Assembly (NCBI GenBank): GCA_002281535.1
Contig: NCGD01000007.1
Coordinates: 1 to 64,000, forward strand
DNA from: Sphingomonas sp. 28-63-12
GTDB taxonomy: Bacteria > Pseudomonadota > Alphaproteobacteria > Sphingomonadales > Sphingomonadaceae
Reading direction: 5' to 3'
DNA: 64,000 nucleotides
The notes under the pieces were generated by a model that saw nothing but the letters and a program-made list of their open reading frames with translations, was not told the DNA's origin and did not search any database. Of the stretch, positions 1 through 64,000 are shown in pieces. Position 1 is the first letter of the stretch; each line of letters starts with the position of its first letter. The translations under genes and the position numbers were made by a program.

Positions 1-1
1 C

Positions 2-211
2 GAGGATGCGCCACGTATCGCGATCGATGTGTCGGGGGCACATTTCTGGGATATCTCGGGGGTCGCCGCGCTCGACAAGATCATCGCCCGGCTCAGGCGG
101 GAGGGGCGCGAGGTCGAGGTGATCGGCTATAACCGTGCCAGCGCCGACATCATCGATCGCTTCGCGCTGCACGACAAGACCGGGTTCGAGACGGGGGCGG
201 TGCCGCATTGA
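2..211 (+). CDS. SulP-type anion permease, C-terminal STAS domain (partial)
   Basis: The reading frame is open from the window edge, so only the last 69 residues are seen. They contain the STAS-domain pattern DVSGAHFWDISGVAALDKI, followed by an alternating helix/strand stretch ending in a short tail. In SulP-family sulfate/bicarbonate transporters a cytoplasmic STAS domain sits at the C-terminus and regulates transport or binds partners. The membrane part would lie upstream of the window. A stand-alone anti-sigma-antagonist-like STAS protein cannot be excluded from this fragment. Confidence 0.6.
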   Translation, partial: EDAPRIAIDVSGAHFWDISGVAALDKIIARLRREGREVEVIGYNRASADIIDRFALHDKTGFETGAVPH

Positions 212-229
212 GCGCGGGTTTTATGGCCG

Positions 230-1126
230 CTACTGCTTGAAGCAATGATCCCTGTGCCACGTGAGAAAATGGGGATGTGGCCGATCTGACTCCCTGGCCG
301 GCCGCATCGCCTGCCTTGATTTGTTGAGCAGCGCCCAAACGCTGTCCTGGTCGTTCACTTGACGGGACACCAAGATCGAGAGGTCATCGGCGAGTGAGAT
401 GAGGCCGCGATCGAACATCCAATGGATCGTACCAGAGAGCGCCAGTCCGTTCGTAACGTCATCGGGGCCATTTGATTCGACGGGCCTGATATGGGCAGCT
501 TCGACTTCTGCCCTACCACCACCGTTGATCAATTTGAGCCCGGTAAGTGCGCAACGTTCATCATAGGCCCGTAGGATAGTCTTGCGAAAAGCTCGGTCAC
601 GGACGATCCGATTTGTAAGGATCGAGGCCCTGTCGCGATCGCCAAAATCGAAGGCACTGCGTTCCTCTCGTACAAGACTCGGCAATACGTCGTCATCGAG
701 CCTAGGCAGCAAATCGTCGATGTCGTTGAGGCCCTGATTGACGATGCGGGCAAAATCAGTGTCACTTATTGGTCGCACTGCAGATTGAGCTCTCCCGGAT
801 AACCGGCCCTGTTCATTCAGCAGACCGCGCTCAGGCATGGTTGAGAGGTCGCCGAATGGTACTGGCTCTGGAAATTTGAGAAAGCTTCCCGGCGCGATCA
901 ACGCATAGTACATCCCGGCTTCAGCCGGATCAGCAATGATCGTCTCGACCCGAGCCACTGCCCAATAGCCACGGCTGCTGCGGACTTTGACCGGTTCATA
1001 GTAGATAATCCAGTCGCCGACACATTCACGCGCCCTGGCCAAATAGGGGCGGGGGAAATGATACCTTTCTGTCGGCGTATCTTTGTAGTTCGAATCTTCG
1101 CGATGAATGAATACGCCCTTGCCCAT
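230..1126 (-). CDS. HNH endonuclease, restriction-type, with N-terminal extension
   Basis: The 298-residue protein ends in an HNH_2-like nuclease core: RCALTG at 191-196, AHIRP at 211-215, NGLALS at 226-231 and HWMFDRG at 235-241. These give the His and Asn residues expected for metal binding and DNA cleavage. The first 100 residues ([26 protein letters not shown]) look like a small beta-rich recognition module, perhaps PUA/EVE-like, but that is a guess. No methyltransferase or other restriction gene lies nearby. Its base composition is visibly more AT-rich than its neighbours, which suggests acquisition by transfer. It is probably a modification-dependent or solitary restriction nuclease; the substrate is unknown. 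Confidence 0.75.
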
Positions 1127-1243
1127 GCCGCAGCATTCCGTTGTTTACTCTGGATATGACATGCAACTTTTAGGCATGGCAATGACACAAATATGGGCGA
1201 CCCACATGTGTCAGGCCGCCTCAGAAACCAGTTATGGAGATGC

Positions 1244-2173
1244 CTACAGCTTGCCCGTCAGCTCCGGCACGATCTTGAACAAATCCCCGACCAAACCAAT
1301 GTCCGCCACCTGGAAGATCGGCGCGTCCTCGTCCTTGTTGATCGCGATGATTGTCTTCGAATCCTTCATCCCCGCGAGATGCTGGATCGCGCCCGAGATG
1401 CCGACCGCGATATAGACTTCGGGGGCGACGATCTTGCCGGTCTGGCCGACCTGATAGTCGTTGGGGACGTACCCTGCGTCGACCGCCGCACGGCTCGCGC
1501 CGACACCCGCGCCGAGCTTGTCGGCCAGGGGTTCGATGATCGTGTGGAAATTCTCGCTATTCTGCAGCGCGCGGCCACCCGAGACGATGATCTTGGCGCT
1601 CGTCAGTTCAGGGCGCTCGGACTTGGCGATTTCCGAGGAGATGAAGGTGGAGGTTCCCTTGTCGCCCGTCGAGGCGACGGCTTCGATCGTGCCTGATCCG
1701 CCGGACGTCTCTGCCTTGGCAAAGGCGGTGCCGCGTACCGTCAGCACCAGCTTGGCGTCGCTCGACTTGACCGTGGCGATGGCGTTGCCGGCATAGATTG
1801 GGCGCGTGAAGCTGTTGTCACCTTCGACCGACAAAATGTCACTGATCTGCATCACGTCGAGCAGGGCCGCGACGCGCGGGGCGATGTTCTTGCCGGTCGA
1901 GGTGGAGGGCACGACGAAGGCGTCATGATGGCCCATCAGATCGGCAACGAGCGGCGCGATGTTTTCAGCGAGGGCGTGCGCGAAAGCCGCATCGTCGGCG
2001 ACATGGACCTTGGCCACGCCGGCGATCTTTGTCGCGGATTCGGCCACCCCGCCAACGCCCTGGCCGGCGACCAGCAGGTGCACTTCGCCCAGCTGGCTTG
2101 CGGCGGTGACTGCCGACAGCGTTGCATCCTTGACGGTCGCACCGTCATGCTCGACCCAAACCAACGTCTTCAT
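1244..2173 (-). CDS. etfA: Electron transfer flavoprotein alpha subunit
   Basis: This 309-residue protein is the FAD-binding large subunit of ETF. ETF takes electrons from acyl-CoA and related dehydrogenases and passes them to ETF-ubiquinone oxidoreductase. The N-terminus [11 protein letters not shown] is the ETF-alpha start. The C-terminal FAD domain shows [15 protein letters not shown] and [10 protein letters not shown], all in canonical order, and the length is normal. The start codon overlaps the stop of etfB as ATGA, so the two subunits are translationally coupled and made together. Confidence 0.96.
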
Positions 2174-2919
2174 GCAACCACTCCCAATGCCTTCATCTTG
2201 CCGATCAGTTCATCGACATCGGCGACCTTCACGCCCGCGCTGCGCTTGGCAGGCTCTTCGACTTTCACGGTGGTCAGACGCGGCGCGATATCGACGCCGT
2301 AATCCGCCGCCGTCGTTTGCGCCATCGGCTTGGCCTTGGCCTTCATGATGTTGGGCAGGCTGGCATAGCGCGGCTCGTTGAGGCGCAGATCGGTGGTGAC
2401 GATGGCGGGGAGCTTGAGCTCGACCGTCTCAGCACCGCCGTCGATTTCGCGCGTCACCTTGACGGTGTCGCCGGTGACCTCGACCGCGCTGGCGAAAGTG
2501 CCCTGGCCCCAGCCGGTGAGTGCCGCCAGCATCTGGCCGGTCTGATTATTGTCGTCATCGATCGCCTGCTTGCCCAGAATGATCAGCCCGGGCTGTTCCT
2601 CGTCGGCGATGGCCTTCAACAGCTTGGCGACGCCCAGCGGCTCGACGCGGTCTTCGGTCACGATCAGGATCGCGCGGTCAGCGCCCATGGCGAGCGCGGT
2701 GCGGAGCGTTTCCTGCGCCTTCTGCTCGCCGATAGAGACCGCGACGATCTCGGTCGCGACGCCCTTTTCCTTCAGGCGGATGGCTTCCTCGACCGCGATC
2801 TCGTCAAACGGGTTCATGCTCATCTTGACGTTGGCAAGATCGATGCCTGTGCCGTCCGCCTTCACGCGGGGCTTTACGTTATAGTCAAGCACGCGCTTGA
2901 CGGGGACCAGTACCTTCAT
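2170..2919 (-). CDS. etfB: Electron transfer flavoprotein beta subunit
   Basis: The 249-residue small subunit of ETF binds AMP and forms the heterodimer with EtfA. The start [14 protein letters not shown] is the family signature, and the body carries the usual [19 protein letters not shown] and [16 protein letters not shown] motifs. An AGAGAGG ribosome-binding site sits 6 nt upstream of the chosen ATG, although an in-frame ATG lies two codons earlier. It is the first gene of the etfBA pair. An intergenic palindromic repeat lies just upstream, so its promoter must lie within or beyond that element. Confidence 0.96.
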
Positions 2920-2938
2920 TTCCATCCTCTCTAAACAT

Positions 2939-3107
2939 CCCTCTCCCGTCGGGAGAGGGTTGCGGAGACTTGGGTCGCATACTTCATGCGGCCCTAGTCG
3001 TAGCTGGGTGAGGGGATATCCCCTCTCGAGAACGCACACGCCCTCATCCAACTTCGGCTAAGCAGCAAGCTGCCAAGCCTGCGTATCCTTCTCCCGCCGG
3101 GAGAAGG
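2939..3107. repeat. Intergenic palindromic repeat element (three hairpins)
   Basis: The gap between etfB and sucC is filled by a composite of inverted repeats. A 21-bp near-perfect hairpin spans 2939-2959 (arms CCCTCTCCCG/CGGGAGAGGG). A perfect 16-bp palindrome, GAGGGGATATCCCCTC, lies at 3010-3025. A second 21-bp hairpin spans 3087-3107 (arms CCTTCTCCCG/CGGGAGAAGG). From memory this text (GGTTGCGGAGACTTGGG and CTGGGTGAGGGG) resembles interspersed repeats of sphingomonad genomes; it has not been checked here. The right hairpin lies 6 nt past the sucC stop and could also act in mRNA 3' end formation, although there is no T-run. Confidence 0.75.
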
Positions 3108-3113
3108 TTTAGC

Positions 3114-4313
<1,200 letters not shown>

Positions 4314-4429
4314 GGGTGGCGCGCACCTTTGCGGAGGAATGGGGTGCGCTGCCTTAAGCACAGAGGCGCGGCCGAATCCAGAGGGCGGCGCACCTCGCCA
4401 AGCCCGATTGGTCTCGCTATATTGGCTGG

Positions 4430-4960
4430 ATGTCGATCATTGCCGGTTTCGCCTTGTTCTTTGCGACCATCCTGGGGATGGAGATTTTCGCCTATGTCGT
4501 CCACCGCTGGGTGATGCACGGCTTCGGCTGGTTCCTGCACGAAAGCCACCACCGCCCGCGCACCGGCAATTGGGAGATGAATGACTGGTATTTCGTGATT
4601 TTCGCGACGCCTTCGATCGTGCTGCTGGTGCTGGGGACGAGCGGGACAACCGGCGACTGGGCCACCTGGACCGGTGCGGGGATCGCAGCCTATGGCGCGA
4701 TCTATCTGGGGTTTCACGACATCATCGTCCACCGGCGGCTGGAAACCGGCTATGTGCCGCGCTGGAATTATATGAAGCGCATCGTCCAGGCGCACCGGCT
4801 GCATCATGTCGTCGGCACCAAGCACGGCACAGTCAGCTTCGGCTTTATCTATGCGCCCAAGCCCGAAATACTGAAGGCCGAGCTGAAGCGCCGTGAGCTG
4901 GCGGGCGTGCGTGCCGCCGGCGCACAGAATGCGGCGGGAAGATCAGTCGAACAGGCTTGA
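4430..4960 (+). CDS. crtZ: Beta-carotene hydroxylase
   Basis: The 176-residue integral membrane protein belongs to the fatty acid hydroxylase superfamily. It has three histidine clusters for the di-iron site (HRWVMHG, HESHHRP, HRLHH), preceded by an N-terminal transmembrane helix. CrtZ hydroxylates the beta-ionone rings of beta-carotene to give zeaxanthin, the precursor of the yellow xanthophylls typical of sphingomonads. No other carotenoid gene is nearby. A TATATT -10-like box at 4418-4423 lies only 6 nt before the ATG and there is no ribosome-binding site, so the transcript may be leaderless. Its 3' end overlaps that of prs by 18 nt. Confidence 0.93.
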
Positions 4961-5878
4961 GACGCTTGATTCGTCGGCGATCCGCTTGATCGCTTCGGCG
5001 AGCAGCGGCGCGATCGTCAGGTGGCGGATATTGCGGGCGTCCTTGATGATGTCATGGCTGCCGATCGAATCGGTGATGATCAGCTCGCTCAGCGCAGATC
5101 CTTCGACCCGCGCAACCGCCCCGCCCGATAGCACGCCATGGGTGCAATAGGCGATCGCCTCAGCCGCGCCCGCCTGTTTCAGGGCAGCGGCGGCGTTGCA
5201 GAGTGTGCCCGCCGAATCGACGATATCGTCGATCAGGATACAGAAGCGCCCCTCGACATCGCCGATGATGTTCATGACTTCGGATTCGCCGGCACGTTCG
5301 CGGCGCTTGTCGACAATGGCGAGCGGAGCGTTGTTGAGCCGCTTGGCGAGCGCGCGGGCGCGGACCACGCCGCCGACATCAGGGGAGACGACCATCAGGT
5401 TTTTCGAGCCATAGCGCGCGACGATGTCTGCCGACATCACCGGCGCGGCATAGAGATTGTCGGTCGGGATATCGAAGAAACCCTGGATTTGCCCGGCATG
5501 GAGATCGATCGACAGCACCCGGTCTGCCCCCGCCACCGTGATCAGATTGGCGACGAGCTTGGCCGAAATCGGCGTGCGCGGCCCGGGCTTTCGATCCTGC
5601 CGGGCATAGCCGAAATAGGGAATAACCGCCGTGATGCGCCGCGCCGACGCGCGCTTGAGCGCATCGATGCAGATCAGCAACTCCATGAGGTTGTCATTGG
5701 CCGGATAGCCGGTCGATTGCAGCACGAACACATCCTCGCCGCGGACATTTTCATGGATCTCGACGAACACTTCCTCATCAGCGAAGCGGCGCACGCTTGC
5801 CTGGGTCAGCGGGATTTCGAGGTAGCTCGCGACGTCGCGCGCCAGCGGCAGGTTCGAATTGCCGGTCATCAGTTTCAT
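4943..5878 (-). CDS. prs: Ribose-phosphate pyrophosphokinase (PRPP synthetase)
   Basis: This 311-residue enzyme transfers pyrophosphate from ATP to ribose 5-phosphate, giving PRPP for nucleotide, histidine, tryptophan and NAD synthesis. Visible motifs are [11 protein letters not shown], the catalytic flexible-loop region after [12 protein letters not shown] with the basic KRRE, and the PRPP-binding loop [14 protein letters not shown]. Length is standard for a class I enzyme. It converges on crtZ, and the last residues overlap on opposite strands. Confidence 0.97.
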
Positions 5879-5980
5879 CTGGCGCTCTTCCCCGTAACAG
5901 ATTTGTCACCCCTTAAAGCGCGGGCCACACAACGCAAAGGGGGCATTGCCGCCTGCGTCCCCTCTGCCTAGAGCACCGCC

Positions 5981-7312
5981 ATGACCGTCACCACCCGTTT
6001 CGCCCCATCGCCGACCGGCACGCTTCATGTCGGCAATATCAGGCCTGCGCTGCAGAACTGGCTGCTCGCGAAAAAGCTTGGCGGCCGGTTCATGCTGCGG
6101 ATCGATGATACCGATCCCGAACGCAGCGAGGAGCGGTTCGTCGACTCAATCCGCGCCGATCTCGCCTGGCTGGGGCTGGAGCCCGATGGCGAGGTTCGGC
6201 AGTCGCAGCGGTTCGACCTGTATCAGGCGCGGTTCGATGCGTTGCTGGCGGCGGGGCGGATTTATCCGGCGTATGAGACAGCGCAGGAGCTGGACCTGAA
6301 GCGCAAGATCGCCGCCGGACGTGGATTGCCGCCGATTTATGACCGGGCCGCGCTGGCGCTGAGCGATGCCGAGCGGGCGACGCTAGCGCGTGATGGCGTG
6401 CAGCCGCATTATCGCTTCAAGCTCGATCATCAGACGCCGATCGACTGGGATGACCTGATCCGCGGCCCCCAGAAATTCGATGCAGCGACGATGAGCGATC
6501 CGGTCATCCGCCGCGCCGACGGGACCTGGCTGTATATGCTGCCCTCGGCGATCGACGATGCCGATATGGGCATCAGCCATGTCATGCGCGGGGAGGATCA
6601 TGTCTCCAACACGGCTCTGCAATTGCAGATGTTTGCGGCCATGGGCGTCGCCCCGCCGCGTTTTGCACATGCCGCGTTGCTCGTTGGCACCGAGGGGAAA
6701 TTATCAAAGCGGCTTGGGTCGATCGGCGTCGAGGCTTTTCGGGAGAAGGGCATCGAGCCGGAGGCGATCATCGCCTTGCTTGCCCGGCTGGGGACCAGCG
6801 ACCCGATCGAGCCGATCGCCGATCGCGCGCAGCTGATCGCCACCTTCGATCTCGGCCGGTTCGGGCGCGCGCCGGCGCGCTTCGACGATGCCGAGCTTGA
6901 GACACTCAACGCCAAGATCATCCACCAGCTCGATTTCGCCCGCGTCGCCAGCCAGCTGCCCGCCGGCATGGACGATGCGACATGGCAGGCAGTTCGCCCC
7001 AATCTGAAGCGGATCGCCGAGGCAGCCGATTGGTGGCGGGTGATTGAGGGGCCGATCGAGGCGATTGCCGCCGCCGAGGATCACGATTTCCTGGCCCAGG
7101 CCGCGCTACTGGCCGAGTCGATCGATTGGGCGGGTGACCCATGGCACGCGCTGACCGCTGCCCTCAAGGCGGCAACCGGCCGCGGCGGCAAGGCGCTGTT
7201 CCTGCCGCTGCGGCGCGCGCTGACCGGGCTCGATCATGGCCCCGACATGGCCGCGTTGCTGCCGCTGATCGGGCGCGCCCGGGCGCTCGCGCGGCTGTCG
7301 CCGCCCGATTGA
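5981..7312 (+). CDS. gltX: Glutamate-tRNA ligase
   Basis: The 443-residue class I aminoacyl-tRNA synthetase charges tRNA-Glu. The HIGH-type motif occurs in FAPSPTGTLHVGNIR near the start and the KMSKS-type motif as KLSKRLGS in mid-protein, followed by an alpha-helical anticodon-binding domain. It is shorter than the usual GluRS of about 470 residues, and the N-terminus MTVTTRFAPSPTG matches the second GluRS type found alongside a longer copy in many alphaproteobacteria. Whether this is the only copy cannot be seen here. Confidence 0.94.
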   Translation: MTVTTRFAPSPTGTLHVGNIRPALQNWLLAKKLGGRFMLRIDDTDPERSEERFVDSIRADLAWLGLEPDGEVRQSQRFDLYQARFDALLAAGRIYPAYETAQELDLKRKIAAGRGLPPIYDRAALALSDAERATLARDGVQPHYRFKLDHQTPIDWDDLIRGPQKFDAATMSDPVIRRADGTWLYMLPSAIDDADMGISHVMRGEDHVSNTALQLQMFAAMGVAPPRFAHAALLVGTEGKLSKRLGSIGVEAFREKGIEPEAIIALLARLGTSDPIEPIADRAQLIATFDLGRFGRAPARFDDAELETLNAKIIHQLDFARVASQLPAGMDDATWQAVRPNLKRIAEAADWWRVIEGPIEAIAAAEDHDFLAQAALLAESIDWAGDPWHALTAALKAATGRGGKALFLPLRRALTGLDHGPDMAALLPLIGRARALARLSPPD

Positions 7313-7357
7313 TCGACCACATGACGCTATCACCGGTGATCTTGCCGCGATTAATGT

Positions 7358-7376
7358 AATGTTGTACCATAACTTC
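7358..7376. promoter_or_regulatory. Weak AT-rich dyad upstream of TonB-like gene (possible Zur-type site)
   Basis: The sequence AATGTTGTACCATAACTTC has an AATGTT half and a diverged opposite half (ATAACTTC). This is similar in layout to zinc-uptake-regulator boxes with AATGTTATA/TATAACATT arms. It sits 46 nt before the TonB-like start. The right half has several mismatches, so this is only a candidate. Confidence 0.25.
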
Positions 7377-7421
7377 AGCTGGACGGACGATCCGGCCATT
7401 GGAGATGATGGAGAATAGGCC

Positions 7422-8078
7422 ATGTATGCAGAGCGAAATGACCGGTCCGGCGCGATCAAGCCCGGCAGCCTCTCAATGGCGATGGCGATCAACGCCGGTG
7501 TTTTGGGCGCGGTGCTGCTGGCGGCACCCGAGATCATCAAGATCAAGCCGCCCGGGAGTATCGACATCATCAACATCCCGATCAAACCGCCACCGCCACC
7601 GGAGCTGGTCCAGCCGCGGGTGAAGGCCGATCCTGCGCCCCGCCCGAAACTCACCATCCCCGACCCAATCATCGAGAACCCACATCCGGTCGAGGTCACC
7701 CTGACCGGCACGACGGTGATCCCGACCGGGCCGGTCGGCACCGGCGAGGGCAATGGCCTCATCATCGATCCACCCGCCGCCCCGCCGGTCTTGATCGATC
7801 CGCAGCTTGACGAGCGCTACCGCAACGGCTTCCAGCCCGCCTATCCCCCCGCCGAGCAGCGGGCGGAGCGCAGCGGCCTGGTGACCGTGCGAATCATGGT
7901 CGGCATTGATGGCCGGGTCATCGCGATCGAACGTGTGAGTGCGACGTCGGACGATTTCTTCGAGGCGACTCGGCGGGCCGCGCTTGGCAAATGGCGGTTT
8001 CGCCCCGCCACGAGGGACGGCGTCCCGATCGAGCGCTGGCGCGTGATCCGGGTGACGTTCCGGATCGAAGACGCCTGA
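7422..8078 (+). CDS. TonB-family energy transducer
   Basis: The 218-residue protein has a short cytoplasmic N-terminus and one hydrophobic anchor (about residues 18-36, SMAMAINAGVLGAVLLAAPE). A proline-rich periplasmic spacer follows (IPIKPPPPPELVQP and later), then a TonB C-terminal domain (about 130-216) with the typical GLVTVRIMVGIDGRV and ALGKWRFRPA pattern. TonB proteins couple the inner-membrane proton motive force to outer-membrane receptors. No exbB/exbD or receptor gene is adjacent, so its partner is unknown. A GGAGAA ribosome-binding site precedes the ATG. Confidence 0.85.
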   Translation: MYAERNDRSGAIKPGSLSMAMAINAGVLGAVLLAAPEIIKIKPPGSIDIINIPIKPPPPPELVQPRVKADPAPRPKLTIPDPIIENPHPVEVTLTGTTVIPTGPVGTGEGNGLIIDPPAAPPVLIDPQLDERYRNGFQPAYPPAEQRAERSGLVTVRIMVGIDGRVIAIERVSATSDDFFEATRRAALGKWRFRPATRDGVPIERWRVIRVTFRIEDA

Positions 8079-8157
8079 ACGGGCACCGCGTTCGGGCATG
8101 CCACGGGATTTCGGGCGGGGGCTGGCCTTGGGCCGCTACCCGCCCTATCTTGTCTCT

Positions 8158-8505
8158 ATGCGCTATTTCGCCCGTTTCTCGCCGCTTCACGCCATTCGCG
8201 ATCTGCGGGTCTTCCTGTCGCACCGTCACCCTTATGAGCTCGGCTTTCTGGCGCTGGCGATGGTGATCACCACCGCGTTGATCGCCGGCTTTGTGCACGA
8301 TTCGCATGCCGAGCGGCCCTATGTGCGCAACATCATCTATGTCGAGCAATGGCCCGCGACCCGCACCGAAGCGGAAATTCTCGCCCGGCAGAAGATCGAC
8401 CAGGTTGGCGAGCGCGCGCGCAAGGCGGAAATTGTGCGGCAACAAAAGGCCGTTCAGGCCGATTTCAAGAAGCTCGACGACCGGCTTAAGGCAATGGGCC
8501 TCTGA
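8158..8505 (+). CDS. Small single-pass membrane protein of unknown function
   Basis: The 115-residue product starts MRYFARFSPLHAIRD. It has one clear transmembrane helix (ELGFLALAMVITTALIAGFV) and then a charged, probably helical C-terminus (KIDQVGERARKAEIVRQQKA) that could form a coiled coil in the periplasm. An upstream in-frame ATG at 8098 was rejected because the 20 extra residues are low-complexity and the conserved-looking part starts here. It lies 26 nt before ribD on the same strand, so it may lead the riboflavin operon. I recognise no function. Confidence 0.6.
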   Translation: MRYFARFSPLHAIRDLRVFLSHRHPYELGFLALAMVITTALIAGFVHDSHAERPYVRNIIYVEQWPATRTEAEILARQKIDQVGERARKAEIVRQQKAVQADFKKLDDRLKAMGL

Positions 8506-8531
8506 ACCGCGGCTCGGTCGACGCGCGCTGG

Positions 8532-9497
8532 ATGGGCTCGGCGCTGGCGCTGGGCGAGCGCGGCCGCGGGCGGACGGCACCCAACCCGCATGTCGGTTGC
8601 GTGATCGTCAAAAACGGCCATGTCGTCGGTCGCGGCTGGACACAGCCGGGCGGGCGGCCGCATGCCGAAGCAATGGCGCTGGCCATGGCGGGCGATGCCG
8701 CCCGGGGCGCCACGCTCTACACCACCCTTGAACCCTGCGCGCATCGCTCAACGCGTGGGCCAGCCTGCGCCGGCTTGCTGGCCGATGCCGGCCTGGCCAG
8801 CGTGGTGATCGCGCTGGGCGATCCCGATCCGCGCACCAATGGCAACGGCATCACCCAACTGAAAGCAGCCGGAATCACGGTGATCACCGGGGTTTGCGGT
8901 GACGCGGCTCGCCGGTCGATGGGCGGGTTTCTGATGCGACTAATGCGGGGGCGGCCGCAGGTGACGCTCAAGCTCGCCACCTCGCTCGACGGCTGCATCG
9001 CATTGGCCAATGGCGAAAGCCGCTGGATCACCGGGCCGGTCGCCCGCGCCCATGCCCATCTCGAACGGGCGCGGCACGAGGCGATCCTGGTTGGGCGCGG
9101 CACGCGTGATGCCGATTCGCCGGCGCTCGACGTGCGGCTGGCCGGGCTCGAGGATCGCAGCCCCCGTCGCCTCGTCCTCACCCGCCACCCCGCCGAGCAT
9201 CGGGACGCGGAGCCGGGGTGGGAAACCGTCACCGCCCCGGCCGATATTGCCGGTCTGCCCGACGTCAACGACCTGCTCGTCGAAGGCGGCGCGCACACCG
9301 CGGCAGCTTTTCTTGCCGCTGATCTGGTCGACCGGCTGCTGCTATATCGGGCGCCGATCCTGATCGGTGCGGGCAAAGCGAGCCTCGGCGATATTGGGCT
9401 GGGCAAGCTTGGCGACGCACATGGCCGCTGGCGGCTTGACGATGCGCGCCAGCTTGGCAGTGACAGGCTGGAAGTCTACGAGCGGTGGCGAGGATAG
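8532..9497 (+). CDS. ribD: Bifunctional riboflavin deaminase/reductase
   Basis: RibD deaminates and then reduces the pyrimidine product of GTP cyclohydrolase II in riboflavin synthesis. The 321-residue protein has the zinc deaminase motif HAEAMAL (His44, Glu46) and the two zinc cysteines in LEPCAHRSTRGPACA (Cys69 and Cys79). A reductase domain follows, starting near PQVTLKLATSLDG and including DLLVEGGAHTA. Family proteins usually begin a few residues earlier; the frame is open upstream, with a CTG at 8502, so the true start could be a non-ATG codon. ribE follows 5 nt downstream. Confidence 0.95.
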   Translation: MGSALALGERGRGRTAPNPHVGCVIVKNGHVVGRGWTQPGGRPHAEAMALAMAGDAARGATLYTTLEPCAHRSTRGPACAGLLADAGLASVVIALGDPDPRTNGNGITQLKAAGITVITGVCGDAARRSMGGFLMRLMRGRPQVTLKLATSLDGCIALANGESRWITGPVARAHAHLERARHEAILVGRGTRDADSPALDVRLAGLEDRSPRRLVLTRHPAEHRDAEPGWETVTAPADIAGLPDVNDLLVEGGAHTAAAFLAADLVDRLLLYRAPILIGAGKASLGDIGLGKLGDAHGRWRLDDARQLGSDRLEVYERWRG

Positions 9498-9502
9498 GGC
9501 AA

Positions 9503-10126
9503 ATGTTCACAGGCATCATCACCGATATCGGCACGATCCGGGCGATCGAGCGGCGCGATGACACGCGTGTGGAGATCGCGACCAGCTATGATTTGGCTGG
9601 CCTGGATTTCGGCGCGTCGATCGCCTGTTCAGGCGTGTGCCTGACGGTAGTGGACAAGGCCGCGCCCGGCGAGCCAGGCTGGTTCGCCGCCGATGTCTCC
9701 GATGAGACGGTCCGCCGCACCGCACCGGGCCAGTGGCTCGCCGGCCGCCGCCTCAACCTGGAGCGCGCGATGAAGTTGGGCGACGAACTGGGCGGGCATA
9801 TCGTGACCGGTCATGTCGATGGCATCGGCATGATCGACTCGATCGCCGTGATCGGCGGATCGCATCATCTGTCAGTAATCGCCCCGCCCGAAATCGCGCC
9901 ATTTGTAGCCACCAAGGGATCGATCACCGTCGATGGCGTGTCGCTGACGGTCAACGCCGTCCATGACCGCTCGGATGGATCGACTGCGTTCGATCTCAAC
10001 ATCATCCCGCATACATGGGGGGTAACCGCGCTGGGCGATGTCGTGCTCGGTCAGGAGGTCAATCTCGAGATTGACGTGCTGGCGCGCTATCTGGCGCGGA
10101 TGAAGGATTATGTCGCCGCGCGATAG
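9503..10126 (+). CDS. ribE: Riboflavin synthase alpha subunit
   Basis: The 207-residue enzyme dismutates two molecules of 6,7-dimethyl-8-ribityllumazine into riboflavin and the pyrimidine precursor. The start MFTGIITDIGTI is diagnostic. Two lumazine-binding barrels repeat the pattern ASIACSGVCLTVV / GSITVDGVSLTVN, and HIVTGHVDGIG begins the second. It follows ribD closely. The next gene, ribB, begins 56 nt downstream, and that gap carries an inverted repeat. Confidence 0.96.
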   Translation: MFTGIITDIGTIRAIERRDDTRVEIATSYDLAGLDFGASIACSGVCLTVVDKAAPGEPGWFAADVSDETVRRTAPGQWLAGRRLNLERAMKLGDELGGHIVTGHVDGIGMIDSIAVIGGSHHLSVIAPPEIAPFVATKGSITVDGVSLTVNAVHDRSDGSTAFDLNIIPHTWGVTALGDVVLGQEVNLEIDVLARYLARMKDYVAAR

Positions 10127-10132
10127 TTTTAA

Positions 10133-10170
10133 TGTGATATCTGCGCTTGACGATCACACTGCGATGTGAT
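10133..10170. promoter_or_regulatory. Candidate operator: three TGTGAT half-sites before ribB
   Basis: The ribE-ribB gap holds an 18-bp inverted repeat, ATCACA-N6-TGTGAT (10153-10158 and 10165-10170), plus a third half-site TGTGAT at 10133-10138. A TTGACG resembling a -35 hexamer lies at 10147-10152 directly beside the left arm. No convincing -10 is seen; TTACTG at 10170-10175 is weak. The arms face outward compared with a CRP site, and the distance from TGTGA to the next TCACA is 16 bp rather than 6, so CRP is unlikely. The adjacent gene encodes an HTH domain, making autoregulation the natural hypothesis. Confidence 0.5.
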
Positions 10171-10182
10171 TACTGCCCAGGC

Positions 10183-11484
10183 ATGAGCACGCAATTGATC
10201 GAAAAACTCCGCAGCCTCGTCACCGATGGTGGCATGTCCCGGTCCGGCCTCGCCCGGGCGGCCGGCCTCCATGCCAACACCTTGCGCGATCTGGAGGCGC
10301 CCGACTGGAACCCCACCGCCGAGACGCTGCGCAAACTTGAAACCTTTATCTTTTCGAACGATGACACGCCCGCGCTGGTGCCGATCGAGGAAATTATCGA
10401 TGAGGCGCGCAACGGCCGGATGTTCATCCTGGTCGATGACGAGGACCGCGAGAATGAAGGGGATCTGGTCATTCCGGCGCAGATGGCGACGCCCGATGCG
10501 ATCAACTTCATGGCGACGCATGGCCGCGGCCTGATCTGCCTGTCGCTCAGCAAGGCGCGGGTCGACTCGCTCGGACTTGAACTGATGAGCCGCGCCAATG
10601 GCACGCGCCACGAAACCGCCTTCACCACCTCGATCGAGGCGCGCGAAGGGGTGACGACGGGTATTTCCGCTGCCGACCGTGCAAGGACCATTTCGATCGC
10701 GATCGATTCGTCCAAGACCCGCGACGATATTGTTACGCCCGGCCATGTCTTCCCGCTGGTCGCCCGCGAAGGTGGGGTGCTGGTCCGCGCCGGCCATACC
10801 GAGGCGGCGGTTGATGTCGCGCGGCTCGCCGGGCTCAACCCGTCAGGGGTAATCTGCGAGATCATGAAGGACGATGGCACAATGGCGCGGATGGACGATC
10901 TCGTCTCGTTCGCGCGGCTGCATAATCTCAAAATGGGCACCATTCGCGATCTGATTGCCTATCGCCGCAAGCACGACCATCTCGTCGAGAAGCGGGCTGA
11001 AATGGCGTTCCAAAGCCAATGGGGTGGCGACTGGCGGGCGATGACCTTTTTCAACAAGGCCAGCGGCGACGAGACGATTGCTTTGGTCAAGGGCCGGATC
11101 GACCCCGAGATGCCGACCTTGGTGCGGATGCATACCGCGTCCTGGTTCGTCGACATGTTCGGTGAAGTGTCGGAACGGTCCGGGCTGTTGTCGCGATCGA
11201 TGGAGGCGATCGCCGAGGCCGGATCGGGCGTCATCGTCGTTATCAACCGGCCAATGAAGGACAGCGTCTCACGCTTCATCCGCCTGCGCGCCGAGGGCAA
11301 GGGCGCCGGTGCACCCGAGGTCGAGGAACTGCGCGACTATGGCGTCGGCGCGCAGATTTTGGCCGAACTCGGGGTGCAGGATATGGTCCTGCTGACGAAC
11401 ACGCATCACACGCTGGTCGGGCTGGATGGCTATGGGCTCAGCATCGTTGGCGAACGGCCGATCCCGGGAACGGGTGGGGAGTAA
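10183..11484 (+). CDS. ribB: HTH - DHBP synthase - degenerate GTP cyclohydrolase II fusion
   Basis: The 433-residue protein has three parts. Residues about 5-55 form an XRE-like helix-turn-helix (SRSGLARAAGLHANTLRDLE, then WNPTAETLRKLE). Residues about 65-265 are 3,4-dihydroxy-2-butanone-4-phosphate synthase with intact catalytic motifs DDEDRENEGDL (85-95), THGRGLICL, TPGHVFPL and AGHTEAAVD. Residues about 280-433 align with GTP cyclohydrolase II, but the zinc-cysteine segment is absent: RMHTASWFVDMFGEVSERSG stands where three cysteines are expected. The enzyme should make the four-carbon riboflavin precursor. The HTH could sense or regulate. The ATG at 10183 was preferred to a TTG 12 codons upstream because the longer version would run into the inverted repeat. 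Confidence 0.9.
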   Translation: MSTQLIEKLRSLVTDGGMSRSGLARAAGLHANTLRDLEAPDWNPTAETLRKLETFIFSNDDTPALVPIEEIIDEARNGRMFILVDDEDRENEGDLVIPAQMATPDAINFMATHGRGLICLSLSKARVDSLGLELMSRANGTRHETAFTTSIEAREGVTTGISAADRARTISIAIDSSKTRDDIVTPGHVFPLVAREGGVLVRAGHTEAAVDVARLAGLNPSGVICEIMKDDGTMARMDDLVSFARLHNLKMGTIRDLIAYRRKHDHLVEKRAEMAFQSQWGGDWRAMTFFNKASGDETIALVKGRIDPEMPTLVRMHTASWFVDMFGEVSERSGLLSRSMEAIAEAGSGVIVVINRPMKDSVSRFIRLRAEGKGAGAPEVEELRDYGVGAQILAELGVQDMVLLTNTHHTLVGLDGYGLSIVGERPIPGTGGE

Positions 11485-11500
11485 ACCCGCCTCTCTACCC

Positions 11501-11594
11501 GTCAGGGCCGGGCTTGTTCCGGTATCCGCCGCGCCGCATAAGCAACCGTCGTAGAAGAACGACACGATAGGCTCCGGAGCGAGACCGGGGTGAC
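11501..11594. repeat. 94-bp element with imperfect terminal inverted repeats
   Basis: The ribB-ribH gap starts and ends with imperfect inverted copies of about 22 bp. The left end includes CCGGGCTTGTTCCGG (11509-11522 region). The right end, read on the other strand, is CCGGTCTCGCTCCGG-like and is bounded by GTCA/TGAC. A perfect 10-bp palindrome, GCTCCGGAGC, lies at 11571-11580. The text resembles, from memory, a dispersed intergenic repeat of sphingomonads. It could fold in the ribB-ribH mRNA. Confidence 0.55.
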
Positions 11595-11629
11595 GATGTT
11601 GCCTCAACAATCTTTCATAGCGAGACCAC

Positions 11630-12049
11630 ATGGCCAAGATCCTCATCGTCGAAGCGCGCTTTTATGATCACCTCAACGACATGCTGCTCGACGGCGCACG
11701 CGCAGCGATCGAGGAGGCAGGGCATGCGCATGACACGATCACCGTGCCCGGTGCGCTCGAAGTACCCGGCGCAATCGCCTTTGCCGCCGAAACCGGGGGC
11801 TATGATGCCTTTGTCGGGCTTGGCGTCGTCATTCGCGGCGAAACCTATCATTTCGAAATCGTGGCGGGCGAAAGCGCGCGCGGGTTGATGGCGCTGAGCA
11901 TGGATGGGCTCGCCATCGGCAACGGCATCCTCACGGTCGAGAACGAAGCCCAGGCGCTGGCCCGCGCCCACCCGGCGGACAAGGACAAGGGCGGCGAGGC
12001 GGCCAAGGCGGCGCTCGCCATGCTGGCGCTGAAAGCCCGTTTCGCCTGA
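11630..12049 (+). CDS. ribH: 6,7-dimethyl-8-ribityllumazine synthase
   Basis: The 139-residue enzyme condenses the pyrimidine and the four-carbon DHBP unit to lumazine, and usually assembles as an icosahedral or decameric shell. Motifs are [17 protein letters not shown] (substrate Phe site), [11 protein letters not shown] and [16 protein letters not shown] with the catalytic His. The C-terminus is [12 protein letters not shown]. It is the last riboflavin enzyme of the cluster; the usual nusB neighbour is absent and a small membrane-protein gene follows after 4 nt. Confidence 0.96.
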
Positions 12050-12053
12050 ACCG

Positions 12054-12485
12054 ATGCGCCACCCTCCCCCTCCCTCGCGCTACCGAATCTATGAACGCGA
12101 CCGGCGGCTGGTGGTGGTCGACCATTGGGCAACGGGCCGCCCTGCCCAGGCCAGTCCGACGACGGCGGCAGCAAATCCCGGCCGCCGCAAGGTGGTGCCC
12201 GGCAAGCTCGATCGGATTGCCTTTGACGGGCGAACCCAATTTACCACCCACCGCTTGTTCGATGCCAAAGGACCGCGCACCATCACCCTTGATCCCGGCA
12301 GCGCTTCGGTGATCGGCGGGGTGAAGGTCGCGCTGGCGATCACGGCGGCGGCAATCGTGTTCGTCGCAGTGACCGCACCCTACCTACTGCTGCTGCTCGT
12401 GGTGCTGTTGCAGCCCAAGCTACGCCAGCCGATCCGCCGCGCGATCACCGCCTGGCTAGACCGCGCTGCCGGCCAGCCCGGATGA
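12054..12485 (+). CDS. Small membrane protein of unknown function
   Basis: The 143-residue product has a basic, soluble N-terminal half rich in short strands (RYRIYERDRRLVVVDHW, KLDRIAFDGRTQFTTHRLFDAKGPRTITL). Two close hydrophobic segments (GVKVALAITAAAIVFVAVTA, PYLLLLLVVLLQP) and a basic tail follow. It begins 4 nt after the ribH stop and ends 10 nt before the next gene, so it is probably co-transcribed with the riboflavin genes. I recognise no family and infer no function. Confidence 0.55.
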   Translation: MRHPPPPSRYRIYERDRRLVVVDHWATGRPAQASPTTAAANPGRRKVVPGKLDRIAFDGRTQFTTHRLFDAKGPRTITLDPGSASVIGGVKVALAITAAAIVFVAVTAPYLLLLLVVLLQPKLRQPIRRAITAWLDRAAGQPG

Positions 12486-12495
12486 CGGCACGCGC

Positions 12496-13038
12496 ATGAT
12501 CGGCCCCATCCTCGTCACCGACCGGCTGATCCTGCGCCCGCTGGCGGCGGCGGATTTTGATGGCTGGGCCGATTTCCACGCCGATGCCGAAACGATGTAT
12601 TTCCTGGGCGGCGTCAGCAGCCGCGCTGTCGCGTGGCGCGGGCTGTGCGCGATGACCGGCGCCTGGACGATTCGGGGCTTTTCGATGTTCGCGATGATCC
12701 ACCGCGAAACCGGCGCTTGGATCGGCCGCACCGGGCCGTGGCAGCCCGAAGGATGGCCGGGGACCGAAGTCGGCTGGGGCGTAGCGCGGGGCTTTGCCGG
12801 CCAGGGCTATGCGCAGGAAGCAGCGGTCGCCTCGATCGACTATGCCGTCGATATCCTGGGATGGACCGACATCATCCACACCATCCACCCCGACAATCGG
12901 GCCTCGATCACGCTTGCGCAGCGGCTCGGCGCGGTCAACCGCGGACCGATCCAGCTGCCGCCGCCGCTCGATGGATTCCGCGTCGATGCCTGGGGCCAGA
13001 CCGCGGACGCGTGGCGCAGCCGGCGGGCAAGCCGCTAG
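12496..13038 (+). CDS. GNAT-family N-acetyltransferase (RimJ/RimL-like)
   Basis: The 180-residue protein begins with the classic RimJ-like opening LVTDRLILRPLAAADFDGW. It has the acetyl-CoA binding region EVGWGVARGFAGQGYAQEAA, with the R/Q-x-x-G-x-A-like loop, and the C-terminal IHPDNRASITLAQRLGAVNRG segment. Members acetylate protein N-termini, amino acids or small molecules. The substrate cannot be told from sequence. It lies at the end of the riboflavin gene run and could be co-transcribed with it. Confidence 0.85.
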   Translation: MIGPILVTDRLILRPLAAADFDGWADFHADAETMYFLGGVSSRAVAWRGLCAMTGAWTIRGFSMFAMIHRETGAWIGRTGPWQPEGWPGTEVGWGVARGFAGQGYAQEAAVASIDYAVDILGWTDIIHTIHPDNRASITLAQRLGAVNRGPIQLPPPLDGFRVDAWGQTADAWRSRRASR

Positions 13039-13075
13039 TCATTTGGCCGGGGCTTACTTATACTGATGTAAGTAA
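13036..13075 (+). promoter_or_regulatory. P450 promoter with an overlapping dyad operator
   Basis: A -35-like TAGTCA (13036-13041) and a near-consensus -10 TATACT (13059-13064) are 17 bp apart. A perfect 7-bp inverted repeat, TTACTTA (13054-13060) and TAAGTAA (13069-13075) with an 8-bp centre, covers the -10. This layout is what a TetR/MarR-type repressor would use. No regulator gene is adjacent. Confidence 0.55.
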
Positions 13076-13093
13076 CGATTCCGGAGACCCCCC

Positions 13094-14467
13094 ATGGCGC
13101 TCGCTCACACCTTCAAGGCCAACCCGCATTGGCTGAAGCCGATCCCGCAGAGCGCCATCCACAATATCCCAGGCGAGGACGGCTGGCCGCTGGTCGGCAA
13201 CACCTTTCGCATGCTGCGCGATCCGGTCGGGTTCGGGCGGCGGATGATCGCAACTTATGGCCCGGTGTTCCGCAACAACGCCTTTGGCGGGCCGCAGGTC
13301 AACATGGTCGGCCCCGATGCCAATGAATTGCTGCTGTTCGATCGCGACAAGGTCTTCTCGTCCGAACAGGGCTGGGGGCCGCTGCTCAACCTGCTGTTCC
13401 CGCGCGGGCTGATGCTGATGGATTTCGACAAGCACCGGGCCGACCGCAAGGTGATGGCGGTCGCCTTCAAGCCCGAACCGATGCGCCATTATGCCGAGGT
13501 GCTGAATGAGGGCATTTCACGCCAAGTGAGCAACTGGGCCAACAAGCCGATCAACTTTTATGATGCGGTCAAGGAGCTCACGCTCGATCTCGCGGCGGAG
13601 AGTTTCCTCGGCATGGATCTTGGGCCGGAAGCCACGAAGATCAACAAGGCGTTCGTCGATGAGGTGCAGGCAAGCGTCACCCCCATCCGCGTGCCGCTCC
13701 CCGGGACCGCGATGGCCAAGGGCGTCAAGGCGCGCCAATATCTGGTCGAATTCTTCTTGGCGGAAATCCCGAAGCGGCGGGCCGGCACGGGCCAGGATTT
13801 CTTTTCGCAATTCTGTCGCGCGACCGATGATGAGGGGCAGCCGCTGTCGGACATGGCGATTGCCGATCACATGAACTTCCTGATGATGGCCGCGCACGAT
13901 ACCATCACCTCGTCCGCGACCAGCCTCGTCATGCTCCTCGGCCGCAATCCCGAATGGCAGGAAAAATTGCGCGCCGAGATCGCCGAACTTGGGCTCAACG
14001 ACGAAGAGGGGCTGGCTTATGGTCAGCTCGACCGGCTCGAACTTACCGACTTTGCCTTCAAGGAAGCGCTACGGCTGATCCCGCCCGTGCCCTCGCTGCC
14101 GCGCCGGGCGCTCAAGCCCTTCAGCTTTGGCGGCTATGCCATTCCGGCGGGCGCGAATTGCAACATTGCGGTCGCCTATACCCATATGATGCCCGAGATC
14201 TGGCCTGAGCCCGAAAAATTCGATCCCATGCGCTTTGCGCCGGATCAGGTGCGCGGGCGGCACAAATATGCCTGGGTACCGTTCGGCGGCGGCGCGCATA
14301 TGTGCCTGGGCCTGCATTTCGCGACGATGCAGATCCGCATTCTGATGGTGCAGCTGCTGCGCCGCTACCGGATCGAGCTGGACGAAGGCAGCGGCACCGA
14401 TTGGCAGCCCTGGCCGATCCCGCGACCCAAGGACGGGTTACCGTTGCGGTTCATCCCGCTCGGCTGA
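13094..14467 (+). CDS. Cytochrome P450
   Basis: The 457-residue heme monooxygenase shows the heme-ligand loop FGGGAHMCLG with Cys404, the K-helix E324-x-x-R327 and the I-helix oxygen-activation segment AAHDTITSS (266-274; acid-threonine pair D269/T270). It resembles the CYP120/CYP26-like bacterial group in length and in the RYAWVPFGGG-type meander, but the substrate is unknown; retinoids, carotenoid cleavage products and fatty acids are possibilities. There is no redox partner gene beside it. Its promoter has a perfect dyad over the -10. It converges on an old yellow enzyme gene. Confidence 0.93.
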   Translation: MALAHTFKANPHWLKPIPQSAIHNIPGEDGWPLVGNTFRMLRDPVGFGRRMIATYGPVFRNNAFGGPQVNMVGPDANELLLFDRDKVFSSEQGWGPLLNLLFPRGLMLMDFDKHRADRKVMAVAFKPEPMRHYAEVLNEGISRQVSNWANKPINFYDAVKELTLDLAAESFLGMDLGPEATKINKAFVDEVQASVTPIRVPLPGTAMAKGVKARQYLVEFFLAEIPKRRAGTGQDFFSQFCRATDDEGQPLSDMAIADHMNFLMMAAHDTITSSATSLVMLLGRNPEWQEKLRAEIAELGLNDEEGLAYGQLDRLELTDFAFKEALRLIPPVPSLPRRALKPFSFGGYAIPAGANCNIAVAYTHMMPEIWPEPEKFDPMRFAPDQVRGRHKYAWVPFGGGAHMCLGLHFATMQIRILMVQLLRRYRIELDEGSGTDWQPWPIPRPKDGLPLRFIPLG

Positions 14468-14485
14468 CCCGTCCCCGCGCTTGCG

Positions 14486-15592
14486 TCATTCAGCTGCAAC
14501 CGACTCCAGCGAAGGGTAATCGACATACCCCTCAGGCCCCTGGCTATACCAGGTCCGGAAATTGCCGTCGTTCAGCGGAGCCCCGGTCCGCAGCCGCTCG
14601 GGCAGATCGGGATTGGCGAGGAAGGCGCGGCCAAAGCTGACCGCATCCGCCACGCCCGAATCGATCACTGCCTGCGCAGCTTCGGCGGTGACATAGTCCG
14701 AATTGACCACCAGCGCCCCGGCGAACACCTCGCGAATCGCGGGCGATTGGCGCGGCACGTCGGTGCGGCCGAAAGTGCCCTCTGGCCCCGGTTCGCGCAG
14801 TTCAAGAAAGCCAATGCCGATGTCGCTCAGAAGCTTGGCGGCAGCGGTGAACAATGCCTGCGGGTTGCTGTCGTCCACCCCTTGCGATTCGCCATTGGGC
14901 GAGAGCCGGACTGAGGTGCGATCAGCGCCCGCAACCGAGGCGACGCGTTCTGTCACTTCGCGCAGCAGCCGAGTGCGGTTTTCGATCGATCCGCCATATT
15001 GGTCGGTCCGGTGATTGGCACCGTCGCGCAGGAACTGATCGATCAAATACCCATTCGCGGCGTGAATCTGGACGCCATCAAAACCGGCGGCAAGTGCGTT
15101 TTTGGTGGCGCGCGCATAATCATCGAGAAGGCCGGGAATTTCGGCCAGCGCCAGCGGGCGGGCGGTTTCGAAATCCTGACGCCCTTCATAGGTGTGCGCC
15201 TGGCCCGCGGTGGCCGTCGCGGAAGACGACACCGGCTGCTCGCCGATTACCGACGAATGCACCTGCCGCCCCATATGCCAGAGTTGGGCGACAATCCGGC
15301 CGCCGGCGGCATGGACGCGCGCGATCACGGGCTTCCACGCTTCGGTCTGCTCGTCGCTCCAAAGCCCTGGGGCAAAGGGCCAGCCAAGCCCTTGCTGGCT
15401 GATGCCGGTCGCTTCGGAGATGATCAGCCCGGCGCTTGCGCGCTGGCTGTAATAGTCCCCCATAATCGGCTGCGGCACATGGCCCTTGCTCGATCGGCCG
15501 CGGGTGAGCGGCGCCATCAGGATCCGGTTGGGCGCATGGATCGCCCCAAGCTGGATGGGATCGAACAGGCTGGTTCCGGACGGGCTGGGCAT
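14486..15592 (-). CDS. Old yellow enzyme family alkene reductase
   Basis: The 368-residue FMN-dependent TIM-barrel enzyme has the family motifs RILMAPLTRGR, HAANGYLIDQFL (the substrate-binding His-x-x-Asn) and QYGGSIENRTRLL. FGRAFLANPDLPERL is the phosphate-binding end. OYEs reduce electron-poor alkenes, N-ethylmaleimide or nitroesters with NAD(P)H. Nearest functional names are NemA or XenB, but substrate cannot be assigned. The gene diverges from the EamA transporter and converges on the P450. Confidence 0.93.
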   Translation of the reverse strand: MPSPSGTSLFDPIQLGAIHAPNRILMAPLTRGRSSKGHVPQPIMGDYYSQRASAGLIISEATGISQQGLGWPFAPGLWSDEQTEAWKPVIARVHAAGGRIVAQLWHMGRQVHSSVIGEQPVSSSATATAGQAHTYEGRQDFETARPLALAEIPGLLDDYARATKNALAAGFDGVQIHAANGYLIDQFLRDGANHRTDQYGGSIENRTRLLREVTERVASVAGADRTSVRLSPNGESQGVDDSNPQALFTAAAKLLSDIGIGFLELREPGPEGTFGRTDVPRQSPAIREVFAGALVVNSDYVTAEAAQAVIDSGVADAVSFGRAFLANPDLPERLRTGAPLNDGNFRTWYSQGPEGYVDYPSLESVAAE

Positions 15593-15715
15593 GGACGGCT
15601 TTCCTCAAAAGGGGGCCCATCAGAGGGCGACGTGGCTGAGATAGGGGGCTATGCGCTGCAATGCATCATTATTGACCCCCAAGAAAATCTACGTCCCGCC
15701 AAAAAGCAAGCGATC

Positions 15716-16651
15716 ATGGCCGACTCCTCCTTCAGCACCCCAATTGCCCCCGCGCCGGACCGGCCGGCCGATGCCCCCCCGGCTTCGGCCTTTGTCGCGT
15801 TGATCATCGGCAATGTGGCGCTTGCCTTCGGTCCATGGTTTGTGCGGATGGCCGACACCGGGCCGGTCGCATCGGCGTTTTGGCGGATCACCCTGGCGGC
15901 GCCCGTGCTGGTCGCTGCGGCCTTGGTGACGGGCTGGCGGCCGGCACGGGTGTCGCGATCAATCTGGCTGTTCGTGATCCTGGCCGGAATATGCTTCGCC
16001 GCCGATCTGTCGAGCTGGCATATCGGGATTTTGCAGACGACGCTGGCCAATGCCACCCTGTTTGGCAATTCGACGATCCTGTTCTTCCCGATCTATGGCT
16101 TCTTCATCGTCCGGGCGCTGCCGAGCAGGACCCAGGGTGTCGCGCTGGCGCTGGCGGCAATCGGCGCATCGCTGCTGATGGGGCAATCCTATAGCCTCGA
16201 TCCACGCCATCTCGGCGGCGACCTGCTCTGCCTGCTGGCAGGCATTCTTTATACCGCCTATTTCGTGCTGATGGCACGAGCCCGCGAGACGGTGGCGCCC
16301 CTGGCAACGCTCGCAATGTCGACGCTCGCGAGCATTGCCCCGCTGCTGGTGTTTGCTGTGCTGCTCGGCGAAAAAATCCTACCCGATCATTGGGGGGTGC
16401 TGATCGGCTTGGCCTTTTGCAGCCAGGTGCTGGGGCAGGGAATGATGATCTATGCGCTGGGGAAATTGTCTCCGCTGGTGATCGGCATCGGGCTGCTGAT
16501 CCAGCCGATCGTGGCCGCAGCGGTTGGCTGGATCGTCTACCAGGAGCAGCTTGGCCCGGCCGATCTGATCGGGGCGATCCTGGTGGCGATCGCGCTGGTG
16601 CTGGTGCGGCGACCCGCGCCACCGCTTGGCGTGGCCGTCGCCAGCGGCTAA
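15716..16651 (+). CDS. EamA/DMT-family transporter
   Basis: The 311-residue protein contains about ten hydrophobic helices in two EamA repeats (FVALIIGNVALAFGPWFVRM begins the first, LLCLLAGILYTAYFVLMARA the second), as in drug/metabolite transporters. The second repeat ends with the typical LLIQPIVAAAVGWIVYQEQLG. The frame is open far upstream, but that part is antisense to the old yellow enzyme gene, so the ATG before ADSSFSTP was chosen. The substrate is unknown. Confidence 0.9.
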   Translation: MADSSFSTPIAPAPDRPADAPPASAFVALIIGNVALAFGPWFVRMADTGPVASAFWRITLAAPVLVAAALVTGWRPARVSRSIWLFVILAGICFAADLSSWHIGILQTTLANATLFGNSTILFFPIYGFFIVRALPSRTQGVALALAAIGASLLMGQSYSLDPRHLGGDLLCLLAGILYTAYFVLMARARETVAPLATLAMSTLASIAPLLVFAVLLGEKILPDHWGVLIGLAFCSQVLGQGMMIYALGKLSPLVIGIGLLIQPIVAAAVGWIVYQEQLGPADLIGAILVAIALVLVRRPAPPLGVAVASG

Positions 16652-16676
16652 TCAGCAAGCCCCAAGGAGATTGACA

Positions 16677-17342
16677 ATGTCCGCCACCACTACAAGCGAT
16701 GCCACGCTTGACGAGATTCGCGCCACGCTGGCGCCCCTGATCGCCGATAATGCAGCCTTTGACGGCTGGACCAGCGCGGCACTCGCCGCCGCCGCCGATT
16801 CCGCCGGGATCGATCAAGATATCGCCACGCTCGCCTTTACCGGCGGCGCCGTCGAGATGATCGACGCCTGGTTCGCGGCGATCGACCGGCAGATGACCGA
16901 GACGGTGCCCGATGTCGCACTCAGCCGGATGAAGGTCCGCGATAAAATCACCGCCCAGATCGAGGCGCGGCTGGCTGCCGTGGCCGACACCCGCGAATCG
17001 TTGCGCAGGGCGCTGTCGATCCTGGCCATGCCGCAAAACCTGCTCGGCGCGGGCAAGCTTGGCTGGCGCACGGTCGATTTGATGTGGCGGCGCGCCGGCG
17101 ATACCGCCACCGATTACAACCATTACAGCAAGCGGGCGATTCTGGGTGGCGTCTATGCTGCAACGATCACCGTTTTCCTCGATGACGAGAGCGAGGATTG
17201 GGCCGACACGCGGGCCTTTCTCGCCCGCCGCATCGAAGGGATCATGCGATTCGAAAAGGCCAAGGCGGGCTTCACCGCCCGCACCGAGAATCTCCCGAGC
17301 TTCAGCCGCTTTATCGGGCGGCTGCGCTATCCCGTGGTGTGA
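16677..17342 (+). CDS. COQ9-family protein, ubiquinone biosynthesis
   Basis: The 221-residue protein is all-helical and resembles a TetR-type fold without the DNA-binding function. The COQ9 domain includes VRDKITAQIEARL, AMPQNLLGAGKLGWRTVDLMWRRAGD and TDYNHYSKRAILGGVYAATI. COQ9 binds lipids and presents the quinone intermediate to the COQ7 hydroxylase. An AAGGAGA ribosome-binding site precedes the chosen ATG. It follows the EamA gene closely but no other ubiquinone gene is nearby. Confidence 0.9.
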   Translation: MSATTTSDATLDEIRATLAPLIADNAAFDGWTSAALAAAADSAGIDQDIATLAFTGGAVEMIDAWFAAIDRQMTETVPDVALSRMKVRDKITAQIEARLAAVADTRESLRRALSILAMPQNLLGAGKLGWRTVDLMWRRAGDTATDYNHYSKRAILGGVYAATITVFLDDESEDWADTRAFLARRIEGIMRFEKAKAGFTARTENLPSFSRFIGRLRYPVV

Positions 17343-17429
17343 GCGCGCGCGCCGCGCCATGCACCTTTCCGACGGCGCAAGGAATTAATCCTGCCCGGCC
17401 TGACGTCAATCAAAGCGCTACCTTCTATT

Positions 17430-17444
17430 TGCGACTAATTATCA
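17430..17444 (+). promoter_or_regulatory. Fur-like box 1, feoA promoter
   Basis: TGCGACTAATTATCA matches, at 13 of 15 positions, the reverse complement of the second box at 17466-17480. It has the TGCGANTNATTATCA form of alphaproteobacterial Fur-type iron boxes. It overlaps a TTGCGA -35-like hexamer, so a bound repressor would block feoAB transcription in iron-rich cells. Confidence 0.6.
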
Positions 17445-17465
17445 TCTACACCTTATGGTTGTTAT

Positions 17466-17480
17466 TGATAATCACTCGCA
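17466..17480 (-). promoter_or_regulatory. Fur-like box 2, feoA promoter (opposite orientation)
   Basis: TGATAATCACTCGCA is the inverted partner of the box at 17430-17444, with centres 36 bp apart. Both lie within 70 bp of the feoA start. Because an in-frame ATG at 17455 would start inside this regulatory stretch, the later ATG at 17500 was chosen for feoA. Confidence 0.6.
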
Positions 17481-17499
17481 GAAGAGATATCGCACCGAT

Positions 17500-17760
17500 A
17501 TGCAGAATCGCGTCAGCCTTGAAAAGCTTGCCCTGGGACAAAATGCCACCGTTGCGGCGGTCGATTGGGCGCGGCTCGCGCCCCCCGAGGCACGGCGGTT
17601 GCGCGAGCTGGGGTTTGACGAGGGCGTTGGCGTTGAGGTGCTGCACCGCGCCCGGCTGGGCGGCGGGCCGATCGCCTGCCGGATTGGCCGGATGACGGTG
17701 GCACTGCGGCGTGCTGTCGCTGGCGCCATCCAAGTTTCCCCGCTCCTTCCCGCGGAATGA
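17500..17760 (+). CDS. feoA: Ferrous iron transport protein A
   Basis: The 86-residue cytosolic protein has the SH3-like FeoA fold: LALGQNATVAAV, then LRELGFDEGVGVEVLHRA and GGPIACRIGRMTVALRR. FeoA is needed for FeoB-dependent ferrous iron uptake, probably by binding FeoB. It lies 10 nt before feoB and behind paired Fur-like boxes, which fits iron-repressed expression. Confidence 0.92.
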   Translation: MQNRVSLEKLALGQNATVAAVDWARLAPPEARRLRELGFDEGVGVEVLHRARLGGGPIACRIGRMTVALRRAVAGAIQVSPLLPAE

Positions 17761-17770
17761 TTCCGCGCCA

Positions 17771-19636
17771 ATGAACGGGGCCCCGCTGGTGGCGCTGGTC
17801 GGCAATCCCAATGCCGGCAAAAGTGCCCTGTTCAACGCCCTGACCGGCGCGCGGCAAAAGGTTGGCAATTATCCCGGTGTCACGGTCGAGCGCCATTCGG
17901 GGCGGCTGGCGCTGCCCGATGGGCGTCCAGTCGAGCTGGTCGACCTGCCCGGTGCCTATAGCCTTGATCCCGGCAGCCCCGACGAGCGCGTAACGCGCGA
18001 CGTGGTGACCGGCGCACAGGCCGGCGAGCGCCTGCCCGATGCGCTGATCGTGGTGGTCGATGCCGCCAATCTGGATAATCATCTGCGCTTCACGCTGCAA
18101 CTGATCGCGCTCGGGCTGCCGGTGGTGGTGGCGCTCAACATGATCGATCTGGCCGAGCGCGACGGGCTGGTGCTCGATACGGAAGCCTTGTCGCGTGCAC
18201 TCGGCGTGCCGGTGGTGCCGACCGTGGCGGTCCGGAAACGCGGGCTAGAGACGCTGAAGGACCAGCTGGCCGCCCTGCTCGGCCAGGGCCCGCTCACGCG
18301 GCTGCGCCCGAGTGACGGCAGCGTGCAGGAGGATATCGTCACCCTGCAACGCCGTGCGCGGACGATTGCGATAGCGGCAACTATTTCGGAAACACCGACT
18401 CGCCGGTGGACGCACACGCTCGATTCGATCGCGCTGCACCCCGTCTGGGGCATGATCCTGCTCGCGACGATCCTGTTCCTGATGTTCCAGGCGGTGTTCA
18501 GCTGGGCACAGGTGCCCGCCGACGCGATTGATGCCGGCTTCAGCGCGCTTGGGGCGGCGATCACCGCACAATTTGGTGAGGGGTTCATCCAGTCGCTGAT
18601 CATCGATGGCGCGATTGCGGGGGTGGGCGCGGTGCTGGTGTTCCTGCCGCAGATCATGATCCTGTTTTTCTTCATCCTGCTGCTCGAAGCGAGCGGTTAC
18701 ATGGTCCGCGCCGCCTTCCTGATGGACCGGGTGATGGCGAGCGTCGGCTTGTCGGGCCGCGCCTTCATCCCGCTGCTGTCGAGCTTCGCCTGCGCCGTCC
18801 CCGGCATCATGGCGACGCGGACGATCGAGGATGAGAAGGACCGGCTGACAACGATCCTGATCGCGCCGCTGATGACCTGTTCGGCGCGGCTGCCGGTCTA
18901 CACCCTCATCATCGGCGCGCTCATCCCCAATACCCCGGTGCTGCCGTTCGTGGGGCTGCAGGGTCTGGTGATGTTCGGGCTTTATATTCTGGGCGTGGTC
19001 GGTGCGTTCGTGGCGGCTTTGGTGCTGCGCAACACCGTCACCAAAGGCGCTTCCTCGGGCTTCATGATGGAAATGCCCAAATATCAGCTGCCCCGGCTGC
19101 GCGACATCGCGCAGGGCCTGTGGGGCAGGGTCGTGATCTTCCTGCGCCGCGCGGGGACGATCATCCTTTATTCGACGATCGCGCTGTGGCTCCTGCTAAG
19201 CTTTCCCAAGCCGCCCGCCGGCAGCCCGATCTCGCCGGTCAATTATTCTGTTGCCGGCCGTATCGCCAATGGGCTGGCGGTAGTGCTGAAACCGATCGGC
19301 TTCGATCGTGACATCGCGCTGGCGCTGATCCCGGCAATGGCGGCGCGCGAGGTGGCGGTGGCGGCGCTCGGCACGGTCTACGCAATTGACAACCCGGATG
19401 CCGAATCGGGGCAGAAGGCGCTGGCCGCCAACCTGAAAAAGCACTGGTCGCTGCCGACCGCGCTCGCGTTCCTGATGTGGTTCGTGTTTGCGCCGCAGTG
19501 TATTTCGACGATCGCCGTCACGCGGCGCGAAACCAATAGCTGGAAATGGCCTGCCTTCATGGTTGGCTATCTCTTCGTGCTGGCCTACATCGCAGCAGGC
19601 GCGACCTATTGGGGCGCGATCGCACTCGGGCTTTAG
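17771..19636 (+). CDS. feoB: Ferrous iron transporter B
   Basis: The 621-residue protein joins an N-terminal G domain to a membrane permease. G1 is GNPNAGKS (11-18), G3 DLPGAYS and G4 NMID. The membrane part has the duplicated Gate motifs ([20 protein letters not shown] and later [14 protein letters not shown]). It imports Fe2+ across the inner membrane. FeoC is absent, as is common in alphaproteobacteria. The start [11 protein letters not shown] was preferred over an upstream ATG that lies inside feoA. Its stop is 10 nt before ssb. Confidence 0.96.
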
Positions 19637-19646
19637 GAAGAAGAAT

Positions 19647-20195
19647 ATGGCGGGCAGCGTCAACAAGGTGATCATCGTCGGCAATCTTGGGCGCGATCCC
19701 GAGAGCAAGTCGTTCCAAAATGGCGGCAAGGTCGTGAACCTGCGCATCGCCACGTCAGACAGCTGGAAGGACAAGAACACCGGCGAACGCAAGGAAGCGA
19801 CCGAATGGCATTCGGTGGCAATCTTCAACGAAGGCCTCGCCAATGTGGCCGAGCGCTATCTGCGCAAGGGCAGCAAGGTCTATATCGAGGGCGCGCTCAA
19901 AACCCGCAAATGGCAGGATGCGAGCGGTAATGATCGCTACTCGACCGAAATTGTGCTGCAGGGCTTCAATTCGGTGCTGACGATGCTCGATGGCGCGCCT
20001 GGTGGCGGCGGCGGTTCGGGCGGTGGCTCGGGTGGTGGTGGCGGCGGCGATTGGGATGGCGGCCGCGATGACTTTGGCGGAGGCTCAAGCGCCCCGCGCA
20101 GCGGCGGTAACGGCAATCGCGGTGGTGGCGGCTTTGGCGGCGGTAATAGCGGCGGCGGTTTCCCGGATGATCTCGACGACGACGTGCCGTTCTGA
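19647..20195 (+). CDS. ssb: Single-stranded DNA-binding protein
   Basis: The 182-residue protein begins [19 protein letters not shown]. It has the OB fold in the first 110 residues ([26 protein letters not shown]), then a glycine-rich linker of about 55 residues and the acidic tail DDLDDDVPF that recruits partners such as helicases and exonucleases. An AGGAAG ribosome-binding site precedes the ATG. It sits just after feoB but has no functional link to iron transport. Confidence 0.96.
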
Positions 20196-20199
20196 CGGG

Positions 20200-20787
20200 C
20201 TATCGCCGCAGCAAAAACACCGCATGTTCGGCCAGGAAATTCGCCGCTGCTGAGGTAGTGGCCTTGCCGTCCGACAGGAACCACGCGCCCTCCACCGTCA
20301 CCCCGCGCTCTTTCACAAAGGCGCGGAAATCGTCGACGGTGACATGGTGGATGTTCGGCGTGTCGTACCAGCGCTCGGGCAGCAGCCTGGTCACGGGCAT
20401 CCGCCCCCCCCACAGCAGCGACGCGCGCACGCGCCAATGCGCGAAATTGGGGAAGGACACAAAGGCCTGCCGCCCGATCCGCAGCAAGTGATCGAGCACC
20501 ACATCGGGCGCGCGCGCAGTCTGCAAGGTCTGGCTCAGGATCGCATAGTCGAAGCTGGCATCGGGATAATCGGCCAGGTCGCGGTCGGCATCGCCCTGCA
20601 CCACCGACAGCCCGCGCGCGACCGCAGCGGCTACATTGCCCGCATCGAGCTCCAGCCCGCGCGCATCGACTTGCCGTGTGTCGCGCAGCGCTGCCATCAG
20701 CGCGCCGTCACCGCAGCCGATATCGAGCACGCGGGCACCCGGGGCGACATTGGCGGCGATGATCGCAAGATCGGGGCGCAGCGTCAT
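20200..20787 (-). CDS. metW: MetW, methionine biosynthesis protein
   Basis: The 195-residue class I SAM-dependent methyltransferase-fold protein has motif [16 protein letters not shown], motif II/post-I GLELD and [11 protein letters not shown]. MetW works with MetX in homoserine acyl transfer for methionine synthesis. The start overlaps the metX stop as ATGA, the standard proteobacterial metXW arrangement. Confidence 0.94.
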
Positions 20788-21902
20788 GCCACCGATCGCA
20801 GGAAACCATCGACCACCCGGTTCAACTCGGGCGATTCGAGCAGAAAGGCGTCGTGCCCATAGGGGCTCGACAGCTCGACAAAGCTCGCGGCCGCGCCGCT
20901 GGCGTTGAGCGCGTGGACGATGCTGCGCGATTCCGCTGTTGGATAAAGCCAGTCGGTATCGAAACTGACCAGGCAGAAACGCGCCGCCGTGGCGCGGAAG
21001 GCATTGGCCAGCATGCCGCCATGTTCTTCGGCCAAGTCGAAATAATCCATCGCGCGGGTGATGTAGAGATAGCTGTTGGCATCGAACCGGTCGACGAAGC
21101 TGATCCCCTGGTGCCGCAGATAGCTCTCGACCTGGAAATCGGCATCGAAGCCGAACGATTTCGCCTCCCGCGCCTGCAACCGCCGCCCGAATTTTTCGGT
21201 GAGGCCAGCCTCCGACAGATACGTGATATGCGCCGCCATCCGCGCCACCGCCAGGCCCGCGGTCGGTGGCTCGCCGCTCGCATAATAATCGCCGCCCTGC
21301 CAGCGCGGATCGGCCATCACCGCCTGCCGCCCGACTTCGTGAAAGGCGATATTCTGTGCGGTGTGGCGCGCGGTCGAGGCGATCACCACCGCCGCACGTA
21401 CCCGATCAGGGAAGGTCGCGGGCCAGCTCAGCGCCTGCATCCCCCCCATCGATCCGCCGACCACTGCGCGCAACACGCCAACGCCCAGATGATCGAGCAG
21501 CATCGCCTGCGCGCGCACCATGTCGCGAATGGTGATGACGGGGAAGCTCATGCCCCAGGGCTCGCCCGTCGCGGGATTGACGCTGGCCGGGCCCGACGAG
21601 CCCATGCAGCTGCCCAGTACGTTGGCGCAGATAACGAAATGGCGCGCAGGGTCGATCGGCTTGCCGGGCCCCACCATCCGCGTCCACCAGCCGGGTTTGC
21701 CGGTAATCGGGTGATCGCTGGCGACGAACTGGTCGCCGGTCAGCGCATGGCAGATCAGGATCGCATTGCCGCCATCTGCATCCAGCGCGCCATAGGTTTC
21801 ATAGGCGATATCGACAGGGGACAGCAGATTGCCACGGTCCAGCCGCAACGGGCCGGGCAGGGTAACGGAACGGCTAAGGCCAAAACGGACGTCGTCAGAC
21901 AT
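20784..21902 (-). CDS. metX: Homoserine O-acyltransferase
   Basis: The 372-residue alpha/beta-hydrolase transfers an acyl group (acetyl or succinyl) to homoserine, the first committed step of methionine synthesis. Visible motifs are ALTGDQF with the oxyanion loop, [11 protein letters not shown] with the nucleophile Ser, and a C-terminal catalytic His in [10 protein letters not shown]. Acyl-donor preference cannot be told here. The gene diverges from hisC. A perfect -35 TTGACA (minus strand 21939-21934) places the start of transcription close to the ATG. Confidence 0.95.
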
Positions 21903-21969
21903 GGACCGGGCGCTAGGGCCGGGCCGTTCACCTTGTCAATGCAAGCACTGAACGGCTATGCGCGCCCCA
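21902..21969. promoter_or_regulatory. Divergent metX/hisC promoter with nested inverted repeats
   Basis: Only 66 bp separate the two divergent ATGs. Perfect 8-bp arms GCCGTTCA (21923-21930) and TGAACGGC (21949-21956) enclose a second pair, CTTG (21932-21935) and CAAG (21942-21945). TTGTCA (21933-21938, plus strand) and TTGACA (21939-21934, minus strand) overlap as -35 boxes of two opposed promoters. The matching -10 elements GCTATGC (hisC) and CCTAGCG (metX) each lie close to the respective ATG. Both mRNAs may be nearly leaderless. Confidence 0.55.
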
Positions 21970-23081
21970 TGTCCGCTCCAACCCCCGCCCCCCGCCCTAA
22001 AGACTGGGTCATGGCCATCGCGCCCTATGTCCCCGGCCGCTCCACCGCTGATGACGGGCGCAAGCTCGTCAAGCTGTCCGCGAATGAAAACCCGCTCGGC
22101 ACCAGCGCGCATGCCCGCGCCGCCTTTGACGAGGCGGACCGCTCGCTCGATCGCTATCCCGATCCGGGCGCGACGCTGCTGCGCGAGGCAGTGGCCGAAA
22201 AATATGGCCTGGATCCGCTCCGCGTCATCTACGGTACCGGGTCGGACGATGTGCTCCATCTCGCCGCCGGCGCCTTTGCCGGGCCGGGCGATGAAGTGAT
22301 CTTCGTCCATTACGGCTTTGCCGTATATGAAATCGCCGCGCGCCGGGTCGGCGCGACCCCGGTGGTCGCGCCGGACAAGGATTATGCCACCGATGTCGAC
22401 GCGATCCTGGCCTGCGTCACTGAGCGCACCCGGATCGTCTTCCTCGCCAATCCCAACAACCCCACCGGCACCTTTACGCCGCGTGGCGAGATCGCCCGGC
22501 TGCACGCGGCATTGCCCAAGAGCGTGCTGCTGGTGATCGATCAGGCCTATGCCGAATATATCGACGCCGCTGAGGACGATGCCGGCCTCGCGCTGGCGAT
22601 GACCGAAAGCAATGTACTGATCACGCGGACCTTCTCCAAAATCTATGGGCTCGCCGCCGAACGGATCGGCTGGGGCTATGGCGCAGCGCCGCTGATCGAG
22701 GCAATGCACCGGATCCGCCTGCCCTTCAACGTTACCACTGCCGGCCAGCTGGCGGCGGTTGCAGCGCTTGGTGATACCGATTTCGTCGATGCCGCGCGCG
22801 CGCACAATGCCACATGGCGGACATGGCTGGCCGACGAGATCGCGTCGATGGGGAATCACGGACTGCGTGCGGTGCCCTCCATGGCCAATTTCCTGCTGGT
22901 GCTGTTCGAAGGCGCGGTGACCGCCGAGGCGGCTTACAAGGGGCTGATGGAGCGCGGCTATATCGTCCGCTGGCTGCCGGGGCAGGGCCTGCCGCATGGC
23001 CTGCGCATGACGATCGGCACCGAGGACGAGACTCGCGGGCTGGCAGCGGCGCTGCGCGATATCGTCGAGCCGAACGGCTGA
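21969..23081 (+). CDS. hisC: Histidinol-phosphate/aromatic aminotransferase
   Basis: The 370-residue class I/II PLP enzyme has [12 protein letters not shown] near its N-terminus, the PLP-lysine motif [11 protein letters not shown] with Lys224, and an Arg-rich C-terminus with [11 protein letters not shown]. HisC transaminates imidazole acetol phosphate. Because it overlaps the prephenate dehydrogenase gene by one base, it probably also supplies the final aromatic transamination. The frame is open far upstream antisense to metX, so the start before [12 protein letters not shown] was taken. Confidence 0.9.
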
Positions 23082-23989
23082 TGCTGCCTTTTGCCCGCGT
23101 CACGATCATCGGGCTGGGGCTGATCGGCTCGTCCGTCGCGCGCGCGGTGAGGACACAGATGCCGACCGTGCGGTTGACCGGGCATGACGGCGATCCCGAG
23201 GTTCTCGCCACGGCCGATCGGCTGCAGCTGTGCGACGATATCGCCGACAGCGCGGGCACTGCAGTGATCGATGCCGATTTCGTGATCCTGTGCGTGCCGG
23301 TCGGCGCGATGGCGGCGGTGGCTGAGGCGATTCGCGCCGACCTGCCCGCCGACGCCATCGTCAGCGATGTCGGCAGCTGCAAGGAAGAGGTCGCGCGCGT
23401 GCTGGTCGAGGAGCTGCCCGGCGCAATCATTGTTCCCGCGCATCCGGTTGCGGGCACCGAACGATCGGGGCCGGAAGCCGGTTTCGCCACCCTGTTCCAG
23501 GGCCGTTGGTGCATCGTCACGCCGATCGCGGGCATGCCCGAGGCGGCGACCGAACGGGTTTGCGAATTCTGGCGCCGACTGGGCGCGAACATCGATCTGA
23601 TGGCGCCCGATCACCATGATCGCGTGCTCGCCGTCACCAGCCATTTGCCGCATCTGATCGCCTATACCATTGTCGGCACCGCCTCCGACCTGGAAGAGGT
23701 GACCCAGTCCGAGGTGATCAAATATTCGGCGGGTGGTTTTCGCGATTTCACCCGTATCGCGGCCTCCGACCCGACGATGTGGCGCGACGTGTTTCTGTCG
23801 AACCGCGAGGCGGTACTCGACATGCTGCAGCGCTTTTCGGAGGATCTCTCGCAGCTCCAGCGCGCGATCCGCTGGGGCAAGGGCGATGAATTATTCGATC
23901 TCTTCACGCGCACCCGCGCGGTGCGGCGCAGCATCATCGAGCAAGGCCAAGATGACCCAGCGCCCGATTTCGGGCGAGCGCACGAATAA
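23081..23989 (+). CDS. tyrC: Prephenate/arogenate (cyclohexadienyl) dehydrogenase
   Basis: The 302-residue NAD(P)-dependent enzyme has an N-terminal Rossmann fold (IIGLGLIGSSVARAV) and the TyrA/TyrC domain (HPVAGTERSGP, SHLPHLIAY). It oxidatively decarboxylates prephenate or arogenate for tyrosine synthesis. The ATG overlaps the hisC TGA as TGATG, so the two are translationally coupled. The hisC-tyrC pairing is known in sphingomonads' relative Zymomonas (from memory, unchecked). Confidence 0.93.
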   Translation: MLPFARVTIIGLGLIGSSVARAVRTQMPTVRLTGHDGDPEVLATADRLQLCDDIADSAGTAVIDADFVILCVPVGAMAAVAEAIRADLPADAIVSDVGSCKEEVARVLVEELPGAIIVPAHPVAGTERSGPEAGFATLFQGRWCIVTPIAGMPEAATERVCEFWRRLGANIDLMAPDHHDRVLAVTSHLPHLIAYTIVGTASDLEEVTQSEVIKYSAGGFRDFTRIAASDPTMWRDVFLSNREAVLDMLQRFSEDLSQLQRAIRWGKGDELFDLFTRTRAVRRSIIEQGQDDPAPDFGRAHE

Positions 23990-23991
23990 CC

Positions 23992-24675
23992 TTATTCCAG
24001 CACGTTGATTGCGGCATGAACGCGCGATTCAATCTCTTCACGCGGCAGTTTCGGCGGGATGCGCTCACCGAATCGGAAAGTGACCACACCGGGACGTTTC
24101 GGCCCGCTTTTCGGCCAGACCGCGCCCGAATTGATCGCAATCGGCACCACCGGCATGCCCAGCACCCGATATAGCCCGGCAAAACCCGATTTGAGCGGCG
24201 GCTTCTCGCCCGCGGCAACGCGCGTGCCCTCGGGAAAGATGATCACCGATCGCCCCTGTGCCAGCGCTGCCTTGGCCTCGCGCATCATCTGCCGGAGCGC
24301 GGCGGCATTGGCGTCGCGATCGACGACGATCGCCCCATAATGCCGCATGGCCCAGCCCCAAACCGGGATGGAGGCCAGTTCGCGCTTGATCACGAATACC
24401 GGATTGCCCAGCGTCCGGCACAATTCCAGCGTCTCGAACATCGCATGGTGCTTGGCCGCATAAAAGGTCGGCTCTGCCGAAACGCCGCCTTCATAGCGGG
24501 TGGTGATGCCCAGCGTCACGCGCGCCGCAAAGCGGTGGAATCGCGACCAGAGATGAACATTGGCCATGAAGGCACGCTGGCCGATCAGCGCCGAAATCGG
24601 CGTGGCCAGGACGATCGGCACCGATCCCAGATAGAATAGCAGCACAAACGCCCAGGTCCGCAGCCGGTTGATCAC
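23992..24675 (-). CDS. 1-acyl-sn-glycerol-3-phosphate acyltransferase-like
   Basis: The 227-residue membrane-associated protein has a hydrophobic N-terminus (AFVLLFYLGSVPIVLATPI). Acyltransferase block I is AKHHAMFETL, a His-x4-Glu variant of HX4D common in alphaproteobacterial PlsC. Block III is IIFPEGTRVAAGE and block IV VPIAINSGAVWP. It should esterify lysophosphatidate or a related lipid. It closes the ftsE-ftsX-ydcF-plsC minus-strand run (4-nt overlap with the preceding gene). Confidence 0.88.
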   Translation of the reverse strand: MINRLRTWAFVLLFYLGSVPIVLATPISALIGQRAFMANVHLWSRFHRFAARVTLGITTRYEGGVSAEPTFYAAKHHAMFETLELCRTLGNPVFVIKRELASIPVWGWAMRHYGAIVVDRDANAAALRQMMREAKAALAQGRSVIIFPEGTRVAAGEKPPLKSGFAGLYRVLGMPVVPIAINSGAVWPKSGPKRPGVVTFRFGERIPPKLPREEIESRVHAAINVLE

Positions 24676-25208
24676 GCGCCAACCCCCAGGCCCAATGCCA
24701 CGCGCCGGACGAGATATTTGTTATATTCGGCAAACAGCAGCAGGAAGCGCGGGGCGCCGGGCACACCGTCACCGACGATTTCCACCTTGGATCCAAGCGC
24801 GTAATTGAGCTCAAGCAGGGCACGGCGGAGATGCCAGTCCGCCGTCACCAGCCGCACCGATCGATAGCCATGGCGCCGCACCCAATCGCGGGTTTCCTCG
24901 GCATTGGACCGCGTATCCACCGCCTCGCGACCAAGATCGATGCAACAGGCAAACAGGCTCGGCGCGGTGTGATAGGCGATGGCAAGATCGATCGGTCTGA
25001 CGCCCTGATCGACCCCGGTGACCAGCATCCGCTTGGCAGCGCCGGCCCGCAGCAGGGCAATCCCGCGATCGATCCGGCCCGGCCCGCCGGTGGGCACGAC
25101 GATGGCATCAGTACGGCGGTTGTCGAGCGGACCGGGCAGGGTCAGCATGAACCATGCAAAACCGAGCAGCCAGGCAATGGCTGCAAGCCCCAGCACACGC
25201 CGGATCAC
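24672..25208 (-). CDS. YdcF-family membrane protein (DUF218)
   Basis: The 178-residue protein has one N-terminal transmembrane helix (RRVLGLAAIAWLLGFAWFML). A DUF218 domain follows, starting DAIVVPTGGPGRIDRGIALL and ending with SNAEETRDWVRRHGYRSVRLVT and a HLRRA motif. Members act in envelope/peptidoglycan or vancomycin-resistance-like roles that are not well defined. A GTG start overlapping the ftsX stop as GTGA was chosen over an upstream in-frame ATG inside ftsX. Confidence 0.85.
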   Translation of the reverse strand: MIRRVLGLAAIAWLLGFAWFMLTLPGPLDNRRTDAIVVPTGGPGRIDRGIALLRAGAAKRMLVTGVDQGVRPIDLAIAYHTAPSLFACCIDLGREAVDTRSNAEETRDWVRRHGYRSVRLVTADWHLRRALLELNYALGSKVEIVGDGVPGAPRFLLLFAEYNKYLVRRVALGLGVGA

Positions 25209-26098
25209 AGGAAGCGCCTGAGCGCGCCGAGCACCGCATAGCGCGCCGCCACGGTTGCCAGCAACGCAAACAGGATAGGCAGGCCGGCGAGCAGAACCCA
25301 ATCGCGTTCGGACAGCGCAATCCCGCTCAGCAAATCCGAACCCAGCCCCGATAACTGGCTGCCGATAACCGTGATCGTCATCATCGCCAGCACCGTCCCC
25401 GCCACACCGCCATAGAGCGTATCGAGCGCAATTCGGCGCTGAAACAGCCGCGCGACCTGCATATCGGTCGATCCCAGCATATGGAGCACCTCGATCGTCT
25501 CGCGGTGGGTGTCGAGCCCGGCCCGCCCGACCAGGATCACCACCGCCGCCGTTGCGCCTGCCATCAGCAGCACCAGCCCCAAAGCGAGCCAGACCATCAG
25601 GCGCATGAAATTGCTGACCGGCGACATCCAGCTTTCATGGCGATCAATCCGCGCCGCTGGCACGATCGCCCGCACCGCCCGCGTCAGCCGGGCGACGGTC
25701 TCATCGCTCCCCACCCCCAATTGTACGTCGATCATCGCCGGCACCGGCAGATCGGGATCAGCCCCATCTTCGCCCAGCCATGGCCGCAACAGGGCGGCGA
25801 GCTGCGCGCGATCGACCGGATCGGCCCGGGCGACGCCACCGATCCGGCGGATGGCAGCGAGTGCAGCGGCGGCATCGCGCTCTCTCACCCCCTCATTCGC
25901 CTCCACGATCTGCACGGTCAGCCGACCGGCGAGCTGGCGATCGAGCACCGATGCCGCCGCCAGCGTGCCAAGCCCAAAGGCGGCGGCCAGCACCGTCAGG
26001 AACAGCATGATCGCCATGATCCACATCATCGATCGCGTCCGGCGGCTTTCATCGAGCAGGCGGCGATCGGCGGCGGGGGTGATAATCCGCACCTTCAC
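25205..26098 (-). CDS. ftsX: Cell division protein FtsX
   Basis: The 297-residue inner-membrane protein has a cytoplasmic N-terminus, a first helix (MMWIMAIMLFLTVLAAAF), a periplasmic loop of about 110 residues and three more helices near the C-terminus. FtsX with FtsE controls peptidoglycan hydrolases at the septum. The ftsE and ydcF neighbours on each side overlap it by 4 bp, so all four genes are probably one operon. Confidence 0.92.
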   Translation of the reverse strand: MKVRIITPAADRRLLDESRRTRSMMWIMAIMLFLTVLAAAFGLGTLAAASVLDRQLAGRLTVQIVEANEGVRERDAAAALAAIRRIGGVARADPVDRAQLAALLRPWLGEDGADPDLPVPAMIDVQLGVGSDETVARLTRAVRAIVPAARIDRHESWMSPVSNFMRLMVWLALGLVLLMAGATAAVVILVGRAGLDTHRETIEVLHMLGSTDMQVARLFQRRIALDTLYGGVAGTVLAMMTITVIGSQLSGLGSDLLSGIALSERDWVLLAGLPILFALLATVAARYAVLGALRRFL

Positions 26099-26799
26099 GG
26101 CTGGGCACCGGGCGGATGACGCAGTGATCCGGTCGGATCGAGCAACCGCCCCTGATCGAGCCGCATCATATGCGCGTTGGGGATTCGGCCAAGCAAATGA
26201 AAATCATGCGTAGCGACGACAACGGTGGTCCCCAGCCGGTTGAGGCTGTCGAACAGATGCAGCAGCCGTTCGGCCATATCGGGATCGACATTGCCGGTCG
26301 GCTCGTCGGCGACCAGAATCTCTGGCCGGCCGATCACCGCGCGGGCAATCGCCACGCGTTGCTGCTCGCCACCCGACAAGGTTGGCGGCTTGGCCTGAAC
26401 CCGGTCAGACAAGCCAACCCAGGCCAGCATCTCCCGCACCGGCGCCTCGACATCGGCCTCGGGCACCCCCGAAACCCGCAAGGGCAGGGCGATATTGTCA
26501 TAGGCAGACAGATGCGGGAGAAGCCGGAAATCCTGAAAGACCACGCCGATCCGGCGTCGAAACCCCGGCAAGCGGCTGCGCGGCAGCGTGCCCGCATCCT
26601 CGCCGAACAGCTTGATCGACCCCCGGCTCGGGCGCTGCGAGAGATAGAGCAATTTCAGCAGCGATGTCTTGCCCGCCCCCGAAGCGCCGGTAAGAAAATA
26701 GAACGCCCCGCTCGACAGCGTGAAGCTGACATCGGTCAGCGTCTCCTGCCCCGATCCATAACGCAGCCCGACATTGTCGAAATGAACGATGTTCGCCAT
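26095..26799 (-). CDS. ftsE: Cell division ATP-binding protein FtsE
   Basis: The 234-residue ABC ATPase has Walker A GASGAGKT, the signature LSGGEQQRVAIARA, Walker B ILVADEPTGNVD and the H-loop THD. FtsE drives the FtsX-linked activation of septal hydrolases. An upstream in-frame ATG 18 codons earlier was rejected in favour of MANIVHFDNVGLRYG. It diverges from a zinc-ribbon membrane protein, a pairing that recurs in alphaproteobacteria. Confidence 0.94.
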   Translation of the reverse strand: MANIVHFDNVGLRYGSGQETLTDVSFTLSSGAFYFLTGASGAGKTSLLKLLYLSQRPSRGSIKLFGEDAGTLPRSRLPGFRRRIGVVFQDFRLLPHLSAYDNIALPLRVSGVPEADVEAPVREMLAWVGLSDRVQAKPPTLSGGEQQRVAIARAVIGRPEILVADEPTGNVDPDMAERLLHLFDSLNRLGTTVVVATHDFHLLGRIPNAHMMRLDQGRLLDPTGSLRHPPGAQP

Positions 26800-26993
26800 G
26801 GCGGCGCGGTTTCCGCTTTCGGTGGTTGATCCGGTATTATCCAGCCATCGCACGCTCGGGCGGGCGGCTCAAGCGCGCTCGCGCCCGCCCGGGCCAAAGC
26901 TTCCGCTTGCCAGTTCGGCCCGCAACGTGCTTAGATTCGTGACAGGCAGAAGTCGGCGGCCCCGCCAGCCCCGGTACAACAAAGCGTAGCGCG

Positions 26994-27728
26994 ATGATCT
27001 TGGAATGCACCGAATGCCGGACACGGTATCTGGTCCCCGATGCGGCCATTGGGGCAGATGGTCGCACGGTGCGCTGCGCCAGCTGCAAGCATAGCTGGTT
27101 CCAGCCGCCCGCCCCGCTTGACCTCGTCACCCGCGCCGAATCGGCCGGTGCCGAATCCGGTGCAGACCAATATCCCGCGCCGACGCGCGCGCGGCCAGCC
27201 GATAGCACCACCCCAGCCGCGGCGCCCATCGCACCAGGCGACGATCCCGATTTTGATCCCTTTGCGCACCGCGCGCCATTTCGTCCGCGCCGCAACCCTG
27301 CCCGGCGACAGACATTTGCCGCTGTCGCCGCTGGCACCGCCATGCTGGTGGGGGTTGTCGCGATTCTCTATTCGGGCGCGCCGGGCTTTGCCACGCAGAT
27401 GGGCCTCGCCCAGCCGGTCAAGGACGATCCGCTGGTGATCGAACAATATCCGATCGACCGGCGCGATCTGCCGACCGGTACCGAATTATTCGCGGTGAGC
27501 GGCCGGATCATCAACAAATCCAACAGCCGCCAGGCCGTGCCCGATATCCGCGCCGAGCTGCGGGACGGCGAATCCGGCAATTCGCGGGTGGTGTTCAGCT
27601 GGACGATCACGCCCGAACGGCGGACACTGGCACCGGGCGCCGCGATCGAGTTCAACAGCGCGCAGACCGATGTGCCCGCCAATTCCAAAAGGCTCGATTT
27701 CACTTTTGAACGTGGCCCCGCCGGCTGA
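26994..27728 (+). CDS. Zinc-ribbon (MJ0042-type) membrane protein
   Basis: The 244-residue protein starts with a zinc finger, C5-x2-C8 and C28-x2-C31. A proline/acid-rich linker, a transmembrane helix (about 107-125, TFAAVAAGTAMLVGVVAILY) and a periplasmic DUF3426-like beta domain (GRIINKSNSRQAVPDIRAEL) follow. Such proteins are found near ftsEX; the function is unclear. The 194-bp gap before it carries both divergent promoters, but I saw no clear box. Confidence 0.78.
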   Translation: MILECTECRTRYLVPDAAIGADGRTVRCASCKHSWFQPPAPLDLVTRAESAGAESGADQYPAPTRARPADSTTPAAAPIAPGDDPDFDPFAHRAPFRPRRNPARRQTFAAVAAGTAMLVGVVAILYSGAPGFATQMGLAQPVKDDPLVIEQYPIDRRDLPTGTELFAVSGRIINKSNSRQAVPDIRAELRDGESGNSRVVFSWTITPERRTLAPGAAIEFNSAQTDVPANSKRLDFTFERGPAG

Positions 27729-27790
27729 TCGCGGTACGGCGCATGCATTACTGAGCGCCTGACCCGATATTTCGCCCCGACATATGCCGC

Positions 27791-27819
27791 TTGTCAGCAC
27801 CTACCCGCTTTGCTAGTGC
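27791..27819 (+). promoter_or_regulatory. Likely tRNA-Leu promoter
   Basis: TTGTCA (27791-27796) and TAGTGC (27814-27819) are separated by 17 bp, the latter preceded by GC to give GCTAGTGC. This fits the alphaproteobacterial -10 form GCTANANC at most positions. It lies about 55 nt before the mature tRNA, a normal leader length. Confidence 0.45.
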
Positions 27820-27873
27820 CCCGCGACTACCAGCTGCTGGGCCCACATCATTACGGGTCGGCGGTGTACACGT

Positions 27874-27960
27874 GCGGCCGTGGCGGAACTGGTAGACGCG
27901 CAACGTTGAGGTCGTTGTGGGCGAAAGCCCGTGGAAGTTCGAGTCTTCTCGGCCGCACCA
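27874..27960 (+). tRNA. tRNA-Leu (anticodon GAG)
   Basis: An 87-nt gene with a 7-bp acceptor stem (GCGGCCG/CGGCCGC), a D-loop GGCGGAACTGGTAGACGC, a 5-bp anticodon stem CAACG/CGTTG with loop TTGAGGT (anticodon GAG) and a long variable arm typical of leucine tRNAs. The T-loop is GTTCGAGTC. The terminal CCA is encoded. It reads CUC/CUU codons. Confidence 0.97.
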
Positions 27961-27972
27961 CTTTTCTATAAT

Positions 27973-27989
27973 TTGCCCCCAGGGGGCAA
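27973..27989. terminator. Short hairpin after tRNA-Leu
   Basis: TTGCCCC-CAG-GGGGCAA is a perfect 7-bp stem just after the tRNA. There is no T-run on either side after the stem, so it may be an mRNA or tRNA-precursor 3' end structure rather than a classic terminator. Confidence 0.4.
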
Positions 27990-28085
27990 GACTGTTGGCA
28001 AGATTCGGCTTCAGGTTGACCGGACCATTGGCAAAACAATCCGACCCGGACCGCCGGACAGGTACCAGCCAGACTCAAATTGGCG

Positions 28086-28550
28086 CTAAAGCCCCAGCTC
28101 GCTCAGCCCGGGATGGTCGCCCGGGCGCGGGCCGAGCGGCCAGCGGAACAGGCGCTCTGTCTCGGCGATCGCGACATCGTTGACCGAAGCCTCGCGCCGG
28201 ACCATTAGGCCGGTCGCGTCAAACGCCCATTGCTCATTGCCATGGCTGCGCCACCATTGGCCGGCCGCATCATGCCATTCATAGACGAAGCGCACCGCAA
28301 TCCGGCTGTCGGTAAACGCCCAGACTTCCTTGACGAGCCGGTAATCGAACTCGGCTGCCCATTTGCGCGTGAGAAAGTCGATAATCGCAGCGCGGCCGGT
28401 GAAGAAATCGGATCGCGTTCGCCAGCGGCTGTCCTCGCTATAGGCCAAGGCGACGCGCGCCGGATCGCGGCTGTTCCAGGCATCTTCGGCGAGCCGCGCT
28501 TTCTGGGCCGCGGTTTCGGCGGTGTAGGGCGGCAAAGGCGGACGGGACAT
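28086..28550 (-). CDS. DUF1348 / NTF2-like protein
   Basis: The 154-residue protein has the cone-like NTF2 fold of DUF1348, with [53 protein letters not shown] and [10 protein letters not shown]. No catalytic residues can be assigned. It diverges from the LysR gene. The start [12 protein letters not shown] was chosen over an upstream ATG, because the latter lies inside the shared promoter gap. Confidence 0.85.
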
Positions 28551-28615
28551 GGGGGCTCTCCTCAGGGAAACCGGCCTGGTAATGCCCCCAGGGTGGGGAT
28601 AGAATAGCCGCAGTT

Positions 28616-28633
28616 CGCAAGGCATTATTGCGC
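28616..28633. promoter_or_regulatory. Candidate LysR-type operator (before lysR gene)
   Basis: CGCAA-N7-TTGCG (28616-28632) contains GGCATTATTGCGC at 28621-28633. The same 13-bp text lies before the next gene at 29544-29556. LysR regulators bind short inverted repeats, so this is a natural autoregulatory site. Confidence 0.45.
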
Positions 28634-28645
28634 AGGAGGGAATGA

Positions 28646-29542
28646 ATGGACCGGCTGCAGGCGATGAAGACCTTTGTGAAGGCTGCCGATGTCGGCGGCT
28701 TTGCCGAGGCAGCGCGCCAGCTGCATATGAGCCCGCCGGCGGTGACCCGCGCGATCGCGATGCTGGAGGGGCATGTCGGCGCGCGGCTGTTCACCCGTAC
28801 CACCCGGGTGATCAAGTTGACCGAGGCCGGCCAGCGCTATCTGGAGGATTGCCGTCGCATCCTCGCCGCGATCAACGAAGCCGAGGCCGCCGCTGCCGGC
28901 CGCTATGCCCATCCCAGCGGGCTGCTGGTGGTGACCGCGTCGATGCTGTTCGGGGAACTATATGTCCTGCCGGTGCTGCTCGACTATCTCGACGCCTATC
29001 CCGCCGTCGCCGCGCAGGCGCTGTTCGTCGACCGGGTGACCAATATTGTCGAGGAGGGGATCGATGTCGCGGTGCGGATCGGCAATTTGCCCGATTCGAG
29101 CCACAGCGCGATCCGGGTAGGGTCGGTGCGGCGGGTGATTTGCGGCACCCCCGACTATTTCGAACGCCATGGTCGGCCGCAGCTTCCCGACGATCTCGCC
29201 GCCCATCGCATTGTTGCGGCGAGCGCCTCTGCAAGCGCGCTCGAATGGCGCTTTGGTGGCATCGGGCAGAAAGCGGTGCGGGTCGAACCAAGGTTACGCT
29301 GCCAGACCAACGAGGCCGCAATTGCAGCCGCGACGGCGGGTTGGGGCCTGTCGCGGCTGCTCAGCTACCAGGTCGGCCCGGCCTTGGTGGCCGGCACGTT
29401 ACAGACCGTGCTCGACGACTATGAGGAACCACCGCTGCCGATCCATGTCGTTCACCATGAGGGGCGCCGGGCATCAGCCGCGGTGCGGGCATTTGTCGAC
29501 CTGACCGTAGATCGGCTGCGCGCCAATCCCCTGATCAACTAG
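28646..29542 (+). CDS. LysR-family transcriptional regulator
   Basis: The 298-residue regulator has the N-terminal winged HTH ([29 protein letters not shown], positions about 1-60) and a C-terminal periplasmic-binding-like effector domain. It diverges from the DUF1348 gene and lies before the flavin-binding gene. The effector is unknown; the shared 13-bp motif suggests its targets are itself and the downstream gene. Confidence 0.93.
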
Positions 29543-29557
29543 CGGCATTATTGCGCT
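29541..29557. promoter_or_regulatory. Candidate LysR-type operator (before PNPOx-like gene)
   Basis: AGCG-N9-CGCT (29541-29557) contains the same 13-bp GGCATTATTGCGC as the site at 28621-28633. It lies 86 nt before the next start codon and right after the lysR stop. Confidence 0.45.
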
Positions 29558-29642
29558 CAATTGAATGGTTCAGACCAATCATCGTAATTTTCATCGTCGT
29601 CTGTAATGAATACACCAGCATCACCCGGACAGGAGCGAGTAG

Positions 29643-30242
29643 ATGCACGTCGAGACCCCCAGCGACATAATGTTCAGCCCCCGTGTGAAGGCAATCCAGG
29701 CAGAACGCGGATCGCGCGACAATTATGCCAAGATGGCGGCGCGCGGTGGCTTTCGTACCGCGATCGACGCCGATCTTGCCGCTTGGCTCGAGTCACGCGA
29801 CAGCGCCTATCTCGGCACCGCCAGCGCCGATGGCCAGCCTTATATTCAGCATCGCGGTGGTCCCCCGGGCTTCCTGCGCGTGCTTGATCCGCAGCGCTTC
29901 GCCTTTGCCGATTACAAGGGCAATCAGCAGTTCATCTCGACCGGCAACCTTGCTGAAAATGACCGCGCGACGCTGTTTTTGATGGACTATGCCAATCAAC
30001 GCCGCATTAAGATCTGGGGCAGCGCCTCCACCACGCGGGACCCAGCAGTCATCGCCCAACTGATGCCGGAGGGGTACAAGGCCCGCCCGGAACAGGCGAT
30101 TATCTTCACGGTCGAGGTTTGGGATGTGAATTGTCCGCAGCATATTCCGCGCAAGCTGGCGGTTTCGGACGTGGCCACGCTGGTGGAGGAACTGCAGGCG
30201 CGCATTGCCAAGCTCGAAGCCGCGCTGGCAGCCAAGCCATGA
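29643..30242 (+). CDS. Pyridoxamine 5'-phosphate oxidase-like flavin-binding protein
   Basis: The 199-residue split-barrel FMN protein has SAYLGTASADGQPYIQHRGGPPGFLR, ENDRATLFLMDYANQRRIKIWG and an HIPRK-type C-terminal motif. A short helical tail follows (VEELQARIAKLEAALAAK). Such proteins are flavin-dependent redox enzymes of unknown substrate. Placed behind the LysR gene, it is a likely regulatory target. Confidence 0.88.
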   Translation: MHVETPSDIMFSPRVKAIQAERGSRDNYAKMAARGGFRTAIDADLAAWLESRDSAYLGTASADGQPYIQHRGGPPGFLRVLDPQRFAFADYKGNQQFISTGNLAENDRATLFLMDYANQRRIKIWGSASTTRDPAVIAQLMPEGYKARPEQAIIFTVEVWDVNCPQHIPRKLAVSDVATLVEELQARIAKLEAALAAKP

Positions 30243-30252
30243 CCTCGCACCG

Positions 30253-30432
30253 CTAGCGCAGCCGGGCGATCGCCAGTCCATCCGCCTTGGCGCGATCCTT
30301 CACCGATTCCTCGCTGCGCGTCATCGCCTTGGCAATCGCCTTGAGCGGCATGCCCTTCTTCGCCAGCAAATGCAGCTTCTGGATCTCGTCCTGCGTCCAG
30401 GGCTGACGATGCCGTTCGAATCGTTCTGCCAT
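30253..30432 (-). CDS. Small HTH/SANT-like protein
   Basis: The 59-residue protein starts MAERFERHRQPWTQDE. It consists of three helices in a Myb/SANT-like layout (EIQKLHLLAKKG, PLKAIAKAMTRSEES, VKDRAKADGL). It could bind DNA. It overlaps the divergent promoter region of the type III PKS operon and ends 11 nt past the PNPOx gene. A longer start 32 codons upstream was rejected. Confidence 0.6.
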   Translation of the reverse strand: MAERFERHRQPWTQDEIQKLHLLAKKGMPLKAIAKAMTRSEESVKDRAKADGLAIARLR

Positions 30433-30573
30433 CGCCTCTCCCCCTTTTGTCGCTTCATCCCTACATGACAGAAGTGGGGGCGAAATCGGCCTTGCCGCGT
30501 TATGATCATGATTCACGCGCATAGGCAAAAGCTATTCCGCTTCGGCCCCGACGAAGAAAGTCATCGCTTGGCC

Positions 30574-31641
30574 GTGTCCGCCTATCTCAACGCCATTGGT
30601 ACCGCCGTGCCGTCGCACGATATCCATCAGCCGTTCATCGGCTGGGCGGGCGCGCAGATCGCTGATCCGCGCCAACGCAAATTATTCGATCGCATGGCGG
30701 GGCGCGCCGCCATCGGGCATCGCTGGTCGGTACTGCCGCGTGGCGCTGACGGCGGATCACCGGTCGATCGCGGCGGGTTCTATGACGCACCGGTGATGCC
30801 CGGAACGGGCGCGCGCATGGCGATTTATGCCGAGGCCGCGCCGATGCTTGGCCTGTCGGCGATCGAGGCGCTTGCCGAACAGACACCGGTCACCGGCATC
30901 ACCCATTTCGTTGTCGCCAGCTGCACCGGTTTTGTCGCGCCGGGCATCGACCAGATCATCGCCGGGCGCTTGGGGCTGTCGCCCTCGGTCGAGCGGCTGC
31001 TGATCGGCTTCATGGGCTGTTATGCGGCCGTGGCGGCGATCCGCACCGCGCGGCACATCGTCCGCTCCGAACCCGCCGCCCGGGTTCTCGTCCTGTGCGT
31101 CGAGCTGTCGACGCTGCACCTGCAGGAAACCGGTGCGATCGAACCGCTGCTCGCTATGCTGCAATTCGGCGACGGTGCCGCCGCGGCATTGGTGACGGCA
31201 ACGCCGGCCGGATTTGAGCTTGGCCAGCCCTTTGCCACCACGCTGCCGCAATCAGCCGAGCTGATCCGCTGGGACATTACCGATCAGGGCTTTGCCATGC
31301 ATCTGTCGGGCGAAGTCCCGGCCCGGATTGCCGCCGGGCTGGCCGATCCGGGCTTTGCCCGGGCGGCAACCGGCGGCCGCGCGCCTGCCGAAATTGACGG
31401 CTGGGCGGTGCATGCGGGCGGGCGATCGATCCTCGATGCGGTTGAACACGCATTGGGGATTGATCCTGCCCGGCTGTTGGCGTCGCGACAGGTGCTGGCG
31501 GACTATGGCAATATGTCGTCAGCCACCTTGATGTTCGCGATCGCCAATCTGCTGTCGGGGCCGCCGATTGCCGATGGCGTCGCGCTTGCCTTTGGCCCGG
31601 GGCTGGCAGCCGAGGGCTTCGGGTTCCGGCGCGCGGCATGA
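30574..31641 (+). CDS. Type III polyketide synthase
   Basis: The 355-residue chalcone-synthase-like enzyme has the catalytic triad Cys117 (VVASCTGFVAPGID), His280 (WAVHAGGRS) and Asn313 (YGNMSSATL). Bacterial members make alkylresorcinols, alkylpyrones or tetrahydroxynaphthalene from acyl-CoA and malonyl-CoA. A GTG start was chosen so that the protein begins (M)SAYLNAIGTAVP, the usual N-terminus; an ATG at 30502 would add 24 residues. It overlaps the next gene as ATGA, forming a three-gene operon. Confidence 0.9.
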   Translation: MSAYLNAIGTAVPSHDIHQPFIGWAGAQIADPRQRKLFDRMAGRAAIGHRWSVLPRGADGGSPVDRGGFYDAPVMPGTGARMAIYAEAAPMLGLSAIEALAEQTPVTGITHFVVASCTGFVAPGIDQIIAGRLGLSPSVERLLIGFMGCYAAVAAIRTARHIVRSEPAARVLVLCVELSTLHLQETGAIEPLLAMLQFGDGAAAALVTATPAGFELGQPFATTLPQSAELIRWDITDQGFAMHLSGEVPARIAAGLADPGFARAATGGRAPAEIDGWAVHAGGRSILDAVEHALGIDPARLLASRQVLADYGNMSSATLMFAIANLLSGPPIADGVALAFGPGLAAEGFGFRRAA

Positions 31642-32330
31642 GCAGGCTGCGTACCCGGGCGATCGCCGACGAGTTGATGGACGCCGACGACCTCGATTCC
31701 GATCGCTATACAGCCGTGGTCGGCGATCTGGCCCGGGTGAATGCGCTGACGATGGCGGCGCGCCCCACGCTTGCCTTTCTGGCACGGGCGACCCGCGGCG
31801 CGACCACGCTGAAATTGCTCGATGTCGGCTTTGGCGATGGCGACATGCTGCGTCGGATCGCCCACTGGGCGGCCCGGCGCGGGTTGGACACCGAACTGGT
31901 CGGCGTCGACCTCAACCCGCGCAGCGAAGTGGCGGCCCGAGCGCATACCCCGGCGGGAATGCCGATCCGCTATATCACCGGCGATTATGCCGATCAGGCC
32001 GGTGGCGGCTGGGATGTCGTGATCAGCAGCCTCGTCGCCCATCATATGACCACGCCCCAACTGGTCGCTTTTCTGCGCTTCATGGAGGCAGAGGCGCAGC
32101 GGGGGTGGTTCGTCAACGATCTGGAGCGCCATCGGTTCGCGCATTGGGGGTTTCCGATCCTGGCCACGCTGATGCGGTGGCACCCCATCGTCAAACATGA
32201 CGGCACCTTGTCGATCGCCCGATCCTATCGCGCCGAGGAATGGCCGGCGATCCTGGCGATGGCCGATATCGATGCCGCGATCGTCACGCGTTATTTTCCG
32301 TTCAGATTATGCGTCGAACGCCAGCGCTGA
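31638..32330 (+). CDS. SAM-dependent methyltransferase, PKS operon
   Basis: The 230-residue class I methyltransferase has motif I LKLLDVGFGDGDML and post-I ELVGVDLNPR, then SSLVAHHMTTPQ. It probably methylates a hydroxyl or carbon of the PKS product. It overlaps the PKS gene by 4 nt and the flavoprotein gene by 22 nt. Confidence 0.88.
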   Translation: MSRLRTRAIADELMDADDLDSDRYTAVVGDLARVNALTMAARPTLAFLARATRGATTLKLLDVGFGDGDMLRRIAHWAARRGLDTELVGVDLNPRSEVAARAHTPAGMPIRYITGDYADQAGGGWDVVISSLVAHHMTTPQLVAFLRFMEAEAQRGWFVNDLERHRFAHWGFPILATLMRWHPIVKHDGTLSIARSYRAEEWPAILAMADIDAAIVTRYFPFRLCVERQR

Positions 32331-33427
32331 TCATCGGCGGCGGGCCAGCCGGCGCGGCGACCGCGATCCTGCTCGCCCGAGGGCGGGCGCCGCACCTGCT
32401 GATCGAGCGAACCGCAGCGACGGGCGATGCGCTATGTGGCGGTTTTCTCAGCTGGCGCTCGCTCGAATCGCTCGCCGCCCTCGGAATCGATCCCGCGGCG
32501 CTCAATCCGGCGATGTTGACGATCGCCCGGCTGTTCGTAGGCGGCACGGTGGCCGAGGCACCGTTGCCCCAGCCGGCGCGTGGCGTGTCCCGGCACCGGC
32601 TCGACAGTGTGATGATGGCACAGGCGATCAGCCAGGGCGCCGCCGTCGAACGCGGCGCGGATGCACGGGCAATCGACGGCGACACGGTGCGGCTGCACGA
32701 CGGGAGCGAGATTGCCGCCGACGCCATCTTCCTCGCGACAGGGAAGCGTGACCTGCGCGGCCTGTCCCGCCCGCCCGAGGCGCAACAGGCCGATCCGTCG
32801 TTGGGCCTGCGCGTCCGGCTCAGCCCCGCGCCGGCGCTCAGCAAGCTGCTCGCCGGGACGATCGAGCTGCATCTGTTCGATCGCGGCTATGTCGGGCTCA
32901 ATTTGCAGGAGGACGGCAGCGGCAACCTCTGCCTCGCGGTCCACCGGTCGCGGCTCAACGAGGCCGGCGGCCCGGAAGGATTGTTGCGCGCGCTGGCCGC
33001 GGAATCGCCGGCGCTGGCCGAGCGGCTGGCCTGGCGTCAGCCGGGCGCAATCGATGCGGTGGCCAATGTGCCCTATGGCTGGCGACAGCGCGTTGGCATT
33101 GCGGGGCTGTTCCGGCTCGGAGACCAGGCCGGCGTGATCCCGTCGCTGGCGGGTGAGGGAATGGGCATCGCCATCGCCAGCGGGATTCGCGCGGCCCAGG
33201 CCTTTGCCCAAGGCGGCCCCACAGCGTCGGTTGGCTTTCAGCACCGGCTCGCCCGCGATCTGGTTCGCCCCTTGGGGGTAGCCGGGCTGATCCGCGCCGC
33301 TGCCGAGCACCCGGCGGCGGCGCGCCAGCTTGTGGCGCTCGCTAAAAAAGCACCAATCATGATCGAGATCGCCGCCCGGCTGACCCGGATCAATCATTCG
33401 CCGATTGACGCGCCGCGCGCGGCATAA
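32309..33427 (+). CDS. FAD-dependent oxidoreductase, PKS operon
   Basis: The 372-residue flavoprotein has an N-terminal [19 protein letters not shown] loop and a second FAD motif, [18 protein letters not shown], as in geranylgeranyl reductase/p-hydroxybenzoate hydroxylase relatives. It is likely a hydroxylase or oxidase that tailors the PKS product, as in the PKS-methyltransferase-flavoprotein layout of Streptomyces srs genes (recalled, not checked). Confidence 0.85.
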
Positions 33428-33440
33428 GATGCTCGGTAGC

Positions 33441-33851
33441 ATGGACCATCTTACCCTCTCCGAAGCCGAATGGCGCAAGAAGCTGTCGCCCGAAGCCTAT
33501 CATGTCCTGCGTGAAGCCGGGACCGAACGCGCCTTTTCCGGTCGCTATAACGACAACAAGGCCGATGGCGTCTATCGCTGTGGCGGTTGCGGGCTCGAGC
33601 TGTTCGACAGCGCCGACAAATATGATTCGGGATCGGGCTGGCCAAGCTTCAACCAGCCGATCACACCCGCCAATGTTACCGAACATCGCGACGACAGCCA
33701 CGGCATGACGCGGATCGAAGCGCGCTGCACCCGCTGTGACGGCCATCTGGGCCATGTCTTCCCCGATGGCCCGCCGCCGACCGGCCTGCGCTATTGCATG
33801 AATTCGCTCTCGCTCGATTTTCGGTCACGTGGCAGCAGCGAGACCAGCTGA
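33441..33851 (+). CDS. msrB: Peptide-methionine (R)-S-oxide reductase
   Basis: The 136-residue enzyme has the zinc cysteines C47/C50 (CGGC) and C96/C99 (CTRC), [26 protein letters not shown] with the catalytic Cys119. It repairs methionine-R-sulfoxide. An ATG four codons upstream is also possible. Confidence 0.95.
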
Positions 33852-33895
33852 CCGCTTGTGAGCGGATCGGATACACTGTATTCCGCCCGTTCTTC

Positions 33896-36040
33896 ATGGC
33901 AAACCTGTCCTTTCCCAACATCCCGCCCGTCTGGCGTAAACGGCTTCTGCTGGCGGCGCAGATTTGCGGCGGGCTGTTTGTGCTCGGTCTGGTCGGGCTG
34001 ATTACGGCTGTCTACGTCGCCAAGGCGCAGCTGCCGAGCTTCGACGAGCTGAAATCATCCCCCAACGGCCAGACGATCCGCGTCCATGCCGCTGATGGCA
34101 CCGTGATCGTCTCACTGGGGCCAAGCTATGGCGACTGGCTGTCCTATGACCGCATCCCGCAGGTGATGCGCGATGCGACGATTTCGGTGGAAGACCGGCG
34201 TTTCCGATCGCATCCCGGTGTCGATCCGATCGCACTGCTGCGGATCACGCGCTTTGCCATCGCCAATCATGGCAATGGCCGGCGCCTTCAGGGTGCATCG
34301 ACGATCACCCAGCAAGTCGCGCGCACGATCTTCCTGTCGAACCGCTATACATTCGGCCGCAAACTGCGCGAAATGGTGCTGGCGCTGGCGCTGGAACGCC
34401 AATTTACCAAGGACCAGATACTCGAGCTTTACCTGAACAAGGTCTATTTCGGCGGCGGTGCCTATGGCATTGATGCAGCGTCACGCCGCTTTTTCGGCCA
34501 TAGCGCCGAACAGCTGACCTTGTCCGAAGCCGCCGTCATCGCCGGTCTGGTCAAGGCCCCATCGCATTATTCGCCGACCGCAGACGCCGAGGCTGCGATC
34601 GGTCGCGCCGGTGTCGTGATCGGCGTGATGCAGGAAACCGGCGCGATTACCGCTGAACAGGCCGCCGCCGCTGATCCGTCCTCGGTCAAGCTCGCGCCCG
34701 AACCGAAGCAGAACAGCGTGCGCTATTTTACCGATTGGGCGCTGCCGCAGCTTGAAACGCTGATCGACGAGACGACCCGCCCGTTGGAAGTCTGGACCAC
34801 GCTTGATCTGCCGATGCAACGCGCTGCCGATGAGGCGATCCGGGCTGCAGCGCCGAAAAACGCCCAGGGCGCACTGGTCGCGCTCGATCGCGACGGGGCG
34901 GTCCGATCGATGGTGGGCGGCAAGGATTATGTCGCGTCGATCTATAACCGGTCGACCCAGGCGGTCCGCCAGCCGGGATCGTCGTTCAAATTATTCGTCT
35001 ATCTCGCCGCGCTCGAAGCTGGACATCGCACCGACGAAAAGATTGTCGACGAACCGATCACCATCAACGGCTGGACCCCGCGTAACAGCTCGGGGCGCAA
35101 TGCCGGTGAGGTCACGCTGCGCAATGCTTTTGCCTATTCGATCAACACCGTTGCTGCAAAGCTGGGCGAGGAAATCGGCTTTTCGACAATCGCTGACATG
35201 GCCCGTCGCTTTGGTATCACCACCCCGGTCGATACCCATCCCGCGATGGTGCTGGGCACCTCCGACGTCCGGCTGATCGACATGACCCGCGCCTTTGCAT
35301 CGGTCGCCAACAAGGGCGTGGCGGTAACACCTTATGGCATCACCAAAGTGACGGCGAATGGCGTGACCATCTATGCACATGAAGTGGACCGGTCGCAGGT
35401 GCTGGTCGCGCCGAGCATCGCCGCGCAGATGACCGATCTGTTGCAGACTGCAGTCAACACCGGCACTGGCCGGGCCGCGCAGATCGGCCGCCCCGTTGCC
35501 GGCAAGACCGGCACGACGACATCCAACAAGGATGGCTGGTTTCTGGGCTTTTCGAGCGGCCTGACCACTGGCGTGTGGATGGGTCGCGACGATGCGCGCA
35601 CCGTGCCCGGCCTGCAGGGCGGGACCGCCCCCGCGCGCGCCTTTGCCGCCTTCATGAAGGTCGCGGTCGCCCGTCGGCCGGTCGAGCAATTTGAAACCGC
35701 AGTCACTTTGCCCGACGAAGCCGCAGCGCTCGACGAGCAAAGCTATTTTGGTCAGCCGGACAATGGACTGTTCGTCGATGAAAATGGCGACCCGGTCGAT
35801 CCCGGCGCCGCGCCGCCACGCGATGGCAGCATGGTCAACCCCGATGGTGGCCCGATCGAGGGCGATCGCCCTGCCGGCGAAGGCGGGCCCATCCAGCCCA
35901 ATCCGCAGCTCGACCAGGCCTGGCTAGACCGGGTTCTTGGCCGGTCGTCTGGTCCTCGCCCGGGGCCACCGCCGGCACCAGTGCCGACCCGGGCGCCACC
36001 GCCGCCCGAGCGGCTTCAGGAACCGCGCCCCAACCAGTGA
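33896..36040 (+). CDS. Bifunctional class A penicillin-binding protein (PBP1-type)
   Basis: The 714-residue protein has a cytoplasmic stub, one transmembrane helix (LLLAAQICGGLFVLGLVGLI), a GT51 transglycosylase domain (catalytic E99 in EDRRFRSHPGVD; GASTITQQVARTIFL) and a transpeptidase domain (S362-x-x-K365 in GSSFK, S-I-N in YSINTVAAK, K537TGTT). The tail is proline-rich. It polymerises and cross-links peptidoglycan. Its 3' end overlaps the convergent zinc-protease gene by 25 nt. Confidence 0.95.
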   Translation: MANLSFPNIPPVWRKRLLLAAQICGGLFVLGLVGLITAVYVAKAQLPSFDELKSSPNGQTIRVHAADGTVIVSLGPSYGDWLSYDRIPQVMRDATISVEDRRFRSHPGVDPIALLRITRFAIANHGNGRRLQGASTITQQVARTIFLSNRYTFGRKLREMVLALALERQFTKDQILELYLNKVYFGGGAYGIDAASRRFFGHSAEQLTLSEAAVIAGLVKAPSHYSPTADAEAAIGRAGVVIGVMQETGAITAEQAAAADPSSVKLAPEPKQNSVRYFTDWALPQLETLIDETTRPLEVWTTLDLPMQRAADEAIRAAAPKNAQGALVALDRDGAVRSMVGGKDYVASIYNRSTQAVRQPGSSFKLFVYLAALEAGHRTDEKIVDEPITINGWTPRNSSGRNAGEVTLRNAFAYSINTVAAKLGEEIGFSTIADMARRFGITTPVDTHPAMVLGTSDVRLIDMTRAFASVANKGVAVTPYGITKVTANGVTIYAHEVDRSQVLVAPSIAAQMTDLLQTAVNTGTGRAAQIGRPVAGKTGTTTSNKDGWFLGFSSGLTTGVWMGRDDARTVPGLQGGTAPARAFAAFMKVAVARRPVEQFETAVTLPDEAAALDEQSYFGQPDNGLFVDENGDPVDPGAAPPRDGSMVNPDGGPIEGDRPAGEGGPIQPNPQLDQAWLDRVLGRSSGPRPGPPPAPVPTRAPPPPERLQEPRPNQ

Positions 36041-36690
36041 AGCGCGGCACCATGGCGCCGCAGCCAGATCCTGGCGATTGCCGCGTCGTCGCCGACAAGG
36101 CGGTCAACCAGCGCATGGAAATCGGGGCTGTGGTTCATCTGCAATCGATGCGCCACTTCATGCGCCACTGTCGCCCGCCGCACCCGATCGGGCATCAGGA
36201 TCAACCGCCAGCTATAGCGTATCACCCCGTTCGACGCGCAGCTCCCCCAGCGACCGCGCGGATCGCCGATTGCCACCCGGCTGATGCTGACCCCCAGTCG
36301 CACCGCAAATTCCTCGGTCTCGCGGCTGAGCTGCGCGAGCGCCTCGCGCTTGAGCCAGGCGGTAATCCGGCGCGACAGTCCCTCGATCGGGCCGCCGCAA
36401 TGCAGGCTATCGCCGATCCGCGCGATCCGACGGGAAGCGGTTTCGTCCCAGACGATGGTAACGGTCGCATCGCCGATCGGAATCTGCGCACCGGGGGCGA
36501 ACGGGCGCGGGACCGGCAGTTTGGCGCGCTGTTCAGCAATCCAGTCGCCATGATCTTCGGCCCAACGCAAGGCCGGCGCTAGCGCCGCGCGCTTCGGCAG
36601 CGTCAGCCGGACGATACCGGTTGCCGGATCGACGCTTAATCGGGCGCGGCGCGCACCCGGATGGCGAACGACCTCGATGCCGCCGCTCAT
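36016..36690 (-). CDS. YgjP-like zinc metallopeptidase (DUF45)
   Basis: The 224-residue protein has the zincin motif HEVAH (177-181), followed by RLQMNHSPDFHALV. The upstream GDPRGRWGSCASNGVIRYSWRL is family-typical. Its substrate is unknown. The start overlaps the YcgN stop as ATGA. Confidence 0.88.
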   Translation of the reverse strand: MSGGIEVVRHPGARRARLSVDPATGIVRLTLPKRAALAPALRWAEDHGDWIAEQRAKLPVPRPFAPGAQIPIGDATVTIVWDETASRRIARIGDSLHCGGPIEGLSRRITAWLKREALAQLSRETEEFAVRLGVSISRVAIGDPRGRWGSCASNGVIRYSWRLILMPDRVRRATVAHEVAHRLQMNHSPDFHALVDRLVGDDAAIARIWLRRHGAALHWLGRGS

Positions 36691-37121
36691 AATTCCTGAT
36701 CGATTAGGTGATGCTCCAGCTCGCCGGCATCATCCTCCGATATCGTCCGGCCCCGCACCGATTTGCCGGCACGGTGGATCGAATCGCGATCGCCCGAGAC
36801 CAGATAATGCCAGGCCGGCAGCGGCAGGCCATCTTCGCGCAGACGATAGGCGCAACTGCTCGGCAACCAGTCAATCTCGGCGAGCTTGGCGGGCGTCAGG
36901 CGGACGCATTCGGCAACATAGGCGTGGCGGTGCTTGTAATTGGAGCACAAGGCGGTGGTCCGATCGAGCAGCCGACACGAGACGTTGGTCGGCAACAATT
37001 CGCCGGTTTCCTCATCCTCCAGCTTGTGGACGCAGCATTTGCCACAGCCGTCGCACAGTGCCTCCCATTGGGCGCGATCGAGCTTGTGGAGCGGCGTGTC
37101 TTCCCAGAATTTGCCGCTCAT
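36687..37121 (-). CDS. YcgN-family cysteine-cluster protein
   Basis: The 144-residue protein has a cluster of cysteines, LCDGCGKCCVHKLED, then SCRLLD, LCSNYKHRH and SCAYRL, that probably bind iron or zinc. UPF0260 function is unknown. The ATG chosen gives an ATGA overlap with the SCO1 stop; a second ATG three codons upstream is possible. Confidence 0.88.
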   Translation of the reverse strand: MSGKFWEDTPLHKLDRAQWEALCDGCGKCCVHKLEDEETGELLPTNVSCRLLDRTTALCSNYKHRHAYVAECVRLTPAKLAEIDWLPSSCAYRLREDGLPLPAWHYLVSGDRDSIHRAGKSVRGRTISEDDAGELEHHLIDQEL

Positions 37122-37720
37122 CGTGCCCATCGCTTAAGCTCGGCGACAATCTCGGCCGGGGTCTTGTCCTGGGGCAGGAGCGCCAGTGGCTTGCCATCGG
37201 GCCCGAACAGATAGGCCAGCCGGCTGTGATCGACGATATAGCCGCCATCGGGGCGTTTGGGCTGGGCTTGCGAATAGATTGCGAACTCGTCCTTCACCGC
37301 CTTGATTTCCGCCGGGCTGCCGGTGAGCCCGACCAGTCGGGGGTGAAAGGCAGTGACGAACTGCTTGAGCACCGCTGGCGTATCACGCGCTGGATCGACG
37401 GTGATGAAGATCGGCACCACCCGCGCCGCCAGCGCCGGATCGCTCTTTTCCAGGCTGTGCATGGCCAGCGCGATGTTCTGGACGTCGACCGGGCACACGT
37501 CCGGGCAATAGGTATAGCCAAAATAATAGATGCGATATTGGCCGGCAAAGTCGGCATTGCTGACCCGCTTCCCATCCTGATTGGTCAGCGTGAAGGGGCC
37601 GCCGATGCGCGCCCCGGCCAGTGGCGGCCGCGCAGTATCAGCCCCGCCAGCGCCGGGGGAACAGGCCGCCAGCATCACCGCGGTGAGGAGCGCAGCGGTG
37701 AAGCGCAATTTCTCGTTCAT
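37118..37720 (-). CDS. SCO1/SenC copper chaperone lipoprotein
   Basis: The 200-residue protein has a lipoprotein signal (LLTAVMLAAC, Cys20) and a thioredoxin fold with the copper motif C72-PDV-C76 and a later His in DHSRLAY. SCO proteins deliver copper to cytochrome oxidase CuA or act in redox stress. A longer start 5 codons upstream is possible. Confidence 0.93.
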   Translation of the reverse strand: MNEKLRFTAALLTAVMLAACSPGAGGADTARPPLAGARIGGPFTLTNQDGKRVSNADFAGQYRIYYFGYTYCPDVCPVDVQNIALAMHSLEKSDPALAARVVPIFITVDPARDTPAVLKQFVTAFHPRLVGLTGSPAEIKAVKDEFAIYSQAQPKRPDGGYIVDHSRLAYLFGPDGKPLALLPQDKTPAEIVAELKRWAR

Positions 37721-37804
37721 GGCAGAGCCAGCCATGATCTGTTATCGCTTGTCGCGCAAGTGGTGCGCCGCACCATGGCGGAACAACAGGGATATGATGC
37801 GATC

Positions 37805-38422
37805 ATGAAAATGATGATTCGGTTGGCAGCGATCGCGGTGCTGGCGATGATGGGCAGCGCCATGGTGGGCAGCCCGGCTGCGGCGCAATTCGCTCAGTCG
37901 GCCGGGGCAAAGTTTCTCGAAGCGGTCAAGGAAGAGAAGAATAACGACGTCGTCGCCGCGCTCAGCGCCAGCGGGACCACCGTCGTCAACACCCGCGATT
38001 TTTCGACCCGCGAAACGGCGCTGCACATCGTCGCGAAGCGGGGGGATCTGCTCTACACACGCTTCCTGCTGCAAAAGGGCGCTGACCCGAATTTGCGGGA
38101 TGCCAAGGGCAATACGGCGTTGATGGTCGCCGTCAGCGGCGGCTTTGGCGATCTGATTGCACCACTCGTCGCGGCCAAGACCAATGTGAATCAGGGCAAT
38201 GACAGTGGCGAAACACCGCTGATCCGCGCGGTGCAGCGGCGCGATGTGGCCATGATCCGCGAATTGCTCACCGCTGGCGCCGACCCGGACCAGGCCGATT
38301 CCCTCGCCGGCAAGTCGGCACGGATTTACGCCAATGAGGACGAACGAACGCCCGCGCTCGCGCGCCTCTTCGCCGATATCCCCAAGCGTGACCGGCGCGC
38401 CGTCGCCGGCCCGACGCTGTGA
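37805..38422 (+). CDS. Secreted ankyrin-repeat protein
   Basis: The 205-residue protein has a signal peptide (MIRLAAIAVLAMMGSAMVGSPAAAQ) and three or four ankyrin repeats (TALHIVAKRGDLLYTRFLLQKGADPN, TALMVAVSGGFGDLIAPLV, TPLIRAVQRRDVAMIRELLTAGADPD). It is probably periplasmic. The partner is unknown. The frame is open upstream antisense to SCO1; the ATG after AI was taken. Confidence 0.85.
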   Translation: MKMMIRLAAIAVLAMMGSAMVGSPAAAQFAQSAGAKFLEAVKEEKNNDVVAALSASGTTVVNTRDFSTRETALHIVAKRGDLLYTRFLLQKGADPNLRDAKGNTALMVAVSGGFGDLIAPLVAAKTNVNQGNDSGETPLIRAVQRRDVAMIRELLTAGADPDQADSLAGKSARIYANEDERTPALARLFADIPKRDRRAVAGPTL

Positions 38423-38439
38423 CCAGCGTCTGAACCGCG

Positions 38440-38937
38440 CTAACCGAGCATCTCGGCATCCGGATCTATGGCCAGGATCAGCCGCCGGCCCGCGCGCCGC
38501 GCAAAGGCCAGGGTTTCGCGCTTGCGGGCGGGCGCTGATAATGGCGTGCTATAGGCTTCCCGCACGATCATCGCATCATAGCGATCGGCGACGATAATGC
38601 CTGTACGTTCGGGCAGGAAGGCAGGCCCCGCCAGCGGCGTGATATCGAAACCGTTCGGCACTGCCCAGTAATAGCGGTCGCAATGCGCCAGGTAATCGCC
38701 CCATTTGCCATCACCGAGCAAATCCGCGCGCGACGTTTTGATCTCGACGATGACAATCCCACCGCGCGCATCGATCGCCATCAAATCGGCGCGGCGCCCG
38801 CCATCGAGCGCCACTTCGGCGATCGTCACCAGATCATGGCGGAGCAACAGCCGGGTGACACCGCGTACGACATCGGCCGCCACCAGGGCACGCGCTGCCG
38901 GGTCCTGCAATGCGGCGGGGGACAGTTGATCAACCAT
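38440..38937 (-). CDS. mmcB: MmcB-family DNA repair protein
   Basis: The 165-residue protein has a PD-(D/E)xK-like core, RADLMAIDARGGIVIVEIKTS. MmcB (DUF1052) proteins belong to the alphaproteobacterial DNA damage/mitomycin C response. It converges on the ankyrin gene. Confidence 0.85.
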   Translation of the reverse strand: MVDQLSPAALQDPAARALVAADVVRGVTRLLLRHDLVTIAEVALDGGRRADLMAIDARGGIVIVEIKTSRADLLGDGKWGDYLAHCDRYYWAVPNGFDITPLAGPAFLPERTGIIVADRYDAMIVREAYSTPLSAPARKRETLAFARRAGRRLILAIDPDAEMLG

Positions 38938-39007
38938 CCCCCGGCCTAGAACATTACACGAACGAAATAAAGAGGGCGTCGCGCAGTGGAGTTCGGCTCA
39001 GCGCCAC

Positions 39008-39685
39008 TCAGCGGTAGAAGATGTGCCCGCCGATTGCCGCGACCCGCGTCAACCGCCAGCCTGGCGAAACGCGACGGGCGTGGAAATAGAGTGCGTTGGC
39101 GACCGGGCTCTCCCAGGCCTTGTCCATCGCCACCTGGGCGATGGCGAGCGCTCGGCGATAGCTGGCATTGCCATGGGCGATGCTCGGCATATGGCCGCCG
39201 CGAACGAACGAGAATTGGCCGCGCTGGGTAACTACCGAGCAGATCGAGCTGGGAAAGCGGCCCGACGTGGTGCGGTTCATGACAACCTGGGCAACCGCCA
39301 GCTGGCCCGCAAGCGATTCGCCCTTGGCCTCGAAATAGATCGCGCCTGCCAGGCAGGCGAGATCACCATCGACGCTGTCGGGCACGGGTTGCGCATCAAT
39401 CGCAGCGGCGAGCGTCGCATAGGCACGCTGCGCATCGGCTGCGCTGTCGAGCGTTGCCTCCTGGTCATCGTCACTGGCAATGGACTGAGTCAGCCCCGAT
39501 GCGGCGGGCGGGGGAACCAGGGCAGGCGTCGGAACGTTGGCTGGGGTAGAATGATCATAGGCCGACAGCGATGTCGTGATGACCGATCGGTCCGGCTCGA
39601 TCGCGAACCCCGGGGTGCCAGACCCGGCAAGGCTCGTCGCACAGAAGACCGCGATGATGATCGCGGCACGAAGAGAAAACTGCAT
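39008..39685 (-). CDS. SleB-type cell wall hydrolase
   Basis: The 225-residue secreted protein has a signal peptide (LRAAIIIAVFCATSLAGS) and a C-terminal SleB domain with ACLAGAIYFEAKGESLAGQ, QFSFV and VANALYFHA, including the catalytic Glu of the lytic-transglycosylase-like site. It probably cleaves peptidoglycan. Confidence 0.9.
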   Translation of the reverse strand: MQFSLRAAIIIAVFCATSLAGSGTPGFAIEPDRSVITTSLSAYDHSTPANVPTPALVPPPAASGLTQSIASDDDQEATLDSAADAQRAYATLAAAIDAQPVPDSVDGDLACLAGAIYFEAKGESLAGQLAVAQVVMNRTTSGRFPSSICSVVTQRGQFSFVRGGHMPSIAHGNASYRRALAIAQVAMDKAWESPVANALYFHARRVSPGWRLTRVAAIGGHIFYR

Positions 39686-39791
39686 TGAAACTGCTGATTA
39701 TGCGGTTGGTGCGCGGTGATGATCGCCGTCAATGGCACCATCCCGGGCTTACCCCCCGACTGCGTCACTGGCCGATATCGCACATCCGCCA

Positions 39792-39830
39792 GCACAACGC
39801 GTTTTTCGAAGCGCCGTCCTCTCGTTGTGC
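39792..39830. repeat. Inverted repeat in the sleB-upstream gap
   Basis: Perfect 8-bp arms GCACAACG (39792-39799) and CGTTGTGC (39823-39830) enclose 23 nt with a smaller GCG/CGC-type repeat. It follows the DUF1491 stop and precedes sleB on the minus strand, so it could be an mRNA hairpin or a site for a regulator. Confidence 0.4.
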
Positions 39831-39842
39831 AGCGCGACATAG

Positions 39843-40184
39843 TCAAGCGAGCGCAATCGTTTCAGCGGCGAACCGTTCCGCATCCGCGATGTCCAGTTCA
39901 ACAACCCATAAATCGGGATCACGCGCCCGGCGCCGTTGCCAATAATCGGTGATCGGACCGGGATCGTCGCCGGCAGGGCCAGATACCGCCATCAGCTCAA
40001 CCAGCCCCGATGGCCCGATGGCGCGTTCTAACACTTTGAATTTCTTGCCTTTGTGGCAGGTAATGACCAGAATGGCCCCGGCCTGTGGGTCACCCTTGGC
40101 AAGCACCATCGCCATTCCGCCGGCATCGTTGATTTGCCGCAGCAGCGCACCGATCAGCGTGCCACTGGGCAACCGATCGCTCAT
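39843..40184 (-). CDS. DUF1491-family protein
   Basis: The 113-residue protein has the DUF1491 pattern LPSGTLIGALLRQINDAGGMAMVLAKGDPQAGAILVI and ending in ITDYWQRRRARDPDLWVVELD. Its function is unknown. It overlaps the PaaI stop as ATGA. Confidence 0.88.
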   Translation of the reverse strand: MSDRLPSGTLIGALLRQINDAGGMAMVLAKGDPQAGAILVITCHKGKKFKVLERAIGPSGLVELMAVSGPAGDDPGPITDYWQRRRARDPDLWVVELDIADAERFAAETIALA

Positions 40185-40651
40185 GCCGGCCGGTAGCCAG
40201 GCAGGCTGGCCAGCGGAATGCGGGATCGCATGAAGGTGCCGGTTCCCCGCGCGACCTCCTCTCCACTGACGTCAATCAGCCGGGCATCGGCGATCAGCAC
40301 CCGGCGCTGGCCGCTGATCCAGCGCCCCTCGGCAGTGACCATGCCCTCCGTCATCGGGCGGGTGAACAGCAGGTTAAAGGCGGTCGTCAGCAAGAATCGA
40401 TCGGTGACCAGGCTGTTCGCCGCGTAAAAGGCGGCATCGTCGAGCATTTTGAAATAGCTGGTGCCATGCGCGGCGCCGCCGGCGTGATAATAGCGCGAAT
40501 CGAGCATGAATTCGATTCGCGCGATCCCGCTTTCCGGAATGGTCAGGTGTGATTCGAACAGCTGGTTGATCGGAGCTGCCGCATAGAGCGATTCGAGCGC
40601 CCGAAAATGCGCCTCGGCGCCTTCGGCTGGTAGCGCTGAGTCAGGCCGCAT
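40181..40651 (-). CDS. PaaI-family thioesterase
   Basis: The 156-residue hotdog-fold protein has HAGGAAHGTSYFKMLDDAAFYAANSL, where the catalytic Asp/His region of PaaI is found, and LTTAFNLLFTRPM. It hydrolyses acyl-CoA thioesters of unknown type. The start overlaps the ptsN stop. Confidence 0.85.
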   Translation of the reverse strand: MRPDSALPAEGAEAHFRALESLYAAAPINQLFESHLTIPESGIARIEFMLDSRYYHAGGAAHGTSYFKMLDDAAFYAANSLVTDRFLLTTAFNLLFTRPMTEGMVTAEGRWISGQRRVLIADARLIDVSGEEVARGTGTFMRSRIPLASLPGYRPA

Positions 40652-41111
40652 CGCGCGCTTCGTCACCGGTCCACAGCGCATAAAGCGCATCGGGTGAGCC
40701 GGCCCCGCGCAACTTGGCGACAAAGCCGCGATCCCGCAGCCGCCGCGATACCCGCGCCAGCGTCTTGAGGTGATCGGCACCCGAATCGGGCGGCGACAAC
40801 AGCGCAAACACGATATCGACCGGTAAATCGTCGATCGCCTGGAAATCGATCGGCTGGGCGAGGTGCGCAAACACCCCGATCACCCGATCGAGCCCGGCAA
40901 GCTTGCCGTGGGGAATGGCGATCCCGCCGCCAAACCCCGTCGAGCCGAGCCGCTCGCGATCGCCAAGGACCGTGATGATCGCCTTCGCATCGAGCCCGTG
41001 TGCTTCCGCCAATATGGGCGACAATTGTTGAAACAGCGCCTTTTTATTGGACGCCGCCACGTTATTGAGCACGGTATCGGACAGCAGCAAATCACTGAAG
41101 TTGATCATCAT
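40641..41111 (-). CDS. ptsN: PTS IIA-like nitrogen-regulatory protein PtsN
   Basis: The 156-residue IIANtr protein has the phosphorylation site His68 in GGGIAIPHGK. It is a regulatory phosphocarrier, not a sugar transporter. It follows hpf on the minus strand; rpoN is not present here. An ATG one codon later is equally possible. Confidence 0.93.
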   Translation of the reverse strand: MMINFSDLLLSDTVLNNVAASNKKALFQQLSPILAEAHGLDAKAIITVLGDRERLGSTGFGGGIAIPHGKLAGLDRVIGVFAHLAQPIDFQAIDDLPVDIVFALLSPPDSGADHLKTLARVSRRLRDRGFVAKLRGAGSPDALYALWTGDEARDAA

Positions 41112-41197
41112 GGTTCCACAGCGCAGCATCGGCGGCGCTTGACGCGCACGATGCAACGGTCGCGCCGCATAACGCCGATTGGGCGCGAGTGAAAGCG

Positions 41198-41779
41198 TCA
41201 GCTGACGCGCTGCGGCTCAACCCAACCGATCGTGCCGTCACCTCGTCGATAGACCATGTTATACGCGCCGGTGCCGCTGTTGCGGAACAACAAGGCGGTG
41301 GTGTTGCGTAAATCGAGCATCATCACGGCATCGGATACGCTGGCATCGGGCACGTCGACGCGCATTTCAGCGACGATTGCAGGGAAATCCTGGGCTTCGG
41401 TTTCGGAATCTCCTTCGCTGAACAGCGTGTAGCCCGCATTATCGGCCTGCGTGTCGTGGCCGTTGCTGGCCTGGGCGCTGTGCCGGTCCTTCAGGCGGCG
41501 CATATAACGACGCAGTTGCTTTTCGATCTTGTCGGCCGCGCCGTCAAAGGCAAGGTGCGCCTCCATCGCATCGCCGCGGCCCTTGAGCACCAGGCCCTGC
41601 ATGACGTGCGCGACGATATCGCACGTAAAACCGTTGTCATGGGGGCCACGGCCCAGCGTGACATGGGCGGAAATCGCGCGCGCGAAATATTTCTCGGCAA
41701 TCCCCTGGAGTCGGTCGTCGACACGTTGCCGCAGCGCTTCGCCTGTATCGACCTGATGGCCTGAAACGCGGATGTCCAT
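41198..41779 (-). CDS. hpf: Ribosome hibernation promoting factor, long form
   Basis: The 193-residue protein has the N-terminal ribosome-binding domain (MDIRVSGHQVDTGE; ARAISAHVTL) and a C-terminal domain with VMMLDLRNTTALLFRNSGTG, which drives dimerisation into 100S ribosomes. GAGGAGG 6 nt upstream sets the start. Confidence 0.94.
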   Translation of the reverse strand: MDIRVSGHQVDTGEALRQRVDDRLQGIAEKYFARAISAHVTLGRGPHDNGFTCDIVAHVMQGLVLKGRGDAMEAHLAFDGAADKIEKQLRRYMRRLKDRHSAQASNGHDTQADNAGYTLFSEGDSETEAQDFPAIVAEMRVDVPDASVSDAVMMLDLRNTTALLFRNSGTGAYNMVYRRGDGTIGWVEPQRVS

Positions 41780-41837
41780 GTCTTTCCTCCTCAATATGGG
41801 CTGCCGGGAACCAGCTGCCCGCTTACGCTCATCAACT

Positions 41838-42521
41838 CTAAACCAACGACCCCCACAGTGGATTGTTCACACTTTCCAGGAATTTGCCGTGCCGCAGCGC
41901 CTCGTCCGGGCTGACCGAAAAAATCCGCTGAGGCCGCACCACGCTGGGTGATGCCGGGGCCATCGGCGCGCCTGTGTCAACGATGTCGCTGACCAGAGTC
42001 AGCCCGATCTGGCGCCCCCCGGTCAGCTCGACATAGACTTGCGCGAGCAATTGGGCATCCAGCAGCGCCCCGTGGAGAACCCGATGACTGCGATCGATCC
42101 CAAAGCGCGAGCACAGCGCATCGAGCGAATGCTTGGCCCCCGGGTGGCGAGTGCGCGCCATGGCGACGGTGTCGATCATTCGGTCAAGCGAGAGGATCGG
42201 GCGGCCGCTGCGCTTCAGTTCGCCGTTCAGAAAGCCGAAATCAAAACTAGCATTGTGCGCGACGAGCGGGCTGTCACCGAGAAATTCGAGCAATTCGTCG
42301 CAGTGCGCGGCGAACAACGGCTTATCGGCGAGGAAGGCATCGCTCAGACCGTGGATCGCCTGGGCTTCGGGGGCCATGGGCCGTTCCGGGTGAAAATAGG
42401 CATGGTAGGTCTTGCCCGTCTCGACGCGGTTGAACAGTTCGACGCACCCGATTTCAACCAGCCGATCGCCATTGGAAAAACTGAGGCCGGTCGTCTCGGT
42501 ATCAAAGACAATCTCGCGCAT
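41838..42521 (-). CDS. dnaQ: DNA polymerase III epsilon subunit
   Basis: The 227-residue 3'-5' exonuclease has the DEDDh motifs: ExoI DTETTG, ExoII HNASFDFGFL and ExoIII region HSLDALCSRFG with a later HGALLDA. It gives replicative proofreading. It lies last in the ppsR-maf-aroE-coaE-dnaQ operon, 9 nt after coaE. Confidence 0.95.
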   Translation of the reverse strand: MREIVFDTETTGLSFSNGDRLVEIGCVELFNRVETGKTYHAYFHPERPMAPEAQAIHGLSDAFLADKPLFAAHCDELLEFLGDSPLVAHNASFDFGFLNGELKRSGRPILSLDRMIDTVAMARTRHPGAKHSLDALCSRFGIDRSHRVLHGALLDAQLLAQVYVELTGGRQIGLTLVSDIVDTGAPMAPASPSVVRPQRIFSVSPDEALRHGKFLESVNNPLWGSLV

Positions 42522-42529
42522 AACCCTTG

Positions 42530-43123
42530 TTATTCACCCCTTGGGGCCAACAGGCAAGCGATCACCGCACGCACTGCTTCCCTGGTTTGATCGATCGGCA
42601 CATCGGTGGCGATGATGAAATCGGCGCGCGCGCGCTTTTCCGCATCCGGGGTTTGCCGCGCCAGAATTGCCGCCAGGCGATCGCTCGACTGGCCGGGCCG
42701 GGCAAGCACGCGTTCGCGCTGCACGGCTGGCGCGGCCGAAACGACCGCGATCTTGTCGACCCGCGCTTCCCCGCCGGTTTCGAACAGCAGTGGAATATCG
42801 AATACGACCAGCGGTGAGGCCGCTTGCGCCGCCAGAAATGCCGCACGTTCGACGCCGACCGCTGGATGAACGATCGCTTCCAGGCGCTTCATCGCCGGAT
42901 CATTGCCGAACACCGCCGCCCCCAGCATCACCCGATCGACTCCCTCGGGCCCGGTCGTCCCGGGAAATGCCGCCTCGATCGCCGGCACAAGCTTCCCTCC
43001 CGGACCCTGCAGTCGGTGAACCGCCGCGTCGGCATCGAACACCGGCACGCCCTGCTCAGCGAACAGCGCCGCCACGGTCGATTTGCCCATCCCGATCGAT
43101 CCGGTAAGGCCGAGCGTGATCAC
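42530..43123 (-). CDS. coaE: Dephospho-CoA kinase
   Basis: The 197-residue enzyme phosphorylates dephospho-CoA in the last step of CoA synthesis. It has the P-loop GSIGMGKST (8-16). It overlaps the aroE stop as ATGA. Confidence 0.95.
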   Translation of the reverse strand: MITLGLTGSIGMGKSTVAALFAEQGVPVFDADAAVHRLQGPGGKLVPAIEAAFPGTTGPEGVDRVMLGAAVFGNDPAMKRLEAIVHPAVGVERAAFLAAQAASPLVVFDIPLLFETGGEARVDKIAVVSAAPAVQRERVLARPGQSSDRLAAILARQTPDAEKRARADFIIATDVPIDQTREAVRAVIACLLAPRGE

Positions 43124-43929
43124 GCCAGCAACGCGCGCAGCGAGTCGTCATCATCGCGCGGCGGCTCGATGCCGAACAGGATTTCAAACGCCAGTGCCGC
43201 CTGGCCGATCAGCATCTCGAGCCCATCAACCGTATCGAGATCGCGCGCCCGCGCGGCGGCCAGCAGCGGCGTTTCAAGCGGTGCATAGACCAGGTCATAG
43301 ACGATCGCATCGGCGGGCAGCGGGGACAGGTCGATCACCAGCGGCGATTGGCCGATCATGCCAAGCGAACTGGCATTGACCAGCAAGGCAGCTGGCGGCA
43401 GGGGCGCGCCAAGCGGCAACGCCGCGCCTTTCAGGCCAAAACTCGCCAACAACCCCGCCGCCTTCAGGACATTGCGGTTGAGGATGGTGACATGGCCAAC
43501 CCCGATCCGCGACAAGGCAAACAACACGGCACGCGCCGCGCCGCCGGCGCCGATTACCACCACCGATGCGGTGGAGAGGTCGACCCCGGCGATCGGCGCA
43601 TAAAAGCCGGCGGCATCGGTATTCGTCCCGAAGCAAACCCCCTGCTCGTCGCGCGCGACCGTGTTGATCGCACCGATCGTGGCGCGAATTCCTCCCGGAT
43701 CGGCAACATGGTCGAGCGCGGCAATTTTGTGCGGCACGGTAATATTGCAGCCGCGCCACGCCGGATCGGTACGTCGGGCTTCGAAATAGTCGGCCAGCCC
43801 CGCAGGGGTGACGTGGCAGATACGATAATCGGCATCATGGCCCAGCGCCTTGAGCCAGAAACCGTGGATCAGTGGTGACTTTGAATGCGCGATCGGATCA
43901 CCGATCACCTCGGCATAGGGTTGTGTCAT
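43120..43929 (-). CDS. aroE: Shikimate dehydrogenase
   Basis: The 269-residue NADP-dependent enzyme has the substrate-site GDPIAHSKSPLIHG and NITVPHK, then the Rossmann loop VVIGAGGAARAVLFAL. It reduces dehydroshikimate in the chorismate pathway. It overlaps maf as ATGA. Confidence 0.95.
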   Translation of the reverse strand: MTQPYAEVIGDPIAHSKSPLIHGFWLKALGHDADYRICHVTPAGLADYFEARRTDPAWRGCNITVPHKIAALDHVADPGGIRATIGAINTVARDEQGVCFGTNTDAAGFYAPIAGVDLSTASVVVIGAGGAARAVLFALSRIGVGHVTILNRNVLKAAGLLASFGLKGAALPLGAPLPPAALLVNASSLGMIGQSPLVIDLSPLPADAIVYDLVYAPLETPLLAAARARDLDTVDGLEMLIGQAALAFEILFGIEPPRDDDDSLRALLA

Positions 43930-44522
43930 GACGTCATCAGTCCCCGAAGCCGCAAATAGCCGAGCACCGCAACCAGCGGCATGCCCAGAATTGTGAAATG
44001 ATTGCCCTCGATCCGATCAAACAGCTGCACGCCGATCCCTTCGATCCGAAAACACCCGACACAGCCGGCAATCGCTGGCCATTCCTGATCGAGATAACCA
44101 TCGATGAAGCCTGACGACAGCGGACGCACTGTCAGGCGCGCGGTATCGACGCTCCGCCATACCGGCCGGCCATGTTCGGCGATCACCGCCGCGCTGATCA
44201 GCTTGTGTGTACCCCCCGCCATCGCGTGCAGATGATGCGCTGCCTGCGCCCGGTCGATTGGCTTATCAAGGATGGTGCCGTCGGTCAGCACCATGATCGA
44301 ATCGCTGCCCAGGACGAACGCCCCGGGGTTGGCCTGCGCGATCTTCACGGCCTTTAATTCGGCCAGGGCATCGGCAATGTCGCGGGGCGGGCGGCCCGCT
44401 GCCTGCAGCGCTGCTTTGGTGGATTCCTCGTCGACATGCGCGGGGAGCGCGAGATAATCCACCCCCGCTGAATCGAGCATCGCGCGCCGTGAAATGCTCT
44501 GCGACGCCAGGATCAGCGTCAT
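43926..44522 (-). CDS. maf: Maf-like nucleoside triphosphate pyrophosphatase
   Basis: The 198-residue protein has SQSISRRAMLDSAG (binding loop) and VLGSDSIMVLTDG. Maf proteins hydrolyse modified or canonical dNTPs. It overlaps the ppsR stop. Confidence 0.93.
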   Translation of the reverse strand: MTLILASQSISRRAMLDSAGVDYLALPAHVDEESTKAALQAAGRPPRDIADALAELKAVKIAQANPGAFVLGSDSIMVLTDGTILDKPIDRAQAAHHLHAMAGGTHKLISAAVIAEHGRPVWRSVDTARLTVRPLSSGFIDGYLDQEWPAIAGCVGCFRIEGIGVQLFDRIEGNHFTILGMPLVAVLGYLRLRGLMTS

Positions 44523-45331
44523 TGATCACTCGCCCGGTCATTAACCAGCGCGATGATCGCCGCGGCGGTCTCTTCGATCGATCGGCGGGTCACGTCAATC
44601 ACGGGCCAGCCATTATCGGCAAACATCCGCCGCGCAAACGACACTTCATGGGTGACCGATTCCTGATCGACATAAGCCGTCTCTGGCGCCTGATTGAGCG
44701 ACAACAGCCGATTGCGCCGGACCTGGATCAACCGATCGGCGCTGGTCGTCAGCCCGACGACCAGCGGGTTCTTGAGCGTGAACAGCGCAGGTGGCGGCGG
44801 CACCTCGACGACGATCGGGATATTGGCGGTTTTATACCCACGATTGGCGAGATAGATCGCCGTCGGCGTCTTTGATGATCGCGACACGCCGGCCAGGACA
44901 ATATCGGCTTCTTCCCATTCCTCCGGGCCAATCCCGTCATCATGCGCAATGGTGTAATGGATCGCTTCGACCCGGGCGAAATAGGCGGCATCGAGCATAT
45001 GCTGCCGGCCGGGGCGCGCTTTGGCCTGCTGGCCGAGCAACCCCGACAAGGCATCGGTCACCGAATCGAGCGGCGCAACCGCGGACAGGCCAAGTGCGCG
45101 ACACTGCGCCTCCAGCGTTCGCCGGGTTTGCAGATTGACCAGGGTGAACAATACCAGCCCGGGATTTTGCGCGATCTCCTGCACGATCCGTTCGAGATGC
45201 GCTTCGCTGCGCACCATCGGCCAGAAATGGCGGATCGTTTCAACATCGTCATATTGGGCAAGCGCGGCCTTGGCGATGTTCTCGAGCGTCTCGCCGGTCG
45301 AATCCGACAGCAAATGAAGGTGGAGCCGCAT
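44519..45331 (-). CDS. ppsR: Pyruvate, phosphate dikinase / PEP synthase regulatory protein
   Basis: The 270-residue DUF299 kinase/phosphotransferase has LHLLSDSTGETLEN at the start and GVSRSSKTPTAIYLANRG as its nucleotide-binding loop. It switches PPDK or PEP synthase activity by reversible phosphorylation. It is the first gene leaving the likely oriC on the left side. A longer start 44 codons upstream was rejected because it runs into the DnaA boxes. Confidence 0.92.
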   Translation of the reverse strand: MRLHLHLLSDSTGETLENIAKAALAQYDDVETIRHFWPMVRSEAHLERIVQEIAQNPGLVLFTLVNLQTRRTLEAQCRALGLSAVAPLDSVTDALSGLLGQQAKARPGRQHMLDAAYFARVEAIHYTIAHDDGIGPEEWEEADIVLAGVSRSSKTPTAIYLANRGYKTANIPIVVEVPPPPALFTLKNPLVVGLTTSADRLIQVRRNRLLSLNQAPETAYVDQESVTHEVSFARRMFADNGWPVIDVTRRSIEETAAAIIALVNDRASDQ

Positions 45332-45613
45332 CAGCGGGAGGGTTCTGTGGACAACATGGGCAAAAGGGCTAGCGCAACCCGGCGCCAGCGCCAAGCGTGG
45401 GGCAGGCGGTTGATAAACCGCCATTCGTCCACAAAGCCATCGACAGGCCAATGATCGATCCACATGCTGTGGATATCGTGCATGCTATTTCCCCCTATAA
45501 GGGCGATCGGAGCATCTGGCCGCAGCCACCTGTTGGCATTATCGGGATTGCACCATAAGCCCCGCTATCAACGGTGCCATCACATCAACATCCTTTTATA
45601 GATTCTTTTTTAG
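45332..45613. other. oriC: Likely chromosomal replication origin (oriC)
   Basis: The ppsR-hemE gap has four DnaA-box-like nonamers: TGTGGACAA (45346-45354), TCGTCCACA (45425-45433), CGATCCACA (45456-45464) and TGTGGATAT (45468-45476). Each differs from TTATCCACA or its complement at one or two positions. A pyrimidine/AT-rich stretch at 45581-45613 could be the unwinding element, and GATTC at 45601-45605 is a GANTC methylation site. An origin beside hemE is the known alphaproteobacterial layout (as in Caulobacter), and parAB follows downstream. Confidence 0.75.
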
Positions 45614-46666
45614 ATGAAGAGCAGGAGAGAGACGCTGTCCGACCAAAAGCCGTTGCTGGCGACACTGCGTGGCCAACGCCAGACTATTCCACCAATCTGG
45701 CTGATGCGCCAAGCGGGGCGGTATCTGCCTGAATATCGGGCATTGCGGGCCGCAAAGGGTGGATTTCTCGATCTCGTCAATGACAGCGATTCCGCGGCCG
45801 AGGTCACAGTGCAGCCGCTGCGGCGTTTCGGTTTTGATGGGGCGATCCTGTTTTCGGATATCCTGATGGTCCCGTCGGCCATGGGTCAGCAGCTCAGCTT
45901 CGGTGTCGGTGAAGGGCCTGCATTAACGCCCCCGCTGATCGATACGGCGCTCGCCGCGCTTGTCGCCGTGCCGGCTCGGCTCGATCCCGTCTACGCGACG
46001 GTGCGCAAGGTCGCCGCAATGCTCGATCCGCACACGACCTTTCTTGGCTTTGCAGGGAGCCCCTGGACGGTCGCCACCTATATGGTCGCTGGCCATGGCA
46101 GCAAGGATCAGGCAGAGACCCGCCGCTTCGCTTATCGCGATCCCCAGGCCTTTGGCGCGATCATCGATGCAATCACGACATTGACGATCGACTATATCGG
46201 TCAGCAGATCGAGGCCGGGGTCGAGGCGATCCAGTTGTTTGACAGCTGGTCGGGCAGCCTGTCGCCCGCGCAGTTCGAACGCTGGGTGATCGCCCCCAAT
46301 GCGGCGATCACAGCGGCCTTGCATGCCCGCTATCCCGATACGCCGGTAATCGGCTTCCCCAAGGGCGCTGGCGCGAAGCTTGCGGCCTATGCGCGCGAAA
46401 CCGGTGTTGATGCGATCGGGCTCGACGAAACGCTTGACCCGGCCTGGGCTGATGCGACGTTGCCGGCAGGCATGCCGGTCCAGGGCAATCTCGATCCGCT
46501 GGCCCTGATCACGGGTGGCGAGACGCTGGCGATCGCGATCGATCGGGTATTGGCCGCGTTCCCCGAACGGCCGCATGTCTTCAATCTCGGTCATGGTATT
46601 TTGCAGGACACGCCGATCGCCCATGTCGATCAGCTGTTGGCGCGTGTTCGCGGGGCAGCGGCATGA
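45614..46666 (+). CDS. hemE: Uroporphyrinogen decarboxylase
   Basis: The 350-residue TIM barrel has PPIWLMRQAGRYLPEYR, ILFSDILMVP (catalytic Asp) and FDSWSGSL. It decarboxylates uroporphyrinogen III in heme synthesis. The listed ATG lacks a ribosome-binding site, whereas AGGAGAG (45623-45629) sits 5 nt before an in-frame CTG at 45635, giving (M)SDQKPLLAT. Either start is possible. TATAGA at 45597-45602 could be its -10. Confidence 0.95.
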   Translation: MKSRRETLSDQKPLLATLRGQRQTIPPIWLMRQAGRYLPEYRALRAAKGGFLDLVNDSDSAAEVTVQPLRRFGFDGAILFSDILMVPSAMGQQLSFGVGEGPALTPPLIDTALAALVAVPARLDPVYATVRKVAAMLDPHTTFLGFAGSPWTVATYMVAGHGSKDQAETRRFAYRDPQAFGAIIDAITTLTIDYIGQQIEAGVEAIQLFDSWSGSLSPAQFERWVIAPNAAITAALHARYPDTPVIGFPKGAGAKLAAYARETGVDAIGLDETLDPAWADATLPAGMPVQGNLDPLALITGGETLAIAIDRVLAAFPERPHVFNLGHGILQDTPIAHVDQLLARVRGAAA

Positions 46667-47118
46667 CCGGCTGGCTCGGCAATGCCTATCTCTGGGTCAA
46701 GGCAGCCCATCTAATCTTCGTTATCTTCTGGATGGCGGGCCTGTTCATGCTGCCGCGTTTCCTGGTCTATCATCAGGAAGCTGTGCCGGGATCGCCGGAA
46801 GCGGCGGTGTGGACCGAAAGGGAGCACAAGCTGCGATCGATCATCCTCACCCCCGCGATGATTATTGTCTGGGTGCTTGGCCTGATGCTCGCGGCACAGC
46901 GCGGGTTGTTCAACGGGGTGTCGGGCCTGGGCTGGCTGCACATTAAGCTGCTGCTCGTGGTTGGCTTGACGGGCTATCATGGCTATATCGCCGGCTACTC
47001 CAAAAAACTTGCAGCGGGAAAAGAGGCGCTTACCGGGCGCCAGCTGCGTCTGCTCAACGAAGTCCCCGGCATTGCTGCTGCCATCATCGTGATCCTGGCG
47101 ATCGTTCAGCCTTTCTGA
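46663..47118 (+). CDS. hemJ: Protoporphyrinogen oxidase HemJ
   Basis: The 151-residue membrane protein has four hydrophobic segments with the conserved His16 region (WVKAAHLIFVIFWMAGLFML) and KLRSIILTPAMII. HemJ converts protoporphyrinogen IX to protoporphyrin IX. The ATG overlaps the hemE stop as ATGA, linking two heme steps. Confidence 0.9.
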   Translation: MTGWLGNAYLWVKAAHLIFVIFWMAGLFMLPRFLVYHQEAVPGSPEAAVWTEREHKLRSIILTPAMIIVWVLGLMLAAQRGLFNGVSGLGWLHIKLLLVVGLTGYHGYIAGYSKKLAAGKEALTGRQLRLLNEVPGIAAAIIVILAIVQPF

Positions 47119-47272
47119 AGCCGGCTTGACTTGAGCCGTCGGCCCGCTTACCTCCGGATCAGTCACCACGCGCGGTTCCGTGCCGTGCGTCGGCTCTTCC
47201 TTCCAGCATCGTCGCGTTTTCGTTTCGCAGACTGACGCTCTCCCCCAAACCGTTACGACCGGAACGATCGCC

Positions 47273-48529
47273 ATGCATCTTGCAGACCTGAAAAAGAAGA
47301 AACCGGCTGAATTGGTCGAAATGGCTGAATCGCTTGGGATCGAGAGTGCATCGACGCTGCGCAAGCAGGATCTGATGTTTGCGATCCTGAAGATTCAGGC
47401 CGAAAATGGCGAGCAGATCATGGGTCTGGGCACGATTGAAGTGCTGCCTGACGGTTTCGGTTTCTTGCGCAGCCCAGAGGCCAATTATCTCGCTGGCCCC
47501 GATGACATCTATATTTCGCCCAACCAGGTGCGCAAATTCGGTTTGCGGACCGGCGACACGGTCGAGGGCGAAATTCGCGGGCCCAAGGATGGGGAACGCT
47601 ATTTTGCGCTGGTGCGACTGACATCGGTGAATTTCGACGATCCCGATGCTGTCCGCCACCGAGTCAATTTCGACAATCTGACGCCACTTTATCCCGATGA
47701 AAAATTGACGCTCGATCCGCAGGATCCGACCGTTAAGGACAAGTCGGCCCGCGTCATCGATATCGTCAGCCCGCAGGGCAAGGGCCAGCGCGCCCTGATC
47801 GTTGCGCCACCACGGGTCGGCAAGACGGTGCTGCTGCAGAACATCGCCAAGGCAATTACCGACAATCATCCCGAAGTGTTCCTGATCGTGCTCCTCATCG
47901 ACGAGCGGCCGGAAGAAGTGACCGACATGCAGCGCAGCGTGAAGGGTGAGGTGATCTCTTCCACCTTTGACGAACCCGCCCAGCGCCATGTCCAAGTCGC
48001 TGAAATGGTTATTGAAAAAGCCAAACGCCTGGTCGAGCATAAAAAGGATGTCGTGATCCTGCTCGATTCGATCACGCGCCTCGGCCGGGCCTACAACACC
48101 GTTGTGCCGTCTTCGGGCAAAGTACTGACGGGTGGTGTGGATGCCAATGCCCTGCAGCGGCCAAAGCGCTTCTTCGGTGCGGCCCGCAATATCGAGGAGG
48201 GCGGCTCGCTCTCGATCATCGCAACGGCATTGATCGATACCGGCAGCCGCATGGACGAAGTGATCTTCGAAGAATTCAAGGGCACCGGCAATTCAGAAAT
48301 CGTGCTCGATCGCAAGGTAGCCGACAAGCGCATCTTCCCGGCGCTCGATGTTGGCAAATCGGGCACCCGTAAGGAGGAATTGCTGGTCGACAAGGGCAAG
48401 CTCTCCAAAATGTGGGTGCTGCGCCGAATCCTCATGCAGATGGGGACGATCGATGCGATGGAGTTCCTGCTCGACAAGATGAAGGACTCCAAGACCAACG
48501 AGGATTTCTTCGACTCGATGAACCAGTAA
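47273..48529 (+). CDS. rho: Transcription termination factor Rho
   Basis: The 418-residue hexameric RNA helicase has the N-terminal [19 protein letters not shown], the RNA-binding [13 protein letters not shown], Walker [12 protein letters not shown] and Walker [12 protein letters not shown]. The 154-nt leader (47119-47272) shows no obvious structure to me; autogenous attenuation is known for rho elsewhere. A longer start 31 codons upstream was rejected. Confidence 0.97.
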
Positions 48530-48547
48530 GTTACCGCCCAGGGAGAC

Positions 48548-49246
48548 ATGAGCATGCTGGCATTGATGGCCGCCGAACCGATGTCGATGGCCTATCTTTG
48601 GCAGCATATCCTCGCCGATTTCGCCAATATCGGCACCACCTCGGCGCTGATTGCGTTTGGCACTGTGGTGCTGCTCGATATCGCGCTGGCCGGCGATAAT
48701 GCGATCGTGGTCGGGGCGCTCGCCGCCGGGCTGCCGGCCGCACAGCGGAAGCAAGTGATCTTCATCGGCATTATCGCGGCGCTGGTTTTGCGGATCATCT
48801 TTGCGATTGGCGTGCTGTACGGGCTGGAGAGCTTCAAACATTACGGTCTGGTGTTGGGCGGCGGTTTGCTGCTGCTGTGGGTGGCGTGGAAGATGTACCG
48901 TGAGCTGCGGCCGCACACCGGGGCGGCTGAGGACGATCTCGGTGGTATTCACCCGCCTAAAAGCTTCCTGGCGGCGGCCTGGGCGGTCGCGCTGGCCGAT
49001 GTGTCGATGAGCCTGGACAATGTCCTGGCGGTTGCCGGCGCGGCGCGCCAGCACCCCGGCATCATGGTCATCGGGTTGATCCTGTCGGTGGCGCTGATGG
49101 GGATCGCCGCCAACGTCATCGCCAAATATATCGAACGCTATCGCTGGATCGCCTGGTTCGGTCTAATCGTCATCGTCTATGTCGCTGGCCGGATGATCTA
49201 TGAAGGCTGGTTCGATATCCAGCCGATGGTACAGGCGATCATCTAG
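48548..49246 (+). CDS. TerC-family integral membrane protein
   Basis: The 232-residue protein has seven or so helices with two acidic half-motifs: LLDIALAGDNAIVVGALAA and LADVSMSLDNVLAVAGAA. TerC/YjbE proteins export metals such as Mn2+ or act in metal homeostasis. It follows rho by 18 nt and may be co-transcribed. The 3' end overlaps the convergent alkyltransferase gene. Confidence 0.9.
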   Translation: MSMLALMAAEPMSMAYLWQHILADFANIGTTSALIAFGTVVLLDIALAGDNAIVVGALAAGLPAAQRKQVIFIGIIAALVLRIIFAIGVLYGLESFKHYGLVLGGGLLLLWVAWKMYRELRPHTGAAEDDLGGIHPPKSFLAAAWAVALADVSMSLDNVLAVAGAARQHPGIMVIGLILSVALMGIAANVIAKYIERYRWIAWFGLIVIVYVAGRMIYEGWFDIQPMVQAII

Positions 49247-49731
49247 ATAAGGCGCTCGGCATCGACAGCACCATAGCGCTGCTCGTGCGCGAGCAGCCAC
49301 GCCTTGGTGGCTGGGCCTTCACCGCCCGAATAGGCGCCGAGTATGCCGCCAGCGGCAAGAACACGGTGGCAGGGCACGATGATCGGCAACGGATTGCGGG
49401 CACAGGCCTGGCCGATTGCGCGCGGGCTTGAATTAAGGCTGCGGGCAAGCGCACCATAGCTCAGCATATTGCCATAGCTGATCGCCATAATCCCGGCACG
49501 CAGCACGGCGCCGCGCGGGCTGGCGATCGGCACCAGCGGTAGATCGAACAGCTGACGCTCGCCGGCGAACCATTGGTCGATCTGGCGCGATGCTGCCTGC
49601 AACAGCGTTGACGTTCCACGTGAAACGGTCCGATCGCGCTCGATCGTCACAGATTCAAGGGCGTCCCCGGCCGCGACCAGGCGGATGGTGCCGATGGGCG
49701 TTGCGATAATGGTCTGTTCACGCGCATACAT
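49243..49731 (-). CDS. ogt: Methylated-DNA-[protein]-cysteine S-methyltransferase
   Basis: The 162-residue protein has the active site PCHRV with Cys121, and the SYGALARSLNSSPRAIGQA segment and NPLPIIVPCHRVL. It removes O6-alkyl groups from guanine. The segment before it reads GAVLRAGIMAISYGN and lacks the canonical F-x3-VW pattern of the family, so it may be atypical. The start MYAREQT was chosen to avoid antisense overlap with the next gene. Confidence 0.85.
   Translation of the reverse strand: MYAREQTIIATPIGTIRLVAAGDALESVTIERDRTVSRGTSTLLQAASRQIDQWFAGERQLFDLPLVPIASPRGAVLRAGIMAISYGNMLSYGALARSLNSSPRAIGQACARNPLPIIVPCHRVLAAGGILGAYSGGEGPATKAWLLAHEQRYGAVDAERLI
49612..49627. other. parS-like site 1 (inside ogt)
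   Basis: CGTTCCACGTGAAACG has the complete 14-bp parS core GTTYCACGTGRAAC, with both outer bases differing from the TGTTYCACGTGRAACA consensus. It is the first of four such sites in 4.2 kb near parAB and oriC. Confidence 0.7.
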
Positions 49732-49785
49732 GATGATGGGTATGCCGGGCAGCCGGGCAATGCTCAAGTGGAGGTGGACCCCAGC

Positions 49786-50019
49786 ATGAAGATCAATGTC
49801 GAAGTAGAATGTTCGCCTGAGGAAGCGCGCCGGCTGATGGGCCTGCCCGACTTCACCCCGGTCCACGAAAAATATATCGCCACGCTGACCGAATCGATGG
49901 ACGGCCATGTTAAACCCGAAATGCTTGAGGCGGTCATGCGGAGCTGGGCGCCCATGGGTGAGGCCGGCATGAATTTCTGGCGCCAGTTGTTTGACGGGTC
50001 CGTGAAGCCGAAAAGCTGA
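49786..50019 (+). CDS. Small DUF6489-like protein
   Basis: The 77-residue protein MKINVEVECSPEEARRLMGL, then PDFTPVHEKYIATLTESMDG, is recalled as a sphingomonad DUF6489 type. GGAGG upstream sets the start. It lies 4 nt before mnmE. Function unknown. Confidence 0.7.
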   Translation: MKINVEVECSPEEARRLMGLPDFTPVHEKYIATLTESMDGHVKPEMLEAVMRSWAPMGEAGMNFWRQLFDGSVKPKS

Positions 50020-50023
50020 TCGC

Positions 50024-51316
50024 GTGAACGCCAATACCGACACGATTTTCGCGGTGGCGAGCGGGCAGCCGCCGGCGGCGATTGCGATCATGCGGATCAG
50101 TGGCCCCGGGGCAATGACGGCGGCTGCGCGGCTGGCGGGCAAGCTGCCGCCGCCCAGGCAGGCTGGCCTGTGTGCGCTGCATGATCCTGAAACCGGGATG
50201 CTCCTCGACCGCGCCATCGTCCTGACCTTTCCGGGCCCGAACACCGCCACCGGGGAAGATCTGGCCGAACTCCACCTTCATGGTGGCCGGGCCGTGATCG
50301 CAGTAGTTACCGGTGCACTGGCGTGCATGGCTGGCCTCCGCCCGGCTGTCGCCGGTGAATTTACCCGCCGCGCCTTGATGGCGGGGCGGATCGATCTGGC
50401 GGCGGCGGAAGGATTGGGCGACCTGCTCATGGCGGAAACCGAGGGACAGCGCCGCGCGGCAATGGCCGCAGTCGATGGGATTGTCAGTCGCGCGGTTGGT
50501 GGTTGGGGTAGCCGACTCGTCGGTATTGCCGCCCATGTCGAGGCGATGCTCGATTTTTCTGACGAGGATGATGTTGAGGAAATGCCAATCGACGCCGTCC
50601 AATCGGCAGTGGCGGGGTTGGCGGGCGATATTGCGCAAGTCTTGGCCGCGCCGCCGGTCGAACGGCTGCGCGACGGGGTGCGCCTCGTGCTCGCTGGCCC
50701 GCCCAACAGCGGCAAATCGACATTGCTCAATGCGCTGGTCGATCGCGATGCAGCGATCGTGTCGCCGATCGCCGGCACCACCCGTGATCGGATCGAGGCG
50801 CCGATCATTCGGGACGGGATCGCCTATTTGGTAACCGATACGGCCGGGCTGGCCGTTACGACGACTGATCCAATTGAGGCGATCGGCATCGATCGCGCCC
50901 GGCAAGCAATGGCAGCAGCTGATATCCTGCTCTGGCTGGGCGACGATCCTCCCCCGGGCGGGCAACCGGCGCTGTGGCTTTGGCCTCGGGCGGATGACAG
51001 GGGCTCGATGCCGCCGAGCGACCGGTTGGCGGTTTCAGCGCTTCGCGGTGCGGGGATGGCAGTTTTATGGACAGAAATCGCCAATGCGGCAATGGCCTTG
51101 CTGCCACGCGACGATCAGCTGGCGCTCAACCAGCGGCAACGGCTGCTTTGCCAGACGTGCCAGGCCGCATTGGTGGCGATTGCCGGGGAACAGGATCTGC
51201 TGATCATCGCCGAACAGCTCAGGCTGGCGCGGCAGGCGCTCGATCGGGTCACCGGCACGACCGATGTCGAGGCGATGCTTGACGCGCTTTTCGGCCAGTT
51301 TTGCATCGGCAAGTAA
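50024..51316 (+). CDS. mnmE: tRNA modification GTPase MnmE
   Basis: The 430-residue protein has an N-terminal folate-binding domain, a G domain with GPPNSGKSTLLNAL and DTAG, and the C-terminal FCIGK with the catalytic Cys. With MnmG it installs cmnm5 at wobble uridines. It starts with GTG. Confidence 0.95.
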   Translation: MNANTDTIFAVASGQPPAAIAIMRISGPGAMTAAARLAGKLPPPRQAGLCALHDPETGMLLDRAIVLTFPGPNTATGEDLAELHLHGGRAVIAVVTGALACMAGLRPAVAGEFTRRALMAGRIDLAAAEGLGDLLMAETEGQRRAAMAAVDGIVSRAVGGWGSRLVGIAAHVEAMLDFSDEDDVEEMPIDAVQSAVAGLAGDIAQVLAAPPVERLRDGVRLVLAGPPNSGKSTLLNALVDRDAAIVSPIAGTTRDRIEAPIIRDGIAYLVTDTAGLAVTTTDPIEAIGIDRARQAMAAADILLWLGDDPPPGGQPALWLWPRADDRGSMPPSDRLAVSALRGAGMAVLWTEIANAAMALLPRDDQLALNQRQRLLCQTCQAALVAIAGEQDLLIIAEQLRLARQALDRVTGTTDVEAMLDALFGQFCIGK

Positions 51317-51332
51317 TGTTTCACGTGGAACG
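51317..51332. other. parS-like site 2 (mnmE-mnmG gap)
   Basis: TGTTTCACGTGGAACG matches the parS consensus at 15 of 16 positions. It overlaps nothing coding and begins right after the mnmE stop. Confidence 0.75.
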
Positions 51333-51372
51333 CTTTTGACTTAGCGGCGCGCACGACCTAGCGACCACAGCC

Positions 51373-53211
51373 ATGGACTATGAAGTCATCGTGGTAGGCG
51401 GCGGTCATGCCGGTACCGAAGCGGCGGCGGCGGCAGCGCGGCGCGGCGCACGCACCGCGTTGATCAGCTTTGATCCGGCGCGCATTGGGGCGATGTCCTG
51501 CAATCCCGCGATTGGCGGGCTCGGCAAGGGCCATCTCGTCCGTGAAGTCGATGCCTTTGACGGGCTGATCGCGCGTGCGACCGATGCGGCGGGCATTCAT
51601 TATCGCATGCTCAATCGCAGCAAAGGCACGGCAGTGCAGGGGCCGCGCGTCCAGGCCGATCGCCGCCTTTATGCCGATGCGATCCAGCAGATGCTCAGCA
51701 TGCAGCCGGGATTGACCATCATCGCGGGAGAGGCAGCCGGGCTGATCGTCGATCAGCACCAGCTCGGCGGGGTATTGCTAGCCGATGGGCGTCGACTATC
51801 AGCGCGCGCGGTGGTGCTGGCGACGGGGACATTCCTGGGCGGCCGGCTTTTTTGTGGCGACACACGCGACGCTGGCGGCCGCTGGGGGGAGCGTGCGGCA
51901 ACGGCGCTCGGCGAACAGTTACGCGCGCTCGCGCTGCCGATGGCGCGGCTCAAGACGGGAACGCCGCCGAGGCTCGATGGCCGAACGATCGATTGGGGCC
52001 AGCTCGCCGAGCAGCATTCGGACGCTGATCAATGGACGATGTCGCCGATCAGCACTGCGCGCGCCTTGCCGCAGCTGTTTTGTGCGATTACTCGGACCAA
52101 CGCTAGGACCCATGCGATTATCCGCGGCGGACTGGATCGTTCGCCGCTGTTCAGTGGTGCGATCGGCGCCGCCGGGCCGCGATACTGTCCGTCGATCGAG
52201 GACAAGGTTCACCGCTTCGGCGATCGTGATGGCCATCAGATCTTCCTCGAGCCAGAGGGGGTCGACGATCATCTCGTCTATCCCAACGGCATTTCTACCT
52301 CGCTGCCGGCGGATGTGCAGGCGGCGATGATCCGCTCGATCGAGGGGCTGGAGCGTGCTGTGATCGTGACGCCGGGCTATGCCGTCGAATATGATCATAT
52401 CGATCCCCGTGCGCTTGATACCTCGCTTGAACTGCGGGCGCTCCCGGGCCTGTTTTGCTGTGGGCAGATCAACGGCACGACGGGCTATGAGGAGGCAGCC
52501 GGCCAGGGGCTGCTGGCGGGCCTCAACGCCGCTGGCAGATCATTGGAGCTGGCGCCCGTCATTCTCGATCGGGCGAGCAGCTATCTTGGCGTCATGATCG
52601 ATGATCTGGTGCTTCATGGCGTCACGGAACCCTATCGGATGCTCACGGCCCGTGCCGAATATCGGCTGCGCCTGCGCGCCGATAATGCCGAGTCTCGCCT
52701 TGGTACCGCCGCGCTGGTAGCCGGGTGCCTGGGACTGGAACGCCAAACCCGCCTGGCGGCACGGACCGCCGAGCGGGCGGTGATTGAGCGCGCCTTGGAA
52801 GCGTCACGGCCAAGCAAGGCGCTGGCCGATCTGGGTGCCCCAATTGTCGATGACGGCGGCGTGCGCTCGGCCTTTGAATGGCTGCGCTTCCCGGGCGTAT
52901 CGCTGGCCCATGTCGCCCCGGACGTGGTAACGCGCCATGATCCAGCTTTGCTTGCCGAGATCGCCGAGAATGCGCGCTACGCCCCCTATCTCAACCGCCA
53001 GGAGAGCGAAATCACCCAATTGAGGCGCGAAGAATCCCTGCCGTTGCCCGCCGATCTCAACTTTGCCGCCATCCCGGGCCTGTCGACCGAGATGATCGAG
53101 CGGCTGACCACGGCGGCACCCGGGTCGCTTGCCGCCGCCGGGCGCATTCGGGGGATCACCCCGGCCGCCTTGTCGGCCATCCTTCTCCATGCCCGGCGCC
53201 TGGCGGCATGA
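51373..53211 (+). CDS. mnmG: tRNA uridine-5-carboxymethylaminomethyl synthase MnmG
   Basis: The 612-residue FAD protein has [17 protein letters not shown] at the start and the C-terminal helical domain. It pairs with MnmE, as the gene order suggests. It overlaps the rsmG start as ATGA. Confidence 0.96.
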
Positions 53212-53822
53212 CCGAAGACGAAGCGCGGCGTTGGATTAACGCCTGTTTCGATGTTTCACGTGAAACATTGCTCGTGGAGCTCACAGCGCTCATTGTCGCT
53301 GAGGCAGCGAATCAGAATCTGGTATCGGCATCGAGCCTGGAGTCGCTCTGGACCCGCCATATTGTCGATTCGGCCCAGCTGATTCCGTTGGCAGCGCGGC
53401 ATCCTGGAAGTTGGATCGATATCGGCAGCGGGGCGGGTTTTCCCGGGCTGGTCGTGGCGATTCTCACGGATCGACCGGTCACCTTGATCGAACCGCGCCG
53501 GAAGCGCGCGCAATTTCTCGAACGTGCCGTCGCCGTGCTGCAATTGGGAGCGCGCGTGACGGTGGTGGCTGCCCGTGCCGAGCAATATCAGGCGAAAGCC
53601 GCGGTTATTTCCGCACGGGCGGTGTCTGCCGTACCGGAATTGCTGACCTCGGCGGCGCATTTGTCCACAACAAAGTCGCTGTGGCTGTTGCCAAAAGGGC
53701 CTCGGGCGTTGGAAGAGGTGGAAGCTGCCCGCCGGACGTGGCATGGATCGTTCCACGTGGAACAGAGCATAACTGAAGCAAGCTCGCTGATCATCACTGC
53801 AAAGGGTGTTGCCCGACGATGA
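53208..53822 (+). CDS. rsmG: 16S rRNA (guanine527-N7)-methyltransferase
   Basis: The 204-residue SAM methyltransferase has [17 protein letters not shown] as motif I and [13 protein letters not shown]. It modifies G527 of 16S rRNA. Two parS-like sites lie inside it, at codons about 15-20 and 181-186. Confidence 0.95.
53252..53267. other. parS site 3 (inside rsmG), perfect
   Basis: TGTTTCACGTGAAACA is a perfect 16-bp palindrome and a perfect parS. It is translated as part of the rsmG N-terminal region (DVSRETL). Confidence 0.85.
53749..53764. other. parS-like site 4 (inside rsmG 3' end)
   Basis: CGTTCCACGTGGAACA matches parS at 15 of 16 positions. It is translated as SFHVEQ, in a different frame register from site 3. 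Confidence 0.8.
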
Positions 53823-54610
53823 AATGCATTGCGATAGCGAATCAGAAGGGCGGCGTCGGCAAGACGACAACCGCGATCAATTTGGGCACAGCGCTGGCCG
53901 CGACGGGTATGCGCGTGCTGCTTATCGATCTCGATCCGCAGGGAAATTGTTCAACCGGGCTCGGTATCAACCGTGCCGATCGCGACCGCTCCTCCTATGA
54001 CTTGCTGATTGGCGAGGCCGCGCTCGAAGACAGCTATATCCCGACCAAGGTGCCCAATCTCGATATCGTCCCGGCCACGGTCGATCTGTCGGGCGCCGAA
54101 ATCGAGCTGGTGGAGTTTGACGAGCGCACCCACCGGCTCGACAAGGTGTTTTCGCGCGCCAGTGATCGCTGGGACGTGGTGCTGATCGATTGCCCGCCGT
54201 CGCTGGGGCTGCTGACGATGAATGCGATGGTTGCGGCAGATTCGCTGCTGGTCCCGTTGCAATGCGAATTTTTCGCGCTGGAAGGGCTCAGCCAGCTGCT
54301 CAATACCGTGGAGCGGATCCGCACCCGGTTCAATCCCGGCCTGTCGATCCTCGGGGTGGCATTGACCATGTATGATCGTCGCAACCGGCTGACCGAACAG
54401 GTCTCCGAGGATGTCCGTGCGGTGCTGGGCAAGGTGGTGTTCGATACGGTGATTCCGCGCAATGTCCGCCTGTCCGAAGCACCCAGCCACGGCCTGCCCG
54501 CGTTGATCTATGATCATCGTTGCTCGGGGTCGGAGGCCTATATCGCGCTCGCGCGCGAACTGATCGCCCGTTTGCCCAAGACCGCCCCGAGAGACGTGAT
54601 CGCCGCATGA
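53819..54610 (+). CDS. parA: Chromosome partitioning ATPase ParA
   Basis: The 263-residue ATPase has the deviant Walker A KGGVGKTTTAINLG, IDLDPQGN and IDCPPSLG. It positions origins using ParB-parS. It overlaps rsmG (ATGA) and parB (ATGA). Confidence 0.96.
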   Translation: MKCIAIANQKGGVGKTTTAINLGTALAATGMRVLLIDLDPQGNCSTGLGINRADRDRSSYDLLIGEAALEDSYIPTKVPNLDIVPATVDLSGAEIELVEFDERTHRLDKVFSRASDRWDVVLIDCPPSLGLLTMNAMVAADSLLVPLQCEFFALEGLSQLLNTVERIRTRFNPGLSILGVALTMYDRRNRLTEQVSEDVRAVLGKVVFDTVIPRNVRLSEAPSHGLPALIYDHRCSGSEAYIALARELIARLPKTAPRDVIAA

Positions 54611-55518
54611 CCCAGGAAACAGCGCCCACCACCGCCGCCACGATCCGCAAGGCCCGGCCCGGCCTTGGCCGCGGGCTGAGCGCGTTGATGGGCGATATCC
54701 AGCGCGAGGAGCCCGTCGCTCCCGGCGCGGTAACCACCCCCGGCCTGCGGATGCTGCCGGTTGGTTCGCTCACCCCGCATCCCGGCCAGCCACGCCGGCG
54801 GTTTGACGAAGCAGCGCTCGATGAACTCGCCGCATCGATTGCCGCGCGCGGCATGATCCAGCCGATCGTGGTGCGTCCCTTGGGCAAGGGGTTCCAGATC
54901 GTTGCTGGCGAGCGCCGCTGGCGGGCTGCCCAGCGGGCGAGGCTCCATGAAGTACCTGTTATTATTCGTGATTTCGATGATGCTGAAACGCTCGAGGTCG
55001 CGCTTGTCGAGAATATCCAGCGCCAGGATCTCAACGCCATCGAAGAGGCTGAGGCCTATGCCCGGCTGGTCGGCGATTACGGCCATACCCAGGAAGCGCT
55101 TGCCAAGATCGTCCATAAATCACGCAGCCATGTCGCCAATCTGATGCGCCTGCTCGAACTGCCGGCGCCGGTTCAGGCGCTGGTGGTCGATGGTCAGCTT
55201 AGCATGGGCCATGCCCGGGCGATGATCGGTGCTGCCAATGTCGAGGCGCTTGCCCGCGATGTGATTGCCAAGCAATTATCGGTGCGCGAGACCGAGAAAT
55301 TGGCCCGTGCGGCTAAGCCGGCCAATGGGCGCGGCGATCGCACGGCCGGGCAGGGGCCCGATCATGACATCGCCGCGCTCGAACATCAGCTGGGCGATTT
55401 GCTTGGCCTGTCGGTCCGGATCGCGTTCAGCGCTAAGGGGGGCACCCTGACCCTGGGCTATTCGACGCTTGATCAGCTCGACATGATCTGCCAGCGGCTG
55501 AGCGGCGACAAGCTTTAG
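54607..55518 (+). CDS. parB: Chromosome partitioning protein ParB
   Basis: The 303-residue CTPase clamp has the GERRWRAAQRA motif in the N-terminal CTP-binding domain, the HTH (TQEALAKIVHKSRSHVANLM) that reads parS and a C-terminal dimerisation tail. Its sites lie upstream in rsmG, mnmG gap and ogt. It converges on holA with a 4-nt overlap. Confidence 0.96.
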   Translation: MTQETAPTTAATIRKARPGLGRGLSALMGDIQREEPVAPGAVTTPGLRMLPVGSLTPHPGQPRRRFDEAALDELAASIAARGMIQPIVVRPLGKGFQIVAGERRWRAAQRARLHEVPVIIRDFDDAETLEVALVENIQRQDLNAIEEAEAYARLVGDYGHTQEALAKIVHKSRSHVANLMRLLELPAPVQALVVDGQLSMGHARAMIGAANVEALARDVIAKQLSVRETEKLARAAKPANGRGDRTAGQGPDHDIAALEHQLGDLLGLSVRIAFSAKGGTLTLGYSTLDQLDMICQRLSGDKL

Positions 55519-56534
55519 CGCGGCGATCTGCCGGCACGGGCGACCGCGAGGCACGCTGCCTCGGCCAAAACTTGCCCTGCCGTTGCCGATGACATGATCG
55601 CTCGTTCGGCCTGGCGCAGATGGTCAATCGCCCCGCTCAGCTTTTTCGGCGTCCAGTGGCGCAGCGCGCGCCCGGTCGCTGCCTTTTCCTTGAAGAATAC
55701 CCGGGGGCCCTCGATCACGCTGGCGATCGCCGCGCCGGCGGCAACCTCGGCCTGGAGTTCGGCCAGCGTCATCAGCCGACGCACAAGGCCGCGCATCAGC
55801 GGGATCGGTGACACACCGGCTTCGTTGAGTCGCGCCAGTTCGCCCCCCAGCCGCGCGGCATCACCGGCAATTGCTGCATCGATGGCCTGCGCCATTTCCG
55901 CTTCGCCCAGATCCGCCCCAATCGCATCAATGGCACTGTCATCAAGCGTGGTCGGCCGCTCGGGGGCGGCGTCGAGATAGAGCGCGATCTTCTCGATCTC
56001 GCGCGTTAGCACTGCGCGATCGCCGCCGCTCGCGGCAAACAGCCGGCCAGCAGTGCCGCCGCTGGTGCGCAGGCCATGTTCGCCGGCAATGGCGGCGGCA
56101 AGTCGATCGGCATCCGCCGCCTCGGGCGGATAACAGGCAAAGCTCATCGCATTGCCGGCGGCCAGCGTGAGTTTGACGACTTTGCCGGAGGATTTGAGCG
56201 TCGGCGCGATCGCGACCACCGGATTGCCCGCCTGTTCGGCAGCCAGCAGGATCGTGATGGCGTCATGGCTCTCCTCGCCAAGCGCCGTCACCCGGATATG
56301 CCGGGCGCCGCCGAACAGCGACAGGGAGGCCGCCTCGGCAGCCAGCCGGCCGGGATCGCCTTTGAGCATTGCCCCGTCGAGATCGATTCGCTCGGCATCA
56401 GGGCCCATTGCGCGCGCCAGCCGCAGCGCAAGATCGCGCGCGCCGGATTCATCGGGGCCATGCAACAGGTAAAAGCGGATCGCCGGATTGGCGCTGTCGA
56501 GCGCCTGACGAAGCTGATTCGCGCTGGCCTTCAC
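55515..56534 (-). CDS. holA: DNA polymerase III delta subunit
   Basis: The 339-residue clamp-loader subunit has FYLLHGPDESGARDLALRL near its N-terminus. It opens the sliding clamp. It overlaps lptE as ATGA. Confidence 0.92.
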   Translation of the reverse strand: MKASANQLRQALDSANPAIRFYLLHGPDESGARDLALRLARAMGPDAERIDLDGAMLKGDPGRLAAEAASLSLFGGARHIRVTALGEESHDAITILLAAEQAGNPVVAIAPTLKSSGKVVKLTLAAGNAMSFACYPPEAADADRLAAAIAGEHGLRTSGGTAGRLFAASGGDRAVLTREIEKIALYLDAAPERPTTLDDSAIDAIGADLGEAEMAQAIDAAIAGDAARLGGELARLNEAGVSPIPLMRGLVRRLMTLAELQAEVAAGAAIASVIEGPRVFFKEKAATGRALRHWTPKKLSGAIDHLRQAERAIMSSATAGQVLAEAACLAVARAGRSPR

Positions 56535-57058
56535 GATCCGGGCGGGCTCGTCCGTTCGGCATAAAGCGCCATGCGGGCGATGATCTGATCGGCGACGATG
56601 GCCGAAAGCCGCTCGAGCGCGGTGTCCTCGGCGGCAATCGTTGCATATTCCGATCCGACGACATCGACGCCGGCATCGGAGCCCGCGGTCGCATCGAGCA
56701 GCACGGCGCCATTGGCCAGATCGATCAGTTGATAGCGGGCGCGCAAGGTGCGGCGCTCACGCGTGATCGTATCGTCACTGCGCACACCAAGCCCGATGAT
56801 CTTGTCGTCGAGCTTGATTTCAAGCCGATAGAGCGGCGTATTGCCCCGGGTGTTGGCGAGCCGATCCTTGATCGCATTGCCGACCAGATACCCCGCCTTG
56901 CCCTCGATCGGCGCGACCTCGACTTGGGCCAGGGCCATCGCGACACGGCCGCTGCCACCGCCGGCATAGAGCGGATGCAGGCCGCAGCCGGCCAGCGGCA
57001 CTGCCAGCAGGGCAAGCATCGGGGCGAGCAGCAGGGCCGGGGAGCGCACGCGGTTCAT
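56531..57058 (-). CDS. lptE: LPS-assembly lipoprotein LptE
   Basis: The 175-residue lipoprotein has the lipobox LLAVPLAGC and then GLHPLYAGG. It plugs LptD in the outer membrane. It overlaps leuS as ATGA; the leuS-lptE-holA order is a widespread proteobacterial one. Confidence 0.92.
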
Positions 57059-59577
57059 GCGACGAGGTTCACGAGTCGATCGGGCACCACGATTACCTTT
57101 TTAGGAGCAGACCCGTCCAATATGCGCTGCACATGGGCATTGGCCAGCGCCATCGCTTCCAGCGCCTCGCGCGAGGTGCCCTTGGCCACGCGCTGCGTGT
57201 CGCGCAGCTTGCCGTTGACCTGAAAGGCGATGGTCACTTCGTCCTCGATCAGCAGCGCCGGGTCGACCACCGGCCAGGCCGCATCGGCGATCAAGCCCTC
57301 GCCACCCATCGCTGCCCAGGCCTCTTCGGCCAGATGCGGGACCATCGGCGCGACGAGTTTCAGCAAGTCGCGCAGCGCGGCTGTGCGCGAAGCCGACGGC
57401 GCCGATTTTTCGATGACATTGGTCAGGTCATAGATGCGGGCGACCGCCTTGTTGAAGCTGAGCGCCTCGATGTCCTCGCCAATCGCCGCAATCGTCTGGT
57501 GGAGCTTGCGGTCGAGCGCGGCATCGCGCCCTTCTCCGGCACCCTCTGATTGCAACAGTCGCCATAGCCGCTGGACGAAGCGCCAGCAGCCCTCGATGCC
57601 CGATTCGGTCCAGGGCAAGTCGCGCTCGGGCGGGCTGTCGGAAAGCATGAACCAGCGCACCGCATCCGCGCCATATTGTGCGACGATCGGCTCGGGATCG
57701 ATCGTGTTCTTCTTGGATTTGGACATTTTCTCGACGCGACCGATCGTCACCGGGCCGCCGCCGTCGAGTTCATGGGCAAAATCCGCTTCGCGTACGACCT
57801 CATCGGGTGAAAGCCACGCACCTTCCGCAGACTTGTAAGTCTCGTGCGTCACCATGCCTTGCGTGAACAGTCCGGCAAAGGGCTCGGCCACATCGAGCTG
57901 GCCGATATGCTGGAGCGCGCGCGTCCAGAACCGCGCATAGAGCAGGTGCAAAATCGCATGCTCGACCCCGCCGATATATTGCCCGACAGGCAGCCAGCTT
58001 TCGGCCTCGGCCTTGTCGAACGGCTTGTCCTTGGGCTGGCTGGCGAAGCGGATGAAATACCAGGATGAATTGACAAAGGTATCGAGCGTGTCGGTCTCGC
58101 GCCGTGCCGCTGCGCCGCAGGTCGGGCAGTCGACATGCTTCCAGCTCGGGTGGCGATCGAGCGGGTTGCCGGGAATGTCGAAGCTGACATCCTCGGGCAG
58201 CACCACTGGCAACTGATCGCGCGGCACCGGCACCGCGCCGCACGCGTCGCAATGGATAATCGGGATTGGCGTGCCCCAGTAACGCTGGCGGCTGACGCCC
58301 CAATCGCGCAGCCGGAAGATCGTGCGGCCAGTGCCCCAGCCTTCGCCTTCGGCGCGCTGGATCACGGTGCGCTTGGCATCCTCGATATCCATGCCGTCCA
58401 GGAAATGCGAATTCACCAGCGTGCCGGGGCCGGTATAGGCGGTTTCGCCGGCAAAAATCGGCGATTCCTGATCGCCATCGGAGACGACACGGGTTACCGG
58501 CAACGCATATTTCCGCGCGAAATCCAGATCGCGCTGGTCATGCGCCGGCACCCCGAACACTGCGCCGCTGCCATAGTCCATCAGCACGAAATTGGCGATA
58601 TAAACGGGCAATTGCCATGTTGAGTCAAAGGGATGCGTGGCGGTCAGCCCGGTGTCGAAGCCCAGCTTCTCCTGGGTCTCGATCTCTGCGGCGGTCGTGC
58701 CGCCCTGACGGCAGCGCTCGATGAACTGCGCGGCAGCCGGGTCGCGCGCAGCGGCGGCCTGCGCGATCGGATGATCGGCAGCGACCGCGACGAAACTTGC
58801 CCCGAAAATCGTATCCGGTCGCGTCGTGAACACCTCGACAGCATCGCCACCCGACAGCGCAAAGCGAAAGGCCAGGCCCTGGCTGCGGCCGATCCAGTTC
58901 TCCTGCATCAGTTTGACCTTGTCGGGCCAGGCGTCGAGGCTGGAGAGCCCGTCGAGCAATTCGTCGGCGAAATCGGTGATCTTGAGGAACCATTGGCTCA
59001 ACTTGCGGCGTTCGACCAACGCGCCCGATCGCCAGCCGCGCCCGTCGATCACCTGCTCATTGGCAAGCACGGTCATGTCGACCGGGTCCCAATTGACCGC
59101 CGATTCGCGTCGATAGACCAGCCCGGCGGCGAAAAGGTCAAGGAACAGCGCCTGCTCATGCCCGTAATAGTCGGGCTCGCAGGTCGATAATTCACGCGAC
59201 CAGTCCAGCGCAAAGCCGAGCTGCTTGAGCTGCCGCTTCATGTTGGCGATGTTGGCACGGGTCCAGGCGCCGGGATGGACGCCTTTTTCCATTGCGGCAT
59301 TTTCAGCCGGCATGCCGAACGCGTCCCAGCCCATCGGGTGGAGCACGTCATGGCCGATCATGCGGCGATAGCGCGCCAGCACGTCGCCCATCGTGTAATT
59401 GCGGACATGGCCCATATGGATGCGCCCCGATGGATAGGGGAACATCTCAAGCACATAGGAACGCAGGCGGTTATCGTCGCCCAGGGCCGTACCGGCCTTG
59501 ACGGCAAAGGTCTGGCGTTCATCCCAGATTGCCTGCCAGGCCGCGTCCGCCTTCAGCGCGTTGAAGCGCGACGCCAT
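57055..59577 (-). CDS. leuS: Leucine-tRNA ligase
   Basis: The 840-residue class I enzyme has the HIGH motif in [16 protein letters not shown], the editing domain with [11 protein letters not shown], and the KMSKS motif in [13 protein letters not shown] 14-codon longer start was rejected. Confidence 0.97.
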
Positions 59578-59587
59578 GATTGTTCCT

Positions 59588-60022
59588 TCAGCCAGCGATG
59601 GCGGCGCGCCGCAGGTCACGGGCCCGCGTCAGAATGATGTCTTCCAGCTTCTGCGCGGTCGCGGCGCGGACCGGCGCATCGACCCATTGGCTGTTCCGGT
59701 TGATCTGCCGCAGCACGACGACGCGCAACGCATCAGCGCGCAGATCCTGGTCGAGGATCGAGATCGTCACCTTCATCCTCTCGGCCGGTGAGGCGGGGTT
59801 GGCGTACCAGTCGCTGACGATCACGCCGCCGTTCGAATCGGTCTGCAGCAGCGGCATGAAGCTGATCGTGTCGAGCGAGGCCCGCCACAAATAGCTGTTG
59901 ACGCCAATCGTCGTGATTTGCGAGGCAGCAAGATCAGCGCGGGGGTGGCCCTTGCCGCCACCGCATGCAGCGAGCGGCAGGACAAGCGAAACCACGAATG
60001 CGGTGCGCAACAGGCGGGTCAT
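59588..60022 (-). CDS. DUF3576 lipoprotein
   Basis: The 144-residue protein has the lipobox VLPLAAC and then [28 protein letters not shown] and [10 protein letters not shown]. Function unknown. It precedes leuS by 10 nt, and conserved linkage suggests an envelope role. Confidence 0.85.
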
Positions 60023-60224
60023 CGGCTATTCCCTGGACGAGTGTAAGACAGTTGGTGGGCATCTATAGATGGTATGGCGCAAGCCGCAAGCGCGGGCGCT
60101 TCAGTGCGGGTATGCCGGTGGATTGTGGGCGGATTGCAACACTCTCTCCACAAAGTGAATCCAGGCGATGGTATGGCTGGCGGGAATGATGACAGTCCCT
60201 ATAGGAGAAAGTAGAGGGGTTATT

Positions 60225-60953
60225 GTGAACAAGCGCCGAATCATCGCTGTGAACATTCTGGGGGCGCTTGTCGTCGCCGGTCTGGTTGCGCCGGCGATTG
60301 GCGCGACGGAGGCGGGCCGCCAGCTCACGCCGAGTGAACCTGCCCTGGTCAGCCGCAGCATTGCGACCTTCACTCCGGCATCGGCCGATCCAAAGCTCGC
60401 TGCCTTGCTGGCGCGCAGCGGCCTTGATGATACCGATTTCCGATTCACGCCGTCCGAGTCGCGCCGCAATGGCAGCCGCTCGGTTACCGTTGCCGTGCGC
60501 GCGCGGTCGTCGTTGGTATCGCGTGAAGCCCAGCGGCTCGGCTCGGTCGAACTCCGGCCGGATTCGACGATCGGCCTGGCGCCGATCGCTTATAATCTTG
60601 GCGTCTCGGTCGGCTGGAAGCGCTTTGCCCTGTCGGGCGATGTCGCGCGGATCGATCTGGCCGGCCTGCCGGGCAGCCGCGAATCAGTTGATGTCGGCGT
60701 GAGCTATACCGGCAAGCGGGCTTCGGCGCGGTTGCGGGCGACCGCAGATCGGCCGCTTGGCGACACCCCCAAGTTGGTGGCGGACGATCCCAGCGTGGCG
60801 ATCGACGTCGGCGGCTCCTACTCGCTGTCGCGCCATATCGATTTGACAGCGGGCGTCCGCTACAAGCGTGAGAATAACAACCGGCTCGAACGGTTGACCG
60901 ACAATCGCCGGGATAGCCAGGCGGTCTATATCGGCACCGCGCTGCGCTTCTAA
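60225..60953 (+). CDS. Predicted outer-membrane beta-barrel-like protein
   Basis: The 242-residue protein starts with a signal peptide (NKRRIIAVNILGALVVAGL, cut near AIGA). Its second half has alternating strands ending in ALRF with a terminal Phe, as in outer-membrane barrels (SVGWKRFALSGDVARIDL, VDVGVSYTGKRASARLRA). A GTG start with GAGGGG upstream was preferred over an earlier ATG. No family recognised. Confidence 0.6.
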   Translation: MNKRRIIAVNILGALVVAGLVAPAIGATEAGRQLTPSEPALVSRSIATFTPASADPKLAALLARSGLDDTDFRFTPSESRRNGSRSVTVAVRARSSLVSREAQRLGSVELRPDSTIGLAPIAYNLGVSVGWKRFALSGDVARIDLAGLPGSRESVDVGVSYTGKRASARLRATADRPLGDTPKLVADDPSVAIDVGGSYSLSRHIDLTAGVRYKRENNNRLERLTDNRRDSQAVYIGTALRF

Positions 60954-61510
60954 AGCGCGCCCGGCCCGGTTCTGTCCGGCGCTAGCCAGGCATCGATCGC
61001 TGCCCATCCCTCAAAGCCTGCCGGTGCCAGCCGCCTGAGGCTGCGCGGCCCTGCCCCGCCCAGGGCAATCGCACGGCCCGGCACGAGCGTCGCCAACGCC
61101 GCTGCTCGAACCGCCCCCAACATCCGCGCGCCGGGATGAGAGCGGGTCGCGAACACCGGCGATATCAGGATCGCGTCGGCCCCCGCCCTTCCACCGGCAA
61201 TAACCTCGCGGCGACCATGCGCTGGCCAGCTCCTGATCCCCGGCAGGCGATGCGGCGAACGCCCGTGAAACCCGTCGGCCCTCACCCCGATTTTGTCTTC
61301 GCCCGCCAGTAGCAGGATCAGCCGCCGCCGCCGCGCAACGCGCCTGATCGCCACGAACAATGCCCGGCGTGCTTTCCGACCGAGGCCATAATGTCGAAAG
61401 ATCACGCCGCCGCCGGGGGGCACGCGCTCGAGCGCAGGCCAGAGTGCGTCGCCCATCCGCTCGTCCGTCATCAGCCAAATTGTCGGAATCCGGGGGTGAC
61501 GGGTGTGCAT
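60950..61510 (-). CDS. Thiamine phosphate synthase-like (TenI-type) protein
   Basis: The 186-residue TIM-barrel fragment has GADAILISPVFATRSHPG and AIALGGAGPRSLRRL, as in ThiE/TenI. It lacks the usual N-terminal pyrophosphate-site motifs, so it may be a TenI-like isomerase or decayed ThiE. It diverges from yggS. Confidence 0.65.
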   Translation of the reverse strand: MHTRHPRIPTIWLMTDERMGDALWPALERVPPGGGVIFRHYGLGRKARRALFVAIRRVARRRRLILLLAGEDKIGVRADGFHGRSPHRLPGIRSWPAHGRREVIAGGRAGADAILISPVFATRSHPGARMLGAVRAAALATLVPGRAIALGGAGPRSLRRLAPAGFEGWAAIDAWLAPDRTGPGAL

Positions 61511-61531
61511 CGGCCTGCCTATAGCACGCCG

Positions 61532-62200
61532 ATGCACGACAGTGATCCCATCGAACGCCTCGCCGAAGTCCGCCAAGTCATCGCCGGCGCAGCCGCCCAG
61601 GCGGGGCGCCCGGCGGGCGATGTCACGCTGATTGCTGTTTCGAAAACCCATCCCGTCGACGCGATTCGTCCGCTGATCACCGCCGGCCAGCGCGCTTTTG
61701 GCGAAAATCGCGTGCAGGAAGCCGAACAGAAATGGCCGGCGCTGCGCGCGGAGATCCCGGGGCTCGATCTGCACCTGATCGGTCGGCTGCAATCGAACAA
61801 GGCAGAGGCGGCGGTGGCACTGTTCGATTCGATCCACGCTGTCGATCGGTCGTCGCTGGTTACCGCACTCGCGCGGGCAATGGACAAGCTTGGCCGGCGC
61901 CCCAGCTGTTTCTTGCAGGTCAATATTGGCGACGAGCCGCAAAAGGGCGGGGTGCCGACTGCGTCGCTCGCCGCCCTGGTTGCCGAGGCACGGCTGGCCG
62001 AGCTACCGCTGTCCGGGCTGATGTGCCTGCCGCCTGCCGATGGCGAAGCCGCCCCCTATTTCGCGCTGCTCGCCAAATTGGCGCGTGATCACGGGCTGGC
62101 CGGGCTGAGCATGGGCATGTCGGGCGATTACGCCACGGCGGTCGCGATCGGGGCGACCCATGTCCGGGTGGGCAGCGCGTTGTTCGGGCAACGCGGATGA
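61532..62200 (+). CDS. PLP homeostasis protein YggS
   Basis: The 222-residue PROSC-family protein has LIAVSKTHPVDAIRPLI (PLP-lysine) and FGENRVQEAEQK, HLIGRLQSNKAEAAV and SMGMSGDYATAVAIGATHVRVG. It buffers free PLP. It overlaps the HAD gene as ATGA. Confidence 0.93.
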   Translation: MHDSDPIERLAEVRQVIAGAAAQAGRPAGDVTLIAVSKTHPVDAIRPLITAGQRAFGENRVQEAEQKWPALRAEIPGLDLHLIGRLQSNKAEAAVALFDSIHAVDRSSLVTALARAMDKLGRRPSCFLQVNIGDEPQKGGVPTASLAALVAEARLAELPLSGLMCLPPADGEAAPYFALLAKLARDHGLAGLSMGMSGDYATAVAIGATHVRVGSALFGQRG

Positions 62201-62859
62201 AATTTGCCGGCATCATCTTTGATTTCGACGGGGTGCTGATCGACAGCGAATTTGTCGGCAACCGCCAGATTGCGGCCTATCTCAGCCGCGTTGGGCACCC
62301 CACCACCGTCGAACAGTCGATGGCGCAGTTCATGGGGCTGGCCGACCGGGATTTTCATGCCGCCGTCGAACGCTGGATCGGCGGCCCGCTGCCCGATGAT
62401 TTCCACACCGCGCGCGCAGCGGAGGATCTGCGGGTCATGACCGAAGGGATCGATCCGATTGCGGGCGCCATCGCCTTCGTCGAATCGCTGCCGGCACGCC
62501 TGCCAAAGGCCATCGCCTCGTCGAGCTCGACGCGCTGGATCAGCCGCCATCTCGATCATATCGGCCTGCGCGATCACTTCGGCGACATGATTTTCAGCGG
62601 CAAGGAGCATGTTGTGCGCGGCAAGCCTGCGCCCGATCTCTATCTCCACGCTGCGGCGGCGCTTGGGGTCGCGATCGAGGACAGCGTCATCCTGGAAGAT
62701 TCGCCGGTCGGCGCCACCGGGGCGGTGGCGTCGGGTGCCTATGTCATCGGGCTGTGCGCGGGCACCCATTGTGGGGGGGGTCATGAACAGGTGCTTCGCC
62801 AGATCGGGGTGAGCGCCATCGCGCATGATTTTGCCGAGGTCGCCCGGCTAATCGCCTAG
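62197..62859 (+). CDS. HAD-superfamily phosphatase
   Basis: The 220-residue protein has HAD motif [12 protein letters not shown], motif II SSSS and motif [19 protein letters not shown]. It is probably a phosphosugar or nucleotide phosphatase. It converges with ribA. Confidence 0.87.
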
Positions 62860-63914
62860 AATTCGTGGCCGGTGCGATCCCGCTTGGTGGCCAGATAGCG
62901 TTCATTATGCGGATTGGCGGGCAGCTTATGCGGCACGCGCTCGGCCACCCGGATGCCGGCCGCTTCAAGCTGGGAAACCTTTTGCGGATTATTGGTCAGC
63001 AAGCGCACTGATCGCTGGCCAAGCAGCGCCAGCATCCGCGCTGCCACTGCAAAATCACGCGAATCGACCGCAAAGCCCAGCCGCGTATTGGCGTCGACCG
63101 TATCGAAGCCCTGATCCTGGAGCGCATAGGCACGCAGTTTGTTGATCAGGCCGATGCCGCGGCCTTCCTGGCGCAGATACAGCAGAATTCCCCAGCCGCT
63201 TGCCGCAATCGCGCTGATCGCGGCGTTGAGCTGCGGCCCGCAATCGCATTTGAGGCTGCCGAGCACATCGCCGGTCAGGCATTCGCTGTGCAGCCGGACC
63301 AAGGGCGCTTTGCCGTCGGGGGTACCGATCAGCAAGGCGACATGCTCGCCCGGCATTTCGGGGGTACGAAAAGCGACGATCTCCGCCGATTCGGCGCCTG
63401 CAACCGGCAAGCGGGCCCGCGCGGCAATCGTCAGCCGCACGGCATCTTCATGCCGATCGATATCGGCCGGGGCGATCACCAGATCGGCGCTGCCGCCGGG
63501 AATCACGAAAAAGGCCGGCAATATGCCCGCCAATGTCGCCAGCCGAAGGGCGGCCATGGCGGCCGGCCGATCGTCGATCTCGGTGGCACGATACGGGCCC
63601 TTTAGCGGCGTCTGCAAATCGAACTGCGGGTCGGCCAGTGCGGTGGCGGCGTCGAAATCGAGCCAGGCAACGCGCTCGATCATCACCGGGCATTCCGGCG
63701 CCGCGGCGGGGGCCTGGTTTGACAGCTTGAGCGTTACCGCGCGGCCCGACGAGATCAGCACCGGCGCGGTGCGGGCGGGGTCGAACGCCGCCAGCCGCCC
63801 GGCATCGGCGGTCTCGATCGCCAGCAGCGCCAGCGTACCGCTATCGGTGCGAATCGCGACAGGCCAGCCGCGGCGCAGCGAATCGATCGCCTGGGCCACG
63901 GCGCGGGCGCTCAC
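62856..63914 (-). CDS. ribA: GTP cyclohydrolase II with degenerate DHBP synthase half
   Basis: The 352-residue protein has an active C-terminal GTP cyclohydrolase II with zinc cysteines C212, C223 and C225 in [21 protein letters not shown], plus [14 protein letters not shown]. The first ~170 residues align loosely with DHBP synthase but lack DDEDRENEGDL. It supplies the first step of riboflavin synthesis. GTG start overlaps the xth stop. Confidence 0.93.
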
Positions 63915-64000
63915 AGCGCAAACTCGGTCATGATCGGGATATGATCCGATGGCTTCAGCCAGTTGCGCGCGTCTTCGAAGACGTGATGGGCGGTGGCTGT
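63911..64000 (-). CDS. xth: Exodeoxyribonuclease III, C-terminal end (partial)
   Basis: The last 29 residues (ending [16 protein letters not shown]) match the C-terminus of XthA-type exonuclease III with the conserved SDH catalytic motif. The rest lies beyond the window. Confidence 0.75.

Follow-up and report, generated by a model that had tools for sequence, protein, structure and literature searches.

We found that a riboflavin gene in the window, the 64,000-nucleotide stretch of Sphingomonas sp. 28-63-12 DNA analysed here, encodes a protein that combines an enzyme domain and a DNA-binding-type domain in a single chain, as identified by domain searches, and that a dyad with the features of an operator stands directly before it. 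From comparison with relatives we infer, for binding, direction and signal alike, that this protein, HTH-RibBX, works as a trigger enzyme, binding its own promoter and chiefly repressing it, a reading to which we assign a probability of about 0.78. HTH-RibBX is predicted to make the four-carbon precursor of riboflavin, and its N-terminal helix-turn-helix (HTH), as a dimer, would bind a dedicated operator that consists of the dyad and an upstream half-site and overlaps its own core promoter. Plentiful enzyme, or enzyme together with a ligand, would then repress ribBX, and also ribH where the transcript is shared.

The gene occupies 10183-11484 (+) and encodes 433 residues (ORF and domain searches). 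An XRE-like HTH (residues 1-60; 10183-10362, +), assigned from profile searches, conservation and structure models, is followed by a DHBP synthase domain (residues 69-260; 10387-10962, +; PF00926, E 4.5e-83) with RibB motifs that are intact by sequence, and then by RibX, a GTP-cyclohydrolase-II (GCHII)-like domain (residues 271-425; 10993-11457, +; PF00925). Alignment to the RibBA structure 4i14 placed no RibX cysteine at the zinc-cysteine places, and we therefore refer to the protein as HTH-RibBX. The initial annotation had described an XRE-like HTH ahead of an intact DHBP synthase, an arrangement that PF00926 confirms for the DHBP synthase and weak HTH profile matches support for the HTH; its gene name, ribB, was right as to the DHBP synthase and too narrow as to the rest, since the protein is not RibB alone and continues into RibX. 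RibA is encoded separately from RibBX, at 62856-63914 (-), and carries the SECLTGD..KCDCG zinc motif; by eye, the roughly 150 residues ahead of its cyclohydrolase part resemble a worn RibB half. Upstream of HTH-ribBX lies ribE (riboflavin synthase; 9503-10126, +; ORF and context) and downstream lies ribH (11630-12049, +; ORF), which is possibly co-transcribed with ribBX; both names were given by eye. The end of ribE holds a hairpin that resembles a terminator and has a T-rich tail (10111-10125; 0.1 expected), and this could separate transcription of ribE and ribBX. A start at the TTG at 10147 was considered and is unlikely, since many relatives have the frame closed within a few codons 5′ of the ATG.

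Residues 1-67 matched two Pfam families, HTH_3 with an E of 0.00025 and HTH_31 with an E of 0.00027, in each case scoring short of the curated Pfam cut-off, and phmmer matched the HTH to DdrO (6jq1) with an E of 0.0018. Most of the top Foldseek matches to a model of residues 1-69 (pLDDT 78.6, 14 sequences) were XRE proteins, including HipB, C.AhdI, DdrO and SinR, with probabilities up to 0.99, a best E of 0.14 and none under 0.001. Gapless alignment to DdrO and conservation point to HANTLRDLE (residues 30-38; 10270-10296, +) as a putative recognition helix; the HTH model called helix there at residues 33-36 only, and a full-length model (pLDDT 82.2, pTM 0.76) called no helical residues in it. 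Across the 118 HTH+ rows of the comparison described below, R35, W42, N43, P44, T45, T48 and L49 were invariant and unforced by the pattern used for classification, and H30 was present in 118/118 at a place where that pattern permitted H or S. The invariance of L29, N32 and L34 is uninformative, because the classifying pattern imposed it. Loss of the basic surface of the recognition helix in homologues, a possibility named in the initial annotation, was not what we found, as R35 and H30 were kept in every HTH+ row.

A gap of 56 nt (10127-10182) separates the stop codon of ribE from the ATG of HTH-ribBX, and the ATCACA-N6-TGTGAT dyad and third TGTGAT noted there initially were recovered at 10153-10170 and 10133-10138, respectively. 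The dyad, ATCACA-CTGCGA-TGTGAT, is our proposed operator on the basis of a genome scan and comparison with relatives; the upstream half-site (TGTGAT, +) lies 32 bp from its right arm. A scan of the complete genome (3,477,382 bases in 54 contigs) gave a single exact dyad and a single TCACA-N6-TGTGA; one other place, at 57770 of contig C22, was one mismatch off the exact dyad. By chance, the window would be expected to hold 1.46 matches with two or fewer mismatches to the dyad, and so the weight of the evidence comes from relatives and not from the window.

We searched 296 genomes from the order Sphingomonadales at the protein level and obtained matches in 289. The window's own family, Sphingomonadaceae, contributed 213 of the 296 genomes and other families of the order 83. 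The HTH+ subset that we took from the search matches listed comprised 118 distinct upstream regions (26 of 30 loci, 13 named loci and 80 listed rows, less one duplicate), and 27 distinct HTH-less Sphingomonadaceae regions served for comparison; L001, L114 and L014 were dropped as duplicates. The core CACA-N6-TGTG was exact in 112/118 HTH+ regions and had a single mismatch in the remaining 6, and none of the 27 HTH-less regions came within one mismatch, all being two or more off; 4.4% of base-shuffled regions reached one mismatch. The best match to the 12-base dyad in the HTH+ regions had no mismatch in 52, one in 36, two in 20 and three in 10, compared with at least four in all 27 HTH-less regions, and of dinucleotide-shuffled HTH+ regions about 1.6% reached two or fewer mismatches and about 11% reached no more than three. 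When inverted repeats were counted over the same 118 regions without any motif, TCACAT-N4 (67) and ATCACA-N6 (52) ranked first. Among the 121 rows of a tree, from which L049, L225, L226, L055 and L069 were left out for want of an anchor, two or fewer dyad mismatches were found in 39/44 HTH+ rows, the other five failing this test, versus 1/77 HTH-less rows, which were searched over a longer stretch. With the core within one mismatch in 118/118 HTH+ regions, absence of the dyad where the HTH is kept, a possibility that had also been raised at the outset, was not what we found. The HTH-dyad pairing is a family-wide trait, common in Sphingomonadaceae.

We aligned the 67 regions whose dyad is 17-26 nt ahead of the start. 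A TTG stood at -15 to -13 and a TA at +8/+9 from the dyad centre, and by their position we take these as the predicted -35 and -10, separated by a 17-nt spacer that is the dyad. At the -35 place, TTGACA with one or no mismatch was found in 25/67 regions versus 1.9% in controls. The window has a -35-like TTGACG (10147-10152, +), placed by position and by the TTGACA-like matches of relatives, and a weak -10-like TTACTG (10170-10175, +), placed by position in the aligned relatives; a strict promoter scan found no promoter before HTH-ribBX in the window, where the -10 is weak. For 35/108 regions, the distance from dyad to start exceeds 30 nt, and no clear -35 signal stands there. The first ATG after the dyad falls at +20 or +21 in 49/67 regions, and a Shine-Dalgarno-like sequence with up to two mismatches occurs in 21/67 versus about 25% in controls, which is slightly commoner; together, ATG spacing and Shine-Dalgarno counts suggest a leaderless ribBX message. 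Since the dyad fills the spacer between -35 and -10, its occupation would exclude RNA polymerase and thus repress by blocking it.

The upstream half-site, TGTGAT with one or no mismatch, was present in 53/67 aligned promoters versus 2.2% of control windows, directly upstream of the -35; its distance to the dyad's right arm was most often 31 bp, or three turns. Its position before the -35 would leave room for activation at a low enzyme level. Restriction-modification controller (C) proteins exert two-phase autogenous control, and C.AhdI and other C proteins were among the Foldseek matches to the HTH. By analogy, the half-site could aid polymerase while enzyme is scarce, with the filled dyad repressing once enzyme is abundant; we consider two-phase control of this kind rather unlikely, and against it the half-site is mostly unpartnered, with a partner half at two or fewer mismatches in 9/53. 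The reading that we prefer remains autogenous control that is mainly repressive, for which the amount of enzyme, ribulose 5-phosphate or a flavin on RibX are candidate signals.

The site was nearly private to ribBX. The strict pattern TCACAT-N4-ATGTGA was found in 111/296 genomes, mostly once per genome, compared with 5 genomes for the reversed pattern; it does not capture the dyad of the window itself, which has a variant form (TCACACTGCGATGTGA). Among the strict sites listed from genomes with a known ribBX place, 37/41 lay within 150 nt upstream of ribBX, and all four that were checked among 27 further Sphingomonadaceae strict sites listed were before ribBX. The remaining 4/41 stood elsewhere, near genes that look unrelated by eye, and with a single site in the window's genome a wider regulon is unsupported. 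In 24 HTH-less Sphingomonadaceae genomes the strict site was found nowhere; six genomes of family f8 carry strict sites. One HTH+ genome has, on the far side of the dyad, a divergent gene (L257, 2030-2542, +) that resembles a flavin reductase by eye.

Both the privacy of the site and its tracking of the HTH, in presence and in absence, argue against a separate regulator that binds the dyad while the fused HTH serves otherwise, for example in protein contacts. Unlike the sites of a global regulator, this one is almost confined to a single gene, and the spacing of its half-sites is opposite to that of CRP boxes, whose consensus arranges the half-sites the other way round. We rejected a CRP-like box because of this arrangement and judge a separate regulator improbable. 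The dyad could also act as an RNA hairpin, as ATCACAT-N4-ATGTGAT is able to pair; we hold this for very improbable, since the core is near-invariant with no compensatory exchanges in four pairs over 118 sites (which were picked by consensus and are hence biased), the dyad precedes the likely transcription start, and no Rfam match was found in the window. A relic HTH that no longer binds DNA would fit the low Pfam scores and is just as hard to credit, given the seven invariant residues from R35 to L49 in 118 rows and the retention of the site.

We next considered the origin of the fusion. Of 25 genomes from other families of the order, 24 gave a match, and no RibB-domain match started before residue 54. 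Likewise, when 385 genomes were sampled at class level (287 matching), starts at residues 1-5 were found, among the matches listed, in Sphingomonadaceae only. Five early-starting class-level matches were examined as candidate HTH-RibB fusions outside this family and rejected: traced backwards, all five enter the 3′ end of ribE, either out of frame or across a stop codon, and they had no HTH and no dyad better than four mismatches. A quick tree placed the HTH-less Sphingomonadaceae inside the HTH+ group, and this nesting makes a single gain of the HTH followed by several losses likely. The best tree has 12 changes, of which well-supported branches force only three independent contrasts, too few for significance in a tree test of joint loss of HTH and dyad. 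No HTH homologue in trans was found in the 17 HTH-less Sphingomonadaceae genomes searched. The nearest relatives of the HTH in the outgroup families checked were two HTH-only matches, each in a reading frame other than that of RibB: L248 (G013:C18:6514-6681; 43% identical; frame of 94 residues) and L249 (G034:C1:1173777-1173947; 40% identical; frame of 498 residues). Both are possible sources of the fused HTH. An HTH-less RibBX from family f8 (L215, G054:C3:27684-28745) falls among Sphingomonadaceae in the tree and sits in a genome with other RibBX copies, possibly through horizontal transfer. Two near-complete Sphingomonadaceae genomes of genus g2, G157 and G243, gave zero RibBX matches, for which loss, auxotrophy or a search miss are possible explanations.

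The operon context also differed with the HTH. In 26/27 HTH-less Sphingomonadaceae loci, no more than 70 nt separate ribE from the codon of RibB residue 69 downstream of it, and outside the family ribE is upstream in 47/50 loci, in two of them at 0.8 and 2 kb. Among HTH+ loci ribE is upstream in 16/44 and missing within at least 1300 nt upstream in 28/44, versus 1/27 HTH-less Sphingomonadaceae loci; HTH+ ribBX has often departed from the ribE operon. In 38/44 HTH+ loci ribH is downstream of ribBX, and control of ribH by HTH-RibBX is plausible. In many other bacteria, riboflavin genes are controlled by the FMN riboswitch, an RNA switch. The absence of such a riboswitch, stated in the initial annotation for the DNA before ribD and ribB, holds in the window, where an Rfam scan gave no family at gathering score and no RF00050 before any rib gene, and extends to the window's genome and all 213 Sphingomonadaceae genomes (0/213 under the stricter filters of a large search). 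The 16/296 genomes with an FMN riboswitch all belong to families f2, f5 and f8, that is 16/83 outside Sphingomonadaceae.

The closest analogue in logic, as far as the parts of the sources consulted go, is archaeal RbkR, a single protein with an N-terminal HTH that both catalyses a step of the riboflavin pathway and regulates genes (PMC8305020) and that is a predicted regulator of the riboflavin operon (PMC10746257). RbkR is a riboflavin kinase of archaea, whereas the chain described here, for which regulation is predicted, carries DHBP synthase and RibX, lacks the CTP-dependent riboflavin kinase domain of RbkR, and has its site almost only at its own gene. BzdR likewise joins an N-terminal DNA-binding domain to an enzyme-derived domain; according to the portion consulted, its shikimate-kinase-like domain has lost activity and senses benzoyl-CoA (PMC3602430), in contrast to the RibB motifs of HTH-RibBX. 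RibBX proteins of Shewanella and Aeromonas share the fusion of RibB to a GCHII-like domain without GCHII activity, with no HTH described in the part of the source available to us; for S. oneidensis, regulation of RibB by X is stated there, with the mechanism given as unknown, which makes RibX a candidate sensor (PMC10012899). The Wolbachia proteins wBmxR1 and wBmxR2 are, in the section consulted, DNA-binding regulators of ribA and also of type IV secretion genes (PMC3518464), and so resemble HTH-RibBX as riboflavin-gene regulators in an alphaproteobacterium and differ as separate proteins unfused to an enzyme. A term search of one review (PMC12542839) returned no helix-turn-helix, RbkR or autoregulation, and one of another (PMC13028884) no DNA-binding or RibBX. 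Among the matches listed from the open-licence literature, a scope that mostly leaves aside subscription journals, we found no report of an HTH-RibB fusion.

More tentatively, the Sphingomonadaceae enzyme may have replaced riboswitch and operon control: its catalytic domain or RibX would sense the state of flavin or of ribulose 5-phosphate, and the protein would set its own, probably leaderless promoter in two phases through half-site and dyad. If this were true, the orphan RibX domain would gain a role as a sensor. The dyad provides a precise candidate operator and a handle on the role of RibX, with HTH-less relatives of the same genus as natural controls. What we predict is feedback on a vitamin pathway through a loop that is protein-based and self-contained, in a family in which no FMN riboswitch was found.
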